DNA from: Opitutus sp. GAS368
GTDB taxonomy: Bacteria; Verrucomicrobiota; Verrucomicrobiia; Opitutales; Opitutaceae
Length of the DNA: 32,312 bases
Direction: 5' to 3'
NCBI GenBank assembly: GCA_945903545.1
Contig: CAMDOO010000038.1
Location: 1 to 32,312, forward strand
Part shown: one piece after another, positions 1-32,312 of the stretch
How the letters are laid out: each line of letters begins with the position of its first letter
How positions within the stretch are numbered: position 1 is the first letter of the stretch
Position numbers and translations under genes: made by a program
Notes under the pieces: generated by a model
What the model saw: the letters and a program-made list of their open reading frames with translations, nothing else
Told to the model about the DNA's origin: nothing
Databases searched by the model: none

Positions 1-30
1 CGGACTCTGCGTGAAAAACTTCAGGGGAGA

Positions 31-1809
31 TCATATTCCACTCAGGGTGCGGAGCAGGCGGGCGTTGTCGGCTGCGCTCTTCACCGCGATACGGACGCAG
101 TGGGTCCCGAGGCGAGGGCTCATTGATGCGGCGTTACGAACGAAGACCCCTTCGCCCCGGGCGGCCTGGACGACCATGGCGGCATCTGGTCCGGCGGACG
201 GCAGGTGGCAGAGCAGGAAGTTCGCGATGCCGGGGAGGACATCCCAGCCGAGGGTGGCGAGTCCGGCGGCGAGCTCGCGCCGCAGGTCGTGGGTCTCGGC
301 GTAGCGTGCCGCATAGTAGCCCGGATCCTGCAGGGCGCGAACCGCCGCCACTTGGGCGGGCAGGCTCACGACCCACGGTGGCGTGATGGCGCGGAGGGCC
401 TCGAGCTGGTGACGCCCGCCGCAGAGGTAGGCCGCGCGGGCCCCGCTCAGGGCGTACACCTTGGACATCGATTTGCAGACGATCACGTTCTCGCTGGCTG
501 CGGCGAAGCCCTCGATCGACTCGGAGATTGGAAGCCCGTGCTTCGCTGAAGCCCCGCAGGGCGCGACCGTTGAGGCGGTCGCGGCGTATTCCACGTACGT
601 TTCATCGACCCAGACGCGCGTGGTCCATGGGACCCGCGCGAGGATGCGTTCCAATTCACGCCCCGGGATGTGGCGGCCCGTCGGGCTGTTGGGATTCACG
701 AGCACGACAAGATCATAGCGGTCGGCCAGGGCGGCCTCGAGGCACTGGAGGTCGACGGCATAGCCCTGTTCACGGGTCAGGGTCAGCCGGTCCACGCGGC
801 ACCCGATGACTTTCTCCAACACGTGCGCGTACTCGCCGTAGGTGGGATCGAGGATCAGGACTTGGGAGTCGGGGGTCAGCCAGTGCCGGAGCGCGCGGAA
901 GATCAGGTCCGATGAACCCCCGCCGGGCAGGATGTTCCAAGGGGCCACTCCCCGGGCGGCGGCGATCTCAGTGATCAGGCCGTCGCAGCTGGTGGGCGGG
1001 GAGGTCCGCAGGAGCCACGGCAGGTGCTCATTCAAGGATGAGATCACGCCGGGCGCCGGAGGGAACCACGCGTCGAGCACGTCGGCATTGAGGATCGTGC
1101 GGCTGCGCTCGAGGTGATCGAAGCGCTCGCCGATTGCGTCGAAGAAGGCCCCGCCGTGAAAACACGGCGCGGGCGGATGGAAGGGGAAGGCCAGGCGCCA
1201 GTCCGTGCGTTCGCAGAGCCGGTCGAGGAGACCGTGGTACTCGGCCGCGCTGGCGCGGAGCTCGGCGGTGTCGCCCACCATCAGGTCGTAGGTCACCGCT
1301 CCCGAGCGGGTGGAGTGTCCGGTCGGGCGCAGGCCCACGCGGGCGTAGAGGCCCGCGATCTCGCGGCGGCCGATCACGACGATGCGCGTTCCGCCGTGCG
1401 ATTCGACCCAGCGCAGGGCCGCGTACATCAGCAGCGTGGCGATCTCACTGCCGCGGTGGGAGCGCGGCACGGTGAGGAGGCGCACCTCCCAAAGGCCGTC
1501 GTCCACCGTGAAGGGCAGCTGGGCCCGCGGGAAATACTTGTCGATCGAGTAGGCCGGGCTGCCCGGGGGCGTGAGGCTCACGAAGCCGCCCACGGCACCG
1601 CCGATCCGGGCGACGAGGTTGAGGTTGTAGGCGTCGAGCGCGTCGGCGAGGCGCCCGGCGGGGTTGGCCGTGTGCTGGCCGAGTTCGAGGGCGTAGACCT
1701 CGTGGCGGAGCGCGGCGATGTGCTCGCGCTCAGGCGCCGTGGCGAGCCCCACGCAATAACGGGCAGTTTCCGTGGTGCGGGCAGTGGGGGTGATCGTGGT
1801 GGCATTCAT
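31..1809 (-). CDS. GNAT acyltransferase-PLP aminotransferase fusion protein
   Basis: 592-aa protein with two fused enzymes. Residues about 15-180 look like a GNAT-type N-acyl/acetyltransferase; the stretch LRHEVYALE followed by a conserved Asp/Asn-rich segment resembles the FeeM/autoinducer-synthase branch of that fold. Residues about 230-592 are a fold-type I class I/II aminotransferase of the histidinol-phosphate/CobD type: GGGSSDLIFRAL cofactor loop, NPNSPTG, WVDETYVEYA with the cofactor Asp, and SMSKVYALSG carrying the Schiff-base lysine (Lys450). Both halves look intact, so transamination and acyl transfer may act on one metabolite, presumably in the cytoplasm. Substrates are unknown. 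The ATG at 1809 is preceded by a C/T-rich leader with no Shine-Dalgarno. It is a lone minus-strand gene; the window begins only 30 bases past its stop. The aminotransferase call is firm, the acyltransferase subtype is tentative. Confidence 0.9.
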   Translation of the reverse strand: MNATTITPTARTTETARYCVGLATAPEREHIAALRHEVYALELGQHTANPAGRLADALDAYNLNLVARIGGAVGGFVSLTPPGSPAYSIDKYFPRAQLPFTVDDGLWEVRLLTVPRSHRGSEIATLLMYAALRWVESHGGTRIVVIGRREIAGLYARVGLRPTGHSTRSGAVTYDLMVGDTAELRASAAEYHGLLDRLCERTDWRLAFPFHPPAPCFHGGAFFDAIGERFDHLERSRTILNADVLDAWFPPAPGVISSLNEHLPWLLRTSPPTSCDGLITEIAAARGVAPWNILPGGGSSDLIFRALRHWLTPDSQVLILDPTYGEYAHVLEKVIGCRVDRLTLTREQGYAVDLQCLEAALADRYDLVVLVNPNSPTGRHIPGRELERILARVPWTTRVWVDETYVEYAATASTVAPCGASAKHGLPISESIEGFAAASENVIVCKSMSKVYALSGARAAYLCGGRHQLEALRAITPPWVVSLPAQVAAVRALQDPGYYAARYAETHDLRRELAAGLATLGWDVLPGIANFLLCHLPSAGPDAAMVVQAARGEGVFVRNAASMSPRLGTHCVRIAVKSAADNARLLRTLSGI

Positions 1810-1918
1810 GGGAGGAGGGGGGCGGGAAAGGGCGGATCTGCCTGGACCATGCGCATTCGATGAGCCGAAAAGATCATGCCCCGGTCCAAAATTTCCCGTT
1901 TTTCTGATTCCCGGATGA

Positions 1919-2018
1919 TTTCACGCCGAGACACAGAGGGCGCGGAGCCCAAGCCGTTGGTTTTGGATTTCGGCTGTCCTCTTCCGGTCTCCGTGAACTT
2001 CGTGTCCCTGGGTGAAAC
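1919..2018. repeat. imperfect inverted repeat of the 'ACACAGAG/CTCCGTG' type
   Basis: Two arms face each other in the gap between genes. The left arm (1919-1947) contains GAGACACAGAGG and CGCGGAG; the right arm (1989-2018) contains CTCCGTGAACTTCGTGTC and ends GGGTGAAA. Related sequence recurs at 2963-2993 and 29820-29848. It resembles the widely scattered 'cacagagacacggag' intergenic repeats of GC-rich bacteria. No gene is supported in 1810-2070 apart from this repeat. Confidence 0.6.
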
Positions 2019-2070
2019 CACATCCGGCGGATCGGGGTCATCGCGGCCGGCCCCGCGGGCAAGCCCTGCC

Positions 2071-2946
2071 TTACTTCTCTGCCAGGGCGCGAGTGATGGC
2101 GGACTCGAGCTCGGCGCCGCGCAGGTCGCGGCCGATGATGCGGCCCGTGGGGTCGAGGAGGTAGGTGGCGGGGATGCTGTTCACGCCGTATTTCACCGCC
2201 AATTTGTTGTCCCAATGGCCGCCGTCGAAGAACTGTGGCCAGGTCATGCCATGCTGGCGCGTGAACTGGGCGACGGTGCTGCCCTCGCCGCGCCGGTCGA
2301 GGCTCACGCCCACGATCGCAAAGCCCTGGGTCCGGAATTTTTGGTAGGCCCGCACCACGTTGGGCGCCTCGGCGACGCACGGCCCGCACCAGGTGGCCCA
2401 GAAGTCGACGAGCACCACCTGGCCGCGCAGCGCGGCGAGCGAGAGCGGGCGGCCCTCGTGGTCCTTTTCGGAAAAGTCCGGGAAGACCGCGCCGACGACC
2501 AGGCCGGCGCGCGCCTGCTCCGCCGCCACGCGCCGGTCGATCGCGGCGATGATGGAGTCGACCTCGGTGGCGAGGGTGGAGCCGGGGAACTCGGTTTTGA
2601 TCCGCCGGATCAGGGCCCGGCTGCGCTCGGGCGCACCCAGCTCAAGGAACAGGCTGCCCTGCAGTGCGAGCACCTGGGTGGCTTCCTCGGGACGGTCCTG
2701 GCGGCTGGCTTTGAAATGGGCTTCGAGCCCGGCGAGTTCCGTGGCGAAGTCCGCCTCGGTCCTGCCCCCGCCGGAGAGGCGGGTCTGCACGGCCTTGAGC
2801 AGGCGCTCCATCTCCGGGCTGAGCTCGGCCTCGGCGACGGCGGTCTTGGTCAGGGTCGTGCTGCGCGTGCGGACGAAACCGGCCGTGAGCGCGCCGAGGA
2901 GGAGGGCGAAAACGAAGGCGACGGTGATCCGGGTGCGGGGGGACAT
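2071..2946 (-). CDS. TlpA-like membrane-anchored thioredoxin
   Basis: 291-aa protein. Residues 5-24 form an N-terminal membrane anchor or signal. Residues about 40-145 are a helical, tetratricopeptide-like spacer. Residues about 150-290 are a TlpA/ResA-type redoxin domain with VDFWATWCGPC (Cys187, Cys190) and the cis-proline segment NSIPATYLLD. Such proteins act outside the cytoplasmic membrane as thiol-disulfide reductants. It lies downstream of a close paralogue (3050-3898) with the same domain order, so a tandem duplication is likely. The two may be cotranscribed, although the 103-base gap contains two repeat elements. The start at 2946 directly precedes the hydrophobic segment and lacks a Shine-Dalgarno. 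The partner protein is unknown. Confidence 0.9.
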   Translation of the reverse strand: MSPRTRITVAFVFALLLGALTAGFVRTRSTTLTKTAVAEAELSPEMERLLKAVQTRLSGGGRTEADFATELAGLEAHFKASRQDRPEEATQVLALQGSLFLELGAPERSRALIRRIKTEFPGSTLATEVDSIIAAIDRRVAAEQARAGLVVGAVFPDFSEKDHEGRPLSLAALRGQVVLVDFWATWCGPCVAEAPNVVRAYQKFRTQGFAIVGVSLDRRGEGSTVAQFTRQHGMTWPQFFDGGHWDNKLAVKYGVNSIPATYLLDPTGRIIGRDLRGAELESAITRALAEK

Positions 2947-2962
2947 GAGATCCGGATGGTTT

Positions 2963-2993
2963 CTTACAGGAGGGCACGGAGAAAACGGAGGAA
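2963..2993. repeat. half copy of the 'cacggag' intergenic repeat
   Basis: Contains GGGCACGGAGAAAACGGAGG, similar to arms at 1919-1947 and 29820-29848. It is followed by a short direct repeat of CAGTCCCC at about 3004-3016. It sits between the two thioredoxin genes. Confidence 0.45.
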
Positions 2994-3027
2994 TTTATCT
3001 CTCAGTCCCCAGTCCCCAAAACCATCG

Positions 3028-3062
3028 CGGCCGGGTCGTCGACCCAGCCCTACCTTCGATCA
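3028..3062 (-). repeat. REP-like element, family C, overlapping a gene end
   Basis: On the minus strand it reads GTAGGGCTGGGTCGACGACC and continues with CGGCCG: a GTAG head followed by a short hairpin (GGGTCG/CGACCC). The same sequence, identical over about 35 bases with flank, is at 27629-27663. The GTAG head supplies the TAG stop codon of the upstream thioredoxin gene (stop at 3050-3052), and its flank encodes that protein's last residues, SDRR. Confidence 0.75.
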
Positions 3063-3898
3063 CTTTTTGGGAGGGCCTGGTCGAGGGCGGCGGCGAGGGC
3101 GGGGCCGCGGAGGTTCTTGCCGATGATCTTGCCGTCGCGGTCGAGGAGGTAGGTGGCGGGGATGCTGTTCACGCCGTATTTCGCCGCGAGTTCGTTCTGC
3201 CAGTACTTGCCGTCGAAGAACTGCCGCCAGGGCATTTCCTGGTCCTGGGTGAACTTCGCGAACCGCGGGCCGTCGCCGGCGCGGTCGAGGCTGATGCCGA
3301 CGATCTCGAAGCCGCGGGCATGGTAGTCCTTGTAGGCCTTCACGACCGTCGGCAGCTCGGCGATGCATGGGCCGCACCACATGGCCCAGAAATCGACGAG
3401 CACGACCTTGCCGCGATAGTCCTGCAGCGCGAGCGGCTTGCCGGTGGAGTCGTTGACGGCGAAGAGCGGGAAGGCGCTGCCGACCTTGAGCGCGCTCTGG
3501 ATGCGCATCACGGCCGCCTGCGCTTCAACCTGCGCGATCTCAGCATCCATCTTCGCGGCGTACTCGCCTTGAGGGAAGTCCACCTTGATTTTCCGGAAGG
3601 CGGCGAGGGCCTGGTCGGGATCCTCCAGCACCTCGAGGTAGAGCATGCCTTTCATGAGCAGGACCACGGCGACATCGTCGGACTTGTCACTTTGGTACTT
3701 GGTCAGCAGGGCATCGAATTCCCGGAGCTCGGGCGCCATGGCCTCGGCGGTGGTCTCGCCCTTCTTGATCTTGGTCTGGACCTTCTGGACGAGTTTTTGG
3801 AATTCGCCTTGGATCGGCTTGGGAACGCTGGCGGCGGATAACGGGCTGGTGGCGAGGAGGCCGGTGAGCAGGGCGGCGGCGAAGAGACGGATTTTCAT
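3050..3898 (-). CDS. TlpA-like secreted thioredoxin, paralogue of the 2071-2946 gene
   Basis: 282-aa protein with the layout of its neighbour: signal peptide or anchor (residues 1-23, hydrophobic core ending SAAS), helical spacer (25-135), TlpA-type redoxin domain with VDFWAMWCGPC (Cys175, Cys178) and NSIPATYLLD. The reading frame is open 84 bases further upstream, but the ATG at 3898 is chosen because a typical signal sequence (MKIRLFAAALL) begins there. The leader is CCCCCTTTTCCCC, with no Shine-Dalgarno. Two tiny membrane-protein genes lie immediately upstream on the same strand and may share its transcript. Its stop codon falls inside a REP-like element. Expected role: periplasmic thiol reductant; target not identifiable. 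Confidence 0.9.
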   Translation of the reverse strand: MKIRLFAAALLTGLLATSPLSAASVPKPIQGEFQKLVQKVQTKIKKGETTAEAMAPELREFDALLTKYQSDKSDDVAVVLLMKGMLYLEVLEDPDQALAAFRKIKVDFPQGEYAAKMDAEIAQVEAQAAVMRIQSALKVGSAFPLFAVNDSTGKPLALQDYRGKVVLVDFWAMWCGPCIAELPTVVKAYKDYHARGFEIVGISLDRAGDGPRFAKFTQDQEMPWRQFFDGKYWQNELAAKYGVNSIPATYLLDRDGKIIGKNLRGPALAAALDQALPKSDRR

Positions 3899-3994
3899 GG
3901 GGAAAAGGGGGCGCGGATGGGTCGCCGTGGCCGCGGCGGCGGATGGCGGGATTGAGCAAGTTGCCACCGCGTTGTTTTTCAAGCGGAGAAGCGA

Positions 3995-4141
3995 TCACCG
4001 TTTGTGACCCGGGCGGGGGGCGGACCGCCGGCGGTGACTGACGGGCACGGGAGTGCGGGAAGAGGGGCGGGCTTCCGCCTCGGTTTCGTCGAGGATGACG
4101 AGGCCGACCAACAGGCCGATGATGATGGCAGCTAAGATCAT
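3995..4141 (-). CDS. 48-aa single-span membrane protein (hypothetical)
   Basis: Small open frame from ATG 4141. It begins MILAAIIIGLLVGLVIL, one clear membrane helix, followed by the acidic DETEAEA and then a basic Arg/Pro-rich tail ending PRPGHKR. It lies 21 bases after the stop of another small membrane ORF (4163-4333) and 96 bases before the TlpA-like gene at 3898, all on the same strand. No family recognised. Support comes from the helix at the N-terminus and the compact spacing; length alone would not justify it. Confidence 0.5.
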   Translation of the reverse strand: MILAAIIIGLLVGLVILDETEAEARPSSRTPVPVSHRRRSAPRPGHKR

Positions 4142-4162
4142 GGGGAAGGGAGCGGCGATGCT

Positions 4163-4333
4163 TCAAAAGGCCCTTGCGAGCTTCATGGCCGGGGTGGAGG
4201 CGGGTTCGCGGTCGAGCCAGGCGGTTTCGTGGGCGGAAGCCCGCGCGCCCAAGGCCAGGGCGAGAAGGACGAGGACCAGCACGGCGATGGCGATGATCCG
4301 GGGTAGTTGGGAGGAGGGTGAAACCGTGTTCAT
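4163..4333 (-). CDS. 56-aa single-span membrane protein (hypothetical)
   Basis: From ATG 4333 it starts MNTVSPSSQLPRII, then a strong hydrophobic helix (AIAVLVLVLLALALG, residues about 14-30) and a polar tail containing ETAWLDREPAS. The frame is open to 4459, but the upstream part consists of a REP-like repeat, so the internal ATG is preferred. It heads the compact minus-strand group with the 48-aa ORF and the two TlpA-like genes. A role as a small membrane partner is inference from position only. Confidence 0.5.
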   Translation of the reverse strand: MNTVSPSSQLPRIIAIAVLVLVLLALALGARASAHETAWLDREPASTPAMKLARAF

Positions 4334-4413
4334 ACCGCGGTCCATGCGGACGAAGTGCGGCAAAAGGATCATGGTCCGCGCCGCGCGGGCAGCGCGGACA
4401 TCTGGGGCGCTTA

Positions 4414-4506
4414 AAAATACTGTAGCCGGGGTCGGCGACCCCGGTTTGGCATGCGTCACGCGTGATCCGCCTGCACCGGGGTCAACGACCCCGGCTACAG
4501 TATTAC
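4414..4506. repeat. inverted pair of REP-like elements, family A
   Basis: First element 4422-4444 reads GTAGCCGGGGTCG, then GC, then GACCCCGG; the second, 4476-4498, is its mirror ending CGACCCCGGCTAC. Flanks AATACT and AGTATT extend the symmetry. Each is a GTAG head plus an 8-bp stem with a 3-base loop, and the pair is arranged head-out like a BIME. Further copies: 9337-9359, 12139-12161, 22888-22910 and 22942-22964. It lies between the kinase stop and the small membrane-protein genes. Confidence 0.85.
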
Positions 4507-4516
4507 TAAAGTGGCC

Positions 4517-7192
4517 CTATTTCCGGAGGAACGGGGCGAACTGCGGATGCGCGTCGCGCCAGATCCGGAGCTCGGCGGACCAGCGCTCGACCTCGTCGGG
4601 CCGGCCGAGCGCGAGGGAGAGGTCCATCAGGTCCTGCAAGCCCCGGCCCAGCCAGAGATGGTGGGGCAGCGGCATGACGGCCTCACGCCGTTTCATGCCC
4701 TCGTAGCCGGAGCGGAGCGGCTCCTCGGCGGCGGCGAAATTTTTCAATCCGGCGAGCGCCGCGCCCCACAGGCAGGCCGCATGGAAGGTGCCCCAGTCGT
4801 CCGGCCGCGTGGAGCTCCGGAGTTGGTGACACTCGCGGGCGGCGATCTCGGCCTCGGCGAACTTGCGTTCCTCCAGCAGCACCACGGCGGAGAGGGCGCG
4901 GAAGTAAGCCTGCTGCCAGGCGTCGCCGGGCTGGTGGACATGGGTGATCTTGCGCAGCTCAAACAGCAGCGACTCGATCTCGGCGAGCGTGCCCTGCTGG
5001 CTCAGGATGGTGTTGAGACGGTCGGCGGAGGCGACGCTGCCGGAGGATTTCAGGCGTTCGCGGATCGCCGAGGCCTCGGTGTAGAGCTTGATGGCCTCGA
5101 GTACCTTCGTGGGCATGTCCTCCCGCACGGCGTACGCCACGCCGAGGAAATTGAGCGAGCTGGCGACCTCGAGGTGGTCGTGACCCAGCACGCGCACATT
5201 CATGTCGCGCGCCTCGGTGAGCAGGTCGACGGCCTCGACGATCCGGCCCTGCTGGAGCTGGACAAAACCCAGGCGTTTCAGCGAGAGGGCGAGGTCGGCG
5301 CTGGCGCCGGCGGGCCGTTGCAGGGTGATGGCCTCGTGGAGGTAGGACTCGGCGGCGGGCAGTTGGCCCTGCCGGATCAGCACCCAGCCGAGGTTGCCGA
5401 GGGTCCGGGCGAGGTCGGGGCGCGCGCTGTCGCCGAGCCGGCCCTGGAGGTCGCGCGCCTCACGCAGGGTTTTTTCCGCCGCGGGCAGCCGGTTGGCTGC
5501 GCTTTGCACGAGGCCGAGGTAGTTCAGCGTCCGGCCGACATCGGGGTGCGAGGCGCCCTGCGACTGGCGGCGCAGGTCGAGCGCGCGGGCGAGCTTGGCC
5601 TCGGCGGACGCGAGCTGGCCGATGCTGAGCGAGATGCCGCCGAGGGTCTCGAGGAACTCGGCCTTCATCTCGGGCTGCGACGGGAGCTCATCGCCGAGCT
5701 CCTGGGCCGAGATGTCGAGGTAGCGGCCGAGCACGTCCTTGTCGCCCTCGACGGCGCCGAGCAGCACGAGGTTGCGGACAAAGCGCCGCATGAAGGCCGC
5801 CATCTGGGCCTGCTCGTGCTCGGCGCGGCGGGCGCGGTGCATGCGGGCACGGCTCACCGCCAAGCCCACCAGCAGCGCGGCGGCGATCGCGAATTGCACC
5901 ACGAACATCGACAGGGCGGCGCCGGCGGAGCCGGTCACGGCGACGAACAGCGTGATCACGAGGGCGATCCCGGTCGCGACGGCGATCCGTTGGCGCTGGA
6001 TCAGCTTGCCGAGGCGGTAGGGCACGCTCGGCGGCCGGGCCAGGACGGGCTCGTTCCGCAGGTAGCGGCCGAGGTCGGCGGTGAGGCCGACCACGGTCTC
6101 GTAGCGGCGGGCGCGGTTCTTCTCCAGCGCCTTCATCACGATCCAGTCGAGGTCGCCGCAGAGGGTGGAGACGAGCTGGGAGGCGCCGAGGCCGCGCTGC
6201 TTGGCGACGGTGGTCTGCTCGTCACCGGGCAGCGTGCGCAACCGGCTCGAGGGCCGGGGCGGCTCGACCTCGCGGATCGTGCGCCGGAAGTCGTCGATCC
6301 CACCCTGAGACAGGGCCTTGGCATCGAACGGCTGCACCCCGGTGAGCAATTCATAGAGCAGCACCCCGAGGCTGTAGATGTCGCTGCGGGTATCGATATC
6401 GAGGCTGCTCATCTCGGCCTGCTCGGGACTCATGTAGGCGGGCGTGCCGATGAAGTGCTCGAAGGCGGTGAAGAGAGTGCGCTCGGTGAGGCGGCCCTGC
6501 GTGGCCTTGGCGATGCCGAAGTCGATCACCTTGGGCAGGGCCACACCGTCGTGCAGCGTCACGAGAATGTTCGACGGCTTGATGTCGCGGTGGATGACCC
6601 CCTTCTGGTGCGCGTGCTGGATCGCGTGGCCGACCTGGGTAAACAGCTCGAGCCGGGCGGGGGTGGTCAGGTTGTGCTGGTTGCAGAAATCGGTGATCCG
6701 GACGCCGCGGACCAGCTCCATCACGAAGTAGGGCCGGCCCTGCGCGGTGGCGCCGCCGTCGAAGACTCGCGCGATATTGGGGTGGTCCATCAGCGCGAGG
6801 GCCTGCCGCTCGGCCTCGAAGCGGGCGACGACTGCCTTGGTGTCCATGCCGAGCTTGATCACCTTGAGCGCGACGCGCCGGCGGACGGGTTCCTCCTGCT
6901 CGGCCATGTAGACGACCCCGCAGCCGCCCTCGCCGATTTTCTGGAGCAGTTTGTAGCGGCCGATGCGGGCGCCCGGCATTTCCTCCGCGGCCGCGCGGGC
7001 GTCCGGGATCGTGGGGGAGGGGGTGGCCGGGGAAACCTCGAGAAAGTCCCCGGCGTCGGCATCGGCCTGCAGCAGGGCCTCGAGCCGCTTTCGCAGCGCG
7101 GCGTCGCCGGCGCAAAGCCGGTCGAGCTGGGCGGCGCGGTCTGCCGGGGCAACCTCAAGCAGCTGGATGAAGCAATCCTCCTCGCGGTTCAT
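4517..7192 (-). CDS. PknB-type Ser/Thr protein kinase with transmembrane segment and TPR repeats
   Basis: 891 aa. Residues 1-75 form a short helical N-terminus of the kind found on kinases paired with ECF sigma factors. The kinase domain spans about 80-345: glycine loop GEGGCGVVY (87-95), VALK lysine (Lys110), HRDIKPSNIL (201-210), DFG (224-226), and TPAYMSPEQAE in the activation segment. All catalytic residues are present, so it should be active. One or two membrane segments follow at about 405-450 (ATGIALVITLFVAVTG and a second stretch). The remaining ~430 residues are TPR repeats, several with the YLHEAITLQR/ARALDLRRQ pattern, probably a protein-binding sensor part. It starts 30 bases after the sigma-factor stop, so the two genes are probably one operon in which the kinase tunes the sigma factor; this arrangement is common in Planctomycetes and Verrucomicrobia. 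Confidence 0.95.
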   Translation of the reverse strand: MNREEDCFIQLLEVAPADRAAQLDRLCAGDAALRKRLEALLQADADAGDFLEVSPATPSPTIPDARAAAEEMPGARIGRYKLLQKIGEGGCGVVYMAEQEEPVRRRVALKVIKLGMDTKAVVARFEAERQALALMDHPNIARVFDGGATAQGRPYFVMELVRGVRITDFCNQHNLTTPARLELFTQVGHAIQHAHQKGVIHRDIKPSNILVTLHDGVALPKVIDFGIAKATQGRLTERTLFTAFEHFIGTPAYMSPEQAEMSSLDIDTRSDIYSLGVLLYELLTGVQPFDAKALSQGGIDDFRRTIREVEPPRPSSRLRTLPGDEQTTVAKQRGLGASQLVSTLCGDLDWIVMKALEKNRARRYETVVGLTADLGRYLRNEPVLARPPSVPYRLGKLIQRQRIAVATGIALVITLFVAVTGSAGAALSMFVVQFAIAAALLVGLAVSRARMHRARRAEHEQAQMAAFMRRFVRNLVLLGAVEGDKDVLGRYLDISAQELGDELPSQPEMKAEFLETLGGISLSIGQLASAEAKLARALDLRRQSQGASHPDVGRTLNYLGLVQSAANRLPAAEKTLREARDLQGRLGDSARPDLARTLGNLGWVLIRQGQLPAAESYLHEAITLQRPAGASADLALSLKRLGFVQLQQGRIVEAVDLLTEARDMNVRVLGHDHLEVASSLNFLGVAYAVREDMPTKVLEAIKLYTEASAIRERLKSSGSVASADRLNTILSQQGTLAEIESLLFELRKITHVHQPGDAWQQAYFRALSAVVLLEERKFAEAEIAARECHQLRSSTRPDDWGTFHAACLWGAALAGLKNFAAAEEPLRSGYEGMKRREAVMPLPHHLWLGRGLQDLMDLSLALGRPDEVERWSAELRIWRDAHPQFAPFLRK

Positions 7193-7222
7193 GGTGGTGC
7201 TCGGTCCCGCGGGAGCGGCGGG

Positions 7223-7819
7223 TCACTCCTTGATCGCGGCGTACAGCCAGGCGCGGGCGAAGGTCCAATCGCGCTTGGCTGTCGGGGTGGAGATGGCGAG
7301 GGTCTCGGCGGCCTGCTCGATGGTGAGGCCGGCGAAATAGCGGAGCTTCACGAGCTGGGCCTTGCGCGGGTGCTCGAGCGCGAGGCGGTCGAGGGCGTCG
7401 TTGACGGCGAGTAGTTCATCATCGGCACCCGGGCCGGGGACCTCGATGGCACCAGTGGCGTTCAGGTTGACGCGCTCCAGACCGCCGCCGTGGCGGACGG
7501 CGTGGCGCTTGCGGGCGCGGTCGATCAGGATGCGGCGCATGGCTTCGGCCGCGGCTCCGAAGAAATGCGCCCGGTTCTGCCAGGCGGGCTGTTCGTCGCC
7601 GCCGAGGCGCAGCCAGGCCTCGTGCACGAGTGCGGTGGGCTGGAGGGTCTGTCCGGCGAGTTCGCGCGACAGCTTCGACGCGGCGAGCTTCCGCAGTTCG
7701 GCGTAGACCAGCTCGAGCAGGCGCTCCTGGGCCTTGGGATCGCCGCTTTCGATCTGGTGCAGGATCAGGGTCACGTCTTGCACGGGCCGAGAGATGGCCA
7801 AGGCCCCGGGTTGAGGCAA
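7223..7819 (-). CDS. ECF-family RNA polymerase sigma factor (TIGR02999-like)
   Basis: 198 aa. The region-2-like start has AQERLLELVYAELRKLAA and the characteristic GQTLQPTALVHEAWLRL. Next come RAHFFGAAAEAMRRILIDRA and, at the C-terminus, a region-4 helix-turn-helix (LVKLRYFAGLTIEQAAETL, then STPTAKRDW). These match the sigma-70 ECF group that directs specialised promoters and is usually linked to a Ser/Thr kinase; here the kinase is the next gene, 30 bases downstream. No anti-sigma factor gene is visible. The ATG at 7819 is used; a later GTG start near residue 13 is possible. Its regulon cannot be read from this window. Confidence 0.93.
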   Translation of the reverse strand: MPQPGALAISRPVQDVTLILHQIESGDPKAQERLLELVYAELRKLAASKLSRELAGQTLQPTALVHEAWLRLGGDEQPAWQNRAHFFGAAAEAMRRILIDRARKRHAVRHGGGLERVNLNATGAIEVPGPGADDELLAVNDALDRLALEHPRKAQLVKLRYFAGLTIEQAAETLAISTPTAKRDWTFARAWLYAAIKE

Positions 7820-7890
7820 TGGCTGAGATGGAGCTGCCGCGCATGGAAGGGTGGGTGCGGCGGTCCTCAGCCGCCCTTAACCGCTGCAAG

Positions 7891-7919
7891 CCAGGTCGCG
7901 TGAGGACACGCGTCCCTAC
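7891..7919 (-). repeat. REP-like element, family E
   Basis: The minus strand reads GTAGGGACGCGTGTCCTCAC, then GCGACC: a GTAG head with a CGCGTG/CACGCG stem and 4-base loop. It lies between the sugar-dehydrogenase stop and the sigma-factor start. Single copy in the window. Confidence 0.65.
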
Positions 7920-7937
7920 CCTATGAAACGGATCAAC

Positions 7938-9206
7938 CTAACGCCCGGCCGGGGACAGGCGGAGCAGGCCGGCGGTCAGAGAAGTGACGAGGATGTCGCC
8001 GGTGCGGGGGTCGAGACCGAAGGAAGTGGCGGAGGGGATCTGCGCGATCTGGCGGACGCGGTCGGCAGTGACCCGCCGGGTGCCGTCGGGGCGGAGCGCC
8101 CAGATCTTGCCCGAGGCGTAGTCGGCAAAAATGTACTGTCCGTTCAGGTCGGGATACTTCGTGCCGCGGTAGACAAAGCCGCCGGAGATCGAGGTGCCCT
8201 CGCCGCGCGGGTAGTCCCAGATCGGCTCAAGGAAGGTCAGCCCTTCCGGCACGGCGCGCGGGCCGCGTCCGCGCGCCTCGCGGTAGTTCCAGCCGTAGTT
8301 GCCGCCGCGGGTGATCAGGTCGATCTCCTCGGAGGAATTCTGCCCGACATCAGCCGCCCAGAGCTGGCCGGTCTGGGGATCGAAGGCCATGCGCCAGACA
8401 TTGCGGAGACCGACGGCCCAGAACTCGGCGCGCAGTTTCGCCGGATCGATCGGGGTGCCGTTGAAGGTGGTGGCGCCCACGAAGGGATTGTCGCGCGGGA
8501 TCGAGTAGGTCCCGGGCTGGACCGCGGGATGGGCGGTCGGCTCGAGGTTGCCGGGGCGGCGGTCGACGTCGATCCGGTGGATGCCGGCGAAGAAGTCCTT
8601 GTCGATGCGCTGGCTGTTTTCGAAGGTGTCGTTGGCCGCGCCCTCGTCGCCGACGGAGAGATAGAGATAGCCGTCGGGGCCGAAGAGGATCTCGCCACCG
8701 TTGTGGTTCGAGGCCTCGTCGGGCTGCACGATCATCAGTTGCTCGGAGGCGGGGTCGGCGAAATTGGGATTGGTGGCCGAAGCCTGGAAACGGGCCAGCC
8801 GGCTCGAGCCATTGGCCGTGCGACCGGAGCCGGTGAAGCTGGTGTACCAGACGTAGAACTGGCGGTTGGTGCGGTATTGGGGATGGAACGCGAAGGCGAG
8901 GAGGCCGAGTTCGCCGCCGGTGTTGGTCCCGAGCCGGTCGGAGATGTCGAGGAACACCTCGCGCGTGGGGTTGGCAAGGTCGGGCACGACAACGATGCGG
9001 CCGGTTTTCTCGATGACAAAGAGCCGGTTTGATTCGCCGGGGGGCGTGATGGCGGCGAGGGGCTGGGCGAAGCTCAACCCCGCGAATGCGGGGGCCGTGA
9101 CATAGGGCAACGGCGCGGGCTCGGCGGCGCGGGCCAGCGGGAGAACTCCCGGGGCGAGCAGCAGGAGGGCAAGGGCGGGGACGAGGCGGGGGAAGGGCGA
9201 AACCAT
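7938..9206 (-). CDS. secreted PQQ-type sugar dehydrogenase-like beta-propeller protein
   Basis: 422 aa. Signal peptide about 1-27 (VPALALLLLAPG, cleavage near ARAAEP). The rest matches the glucose/sorbosone dehydrogenase family (soluble PQQ glucose dehydrogenase, aldose dehydrogenase, HHIP-like): RLFVIEKTGRI, GLLAFAFHPQY, SNHNGGEILFGPDGYLYLSV with the conserved His-Asn, GLRNVWRMAFDP, and GGNYGWNYREARG. The usual role is oxidation of sugars outside the cytoplasm with PQQ; many relatives have no proven substrate. The frame is open a little further upstream, but the ATG at 9206 begins the signal peptide. It stands alone between REP clusters. No PQQ biosynthesis gene is in the window. Confidence 0.9.
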   Translation of the reverse strand: MVSPFPRLVPALALLLLAPGVLPLARAAEPAPLPYVTAPAFAGLSFAQPLAAITPPGESNRLFVIEKTGRIVVVPDLANPTREVFLDISDRLGTNTGGELGLLAFAFHPQYRTNRQFYVWYTSFTGSGRTANGSSRLARFQASATNPNFADPASEQLMIVQPDEASNHNGGEILFGPDGYLYLSVGDEGAANDTFENSQRIDKDFFAGIHRIDVDRRPGNLEPTAHPAVQPGTYSIPRDNPFVGATTFNGTPIDPAKLRAEFWAVGLRNVWRMAFDPQTGQLWAADVGQNSSEEIDLITRGGNYGWNYREARGRGPRAVPEGLTFLEPIWDYPRGEGTSISGGFVYRGTKYPDLNGQYIFADYASGKIWALRPDGTRRVTADRVRQIAQIPSATSFGLDPRTGDILVTSLTAGLLRLSPAGR

Positions 9207-9277
9207 GGTCGGCCACGATGAGGGAAAATCGGCCAACCGCAAATGTTGGCTTCAAATAGCGCCGGCTGGACCAAACG

Positions 9278-9431
9278 GTAGGAGCGGCTTTACGCCGCGT
9301 ATGCCCGCTGTGTCGCTGGCCTTGGTGAGGCCGGCACCGGGGTCACCGACCCCGGCTACAGAGGGATCCTGCGGGGTGAGGGCACCCCGGCCTACAGTCA
9401 TCGATCATTCGCGGGGTAAAGCCGCTCTTAC
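9278..9431. repeat. composite cluster of REP-like elements
   Basis: Outer inverted pair: 9278-9299 (GTAGGAGCGGCTTTACGCC...) and 9410-9431 (its mirror, with GTAA instead of GTAG). Inside are a family A copy at 9337-9359 (reverse), a related element at 9372-9395 (reverse, GTAGGCCGGGGTGCCC...), and a degenerate GGCC hairpin at about 9314-9334. Four or five nested GTAG hairpins therefore fill the gap between two minus-strand genes. Confidence 0.8.
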
Positions 9432-9456
9432 AGTTCGATCCGACGCTGTCTTCGCC

Positions 9457-11997
9457 CTACTTCTTCGCCGGCGGCGCCGGCGCGTCCTCAAGCACCTTGA
9501 GCGCCCCGACCGTGGCGCCGAAGTCGTAGAGGTTGAAGTTGAGGAACTCCTCGATGCGCTGGAAGACCTTGGTGCGGGTGGCGGTCGAGCCGCCGACGAA
9601 CGGGCCGTCGAGGCCGAGGCGCTCGATATCCGTGCCCTTGGCGCCGAGCCCCAGTCCGGCGAGCAGGCTGGCGATCGGGGTGGTCTCCTGGGAGTTGTAG
9701 CTCTCGATCACGAGCAGGGCCTTGTGGTCAACCTTGGCGACGGCGGGGGTCGCCGTCTTCTTTGCGTTTTTCACGAGCGCGCCGCGGACCAGTGAGTTGA
9801 AGTCCACCGTGGAAGTGCTCTCGGAGTCGCCGCCGCGATACAGCGCCCGCGAGGTCGTGATGGGTTTCCAGCCCGCCCAGGCGTTGAGGTTGGTGGGGGC
9901 GTTCAGGGAAATGGCGCAGCGGAAGACATCGGTGTGCAGCTGGAGGGCGCGGAGGGCGAGGTAGCCGCCGAAGCCCTCGCCCATGATGACGGTGCGGGTG
10001 CGGTCGATCTTGTAGCGGGATGAAATCCAGTCGAGCGACGCCAGGATGTCGTCGAGCGGGACGGAGTCGATGCCCTGCTGCAGGGCGGTGAGATGGGCGC
10101 GACCGCGGCCGGCGGTGCCCCGGTAGTTGACCCGCATCACGGCGATGCCGAGGTCGGCCAGCAGCTGGGCCTCGCGGCTGAAGCTCGGGGCCTCGTCGTC
10201 CCACAAGCCGCCCTGGCAGTAGATGAGCAATGGGGGCGGTGTGAGCTTGGGCGTGGTGGGCAGGGTGAGGAAGCCAGTCAGCCTGACGCCGGCGGGCGTC
10301 TGGAACGCGATCGCGGCCGAGGGATGGACGGTGGTATCCTTCAGCCAGGGCGCGCGGACCAGGGCGACGTCGACCGAGTTGCTGGCACGGTGGTAGATCA
10401 GGTAGGCCCCCGGGTCCTCCGCGGAGGCCATGCGGATGAGGAAATCCTGGCGGTCATCGGACCAGTTGATGATCTCGACGTTGTGGAGGCGGAAACTGTC
10501 GGCGATGCCCTGCTGGATCCCGCCCAGCTCCGGGTCGAGCCAGAGGGTGGACGGGTGCAGGCTGTTGAAGCGGATGCCGACGAGCCGGCGCGCGTGGTCG
10601 TCGAAGACGAGGTGCGAGCCGGGGTAGTCGGGCTCGAGGGGCGCGAGGTCGAACGGCATGGTCTCCGGGGCGGCGACGGTCCTGCGCTCCCGGGTCTTCA
10701 GGTTGAGCGAATAGATGCCGAAGGTGTCCCGGCCCACGTTGGAGGCGAAGTAGAGGACGTCGGGATCGTAGTCGAAGGCCAGCGGGTAGGAGCGCTCGCC
10801 GAAGTAGTTGTCGGGATTGATCTCGAACTCATGGCCCTTGGCCTGGCCGAGGCCGAAGTTGAGGTCCCGTGGCGCGATGTTGGGGTCGAAGACCGGCTTG
10901 CCGGTCTCGAAGAGCAGCCACTTCCGGGCGCCGCCGCTGGTGTCCTCGGTGTAAAGCAGGCGGGGCCGGCCCTGGCGGTCGTAGAGCATGCGGCCGGTGC
11001 TGGAGGAATCGGCCGAGACGGCGCCGCCGGATTCCGGGCCGAGCGACGCGGAACTGGGCGGCGGCGGGCTCGGGGCATCCGGGTAGGCGGTGGTGATGGG
11101 GGCGGCCGGCCAGCCGTTGAGCACGATGGTGGTGCCGTCGGGCCCGAACTCGGGGGGGAAGGAGAGGAACATCTCGAGCTTGGTCCGGGTTTGGGCGGTC
11201 GGGACGGCGAGGGAACCCATGGCGCCGCCGGCGGTGCCGCTGTCGAAGTAGCGCTGGACGTTGCGCAGGGTGCCGATCGTGCCACCGGGCACGATGGGAT
11301 TCTTGATCCAGCGCTCGACGTCGTAGGCGAGCGGGGCCCAGATCAGCATGTCGCCGCGGCCGTAGAGGGCGACCTGCCAGTTGCGGTACCATTTGGGGTC
11401 GGGCACCTCGGCGTCACCGGTGGCGAGGTTGACACGAAAGACGTTCACCAGGCGCTCGGCGCCGAGCTCGGCCACGCTCTCGACCAGGACATGGCCGGGA
11501 TCGTCGGGCAGGGCGGGGAGCAGGCGCGGGACGCCCGCCGTGATGTTGAAGGGCTCCTTCCGGAGTTGCATGTCCTGGGACAGGCCGTCGTTGCCCTTTT
11601 GCCAGAGCACGACCGGCTTTTGCGCCGCGATGTCGACCGACAGGATCTCGCCGTCGAGCCCGGCGAGGACGAGCCACTGGGGCGAGGCCCAGCGCAGCTC
11701 GGCGAGCCGGGTGCGGCGCTCCTTCTTGCCGGCGTCGTCCTGCAGCACGACGACCTTCTGGGTCTTGGTGGCGAAGTCAGTTACGACCAACCAGAGCTTG
11801 TCGTCCTCGTACTTGGTGAAGGCGAGGTGCTTCCCGTCCGGAGAAAGGGTGATGTTCTCTCCCAGGAACGGCCGGTCGATCAGCGCAAGCCGTTGGGCGG
11901 AGAAGGTGGCGGTGGGTGCGGGCGCCGGGGCGGGCTCGGCCGCACGGACGGAGGCGGCAGCCGCGATGGAGGCGGCGAGGAGGAGACGGGACAGCAT
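9457..11997 (-). CDS. S9 (prolyl oligopeptidase)-type protein, catalytic triad apparently lost
   Basis: 846-aa exported protein. Signal peptide residues 1-20 (MLSRLLLAASIAAAASV), a long beta-propeller-like region (about 30-590), then an alpha/beta-hydrolase domain. The C-terminal half has typical S9 landmarks: PPLLIYCQGGLWDDE, VMRVNYRGTAGRG, SLDWISSRYKIDRTR and YLALRALQLH. The nucleophile motif, normally G-x-S-x-G-G, reads GEGFGG (residues 673-678), with Gly675 (codon 9973-9975) in place of Ser. The acid position (ALLVIESYNSQETTP) has no Asp, and the usual Gly-His near the C-terminus is replaced (LDGPFVGG). It is therefore probably not a peptidase by the classical mechanism; binding or scaffolding is possible. 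The frame is intact with no frameshift. The start at 11997 fits the signal peptide. Confidence 0.88.
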   Translation of the reverse strand: MLSRLLLAASIAAAASVRAAEPAPAPAPTATFSAQRLALIDRPFLGENITLSPDGKHLAFTKYEDDKLWLVVTDFATKTQKVVVLQDDAGKKERRTRLAELRWASPQWLVLAGLDGEILSVDIAAQKPVVLWQKGNDGLSQDMQLRKEPFNITAGVPRLLPALPDDPGHVLVESVAELGAERLVNVFRVNLATGDAEVPDPKWYRNWQVALYGRGDMLIWAPLAYDVERWIKNPIVPGGTIGTLRNVQRYFDSGTAGGAMGSLAVPTAQTRTKLEMFLSFPPEFGPDGTTIVLNGWPAAPITTAYPDAPSPPPPSSASLGPESGGAVSADSSSTGRMLYDRQGRPRLLYTEDTSGGARKWLLFETGKPVFDPNIAPRDLNFGLGQAKGHEFEINPDNYFGERSYPLAFDYDPDVLYFASNVGRDTFGIYSLNLKTRERRTVAAPETMPFDLAPLEPDYPGSHLVFDDHARRLVGIRFNSLHPSTLWLDPELGGIQQGIADSFRLHNVEIINWSDDRQDFLIRMASAEDPGAYLIYHRASNSVDVALVRAPWLKDTTVHPSAAIAFQTPAGVRLTGFLTLPTTPKLTPPPLLIYCQGGLWDDEAPSFSREAQLLADLGIAVMRVNYRGTAGRGRAHLTALQQGIDSVPLDDILASLDWISSRYKIDRTRTVIMGEGFGGYLALRALQLHTDVFRCAISLNAPTNLNAWAGWKPITTSRALYRGGDSESTSTVDFNSLVRGALVKNAKKTATPAVAKVDHKALLVIESYNSQETTPIASLLAGLGLGAKGTDIERLGLDGPFVGGSTATRTKVFQRIEEFLNFNLYDFGATVGALKVLEDAPAPPAKK

Positions 11998-12126
11998 GAA
12001 AAGGAAAGGGGGGAGCCGGCGGGAAACGGCCACCGGGCCGTGGACAGACGCCCGGCGGGCCATGAGGTTGCGCGGCTTGGGGCCGGAGGCTCGCTTTTTG
12101 GGGTAACAAAAAAACCAGTCGGCCCG

Positions 12127-12194
12127 CATATATATGCTGTAGCCGGGGTCGGCGACCCCGGGTCCGATCCGCCGGCCTCACCGAGGCCAGCTAC
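12127..12194. repeat. REP-like pair (family A plus variant) with adjoining AT palindrome
   Basis: Family A copy at 12139-12161 (GTAGCCGGGGTCGGCGACC...) faces a variant at 12172-12194, which on the minus strand reads GTAGCTGGCCTCGGTGAGGC. Immediately before the first lies the 12-bp palindrome GCATATATATGC (12127-12138), which could also be part of a promoter for the minus-strand S9-type gene. It lies in the gap between that gene and the pyrophosphatase. Confidence 0.75.
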
Positions 12195-12220
12195 AAGAGA
12201 TCGCAGCAGGCGGCCATGCC

Positions 12221-14692
<2,472 letters not shown>

Positions 14693-14910
14693 AGGGGTAA
14701 TCCTGGGGAACGGGGTTGCTGACCGGGGAATTTGTGGTGCCCACGCGCGCGGCGCGCGAGCCGATTTTGCGCGAAAATACTTCAAAGCGCGGGAAATCTC
14801 CCAAGGGGTGCGCACGGGTTGGCTCTTGCTCCGAATCGGCGGACCGCCCCAATCTGGCAAGGCTCTCGGCGCGACCCCACTGCGCCCCGCGGGCCCACCA
14901 CCCATCTTCT

Positions 14911-15993
14911 ATGAGTATCAAAATTGGCATCATCGGCGCCGGCGGCATGGCGGCTTATCACATCAAGGGTTTTCGTCAGGCGGGCGCGGAGGTTGTCGCG
15001 CTGGCTGACGTGAACAAGGCCGCGGCGGACAAGACCGCCGCCGCGCAGGGCGTGACCCGGGTCTATGGCGATGTGGCGAAGATGCTGAGCGAAGTGCGCG
15101 ACCTCGATGCGGTCTCGGTCATCGTGCCGAACAAGTTCCACGCGCCGGTGGCGATGCAGGCGCTCAAGGCCGGCAAGCACGTGTTCTGCGAGAAGCCCCC
15201 GGCGCTCAATGCCAAGGAGATGGTCGCGCTCAAGGCCGCCGCCGCCAAGGCGCGCCGCACCCTGATGTTCAATTTCAACAACCGGGCCCGCCCCGAGAGC
15301 TATGCGATGCGCGACTACATTGCCGCGGGAGCGGTTGGGACGATCAATTCCTGCCAGGCGAAATGGATCCGCCGCGCCGGCATCCCGGGCTTCGGCGGCT
15401 GGTTCACGACCAAGGCGATGTCCGGCGGCGGTCCGCTCATCGACCTGCTGCACATGGTCGACCTCGGCATGCACTTCATGGGCTCGCCCGAGCCGGAGTA
15501 CGTGCTCGCGCAGACGTTCAACGATTTCATCAACGACAAGGCCTACAAGGGGCCGTGGGGCATCCCGGATGTCGAAAAGGGCACGACCGACGTCGAGGCT
15601 GCGGCCCACGGCTTTGTCCGTTTCAAGACCGGCCAGGTGATGTCGTTCCAGGTTTCCTGGGCCGAGATGAACCGCCGCGAGGAAGTCTCCGTGGTTTTCC
15701 AGGGCAAGAAGGCGGGCGGCATGGTCCGCCGGCTCTTCGGCACGGACGGCCTCGACGACACCGCGCAGGATGACTGCGAGTTGTACACCAACGAGCAGGG
15801 CCGCCAGGTGAACCGCTCGATCGTCGTCACGCCCGACCCGACCATGGGCCGCGTCCGCTCGGCGATGAACTTTGTCCGCGCGATCGAGGGCACCGAGAAA
15901 CCCCTCAACACGCCGGACGAGGCGCTGAGCCTGATGCGCATCATCGACGGCGCGTACCAGTCCGCCGCGACCGGCAAGCCGGTCAAGGTTTGA
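14911..15993 (+). CDS. Gfo/Idh/MocA-family NAD(P)-dependent oxidoreductase
   Basis: 360 aa, cytoplasmic. The N-terminal Rossmann domain has GIIGAGGMAAYH (dinucleotide loop), DLDAVSVIVPNKFHAP, and KHVFCEKPPALN with the catalytic EKP lysine. The C-terminal alpha/beta domain contains GGGPLIDLLHMVDLGMHFMG, including the conserved Asp and His expected for sugar or inositol substrates. Family members oxidise or reduce hydroxyls of sugars, inositols and derivatives; the precise substrate is not readable. Start ATG 14911 sits directly before the nucleotide-binding strand. The leader is pyrimidine-rich (ACCACCCATCTTCT). Two hairpins follow its stop. It has no metabolic neighbour on the same strand, so it appears monocistronic. 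Confidence 0.95.
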   Translation: MSIKIGIIGAGGMAAYHIKGFRQAGAEVVALADVNKAAADKTAAAQGVTRVYGDVAKMLSEVRDLDAVSVIVPNKFHAPVAMQALKAGKHVFCEKPPALNAKEMVALKAAAAKARRTLMFNFNNRARPESYAMRDYIAAGAVGTINSCQAKWIRRAGIPGFGGWFTTKAMSGGGPLIDLLHMVDLGMHFMGSPEPEYVLAQTFNDFINDKAYKGPWGIPDVEKGTTDVEAAAHGFVRFKTGQVMSFQVSWAEMNRREEVSVVFQGKKAGGMVRRLFGTDGLDDTAQDDCELYTNEQGRQVNRSIVVTPDPTMGRVRSAMNFVRAIEGTEKPLNTPDEALSLMRIIDGAYQSAATGKPVKV

Positions 15994-15999
15994 GCGGAC

Positions 16000-16045
16000 G
16001 GATTCGTTCCGAATCCATCCGACTGACCGGAATAATCGGTCAGTC
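16000..16045 (+). terminator. tandem hairpins after the oxidoreductase gene
   Basis: First hairpin GGATTCG-TTC-CGAATCC (16000-16016); second GACTGACCG-GAATAAT-CGGTCAGTC (16021-16045), a perfect 9-bp stem. Neither is followed by a strong T tract, so termination is plausible rather than proven. A palindrome with a T tract lies 100 bases further on. Confidence 0.45.
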
Positions 16046-16139
16046 GTAAGATTTAACCGTTCTTCCCTGCCGAAGTATGAGGGCGGTCGGCCGGCTGATG
16101 CCTGCCGTCCCGTGACGTGGCACATGGGAAAGGAGGCTG

Positions 16140-16559
16140 ATGGGAAAAATCCTGCAACGCGTTGCAGGATTTTTGAAAGATTTGCCGAAATTCTGCGTTT
16201 TACCGGGTAAACGCTTGAATCTGCCTCATTCGCAGTTTGCCACGGTGAATATCGCCAAGACCCGCGACTACGCACTCAATCTTTCCCATGAGATTGGAGG
16301 GGCGAAAGCCCGGGTTTTTCGCGCGGCCCTCGGCTTGACCGCGGTCGACTCGGGTTGGTTGCGTCAGAGGCTCCTGGATGCGGCACGGGAGCAGCAATGC
16401 ACCGCAGGCAGAGTGGATCGGTTCGGTCATCGTTACCTGATCGATTTCGACCTGACACGGGCCGGCCGGACCGCGCGGGTGCGGAGTGTCTGGATTATCC
16501 CGATGGGAAAACGATTTGCCAGGCTGGTGACCTGCTACATCCTTCCTTCCGAATCATGA
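16140..16559 (+). CDS. DUF6883-like small protein
   Basis: 139 aa as given. From about residue 26 the sequence fits the DUF6883 pattern: a leucine-proline start, IAKTRDYALN, KARVFRAALGLT, DSGWLRQRLLDAA, GRVDRFGHRYLIDFDLT and a C-terminal strand VRSVWIIPMGKRFARLVTCYI. Function of the family is unknown. The start is uncertain. ATG 16140 has GGAAAGGAGG only 3 bases upstream and places a 30-bp palindrome in the first codons. A TTG at 16215 would begin MNLPHSQF and agrees better with the usual family length. Its stop overlaps the next ATG (ATGA), so the two genes are translationally coupled. Locally lower GC than the neighbours and the family's patchy occurrence suggest an acquired cassette. Confidence 0.8.
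   Translation: MGKILQRVAGFLKDLPKFCVLPGKRLNLPHSQFATVNIAKTRDYALNLSHEIGGAKARVFRAALGLTAVDSGWLRQRLLDAAREQQCTAGRVDRFGHRYLIDFDLTRAGRTARVRSVWIIPMGKRFARLVTCYILPSES
16145..16174. promoter_or_regulatory. 30-bp perfect palindrome, terminator or operator
   Basis: Left arm AAAAATCCTGCAACG (16145-16159) is followed with no spacer by its exact complement CGTTGCAGGATTTTT (16160-16174). As RNA it folds into a 13-bp stem with a CGCG loop and A and T tracts on either side, the form of a bidirectional intrinsic terminator for the upstream oxidoreductase gene. The core TGCAACGCGTTGCA could alternatively be a dimeric repressor site. It lies within the first codons if the next gene starts at 16140. Confidence 0.6.
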
Positions 16560-16783
16560 AGAGCCGAGTGCCCAAGCTTTTTGAAGTTGTGACCCTGCGG
16601 CATGACCGCCCCGGCTCTGGTTTGGTGCGCGGACAGAAGGGGGCGATTGTCGAGGTACACGGCAGCGGTACGGCGTTTGAGGTCGAGTTTGTCGATCAAC
16701 ACGGCCGCACCATCAGGTTGGAGACCTTGGCTGCTGCGGATGTGCAGCGCAGGCAGCACCGGATGCCAGCGGCTTCCGTTTAG
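16556..16783 (+). CDS. DUF4926-like small protein
   Basis: 75 aa. It matches the DUF4926 pattern: KLFEVVTLRHDRPGSGL, GQKGAIVEVH, AFEVEFVDQHGRT and a closing ETLAAADV, a small SH3-like beta barrel by family expectation. Function unknown. Its ATG at 16556 overlaps the stop of the DUF6883-like gene by the sequence ATGA, so the two are almost certainly one operon; the pairing of these two families is a recurrent arrangement as far as I know. A partner or protective role within the pair is inference only. Soluble, with no signal peptide. Confidence 0.85.
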   Translation: MKSRVPKLFEVVTLRHDRPGSGLVRGQKGAIVEVHGSGTAFEVEFVDQHGRTIRLETLAAADVQRRQHRMPAASV

Positions 16784-16846
16784 TTTTTCCGCCAGCACGC
16801 GGGTGACAGTTTGACCTCGGGATTTCATCAAGGGCCTCTCTTCCGC

Positions 16847-17698
16847 ATGAGCACACCACTCTGGTCGATTTTTCGTACAAGTTTTCTGTCCTTGTTCTGG
16901 CTGGTCTTTTGCTCCGCCGCCGAAATGCCGGCGGCAAAAGCCGGTGGAGAAGGCATTGCCGGCACCTGGTGGGAGGAAACCGGGGAGGGCGGCTATTTCG
17001 TCAGTTTTCTCCCGCAGGGTGAATTCCGCTTTTACATGGTGCTGCGGGAGCCTCCGTTCGAGCTTCCGCCCGATCTCATGAGCCGCGGTAAGTGGCGCCT
17101 TCAAGGCGGCACGGTCGTGCTGACGGAGATGACGCATGAGAAGGCCACGGAGGGACCGCCGGAGTCGGTCGGGCGCGTGGAGCTGCGCGGCGACACGGTC
17201 GTGCTGACGGACGTTGCGACCGGCGAGACGATGCGGGGCCGCCGCTCGACTTGGGTGTCCGATCCCATCCCGTCCACGGCTGTCCGGCGGGGATATTACG
17301 AGACGGTGGCGGGACCAGCCCGACTCGAACTCAAGCCCGAGAAACTGGAAGGCCGCCCCGGCGAGCGTATTCCCGTCCGCGTCACCCTGACCAACTCCGA
17401 TGCGCGCCCGATGTATGTGCCGATCCGGCTGGCCGACCGGGTGGAGCTGTGGGGTGATCCGATCCCCGATCCCGCGGACACGCGGATTCGGTTCCATCTC
17501 GATCGCGGAGCGGGGCCAGAGGTGCCGCCGCGGATTCTTTCGATTCCGCTGGCGCCCGGGGGTGCGGTCTCGTTCGTCTGCACTCTCGTCGTCCCCGAAG
17601 AGGCAGGCCAATGGCGGCTCACGGCCAGGGTGCCGAACAATCCCCGCGTGCCACCCTCTGAAATGGTCTTCCGGGTGCTCCCGGCGGCATCTCCCTGA
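16847..17698 (+). CDS. secreted protein of unknown function
   Basis: 283 aa. N-terminal signal peptide (IFRTSFLSLFWLVFCSAAE, residues about 8-26). Residues 30-125 look like a lipocalin-type or similar small beta barrel: GIAGTWWEETGEGGYFVSFL, GEFRFYMVL, GKWRLQGGTVVLTE, RVELRGDTVVLTD. Residues about 155-283 look like an Ig-like beta sandwich: ARLELKPEKLEGRPGERIPV, VRVTLTNSDARPMYVPIRL, and a C-terminal EAGQWRLTARV. I do not recognise a named family. ATG 16847 is chosen since the signal begins there. It follows the DUF4926-like gene by 63 bases and converges with mobA, with only 27 bases between stops. Confidence 0.85.
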   Translation: MSTPLWSIFRTSFLSLFWLVFCSAAEMPAAKAGGEGIAGTWWEETGEGGYFVSFLPQGEFRFYMVLREPPFELPPDLMSRGKWRLQGGTVVLTEMTHEKATEGPPESVGRVELRGDTVVLTDVATGETMRGRRSTWVSDPIPSTAVRRGYYETVAGPARLELKPEKLEGRPGERIPVRVTLTNSDARPMYVPIRLADRVELWGDPIPDPADTRIRFHLDRGAGPEVPPRILSIPLAPGGAVSFVCTLVVPEEAGQWRLTARVPNNPRVPPSEMVFRVLPAASP

Positions 17699-17725
17699 AA
17701 CCGCACGCGGCCATCCCGGCCCTGA

Positions 17726-18319
17726 TCAGGACGCCCGGTCGGAGGGCGAATTCCAATTCGCCACCCGCTGGCGCTCGGTCTCCGGCAGGGTGAGGACGGT
17801 CAGTTGCTTCGCCTCGACGAGGGCGAGGATGAGGCCCTGCAGGGAGAACTCCCGCTTCCGCAGCCGTTGCTCGACGGTGACGAGGGCCGAGCCCGGATAG
17901 ATGTCGGCCAAGGGTTCGAAGCCATCGGTGTGCTTGGCCACCGCGCCGACGCCCGGCCGGCAGGCCTGGCGCAGCCATTCAAACCAACCTGGATCGATCG
18001 CGGGCATGTCCACGGCGAGCACGGCGAGCCCTTCGGCAGGCTCAGGGCAGGCCAGGTTGTAAGCCAGAGCGGCGTGCAGGCCGGCGAGCGGGCCCGCGCC
18101 GGGCACCTGGTCGCGGACATGCGGGATCTCGGAATCGAGCGCGGGCTGGTCGGGCCGGCGGACGATGATCACATCCTCGATGCCCGAATCGTGCAGCACC
18201 TGCCGCTGCCGTTTCCAGAGCAGCACGCCCTCGAATTCCAACAGGGCCTTGTCAGTCCCCATCCGGCGGGATTCGCCGCCGGCCAGAATCGCGCCGCGCC
18301 AAAGGGGTTGGGGGATCAT
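17726..18319 (-). CDS. mobA: molybdenum cofactor guanylyltransferase MobA, with an in-frame repeat insertion
   Basis: 197 aa. It attaches GMP to molybdopterin to form the guanine dinucleotide cofactor used by nitrate reductase and other DMSO-reductase-type enzymes; cytoplasmic. Signature GAILAGGESRRMGTDKALLE at the N-terminus (nucleotide loop and Lys), GAGPLAGLHAALA in the middle, and VLAVDMPAID with the metal-binding Asp. Between the last two lies LACPEPAEGL, encoded by a copy of a GGCAGGCTCAGGG-type intergenic repeat; other MobA proteins have a shorter loop here. The frame is kept and the motifs are intact, so the enzyme is probably functional. Start ATG 18319. The next gene upstream encodes an NrtA/NasS-like protein, consistent with a nitrate link. 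Confidence 0.93.
   Translation of the reverse strand: MIPQPLWRGAILAGGESRRMGTDKALLEFEGVLLWKRQRQVLHDSGIEDVIIVRRPDQPALDSEIPHVRDQVPGAGPLAGLHAALAYNLACPEPAEGLAVLAVDMPAIDPGWFEWLRQACRPGVGAVAKHTDGFEPLADIYPGSALVTVEQRLRKREFSLQGLILALVEAKQLTVLTLPETERQRVANWNSPSDRAS
18028..18052. repeat. repeat element inside mobA
   Basis: Contains GCCCTTCGGCAGGCTCAGGG, a known style of dispersed repeat (compare 27686-27732). In the mobA frame it encodes the peptide CPEPAEGL. Confidence 0.7.
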
Positions 18320-18332
18320 GTTGGGTTTGGTG

Positions 18333-18358
18333 GTAGGGGCACGTGTCCCACGTGCCCT
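18333..18358 (+). repeat. REP-like element, family D
   Basis: GTAG head followed by GGGCACGTG-TCC-CACGTGCCC, a perfect 9-bp stem with a 3-base loop. It lies 13 bases upstream of the mobA start. Confidence 0.75.
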
Positions 18359-18660
18359 AAGATGGATGGCGGCAAAGGGATATTCCCGCTCAGGCCGGCT
18401 GGGTCCGGCTTCGCCGAGGCAGGCAGCCGGTCTTATCCTAGCTTACTCCCCTCGGTTCGCAACCAGCCACTCGTCAGCACTTGGCCGCGGAGCCCGCCGC
18501 GGTCGGCGCCGCACTCGGCGGCGGCGACCTCAACCGTGGGGTGCCGGCCGGCCCGGCCGCCTTGGGGGCTGAAGAAATTACGACCGGGGGAAAGGCAGAG
18601 GCGTTCGACGCGATTCTATCGGCCCGATCCGCCAGATCGGAGCGCTCGGTCCGAATCATC
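18359..18660. other. gap without supported gene; GATC-type repeat at its right end
   Basis: Nothing coding is supported in 18359-18615: open frames here are short and of poor composition. At about 18617-18650 lies a low-complexity repeat (CCGATCCGCCAGATCGG) that runs into the next gene and encodes its last residues. Confidence 0.4.
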
Positions 18661-19722
18661 AACCCCAACGAAACTGCCGGTAGCTTGGTGGTAGAGGTCG
18701 GAGCGGAAGGTCTGGGCGGCGAGGCCGGGCGGAATGGTCACACCCGGCGGGAGCAGCTGGTGGCGGACGAGGCCCTCGATCAGCCACGTGGCCTTGGCGG
18801 GTGTGGGGTCGTTGGCGCCGTCGCGGTGGAACTGGACGAAAGCCGCGCCCTCGATGGTGCGGCCGCGGCCGTCCTCGAAGGGGCCGGCCAGGCTGGAGGC
18901 GATGACGCACTCGGGCACGTTGAGGTACTCGGGCCGGGCAAGGAGGTGGGCGAGCTCGAACCGGTAGGCTGGTTCGTCGCACAGGGCCGCGGCCTCGGCG
19001 AGCGCGGCCACGAGGGCGAGATGTTCCTCGGCCTGGCGCTCGGCGAAGTCGGCGCGTACCATCAGGACCTTTTCCGGATGCCCGGGGGAGAGGTCGAGGC
19101 TGGTGGCCGGGCACCAGCCCATCTGCTCGCGGACCGCGAGGGAGTTCCACGGGTCGCCGACGCAGTAGCCGTCGATCGTGTGGGCCACGAGGTTGCGGAA
19201 GAGCTGCGGGGGTGACACGACAACGATCCGCACATCCTTCTGCGGATTCACGCCGGCGCTGGCGAGCCAGTCGCAGAGCTGGATGTGCTGGGCGGAGTGG
19301 GCGAAAACGACGGCAAAGACATAGTCGCGCTCGCGGCGGGAGCGGACGATCTCGTCCCGCATGGTGGACGCGTCGCGCACGCCAAGGTCCCAGAGCTCGC
19401 TGGAGAGCGTGATGGCGTTCCCGCTCGTGTTCATCACGAAGCCCGTGACGCAGGGGGTGGCGGGGCAGCTCAGGCCCAGCGTCGTGCTGAGGACCATCGC
19501 GCCCAGGGCATGGGAGGCGTCGAGCTCGTGGTAGATGATCTTGTCGCGGATCGTGGCCCAGCCGACCTCGCGGCTGAGCACGGTGCGCAGACCGTGCCGC
19601 TGAAAGAACCCCATTTCCTGGGCGACGATCAGTGGGGCGGCGTCGTTGAGCGCGATGAAGCCGAGCCGGAGCGCGCGGGAGGCGGCAATCGGCTTTGAGG
19701 GACGGGTCTTCGGGCTTGGCAT
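18616..19722 (-). CDS. NrtA/CmpA/NasS-like ligand-binding protein without export signal
   Basis: 368 aa. It matches the nitrate/bicarbonate-binding family (NMT1-like periplasmic-binding fold): RLGFIALNDAAPLIVAQEMG, FFQRHGL, VGWATIRDKIIYHELDASHA, FVMNTSGNAITLS, the DGYCVGDPWNS motif and a late ALLARPEYLNVP-type segment. Transporter members carry a Tat or Sec signal; here the N-terminus is MPSPKTRPSKPIAASRALRL with neither, so a cytoplasmic NasS-type sensor is likelier. NasS partners NasT, which is not in the window; the divergent LysR gene may be its partner instead. The frame opens at a GTG (19743), but ATG 19722 is preferred. The C-terminal DDSDRALRSGGSGR is encoded by a repeat and is probably an addition. 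Confidence 0.85.
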   Translation of the reverse strand: MPSPKTRPSKPIAASRALRLGFIALNDAAPLIVAQEMGFFQRHGLRTVLSREVGWATIRDKIIYHELDASHALGAMVLSTTLGLSCPATPCVTGFVMNTSGNAITLSSELWDLGVRDASTMRDEIVRSRRERDYVFAVVFAHSAQHIQLCDWLASAGVNPQKDVRIVVVSPPQLFRNLVAHTIDGYCVGDPWNSLAVREQMGWCPATSLDLSPGHPEKVLMVRADFAERQAEEHLALVAALAEAAALCDEPAYRFELAHLLARPEYLNVPECVIASSLAGPFEDGRGRTIEGAAFVQFHRDGANDPTPAKATWLIEGLVRHQLLPPGVTIPPGLAAQTFRSDLYHQATGSFVGVDDSDRALRSGGSGR

Positions 19723-19790
19723 GTTTAGCGCTCTGTTAGCCACCCATGTGCCAGCCCGCGAAGCTGGCTCAATTAATGCTCTTCAAAGAA

Positions 19791-19807
19791 TTCATCATCG
19801 CGATGAA
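19791..19807. promoter_or_regulatory. candidate LysR-type operator
   Basis: TTCATCATCGCGATGAA is a dyad (TTCAT-N7-ATGAA) fitting the T-N11-A pattern of LysR-type boxes. It sits in the 97-base gap between the divergent NrtA-like and LysR genes, 12 bases before the LysR start, where autoregulation would be expected. A second small hairpin, GCCAGC/GCTGGC, is at 19750-19768. Confidence 0.4.
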
Positions 19808-19819
19808 AGCGTCTCATTC

Positions 19820-20752
19820 ATGAAATCAATTTTGGACAGCCGGCAGCTCCTGGCCTTCACCATGCTCGCCCGCCGGGGCAGCTTTACCTTGGCCGCGAAG
19901 GACTTGTTCCTGACCCAGTCGGCGGTGAGCCACGCCATCAAGGCCCTCGAGGAGGAGGTGGGCACGCGTTTGTTCGACCGGACCGGTAAGCGGGCGCGCC
20001 TGACCCAGTCGGGGGAGCAGTTCCTCCGGCACGCCGAGAAGATCCTCCATGAGATGGAATTGGCGCGGGCCGGCCTCGAGCACATGTCGAACTGGGGCCA
20101 CAGCCGGCTGCGCGTGGGCGCGAGCACGACGGCCTGCCAGCATATCCTGCCCACGGTGCTGCGGGAATTCCGCCAGAGCTTCCCGAAATGCGTCATCCGC
20201 ATCGAGCCCGGCGACCACCTGCACCAGCTGGAGCTGCTGCGGACCAACCAGATCGACCTCGCGATCATGCTCGAGCCCACGGCACAGACCGACCTGACGT
20301 TCCTGCCGCTGTTTTCCGATGAGCTATTCTTCGTGGTCGCACCGCTGCACCCGTGGGCGAAGGCCGGCCGGGTCTCCCGCGAGGGCATCGCGGGCGAGAC
20401 CCTGATCCTCTACAACAAGCACAGCTTCACCTTCCGGATGGTGCATGACTATTTTCGCGACGAAAAAATCCTCCTGACCAACGTCATCGAGCTCGGGAGC
20501 ATGGAAGCGATCAAGGAGCTCGTGAAAATCGGCCTCGGGGCCGGCGTGCTCGCGCCGTGGATCGCGCGGACCGAGCTGGAAAGCGGGTCGCTGGTCTCGC
20601 TGCCGCTGGGGCCGAAGAAGCTGTGCCGCCGCTGGGGCATCGCGCACCTGAAGGGCCGCCGCCTCGCCCTCGGCGAGGAAACGTTTGTGGGCCTGTGCGA
20701 GAGCGTGACGGCCATCCTCATGCCGCCGCCGGCCGCGGCGGTCTCGGCGTGA
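19820..20752 (+). CDS. LysR-family transcriptional regulator
   Basis: 310 aa. Winged helix-turn-helix at residues about 4-62: QLLAFTMLARRGSFTLAAKD, LFLTQSAVSHAIKALEEEVG, TRLFDRTGKRARLTQSGEQF. The effector domain spans about 90-300 with the usual LRVGASTTACQHILPTVLREF start and GLGAGVLAPWIAR. It should bind DNA as a tetramer and respond to a small molecule. Divergent transcription from the NrtA/NasS-like gene suggests that gene as a target, possibly together with mobA and nitrogen genes outside the window; that is inference from position. The open frame extends upstream, but ATG 19820 gives the standard LysR N-terminus. Confidence 0.93.
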   Translation: MKSILDSRQLLAFTMLARRGSFTLAAKDLFLTQSAVSHAIKALEEEVGTRLFDRTGKRARLTQSGEQFLRHAEKILHEMELARAGLEHMSNWGHSRLRVGASTTACQHILPTVLREFRQSFPKCVIRIEPGDHLHQLELLRTNQIDLAIMLEPTAQTDLTFLPLFSDELFFVVAPLHPWAKAGRVSREGIAGETLILYNKHSFTFRMVHDYFRDEKILLTNVIELGSMEAIKELVKIGLGAGVLAPWIARTELESGSLVSLPLGPKKLCRRWGIAHLKGRRLALGEETFVGLCESVTAILMPPPAAAVSA

Positions 20753-20767
20753 GCGGGCGAGAGGGCG

Positions 20768-20829
20768 GATTTCAGATTTCAAATTTCAGATCCGGGAATT
20801 CGGATCTGAAATCTGAAATTTGAAATCTG
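20768..20829. terminator. long hairpin of family F repeats between convergent genes
   Basis: Left arm TTTCAGATTTCAAATTTCAG + ATCCG, loop GGAATT, right arm CGGATCTGAAATCTGAAATT + TGAAATC: about 27 paired positions with two mismatches. It lies between LysR (plus) and the coiled-coil gene (minus), a position suited to a two-way terminator. The same unit recurs at 21212-21243 and 25656-25687. Confidence 0.65.
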
Positions 20830-20862
20830 CCCGGGGCCGGACCCGAACGGAATCCGACCGGC

Positions 20863-22338
20863 TCAGAACGCCGCGGCCACTTCCTGCTGCTGGCCGGGGT
20901 CGACCTGCTGTTCGCCGAGCGCGGTGCACTCGACCGCATCGTTCTTGTAGAGCTTGTACTTCACCGGGCCGGTGACGTCGGACGATTCCCAGCGCCATTT
21001 GCCGATCGAGACAAACTGCAGGGGCAGGCCCTTCTCCCAGCTCAGGCCGGGGCCGGCGCCGCGGATGAACAGGCGGTTGCCGATGCCGATGTAGGCGGTG
21101 ACAAGCAGGCGGGTGGCGCCGTCGGAACTGCGGGATTGCTCGATGGTCTTCGCCGGCTCGTCGGACTCGGCCGGAGGATTTTCCTCGGTTGCGGGAGCGG
21201 GGGCGGAATCGGAATTTGAAATCTCAGATTTGAGATCTGAAATGATTGCCGTCGCCCCGCTGCTGGCGACCGCGGGAGTCTCGGTGGGAGCAGGCTCCGG
21301 GGCGGGCATGACCACGGGAATCTCCAGGACCGGCTCGGCCGCGGTCTCGGCCCGCGGTTTGCGCGGTGCGCGCTTGCGGGCCGGCGCCGGGGCTTCCGAC
21401 TCGGGCGGGGCCGGAGGAACTTCGGCGGTGGGAGCGGGCTCCGGTGCAGGGGAGGAAACGGTGACGGTGGGCACCGGGGCGGCAGCAACGATCGGCTCGG
21501 GAGCGGGAGGCGAGGCCGCCTCGCCGGGAGCCGGCGTGGGCTCGGGGGCGCCGGATTCCGTTGGCACCGGCGGGGGAGTTTCGAGGCCCTCGGCCGGGGC
21601 CGAGGATTTGCGGGAGCGCTTGGGCTCGGGTTTTGCCGCGGGATTCTCCGCCGCTGCTTCCGGGGCGGCGGTGGCACCCGCGGGGGCCGGCGGGGCGAGG
21701 GCGGCGGCGCGGGCCGCCTGCAGCGCCTCGGTGATGCCGTTGAGGGTGACGGCGAGATCTCCGGTCGTGGCGCAGAGTTCCCGCGCGGCCGCGATTTCCT
21801 TTTGCAGGGCGGACTCGACCCGCAGGATCTCCGCGGCGGTCTTGGCCAGCTGCTGGGCCGCGACTTCCACGCGCTGTGTCTCGGCGGCGCGGAGGGCGGC
21901 GATCTCCTGGCGCAGCGCGGCGCGGTCGTCGTCGCGCGTGGCGGTGAGCTCCGCCTTCAGCGCCGCGACCTTTTCCTCGAGGCCCGGCCCGAGTTGGCTG
22001 GCGGCCTTGAGGTTGCGCTGCGCGAGCTCGGTGAGCTCATGGAGTCCGTTCGCGGCGATGCTGATCTGCTCGGCGGAGGCGGCGACGGTGCGCGAGATCG
22101 CGTCGAGGCCGCGCTGGCGCTCATCGAGGGCCTCGTCCTGCTTGCGCGCGTAGTCGGCGAGAAAGGGCACAGCGCCGAGGATCGCGGCGGCAACCACGCA
22201 CACGACGATCCACACGAGTGGCTGGCCAACAAAGGGGTTTCGGTTTTGGTCGGCGATGAGCCAGGCGGTGCCGAGCAGGAGCGCGTCACCGAGGAGGAAG
22301 GGCCATTTCGCGAGTTTGGGCGTTTCAGCAGGAAGCAT
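20863..22338 (-). CDS. membrane-anchored coiled-coil protein with Pro/Ala-rich linker and C-terminal beta domain
   Basis: 491 aa. Two membrane helices at residues about 12-28 and 38-58 (WPFLLGDALLLGTAWLI; WIVVCVVAAAILGAVPFL). Residues about 60-200 are predicted coiled coil, with many Ala/Glu/Leu heptads. Residues about 215-400 are a low-complexity Pro/Ala/Glu linker with a basic patch (PARKRAPRKPRA). The last ~85 residues form a compact domain (LLVTAYIGIGNRLFIRGAGP, FVSIGKWRWESSD, VKYKLYKNDAVE) that looks like a beta sandwich, vaguely recalling starch-binding modules; I cannot name it. Within the linker, ISDLKSEISNSDS is encoded by an inserted family F repeat. ATG 22338 is used. It overlaps the end of the 80-aa gene upstream by 14 bases. 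Function unknown. Confidence 0.85.
   Translation of the reverse strand: MLPAETPKLAKWPFLLGDALLLGTAWLIADQNRNPFVGQPLVWIVVCVVAAAILGAVPFLADYARKQDEALDERQRGLDAISRTVAASAEQISIAANGLHELTELAQRNLKAASQLGPGLEEKVAALKAELTATRDDDRAALRQEIAALRAAETQRVEVAAQQLAKTAAEILRVESALQKEIAAARELCATTGDLAVTLNGITEALQAARAAALAPPAPAGATAAPEAAAENPAAKPEPKRSRKSSAPAEGLETPPPVPTESGAPEPTPAPGEAASPPAPEPIVAAAPVPTVTVSSPAPEPAPTAEVPPAPPESEAPAPARKRAPRKPRAETAAEPVLEIPVVMPAPEPAPTETPAVASSGATAIISDLKSEISNSDSAPAPATEENPPAESDEPAKTIEQSRSSDGATRLLVTAYIGIGNRLFIRGAGPGLSWEKGLPLQFVSIGKWRWESSDVTGPVKYKLYKNDAVECTALGEQQVDPGQQQEVAAAF
21212..21243. repeat. family F repeat inside the coiled-coil gene
   Basis: AATTTGAAATCTCAGATTTG followed by AGATCTGAAAT: same unit as the hairpin at 20768-20829. 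It is AT-rich inside a very GC-rich linker and is read in frame as ISDLKSEISNSD. Confidence 0.75.
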
Positions 22339-22567
22339 GGGGAGGCGCCGTCGTGGCGGGGAGTTTCTGCGGGCCGCCGCGGGAAAATTCAATCATGGAG
22401 TGCGCGCGGAGCTCGATGTCCCGGGCGGCGGCGAGCTTCTTTTCGTCATCGGCGGCCTGCTTGGCGGCGGCGATGCGGGCCTCGTAGCCGCTGTCGAACC
22501 GGTGGTAAAACGCCCTAAAGGTCTTGCCGCACGCGAGCGTCACGAGGAAGTAGATCTTGTTTTTCAA
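22325..22567 (-). CDS. 80-aa hypothetical protein
   Basis: Begins MKNKIYFLVTLACGKTF from a TTG at 22567 and continues as a charged helix (ARIAAAKQAADDEKKLAAAR, DIELRAHSM). No family recognised. Its 3' end overlaps the ATG of the coiled-coil gene by 14 bases, which supports a shared operon. The TTG also overlaps the stop of a 50-aa open frame upstream in the pattern TTGA, suggesting coupled translation. No ATG is available in a sensible place, so the start is uncertain. Confidence 0.55.
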   Translation of the reverse strand: MKNKIYFLVTLACGKTFRAFYHRFDSGYEARIAAAKQAADDEKKLAAARDIELRAHSMIEFSRGGPQKLPATTAPPHASC

Positions 22568-22716
22568 AGGGAATTTCGGCGGGGATTCTCGGGCAGCTTG
22601 CGGGCGGCGATCATCTCCTCGAGGCGAGGCACCTGGAGACGGAAACCGTCGAGGTGGTCATCCAGGGCAAGGGTCTCTGGCGCGGCAATGTGTCCACCTA
22701 CACGCTGATCCGCCAT
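22564..22716 (-). CDS. possible 50-aa ORF upstream of the 80-aa gene
   Basis: From ATG 22716. The C-terminal 36 residues look protein-like (ETLALDDHLDGFRLQVPRLE, then EMIAARKLPENPRRNS) with GC-rich third positions, and the stop overlaps the next start (TTGA). The first dozen codons are less convincing. It is antisense to the plus-strand ORF at 22654-22869, so at most one of them may be real in the overlap. Confidence 0.3.
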   Translation of the reverse strand: MADQRVGGHIAAPETLALDDHLDGFRLQVPRLEEMIAARKLPENPRRNSL

Positions 22717-22869
22717 CCGCAGGTGAAGCGCTGCTATGCCTGGGGCAACCGGACCCCGGAAGGCGGCTGGGATGTGGTCACGGTGCTGGAGATTCCGCCG
22801 GTGGCCTCGGCCGAGACCGCGGTGCGCGCGGCGATCCTGAACCGCGCCAGTCCCGGGAAGTCGAGCTAG
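22654..22869 (+). CDS. 71-aa hypothetical protein, start unclear
   Basis: From GTG 22654 it reads MVIQGKGLWRGNVSTYTLIR, then HPQVKRCYAWGNRTPEGGWD, then VVTVLEIPPVASAETAVRAA, ending PGKSS. Third-position GC is very high, as in the neighbouring genes. The same frame stays open upstream to 22519 (in-frame TAA at 22516) with protein-like residues LETETVEV before the GTG, but no ATG, GTG or TTG is present there, so the true start is unclear. No family recognised. It is divergent from the 80-aa gene. Confidence 0.5.
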   Translation: MVIQGKGLWRGNVSTYTLIRHPQVKRCYAWGNRTPEGGWDVVTVLEIPPVASAETAVRAAILNRASPGKSS

Positions 22870-22882
22870 GTCGGTTGCAAGA

Positions 22883-22974
22883 ATACTGTAGCCGGGGTCG
22901 TTGACCCCGGTGCTTGTGGATCACGGCTGAAGAACGACGGACCGGGGTCAACGACCCCGGCTACAGAAATACTA
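22883..22974. repeat. inverted pair of REP-like elements, family A
   Basis: 22888-22910 (GTAGCCGGGGTCGTTGACCC...) and 22942-22964 (mirror, ending CCCCGGCTAC), with flanks AATACT/AGAAATACT. Same head-out arrangement as 4414-4506. Confidence 0.85.
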
Positions 22975-23024
22975 AAACCACTCTAGCTCGCGGCGTCCCG
23001 GGCGAAGGCCCGCCGCGCCGCCCG

Positions 23025-23654
23025 TCAGATCGCGCCGAGCGAGAGCAGGTACCCGCGGATGAATTCCTCGGACGTCACGCTGCCGTTCTGGTCGGCGTCG
23101 GCGAGCCGCCACTGGGAGACTCCCATGTAGGGGACTTCCTCCTGCGTCAGTTTGCCGTCATGATTCGGGTCGAGCTGGGTGAAGGACTGCGCGAGCGCCT
23201 CCTTGAGTTCGGAAACCTCGACCCGGCCGTTGCGGTTGGCGTCGGTCCAGCCATACTGGCCGAGCACCACCAGCAGTTCGAATTCGAAATAGGTGAGGGC
23301 GTCGTCGCGGTCCATGTCCGACGCTTTGAAGATGGCGCGGCGCACCTGCATGAACTCCGTCACGCTCAGCTTGGCGTCCCGGTTCTCATCGGCCGTGACC
23401 AGCGTGTCGCGGGAAATCGCGCCCGACCCGAGCTCGGCGGTCTCGAGGAAGTTGTCCTGGTTCCGGTCGGCGCCCTGGAACAGCGCAAAGGAGGCAACCT
23501 CCCATTCCTCGGCGGTGATACTACGCGGGCTGGCGGCCGTGGCGAGGGCGGCGAAATCACGCCGGATATCGGCCGAGGGAGGTGGCGTGGCGCGGGTGAC
23601 GGCCGGGCAGGAGAACGCCAGCAACCCGAGAAGGATGCTGGCGTGCGATTTCAT
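23025..23654 (-). CDS. exported six-EF-hand calcium-binding protein
   Basis: 209 aa. Signal peptide about 1-22 (SILLGLLAFSCPAVTRAT). Six EF-hand-type loops follow in order: DRNQDNFLETAE, DENRDAKLSVTE, DMDRDDALTYFE, DANRNGRVEVSE, DPNHDGKLTQEE, DADQNGSVTSEE. Each keeps acidic or Asn residues at positions 1, 3 and 5 and Glu at 12, so calcium binding is expected. Probable location is the periplasm or outside. It is followed upstream on the same strand by a small lipoprotein gene (23677-23961) only 22 bases away, likely an operon. The partner is unknown. Confidence 0.92.
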   Translation of the reverse strand: MKSHASILLGLLAFSCPAVTRATPPPSADIRRDFAALATAASPRSITAEEWEVASFALFQGADRNQDNFLETAELGSGAISRDTLVTADENRDAKLSVTEFMQVRRAIFKASDMDRDDALTYFEFELLVVLGQYGWTDANRNGRVEVSELKEALAQSFTQLDPNHDGKLTQEEVPYMGVSQWRLADADQNGSVTSEEFIRGYLLSLGAI

Positions 23655-23676
23655 GGCGGAGGTTTAAAACCCCGGC

Positions 23677-23961
23677 TTACGAGCGCTGGGACAGCTGCCA
23701 GATCACGTAGGCGCGCATGTCGGCTTGGGCCTGGGTACCGGCGACGGGGGCGGCCGACTTGCGGCTGTCGAGGAAGGAGCTAATGGCTTCCCGGCCGACC
23801 AGACCGCCGAGCATGTCGGTCTTGACCGAAGTGACGGCGGAGGTCGGGAGGGAAGCTCGCGCGCTCACCGTGGAGACCGACGCGCTCTGGCAGGCGCCGA
23901 GGAAGGAGGCGGCGAGGGCGATCAGGGTGACCGGAAGGAGGCGGGCGACGTTGTTTTTCAT
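23677..23961 (-). CDS. small lipoprotein (hypothetical)
   Basis: 94 aa from ATG 23961. Lipoprotein signal: MKNNVARLLPVTLIALAASF then LGAC with the lipid-attached Cys at residue 24. The mature part is short and Ser/Ala-rich (VSTVSARASLPTSAVTSVK) and ends MRAYVIWQLSQRS. No family recognised. Just upstream of, and probably cotranscribed with, the EF-hand gene. The upstream extension of the frame lacks coding character. Confidence 0.8.
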   Translation of the reverse strand: MKNNVARLLPVTLIALAASFLGACQSASVSTVSARASLPTSAVTSVKTDMLGGLVGREAISSFLDSRKSAAPVAGTQAQADMRAYVIWQLSQRS

Positions 23962-24049
23962 GGGCCGACTATACCTGACGGCCGCGCCGTTTATCATCGG
24001 TACATCTACCTTGGGTATGGGCACCTCTACCCATGTCCCCGGTGCCGCG

Positions 24050-24196
24050 TCAGAACCGGCGTTGGAAGAAAGCCATGCCAATCAATGAGATAAGCATTCC
24101 GACGCGCAGCGCTCCCTCAAAGGTTAGAATGACGAGCACCCACTTCAGGCGGCAACCGCGTCGCAGGCTGTAGCCGAGGGTTGAAATCAGGATCAT
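24050..24196 (-). CDS. possible 48-aa membrane ORF
   Basis: From ATG 24196: MILISTLGYSLRRGCRLKWV, LVILTFEGALRVGM, LISLIGMAFFQRRF. It has hydrophobic stretches and positive ends, as in a small membrane protein. Codon use is not strongly gene-like and no family is known, so this is only a candidate. It lies upstream of the lipoprotein gene on the same strand. Confidence 0.25.
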   Translation of the reverse strand: MILISTLGYSLRRGCRLKWVLVILTFEGALRVGMLISLIGMAFFQRRF

Positions 24197-24469
24197 CGCG
24201 AAGGCCTGCATCCGGCCGAGCGGTTGGCGCTCGGCGCGCCCGACCGCATCACCACCCGCAAGGACAGCGACGGAACGAGCGAGATCTGGACTTATGGCGA
24301 CCGCTCGCCGCGCCTCTCCTGGGGTTTCGGGATTGGCTCCGGGAGTCGGAATTCATCCGTCGGGGTCGGCGTTTCCACCACGAGCCGCGGCCGCGACACG
24401 GCGTCGCGGGTCGTCTTTGATCAAACCGGCAAGGTCAGCTCGATCGAGACGGCCGGCACGGGCCGCTGA
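24185..24469 (+). pseudogene. BamE/SmpA-like fragment lacking a clear start
   Basis: The frame opens after a TGA at 24182-24184 and reads NQDHREGLHPAERLALGAPD, RITTRKDSDGTSEIWTYGDR, then a Gly/Ser-rich stretch and VVFDQTGKVSSIETAGTGR. The pattern G-x8-LGxPD-...-EIWTYG-...-F-x3-GKV resembles the small outer-membrane-assembly/SmpA-type lipoprotein domain. The N-terminal signal and lipobox expected of that family are missing, and the only start is a TTG at 24224 inside the domain. Probably a 5'-truncated remnant; a short functional protein from the TTG cannot be excluded. Confidence 0.45.
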
Positions 24470-24475
24470 TCCCAA

Positions 24476-24543
24476 GTAGGAGCCTGCTTGCAGGCGAGGA
24501 TTGGTGCCGCCGAGTCGATCATCGCCTGCAAGCAGGCTCCTAC
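24476..24543. repeat. inverted pair of REP-like elements, family B
   Basis: 24476-24497 (GTAGGAGCCTGCTTGCAGGC...) and 24522-24543 (exact mirror, ending GGCTCCTAC). GTAG head, CCTGC/GCAGG stem. Related by its head to the outer pair at 9278-9431. Confidence 0.85.
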
Positions 24544-24569
24544 AAGGGAGCTGGTCGGGGCAGCTCCGC

Positions 24570-25646
24570 TCAATGTCCGCCGTCGAGGTCGCCCGGCTTG
24601 AGGAGGGGGGCGAAGGCGGCCTTGTTGGCGGCCTTCATGTAGGCCTCCTTGGCCTCGATCGTGTTGTCCTTCACCCGGTTCATCAGCGAGGTGTCCATCG
24701 TGATCATGCCGTCGGCGCTGCCGCTCTCGATGATGGACTTGATGTTGCCGATCTGGCCGCTGCGGATCGTGTTGGGCAGGGCCTCGTGCTGGATGAGAAT
24801 CTCGTGGACGGCGCAGCGCCCCTTGGGCTGGCGCTTGCAGAGGAGCTGGGCGACGACGCCCGCGAGGCAGCCGGCGAGCATCACGCGCACCTGGTTCTGC
24901 TCGTCGGCGGGGAAGGTGTTGATGATGCGGTCGATCGTCTTGGGCGCGTTGTTGGTGTGCAGCGTGCCGAAGACGAGCATGCCCATCGAGGCGCAGCCGA
25001 GGGCGAGCTTGATGGTCTCGAGCTCGCGCATTTCGCCGAGGAGCAGGATGTCGGGATCGTGGCGCATCGCGCCTTTGAGCGCGGCGGCGAACGAGCCGGT
25101 GTGCTCGCCGACCTCGCGGTGGACGATCACCGACTTCTTCACCGGGTGCACGAACTCGATCGGGTCCTCGATCGTGATGATGTGCCGGCAGAGGTTCGAG
25201 TTGATGTAGTCGATCATCGCCGCAAGCGTGGTCGACTTGCCGCTGCCGGTGGGGCCGGTGACGACGACCAGGCCCTCGTTGAGATGGCAGAGCTTCTTCA
25301 GCGCCTCGGGCAGCTTGAGTTCGTCGAACGAGAGGATCTTGGCCGGGATCTGGCGGAACACGGCGGCCTGGCCCCAGTGGTTGTAGAGGTAGTTGCCGCG
25401 GAAGCGCGCGAGGCCGGGGATCTCATGGGCGAGGTCGAGGTCCTTCTTTTCCAGGAATTCGTTCCAGCGCCGCCCGGGGACGATCTCCTTGAGCATCGCC
25501 TCCATCGTCTTCGCATCGAGCGGGTCGGGGGCGATGGGCTGGAGCGACCCGGAGGCGCGGGTCTTGGGCGGCAGGCCGACCGTGAGGTGCAAGTCGGACC
25601 CGCCCCGTTCGAGCATGGTGCGGAGGAGGGCGTCGATTTGGGCCAT
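24570..25646 (-). CDS. PilT/PilU-family twitching motility ATPase, second paralogue
   Basis: 358 aa. Starts MAQIDALLRTMLERGGSDLH, the normal PilT N-terminus. Walker A GPTGSGKSTTLAAM, Asp box IITIEDPIEFVH, Walker B DILLLGEMRELETIKLAL, His box FGTLHTNNAPKTIDRIIN. The C-terminal part reads ALPNTIRSGQIGNIKSIIES rather than the PilT retraction motif AIRNLIRE, so a PilU-like accessory ATPase is likelier. It would act as a hexamer at the base of type IV pili on the cytoplasmic face. The reading frame stays open far upstream, but that stretch is a shadow of the other paralogue. It follows that gene by 62 bases, with a family F repeat between. Confidence 0.93.
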   Translation of the reverse strand: MAQIDALLRTMLERGGSDLHLTVGLPPKTRASGSLQPIAPDPLDAKTMEAMLKEIVPGRRWNEFLEKKDLDLAHEIPGLARFRGNYLYNHWGQAAVFRQIPAKILSFDELKLPEALKKLCHLNEGLVVVTGPTGSGKSTTLAAMIDYINSNLCRHIITIEDPIEFVHPVKKSVIVHREVGEHTGSFAAALKGAMRHDPDILLLGEMRELETIKLALGCASMGMLVFGTLHTNNAPKTIDRIINTFPADEQNQVRVMLAGCLAGVVAQLLCKRQPKGRCAVHEILIQHEALPNTIRSGQIGNIKSIIESGSADGMITMDTSLMNRVKDNTIEAKEAYMKAANKAAFAPLLKPGDLDGGH

Positions 25647-25655
25647 GGGCTGGGT

Positions 25656-25687
25656 GAATCTGAAATTTGAAATCCGAAATTTGAGAT
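25656..25687. repeat. family F repeat between the two PilT-like genes
   Basis: AATCTGAAATTTGAAATCCG followed by AAATTTGAGATG. Same unit as 20768-20829 and 21212-21243, here as a single arm. Confidence 0.7.
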
Positions 25688-25708
25688 GCGCCGGCCGGAG
25701 GCCGGTGC

Positions 25709-27130
25709 CTAGCCCGCGATCTTGGCGCGCAGCACGCGGTTCGAGATGTTGGCGAGCGCCGTCTGGTTGCTGATCTTGCGCTCCTGCTGCAGCTGGAAGA
25801 CGACATTGTCCATCAGGCACATGCCCTCGCGGACGCCGGTCTCCAACGTGTTCCGGAGCCCGGCGGACTTGCCCTCCTTGATGAGGTTGCCGACGGCGGT
25901 GTTGTTCACGAGGATCTCGCAGGCGAGGACGAGGCCGCCGGAGGTGGCGGGCAGGAGGCGCTGGCAAACCACGCCGCGGAGGCTCTCGGCCACGCTGGAG
26001 CGAATCTGCGTCTGCTGCGCCGGCGGGAAGACGTCGAGCAGGCGGTTGAGCGTGGTGGCGGCGTCGCTGGTGTGCATCGTGCCGATCACGAGGTGGCCCG
26101 TCTCGCTGGCGCTGATCGCCATCTCGATCGTCTCGAGGTCGCGGAGCTCGCCGATGACAATCACGTCGGGGTCCTCGCGGAGCGCGCCCTTGAGCGCGGT
26201 GAAGAAGGACTTGGTGTGCGGGCCGACCTCGCGCTGGGTGACGTTGCAGCCCTTGGCGGGCTGCACGACCTCGATGGGGTCCTCGACAGTGATGATGTGG
26301 TCGGTGCGGGTCTCGTTGAGGTAGTCGACCATCGACGCGAGCGTGGTGGTCTTGCCCGAGCCGACGGGGCCGGTGATGAGGATGAGCCCGTTGTGGTAGG
26401 ACAGGAGTTTCTTGAGTGTGTCGAGGTGGGCGCTGAAGCCGAGATCGGAGAGCGAGCGGATCTTCTCGGGCACGAGGCGGTAGGAGCCGGCGGCGCCGTT
26501 CTTGTGGAACATCAGGTTGACGCGGTAGCGGTCGGTCCCGCTCAGCGCCAGGGCGTAGTCGTAATCCTTCAGCTCGAGGAAGGTCTTGCGCTGGCCGTCG
26601 GAGAGGAGGGCGGTGTTCAGGCGCAGCGCATCCTCGGGCTTGAGCGTGTAGGTCGAGAGGAAGGTCAGATCCCGGTTGCGGCGGATGAAGGGCCGGGCGC
26701 CGGTCGAGAGGTGCAGGTCGCTCGCGGCGGCCTTGCCGCAGGCGCGGAGGAGTTCCCGCATGCCGGCGGCGATGGCCGCGTCGTCCATCGCGCCCAGTTG
26801 CTCGAAGGGGAAGGAGGGGAGGGGGCCCGGCTGGGACCCGGCTGCGGTCGCACCCGGGGACGTGCCACGCGCGGCCGGCGGGAGCTCGGGCTCCTCGTCG
26901 GCGAAGGGGTCGTTCAGCGGCGGGCCGGACTTGGCCTTCACGGCGGCCATGCCGCCGAGCTTTTCGAGCTTGGTCACGTCCTCGACGATGCCCTCGTCGA
27001 TCAGCTCCTGCGCGAAGTCCATCAGCTCGGCCTTGGGCCCGAGCCCCTCGCAGATCGAGGCGGCGTGGCCGCGGGTGAACAGGCCGGCGTCGATGCCGAG
27101 TCGGGCGAGCCAGCGGATCTCGTTGTTCAT
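25709..27130 (-). CDS. pilT: PilT-family ATPase with an added N-terminal domain
   Basis: 473 aa, about 110-120 longer than ordinary PilT. Residues 1-65 form a small helical domain (LARLGIDAGLFTRGHAASIC, LMDFAQELIDEGIVEDVTKL). A Pro/Gly-rich linker (70-115) follows, then the ATPase: DLHLSTGARPFIR, Walker A GPVGSGKTTTLASM, Asp box IITVEDPIEVVQ, Walker B DVIVIGELRDLETIEMAI, His box IGTMHTSDAATTLNRLLD. The C-terminal AVGNLIKEGK is close to the PilT retraction motif AIRNLIREGK, so this is the better candidate for the retraction motor. The added domain recalls the small helical domains at the start of GspE/PilB proteins. It is divergent from a DUF3568-like lipoprotein gene and probably cotranscribed with the second paralogue. 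Confidence 0.92.
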   Translation of the reverse strand: MNNEIRWLARLGIDAGLFTRGHAASICEGLGPKAELMDFAQELIDEGIVEDVTKLEKLGGMAAVKAKSGPPLNDPFADEEPELPPAARGTSPGATAAGSQPGPLPSFPFEQLGAMDDAAIAAGMRELLRACGKAAASDLHLSTGARPFIRRNRDLTFLSTYTLKPEDALRLNTALLSDGQRKTFLELKDYDYALALSGTDRYRVNLMFHKNGAAGSYRLVPEKIRSLSDLGFSAHLDTLKKLLSYHNGLILITGPVGSGKTTTLASMVDYLNETRTDHIITVEDPIEVVQPAKGCNVTQREVGPHTKSFFTALKGALREDPDVIVIGELRDLETIEMAISASETGHLVIGTMHTSDAATTLNRLLDVFPPAQQTQIRSSVAESLRGVVCQRLLPATSGGLVLACEILVNNTAVGNLIKEGKSAGLRNTLETGVREGMCLMDNVVFQLQQERKISNQTALANISNRVLRAKIAG

Positions 27131-27223
27131 GCGCGGGTGCAGGTTGCAAGTCCGCCGGCGCCAAGCCAAGCGCGAACCGGGAAACCAATTGCCCCGGGGC
27201 GGGTCAGTCATGACACTCCCACC

Positions 27224-27622
27224 ATGAAAATGCCTCCCCGCTTCCTCTCCCTGCTGGCCGCCTCCGGCCTCGGCTTGGCCACCCTCACCTTGAACACCGG
27301 CTGCATCGTCATCGCCGCCGGGGCGGGCGCCGGGGCCGTGGCGTATGTGCGCGGCGAGCTCGCGTCGTCGGTCGACGCCAATTTCGACCGCGCGCTCCGG
27401 GCTTCCCAACGCACGATCGAGCAGCTCAAGTTCGCCAAGGTGAGTGAAAAGCAGGACGCCCTGCTCGCGACGCTCGTGGCGCGCAACGCCGACGACAAGC
27501 GCATCGAGGTCCGCGTCGAGTCCGACGGCGCCAACCGCACCAAGGTAAAGATCCGCATCGGCGTGATCGGCGACGAGTCGTTGTCGATGACGATCCTCGA
27601 CAGGATCAAGGCGAACTTGTGA
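27224..27622 (+). CDS. DUF3568-like lipoprotein
   Basis: 132 aa. Lipoprotein signal MKMPPRFLSLLAASGLGLAT then NTGC, with the lipid-attached Cys about residue 26. The mature part contains VIAAGAGAGAVAYVRGEL, then ASSVDANFDRALRASQRTIE and a C-terminal VKIRIGVIGDESLSMTILDR, which fits the DUF3568 family of small envelope proteins; function unknown. ATG 27224 begins the signal. The leader (ACACTCCCACC) has no Shine-Dalgarno. It shares a 93-base divergent gap with the pilT-like gene. A family C REP-like element follows the stop by a few bases. Confidence 0.9.
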   Translation: MKMPPRFLSLLAASGLGLATLTLNTGCIVIAAGAGAGAVAYVRGELASSVDANFDRALRASQRTIEQLKFAKVSEKQDALLATLVARNADDKRIEVRVESDGANRTKVKIRIGVIGDESLSMTILDRIKANL

Positions 27623-27628
27623 TCGGGT

Positions 27629-27663
27629 GATCGAAGGTAGGGCTGGGTCGACGACCCGGCCGG
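27629..27663 (+). repeat. REP-like element, family C, second copy
   Basis: Reads TGATCGAAG, then GTAGGGCTGGGTCGACGACC, then CGGCCG. Identical over about 35 bases to the copy at 3028-3062, which is on the opposite strand. It lies just after the lipoprotein gene. Confidence 0.8.
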
Positions 27664-27685
27664 GATCGGATCATCGCGGTCGCCC

Positions 27686-27732
27686 GTTTCGACAAGCTCA
27701 AGGCCCCGAGCCTGTCGAGGGGCTCGTCGAGG
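27686..27732. repeat. GACAAGCTCA/GAGCCTGTC dispersed repeat
   Basis: TTTCGACAAGCTCAAGGCC followed by CCGAGCCTGTCGAGGGG and CTCGTCGAGG. An imperfect palindrome of a repeat type found in many bacterial genomes; a related unit lies inside mobA (18028-18052). Confidence 0.65.
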
Positions 27733-27753
27733 CAACCCTACCTCAGGCCGCCA

Positions 27754-28767
27754 TCAGCCCAGTCCGCTGACGACGAACCACGCGTAGCCGGCGAGCAGGG
27801 GCCAGGCGAGCCAGCGGGGGAGCCCGTTGGTCGCGAGCAGGCTGATCCCGTGGACCAGTGTGGCGCAGAGCAGAATCAGCAGGCCCGTCCCGAAGAACGC
27901 CGGCAGGGCCAGCGGGCGCCAGATGGCCGCGAGCCCGAGGCAGAGGGGGATGCAGATGTGGCCGTCGCCGATCTGCGACGCATAGACGATGTCGGCGCGG
28001 CCCTTGGCGGCGTAGTAGAACGCGAGCAGGGCGTTGGGCAGCACCATCAGCCAGCCGCTCAGCCAGCCGAGGTTGGACCCGCTGACGAATCCCGCCGGCC
28101 GGGCCGAGAGCCACGCCACGAGCCAGTCGATGCTGGTGTAGAGCGCGAAGGCGGCGAGCAGCACCACGCCGAGGTCGAAGTAGAACCAGGCGCCGAAGGA
28201 ACGGCGCTCGCGGACATTGTGCTTGAGCACGTCGAAGACCTGGAAGCTCTGCCAGAAGAGGAAGACCCCGGCGAGGGCGAGGCCGTCGTTGCGGTCGAGC
28301 GTGCCGTCGGCGCCGAGCACCCACGTGATGCCGCCGAAGAAGAGCGCGGCGCCGAGCGTGAGCAGCAGCGAGAGGCGGTTGAGGCGCGAATCGGAGTCGC
28401 CGCCGCCGGAGGATTTCCTCCCGCCCTTGCCGCCCGCGCCCTTGGCGGGCACAACGAGCGTCAGGCCCCAGGCCAGCGCCGGCAGGGCGAGCACGAGCGT
28501 GAGGTTGGTGACATTGTTCACCACGCAGTTGGTCAGGACCTCCGCCGCGGGCAGGTCGTCGCGGATCACGATCAGGACAAAGATGAGGTTTCCCAGGCCC
28601 GAGCAGTACGGCATCACGAGGGTGCCGAGGGCCGTGCCCTCGAGCCCGCCGCGGAGCAGCGACTCGAGCCGCCAGATGACCAGGAGCGACGCGGCGAGGA
28701 AGAGCGCGAGGTAGGTCCAGACGCCCGCGAGGCCGAAGGTCTCGATGGCTTCGGTGAGCGGGTTCAC
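27754..28767 (-). CDS. CaCA-type (sodium/calcium exchanger-like) membrane protein, divergent
   Basis: 337 aa from GTG 28767 (MNPLTEAIETFGLAGVWTYL); no ATG lies in a reasonable place. About 10 membrane helices in two halves. Each half has a recognisable alpha repeat: GLGNLIFVLIVIRDD with VVNNVTNLTLVLAL at about 57-95, and LPNALLAFYYAAKGRADIVY, ASQIGDGHICIPLC at about 243-277. The family normally has an ion-binding Glu in each (PE); here both positions are Asn (Asn60 and Asn245). A Gly/Lys/Ser-rich loop (KGAGGKGGRKSSGGG) separates the halves. A cation exchanger with altered ion selectivity is the natural reading; transport itself is unproven. Upstream (28768-28978) is a repeat-filled gap. Confidence 0.85.
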   Translation of the reverse strand: MNPLTEAIETFGLAGVWTYLALFLAASLLVIWRLESLLRGGLEGTALGTLVMPYCSGLGNLIFVLIVIRDDLPAAEVLTNCVVNNVTNLTLVLALPALAWGLTLVVPAKGAGGKGGRKSSGGGDSDSRLNRLSLLLTLGAALFFGGITWVLGADGTLDRNDGLALAGVFLFWQSFQVFDVLKHNVRERRSFGAWFYFDLGVVLLAAFALYTSIDWLVAWLSARPAGFVSGSNLGWLSGWLMVLPNALLAFYYAAKGRADIVYASQIGDGHICIPLCLGLAAIWRPLALPAFFGTGLLILLCATLVHGISLLATNGLPRWLAWPLLAGYAWFVVSGLG

Positions 28768-28820
28768 GTGAAGATGGGACCGTCGGGCACGGCGGGGAAT
28801 ACCAAGCCGGATCGATGCAG

Positions 28821-28974
28821 TTGGCCCGCGAAGGGACGCGAATCCACGCGAATGGAAAACGGGGAATTCCGACCCGATCTGCTCGATCCACCGAAAAGTG
28901 AGTTCACCTTGGATTGGTCGGCCGGATTGTTTCCTCAGATATTTGCATCCATGCGCGTGAATTCGCGGGCCTAA
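28821..28974. repeat. imperfect inverted pair with CGCGAA-type arms
   Basis: Left arm 28821-28855 (TTGGCCCGCGAAGGGACGCG, AATCCACGCGAATGG) faces right arm 28949-28974 (CCATGCGCGTGAATTCGCGG, GCCTAA). About 95 bases lie between. It fills the gap upstream of the exchanger gene. Confidence 0.6.
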
Positions 28975-28978
28975 ATAC

Positions 28979-29761
28979 TTAGCGACGCAGCAGGCGGGTG
29001 TGACCGCCGGTCCGGGAGAGGGTGAGCCGGGCACCGAACACGGCGGAGAGATGGGCGGACGTCAGCACCTGCCGGCGCGGGCCGGCCGCCAGAACCCGGC
29101 CGCGGCGGAGGAGGAGTACCCGTGAAAAGGCCGGAATGATCTCCTCGACGTGGTGGGTCACGAGCACGAGGGCCGGGCCGCCGGCGCGGCGGCGCGCGAG
29201 GCCCGCCACGAAGGCGAGGAATTTCTCGCGCGCGACCGGGTCGAGCCCGGCGCAGGGCTCGTCGAGGATGAGCAGTTCGGGCCGGGCGGCGAGGGCGCGG
29301 GCGATCAGCACCCGCTGGCGTTCGCCTTGGGAAAGATGCATCCACGGGCGTTCCGCGAGGCGGCCGAGCCCGACGGTGCCGAGCAGGCGCCGGGCGGCGA
29401 GGCGGTCGGCGGGCCTGACGCGCGCCCAAAGTTCGAGCTGGGCGAAGCGCCCGCTGATGACGGTCTCCAGCGCGGTCTCGTCCGGGGGGATCGAGCCGGT
29501 GAGGGAGTTGCTCACGATCCCGATCCGGCGGCGCAGCTCCGGCCAGTCGCTGCGGCCGTACTCCTCGCCGAGGACCGAGAGGGTGCCGGCGGTGGGCGTG
29601 AGATAGCCGGCGAGGGCGCGGAGCAGGGAAGTCTTGCCCGAGCCGTTGGCCCCGAGGATCGCCCAGTGCTCGCCGGGGCGAACGCGCCAGTCAATGCCCC
29701 GCAGGATGCGGGTGGGGCCGCGGTCCACGCGGAGGCCGGAGATTTCCAGGATCGGGATCAC
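28979..29761 (-). CDS. stand-alone ABC transporter ATP-binding protein
   Basis: 260 aa from GTG 29761 (MIPILEISGLRVDRGPTRIL). Walker A ILGANGSGKTSLLRAL, Q-loop region RIGIVSNSL, signature LSQGERQRVLIARAL, Walker B LLILDEPCAGLDP, and switch His in LVLVTHHVEEI. All ATP-site residues are present. It resembles the ModF/YnjD-like group of ABC ATPases, often encoded without a permease; none is adjacent here, so the substrate is unknown. The frame can be extended to a GTG at 29824, but that start would fall inside an intergenic repeat, so 29761 is preferred. Confidence 0.93.
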   Translation of the reverse strand: MIPILEISGLRVDRGPTRILRGIDWRVRPGEHWAILGANGSGKTSLLRALAGYLTPTAGTLSVLGEEYGRSDWPELRRRIGIVSNSLTGSIPPDETALETVISGRFAQLELWARVRPADRLAARRLLGTVGLGRLAERPWMHLSQGERQRVLIARALAARPELLILDEPCAGLDPVAREKFLAFVAGLARRRAGGPALVLVTHHVEEIIPAFSRVLLLRRGRVLAAGPRRQVLTSAHLSAVFGARLTLSRTGGHTRLLRR

Positions 29762-29819
29762 GCGGGCAGATTGCGGAAGGGCCGTGGGCCGGGTCAATCG
29801 CGCCCGGAATCGGCATTTG

Positions 29820-29887
29820 GTCACACAGAGACACGGAGAGCACGGAGCATAAGTCCTATAGGCCCTATAAGCCCTCTAGGGCCTATT
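29820..29887. repeat. two adjoining intergenic repeats (cacggag type and CCTATAGG type)
   Basis: 29820-29848 contains CACACAGAGACACGGAGAGC, related to 1919-1947. It is followed directly at 29850-29887 by TAAGTCCTATAGGCCCTATA, AGCCCTCTAGGGCCTATTCC, a string of overlapping CCTATAGG-like palindromes. A short relative of the second part is at 31633-31657. Confidence 0.65.
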
Positions 29888-29968
29888 CCGACCGCCCGCG
29901 GCAGCCTCTGCCTGTGTAAAATTGCCGGGGTTGCCACGGCCGTCGCGTAGCGCGACGCTTTGGCCACC

Positions 29969-30508
29969 ATGAAGCCAGGCGCCCCCCACCGGATCGAACT
30001 GCGGCTGCGGGATCTCGCGCAGTTGTTCAACTCCCTCGATCCCTCGCCCTTCATCGAGCGCGACCTCGATGCGGACGCGGAGGAATTCATCCTGGGCTGG
30101 TCGCGGGAAGTCCACCTCGGTCATCCCCTGGAGTTGGTGGTGCATCTCGCCACGCCGCCGCCGGCCGACTGGGCCGCGGCGGTCGAGAGTGCGGTGCGGC
30201 ACTACTTTGCGCACCGGGCGGAAATGAAGCAGCGCGAGTTCCGCCTGCTGCTGCGCCGCGGCCGGATCAGCCTCTTGGTCGGAGTGTTGTTTCTGGCGAT
30301 CTGCTTCGTTCTCGCCGAGCTGGCACTGAAGTTTGTGGGCGGGGCCTTCGGCGAGTTTGCCTCCACGAGCATGACGATTGTCGGCTGGGTCGCGATGTGG
30401 CGCCCGCTGGAAATCTACCTCTACGACTGGTGGCCGGTCCGCGAGGAGCGGCGCAACCTGGAGCGCCTGGCCCGGATGCCGGTGCGGGTGGAGGCGCCGC
30501 CGAGCTGA
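29969..30508 (+). CDS. uncharacterised membrane protein
   Basis: 179 aa from ATG 29969. N-terminal soluble part with HRIELRLRDLAQLFNSLDPS and PFIERDLDADAEEFILGW, then ELVVHLATPPPADWAAAVES. Two membrane helices at about 112-130 (ISLLVGVLFLAICFVLAEL) and 140-155. A conserved-looking end: WRPLEIYLYDWWPVREERRN, LERLARMPV. The pattern belongs to a recurring uncharacterised bacterial family as far as I can judge, but I cannot name it. Alone on the plus strand; the next gene is 136 bases away. No function assigned. Confidence 0.85.
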   Translation: MKPGAPHRIELRLRDLAQLFNSLDPSPFIERDLDADAEEFILGWSREVHLGHPLELVVHLATPPPADWAAAVESAVRHYFAHRAEMKQREFRLLLRRGRISLLVGVLFLAICFVLAELALKFVGGAFGEFASTSMTIVGWVAMWRPLEIYLYDWWPVREERRNLERLARMPVRVEAPPS

Positions 30509-30644
30509 GGGCGGGAGGATCGGAAGGTCAGTAGATCGGCGGCGAAACCTCCGAGCCTCTGTCCCGCTGGTTCCCGCGACCGGGCAATGCTACGCATGCC
30601 CGGCGTAGTTTCCCCGTTTGTTGATACGGGCCCGCTCGTGAATC

Positions 30645-31622
30645 ATGGATCCCATGCATCACCGGGCACCACGCTTTTTTCTGCTGCCGCTGGTTCTCCT
30701 CGCCATGGCGGTGGCGCAGGGCGCCGAGCGGGTGGAGCAGTGGACCGCCCAGGCTGGATTGGCGGAGTTCCGGCTGAATACGTTCCGCGGACAGGTGACA
30801 GTGGAGGCGGCGGAGGACGATGTCCTGCGCATCGAGGTCCGCGCAGTGGCGTCGGCGGCGAACCAGGACCGGGCAGAGGCCCAGTTGAAGGACATTCGCA
30901 TGGTCTGGGCGACGGTGGGTGACTGGGGCACCCTGGATGTCTCCGAGCCGAAGGAATCCGGTGCGCGCTTTATTTGGCAGGACCGGGATCCGGTCAGCGT
31001 GGAGATCCGGGTTTTTGTTCCTGCGCTGCGGAAGCTGCAGATCGTTTCCAGCGACGGCGGCGTCCGCCTCGGCCGGATCACGGCCGACGTGGACATCGAG
31101 GCCCGCCGGGGCCTGGTCAGCTGCACCTTGGTGCAGGGTAACCTCTCGGTCCGGGCGCAGGACGGGAGCATCGTGGTCTCGCGGGTGACGGGCGCCGCCG
31201 ACCTGCGGAGCGAGTTTGGCAATGTCAGCGCGGGTACGGTCATTGGCCATGCGCGGCTCTTCGCGCGCAACGGCGATGTCGAGCTGCTCGCGGGGAAGTC
31301 GTCGATCGACGCCCAGTCCGACGGCGGCAATGTCACGGTCGCGATCACGCCGTCGCTCACGCATAATAGCCGGATCGAGTCGGCCGGCGGCAACGTGACC
31401 CTGAGGGTTGATCCCGCGGCCCGGTTCAGCCTGGAAGCCACCACCTCCTGGGGAAAAATCCGCGACCGGTCGCCGGCGAGGACCTTCCTGTCCATGGAAG
31501 TCGTGGCCGGCGGCATTGGCGGCAGGCGCCTGGAGGCGCGGTTCAACTATGGGGGAGTGCCGGTGCAGGCGCACGCCGGCGGTGGGAATGTCGATCTTGT
31601 GGCGGCGGAGTCGCTGTTCTGA
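30645..31622 (+). CDS. exported DUF4097-like beta-helix protein
   Basis: 325 aa. Signal peptide about 8-25 (RFFLLPLVLLAMAVAQGAE). The mature protein is a series of short beta turns: LQIVSSDGGVRLGRITADVD, LSVRAQDGSIVVSRVTGAAD, DLRSEFGNVSAGTVIGHAR, ARNGDVELLAGKSSIDAQS, DGGNVTVAI, ESAGGNVTLRV, AGGGNVDLVAAES. This spacing of G-D/N-V turns is that of the DUF4097 putative adhesin family, which forms a right-handed beta helix in the envelope. Function not established for the family. A second ATG at 30654 is an alternative start. Alone, between an uncharacterised membrane protein and the carboxypeptidase gene. Confidence 0.88.
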   Translation: MDPMHHRAPRFFLLPLVLLAMAVAQGAERVEQWTAQAGLAEFRLNTFRGQVTVEAAEDDVLRIEVRAVASAANQDRAEAQLKDIRMVWATVGDWGTLDVSEPKESGARFIWQDRDPVSVEIRVFVPALRKLQIVSSDGGVRLGRITADVDIEARRGLVSCTLVQGNLSVRAQDGSIVVSRVTGAADLRSEFGNVSAGTVIGHARLFARNGDVELLAGKSSIDAQSDGGNVTVAITPSLTHNSRIESAGGNVTLRVDPAARFSLEATTSWGKIRDRSPARTFLSMEVVAGGIGGRRLEARFNYGGVPVQAHAGGGNVDLVAAESLF

Positions 31623-31632
31623 GGGCGGATCG

Positions 31633-31657
31633 ACCATAGGCCTCATGGGACCTATGC
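31633..31657. repeat. short CCTATAGG-type repeat
   Basis: CCATAGGCCTCATGGGACCT followed by ATG. Related in pattern to 29850-29887. Lies between the DUF4097-like gene and the carboxypeptidase gene. Confidence 0.5.
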
Positions 31658-31692
31658 CTTGCTCTCAGGGAACCGGGGTATTTCCTCCCGGC

Positions 31693-32312
31693 ATGCCCTC
31701 GACCGCCTACCCCGAACTCGTCGCCAAGCTGCAGCGCGCGCACCTGCTCGGCACCGTCTCGGATGTGCTGGGCTGGGACGAGCAGGTGAACCTGCCGCCC
31801 GACTCCGGTGACCAGCGCGCGGCCCAGCTCACGCTGCTGGCCGAGCTGTCGCACGCGACGGCGACCGACCCGGTGATCGGCGAACTCCTGGCCGCGCTGG
31901 AGGCGGGCCCGCTTGGCGCTGATGAGCGTGTGGTGGTGCGCCAGGCGCGGCGCGACTACGACCGGGCGACCAAGCTCCCGGCGGACTTCGTGCGCGAGAA
32001 GGCCGGCCACTGCAGCCGGGCCTATCATGCCTGGGCGGATGCGCGGGCGCGCGACGACTTTGCCGCCTATGCCCCTTTCCTGGAGAAGCACCTTGAGCTG
32101 GCAAAGCGCGAGGCGGCGTACCTCGGCCAGGGCGCCGCGCCCTACGACTATTACATCGACCTGAGCGACCCGGGCATGAACGCGGCGCGGATCAATGCGC
32201 TGTTCACCGAGCTCAAGGCCGGGCTCGTGCCGCTGGTGCGGAAGATCGCGGCGTCGCCGGTCAAGGCCCGGCGCGATCTGCTCCAGGGTTGCCCGGTGGA
32301 GCAGCAGGACGT
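31693..32312 (+). CDS. M32 carboxypeptidase (Taq type), 5' part only
   Basis: 206 complete codons from ATG 31693, still open at the window end. The N-terminal region is typical of family M32 metallocarboxypeptidases: HLLGTVSDVLGWDEQVNLPP, RAAQLTLLAELSHATATDPV, RQARRDYDRATKLPADFVRE, AYHAWADARARDDFAAYAPF, then GAAPYDYYIDLSDPGMNAAR. Full-length members have about 500 residues; the zinc-binding HEXXH would lie beyond the window. It removes C-terminal residues from peptides in the cytoplasm. The leader GGTATTTCCTCCCGGC lacks a Shine-Dalgarno. Confidence 0.9.
   Translation, partial: MPSTAYPELVAKLQRAHLLGTVSDVLGWDEQVNLPPDSGDQRAAQLTLLAELSHATATDPVIGELLAALEAGPLGADERVVVRQARRDYDRATKLPADFVREKAGHCSRAYHAWADARARDDFAAYAPFLEKHLELAKREAAYLGQGAAPYDYYIDLSDPGMNAARINALFTELKAGLVPLVRKIAASPVKARRDLLQGCPVEQQD

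Follow-up and report, generated by a model that had tools for sequence, protein, structure and literature searches.

The window, by which we mean the whole stretch of DNA analysed here (32,312 nucleotides), makes up the entire contig C38 in the draft genome (3.08 Mb) of Opitutus sp. GAS368. Close to one end it carries a minus-strand gene for a protein in which a GNAT domain is followed by a PLP enzyme domain (Table 1); the plus-strand frame over the same positions is interrupted by stops. Since the stop codon sits 30 bases from the contig end, the 3' neighbourhood of the gene is out of view. On the 5' side, a redoxin gene is found 261 bases off.

Two tandem redoxin/thioredoxin-like paralogues (2074-3982, minus strand) adjoin the fusion gene, and a Ser/Thr kinase with TPRs is encoded beside an ECF sigma factor gene (PF07638) at 4520-7819 on the same strand. 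Others beyond them on this side show no evident relation to the fusion.

Table 1. Features of the fusion gene; positions refer to the window, residues to the encoded protein.
Feature	Position	Strand	Remarks
GNAT-PLP fusion gene	31..1809	-	592 aa from an ATG; range includes the stop codon
GNAT / AHL-synthase-like N-acyltransferase domain, residues 17-207	1189..1761	-	Pfam, predicted model, fold matches, 17 invariant residues
CobD/HisC-type PLP enzyme domain, residues 216-592	34..1164	-	Pfam, NCBIfam, fold comparison
Codon of Lys450, expected PLP Schiff-base lysine	460..462	-	Invariant in 53 fused sequences
His218-Gly-Gly, N-terminal loop in common with CobD	1150..1158	-	Invariant
DVLDAWF, residues 243-249, PLP-subfamily signature	1063..1083	-	243-248 invariant, F249 nearly so; also in stand-alone forms
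Arg558-to-Arg573 stretch with two invariant arginines	91..138	-	Alignment of fused sequences
17-residue insert, residues 412-428	526..576	-	Low model confidence; missing from most homologues

The two domains of the fusion protein

For the full-length protein, AlphaFold gave a model with a mean pLDDT of 89.5, and for the GNAT part alone one of 92.0. Residues 57-147 match the GNAT family PF00583 (23.8 bits, above the cut-off of 20.7), while the FeeM family PF21926 matches residues 31-168 slightly below its cut-off (E 1.9e-5, 24.9 bits vs 27). The window protein has no match to PF13444, the OlsB/GlsB type, up to E 1, and no PDB sequence matches its GNAT domain up to E 5. Structure comparison is more informative. 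The AHL synthases BjaI and RpaI are the top Foldseek matches of the GNAT model, followed by LasI, TofI, and FeeM. In VIA-align, RpaI, BjaI, LasI, and TofI reach Z 18-19 over 169-185 residues, RpaI and BjaI being highest (Z 19, up to 19.1; rmsd 2.5-2.6; 183-185 residues), and FeeM (2g0b) reaches Z 17.7 with an rmsd of 2.6 over 167 residues. The short GNAT 5jph scores nearly as high (Z 18.3, 140 residues), and the fold matches also include SbzI, a GNAT from altemicidin biosynthesis (Z 16.2). The AHL/FeeM group is therefore singled out not by Z alone but because only its members cover the whole domain. According to the predicted model, residues 17-207 fold like AHL synthases and FeeM. This is in agreement with the initial annotation, which had likened the N-terminal part to autoinducer or N-acyl amino acid synthases; neither domain search nor structure prediction assigned it an unrelated fold. 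Seventeen GNAT residues are invariant in 35 sequences, among them R35, E42, Q45, E108, R110, R119, and Y155.

Residues 216-592 constitute a complete class I/II PLP enzyme nearest to CobD and HisC. Residues 280-588 match Aminotran_1_2 (PF00155; E 9.7e-37, 127.4 bits vs a cut-off of 19.7), and N374, D402, Y405, Lys450, and R458 are invariant in 53 aligned fused sequences, that of the window included. Pfam and this invariance thus confirm the description of one 592-residue chain with a GNAT/FeeM-like domain and a complete PLP enzyme around Lys450. The proposed HisC/CobD type holds in the sense of nearest families, both scores lying below their cut-offs: the best NCBIfam match is hisC (TIGR01141; 169 bits vs 276.55), and CobD (TIGR01140) gives 166.8 bits vs 290.55. 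Structural matches are similarly divided. Foldseek, run with the full model, lists in its first five rows aminotransferases of the HisC type or related to it (8bj1, 8bj4, 4r2n, 8bj3), and the HisC 8bj1 is top by E-value for the PLP part. Sixth is CobD (1lc7), whose query-normalised TM of 0.55 is the best among the 50 chains listed and which reaches 0.89 when normalised by target length, while 3ftb, a chain titled HisC, has 0.90 on the latter scale. SMUL_1544 is found among the structural matches of the PLP part as well.

Three sequence features lean to CobD. The N-terminal HGG is present in a CobD encoded beside cobQ, the CobD-like sequences L132-L134 read GHG, and HisC sequences have neither; a PW in the fusion and the CobD-like sequences stands where HisC sequences read PF; and the C-terminal arginine stretch of the fusion is longer, as in CobD. 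We take the HGG loop and the PW motif to be CobD markers, and HGG and the two arginines Arg558 and Arg573 presumably sit where HisC and CobD structures hold phosphate or carboxylate. In a plasmid collection, the best match outside Streptomyces is a CobD on a Subdoligranulum plasmid, encoded beside cobQ and 35% identical, whose own score of 287.5 against the CobD model falls 3 bits short of the cut-off. A very long branch separates the PLP family of the fusion from the CobD-like and HisC sequences in a quick tree, most deeper forks of which are weak; L070 was dropped from it as too short, and L049, L066, L080, and L081 were excluded together with the duplicates L100, L102, and L103.

The insert at residues 412-428 is missing in about 52 of 56 aligned sequences and is surrounded by inverted repeats. 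There is no second copy of it within the window.

Two other HisC proteins of the same genome exceed the family cut-off, with 337.8 and 290.2 bits; the gene of the latter lies beside hisD. Since the genome has two true HisC elsewhere, a role of the fusion in histidine synthesis is unlikely. Histidine genes are absent among the identified neighbours of its homologues, which speaks against the association with plain histidine biosynthesis that the initial annotation had considered. Cobalamin biosynthesis was rejected as well: the CobD score is below cut-off, and cob genes are absent among the neighbours identified.

Distribution of the fusion and its stand-alone relatives

The genome under study holds one full copy of the fusion, and at E<=1e-30 it is itself the only positive among 57 relatives. 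At E<=1e-80, 11 of 387 Verrucomicrobiota genomes were positive; one of these lacks the GNAT part. In the order to which Actinoplanes belongs, 4 of 397 genomes were positive, counting Actinoplanes itself. The genome_contigs collection yielded 76 loci from Verrucomicrobiota, Planctomycetota, Acidobacteriota, Bacteroidota, Actinomycetota, and others, the labels of MAGs being unreliable. The GNAT part is missing in 12 of these loci; the other 64 carry it together with at least part of the PLP domain. Recurring in 64 loci, isolate genomes included, the fusion is neither a chance nor an assembly join. The isolates come from at least four phyla, with Haloferula rosea, Actinoplanes regularis, and Occallatibacter savannae among them. 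One copy (L049) has an in-frame stop. Eight Streptomyces plasmids carry the fusion; two copies are unannotated, and the label 'histidinol-phosphate transaminase' on the other six hides a conserved two-domain enzyme. This patchy spread suggests an accessory trait that moved between lineages. A phage or viral origin was rejected: none of six pattern matches in viral contigs is a relative, and two matches in phage records are 26% identical and annotated as hisC.

Stand-alone PLP forms are scattered over several places of the quick tree, whose group count sets them against outgroups only and is silent on the frequency of GNAT loss. One of them, L104, groups with four fused Kiritimatiellota sequences (support 99). 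Eleven genomes encode a stand-alone PLP protein; nine of them have no GNAT match at E<=0.001, some being incomplete. As stand-alone PLP forms exist and are scattered in the tree, the PLP reaction is evidently useful without this GNAT. By eye, no telling neighbours were recognised beside the stand-alone genes of Prochlorococcus, a gamma-proteobacterial contig, Planctomycetota, and Chloroflexota. The Prochlorococcus forms (L075, L076, L078), from single-cell genomes, are 44-46% identical to the PLP domain.

Lipid genes beside the fusion and a second GNAT-PLP fusion

A lipid enzyme is encoded near the fusion in 20 of 89 loci, a raw count over selected partner families, with queries drawn from the same loci and without a random-gene baseline. 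Duplicates of L007, L019, L044, L045, L057, and L059 are excluded from the 89, near-copies such as L032/L034/L063 and L015/L017/L058 are counted, and in high-GC loci genes were called by simple scripts, some in the wrong frame or strand. The 20 loci comprise 12 with an Aas-type gene, five with a CdsA-like gene, and one each with a CDP-alcohol transferase, a DAG kinase, and an OlsC-like hydroxylase. The remaining 69 have no lipid partner among the families tested. Short contigs cannot account for this, since just 10 of them are under 6 kb. A Pfam tally of 48 neighbours gave a broad mix, the top family being matched by at most five.

Aas-like genes, defined by PlsC and AMP-ligase matches at E<1e-70, lie on the strand of the fusion in all 12 loci (L007, L010, L013, L044, L046, L055, L057, L065, L097, L098, L099, and L104) and within 1 kb of it in nine. 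Their hosts are Opitutaceae, Pontiellaceae and relatives, plus two other lineages. In ten loci they are accompanied by an MFS domain or gene; the contig of L055 begins within the gene, and L065 yielded none. An alpha/beta hydrolase is added in seven loci; a LysR gene occurs in 11 loci. The NCBIfam name for the Aas-like protein is acyl-[ACP]--phospholipid O-acyltransferase, at 1150.8 bits and thus under the cut-off of 1221. Weaker PlsC or ligase matches in L023, L040, and L049 stand outside the count of 12.

Among ten Actinomycetota loci, five (L059, L082, L083, L084, L152) have a CdsA-like gene (PF01148) 3' of the fusion, on the same strand and within about 110 bases; none was found in L049, L148, L149, L150, and L153. 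The L084 protein is named phosphatidate cytidylyltransferase by NCBIfam (62.5 bits, under the cut-off of 385), and the CdsA-like neighbour in Actinoplanes is a second, divergent copy (120.8 vs 203.5 bits). A CDP-alcohol phosphatidyltransferase (CDP-OH_P_transf) lies beside the fusion in L052 and a diacylglycerol kinase (DAGK) in L070. In a Saprospiraceae MAG (L068, 9704-10459), the gene of the OlsC-like hydroxylase, from the family of ornithine-lipid acyl hydroxylases, overlaps the fusion by four bases (NCBIfam, 213.4 bits, under the cut-off of 450).

On the Streptomyces plasmids L082, L083, L084, and L152, the fusion is followed by the CdsA-like gene, with a 4-base overlap in the three that are annotated; L153 is without it.

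The genome under study has a single PlsY and an Aas-like gene on another contig (C122, L154), located after an Atg22/MFS-type gene and encoding a protein 69% identical to that of L010. This gene ends 139 bases short of the end of the locus, and the 139-base tail has no meaningful match to the window; physical linkage to the fusion is hence unsupported.

A GNAT search in 13 genomes, including the 11 with a stand-alone PLP protein, was positive in two of these 11, each time with the GNAT fused to another PLP enzyme. This second fusion, of about 540 residues (loci L107-L112 and L113-L130), joins a FeeM-type GNAT to a class V aminotransferase whose nearest family is PhnW, with a score under the NCBIfam cut-off. 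Two sister proteins of this type exceed the FeeM (PF21926) cut-off of 27 with 32.5 and 39.3 bits, and PF13444 matches both of them. The GNAT domains of the two fusions are 24% identical over 158 residues. The PhnW-type fusion is present in 18 of 387 Verrucomicrobiota genomes and has apparently arisen independently of the CobD-type fusion. In 14 of 18 loci, a PlsY homologue (PF02660) is encoded no more than about 170 bases upstream; there is none within 1.5 kb in L125, L127, and L128, and L119 runs into the contig end. Fifteen of the 18 genomes have a divergent PlsY (109-136 bits vs 152-188 for normal copies), encoded next to the fusion in 14. A normal copy is kept as well in 14 of the 15, while G069 has the divergent one alone. 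No divergent PlsY was found in 12 genomes without the PhnW-type fusion, a control that is not lineage-matched, since all 12 are from the family of the window and four have the CobD-type fusion; G169 has two normal copies.

Proposed function and relation to known systems

At the class level, the fusion probably N-acylates an amine made by its own PLP domain and thereby forms a lipid. Its specific version, a bifunctional lipid enzyme with a phosphorylated serinol-type intermediate, is put forward tentatively, its chances appearing to us somewhat below even. As the initial annotation had proposed, the two reactions would act in series on one molecule, and we infer the substrate and the coupling of the two domains as follows. 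The CobD-like PLP domain would bind a small phosphorylated substrate and turn it into a phosphorylated amine, in the most likely case by transaminating dihydroxyacetone phosphate to serinol-3-phosphate. The GNAT, to judge from its fold, would then move a fatty acyl chain from CoA or ACP to the amine, giving an N-acyl-amine phosphate, the amide analogue of lysophosphatidate. An O-acyltransferase of the Aas/PlsC type, a CdsA-like enzyme, and a CDP-alcohol transferase, such as are encoded beside the fusion in other genomes, may add the second chain and the head group. Serinol-3-phosphate is our guess for the phosphorylated amine and fits best because it leaves free a hydroxyl that PlsY or PlsC could acylate.

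Both PLP types are nearest to families with known members that handle small phosphorylated or phosphonate amines. Both fusions lie, in part of their loci, beside families acting on (lyso)phosphatidate or glycerol phosphate. Since two unlike PLP enzymes are joined to related GNATs and have lipid neighbours, the simplest account would be that a phosphorylated amine is N-acylated where otherwise glycerol-3-phosphate is O-acylated. The initial annotation had raised a signal or a lipid as product; the lipid is strengthened by the lipid genes in a minority of loci, while the signal has gained no separate support. Precedent for the chemistry is given by RtxA and Cj1437, which form serinol-phosphate from DHAP according to PMC3222319 and PMC11800397. 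A further-reaching version, in which N-acyl serinol-3-phosphate replaces 1-acyl-glycerol-3-phosphate in an amide-linked phospholipid backbone, with two independent fusions and dedicated PlsY, PlsC/Aas, and CdsA paralogues, is possible but rather unlikely.

Relatives of CobD include decarboxylases as well as transaminases. The main rival is accordingly a PLP decarboxylase of the CobD, SMUL_1544, or Cj1436 type that makes ethanolamine phosphate from phosphoserine, or else aminopropanol phosphate from phosphothreonine, for N-acylation by the GNAT. The CobD-leaning motifs, CobD among the closest folds, and SMUL_1544 among the matches are consistent with it, and Cj1436 converts phosphoserine to ethanolamine phosphate (PMC11800397). 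It would also explain the sister fusion, as 2-aminoethylphosphonate, the product of PhnW, is the phosphonate analogue. However, N-acyl-ethanolamine phosphate would offer PlsY or PlsC no free hydroxyl unless the acyl chain is 3-hydroxylated, and HisC and CobD are not told apart by the family scores (169 vs 166.8 bits); we regard this rival as unlikely. It is followed, at a lower probability, by an unphosphorylated fatty amide, such as an N-acyl amino acid or N-acyl serinol, serving as a signal or aminolipid in the manner of FeeM, OlsB/GlsB, or hm-NAS. The GNAT fold and the OlsC-like hydroxylase gene of L068 would suit such a product, and bacterial N-acyl serinols are described in PMC10666787 and PMC11271093. 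The CdsA-like, CDP-alcohol, DAG-kinase, and PlsY partner families argue against it, their members having lipid or glycerol phosphates as substrates or products. The residues of the CobD-type phosphate site, a role that we presume for them, are invariant and likewise disfavour it.

We find it improbable that the domains do not act in series, i.e., that an independent PLP enzyme is joined to a short-chain acetyltransferase or a regulatory GNAT. The stand-alone PLP forms, those of Prochlorococcus included, would agree with this, given their several places in a weakly resolved tree and the nine of 11 genomes without a GNAT match, as would the high score of some small acetyltransferases against the GNAT model (5jph). 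On the other hand, the fusion is kept in 64 of 76 loci, two unlike PLP enzymes are joined to related GNATs, and the structural matches spanning the whole domain belong to AHL synthases and FeeM. A PLP reaction that uses SAM, as in SbzP (annulation of NAD and SAM) or CqsA, with the GNAT acylating the product, appears very improbable. SbzI is among the fold matches, and homologues of SbzP have been reported from multiple phyla (PMC11610977), but the motifs fit a phosphate-binding CobD. The altemicidin lead (GNAT, PLP, and NAD; PMC6331615, PMC11610977, and PMC10491745) was kept as a minor rival.

If the N-acylated amine phosphate lipid is indeed the product, the fusion offers genetic access to a lipid class that is as yet undescribed, and two unlike PLP enzymes have been joined to related acyltransferases, each with different lipid-enzyme partners. 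This reading is directly testable in cultured hosts. No description of a GNAT-PLP fusion was found in the literature searched, a scope outside which most subscription papers fall; the architecture, its apparent twofold origin, and its lipid context appear to be undescribed, while the parts are of known kinds.

An aminotransferase domain is reportedly also present in the N-acyl serinol synthase of Gemella. This enzyme (Cohen 2017), known here from reviews rather than by sequence, N-acylates serinol. SMUL_1544, Cj1436, Cj1437, and the N-terminal domain of RtxA resemble the fusion, in its proposed role, as makers of phosphorylated amines, SMUL_1544 as a structural relative and the other three by description rather than sequence; an N-acyltransferase domain is unmentioned in the excerpts that describe them. 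OlsB/OlsA and GlsB/GlsA share the order of events proposed for the fusion, with N-acylation by a GNAT followed by O-acylation, PlsC-like in OlsA; OlsB and GlsB acylate amino acids, and a PLP partner is unmentioned in the excerpt of PMC11631085. Their family PF13444, as noted above, leaves the window protein unmatched. CobD, the L-threonine-O-3-phosphate decarboxylase, has the fold, the lysine, the HGG loop, and the PW motif in common with the C-terminal domain. Unlike CobD, the fusion scores far below the family cut-off, bears DVLDAWF and a GNAT, and has no cobalamin genes among the neighbours identified. FeeM acts on tyrosine and AHL synthases act on SAM. Both FeeM and the AHL synthases BjaI, RpaI, LasI, and TofI have the same fold as the N-terminal domain and are 12-19% identical to it over the aligned part, yet they stand alone, whereas the GNAT of the fusion is joined to a PLP enzyme.
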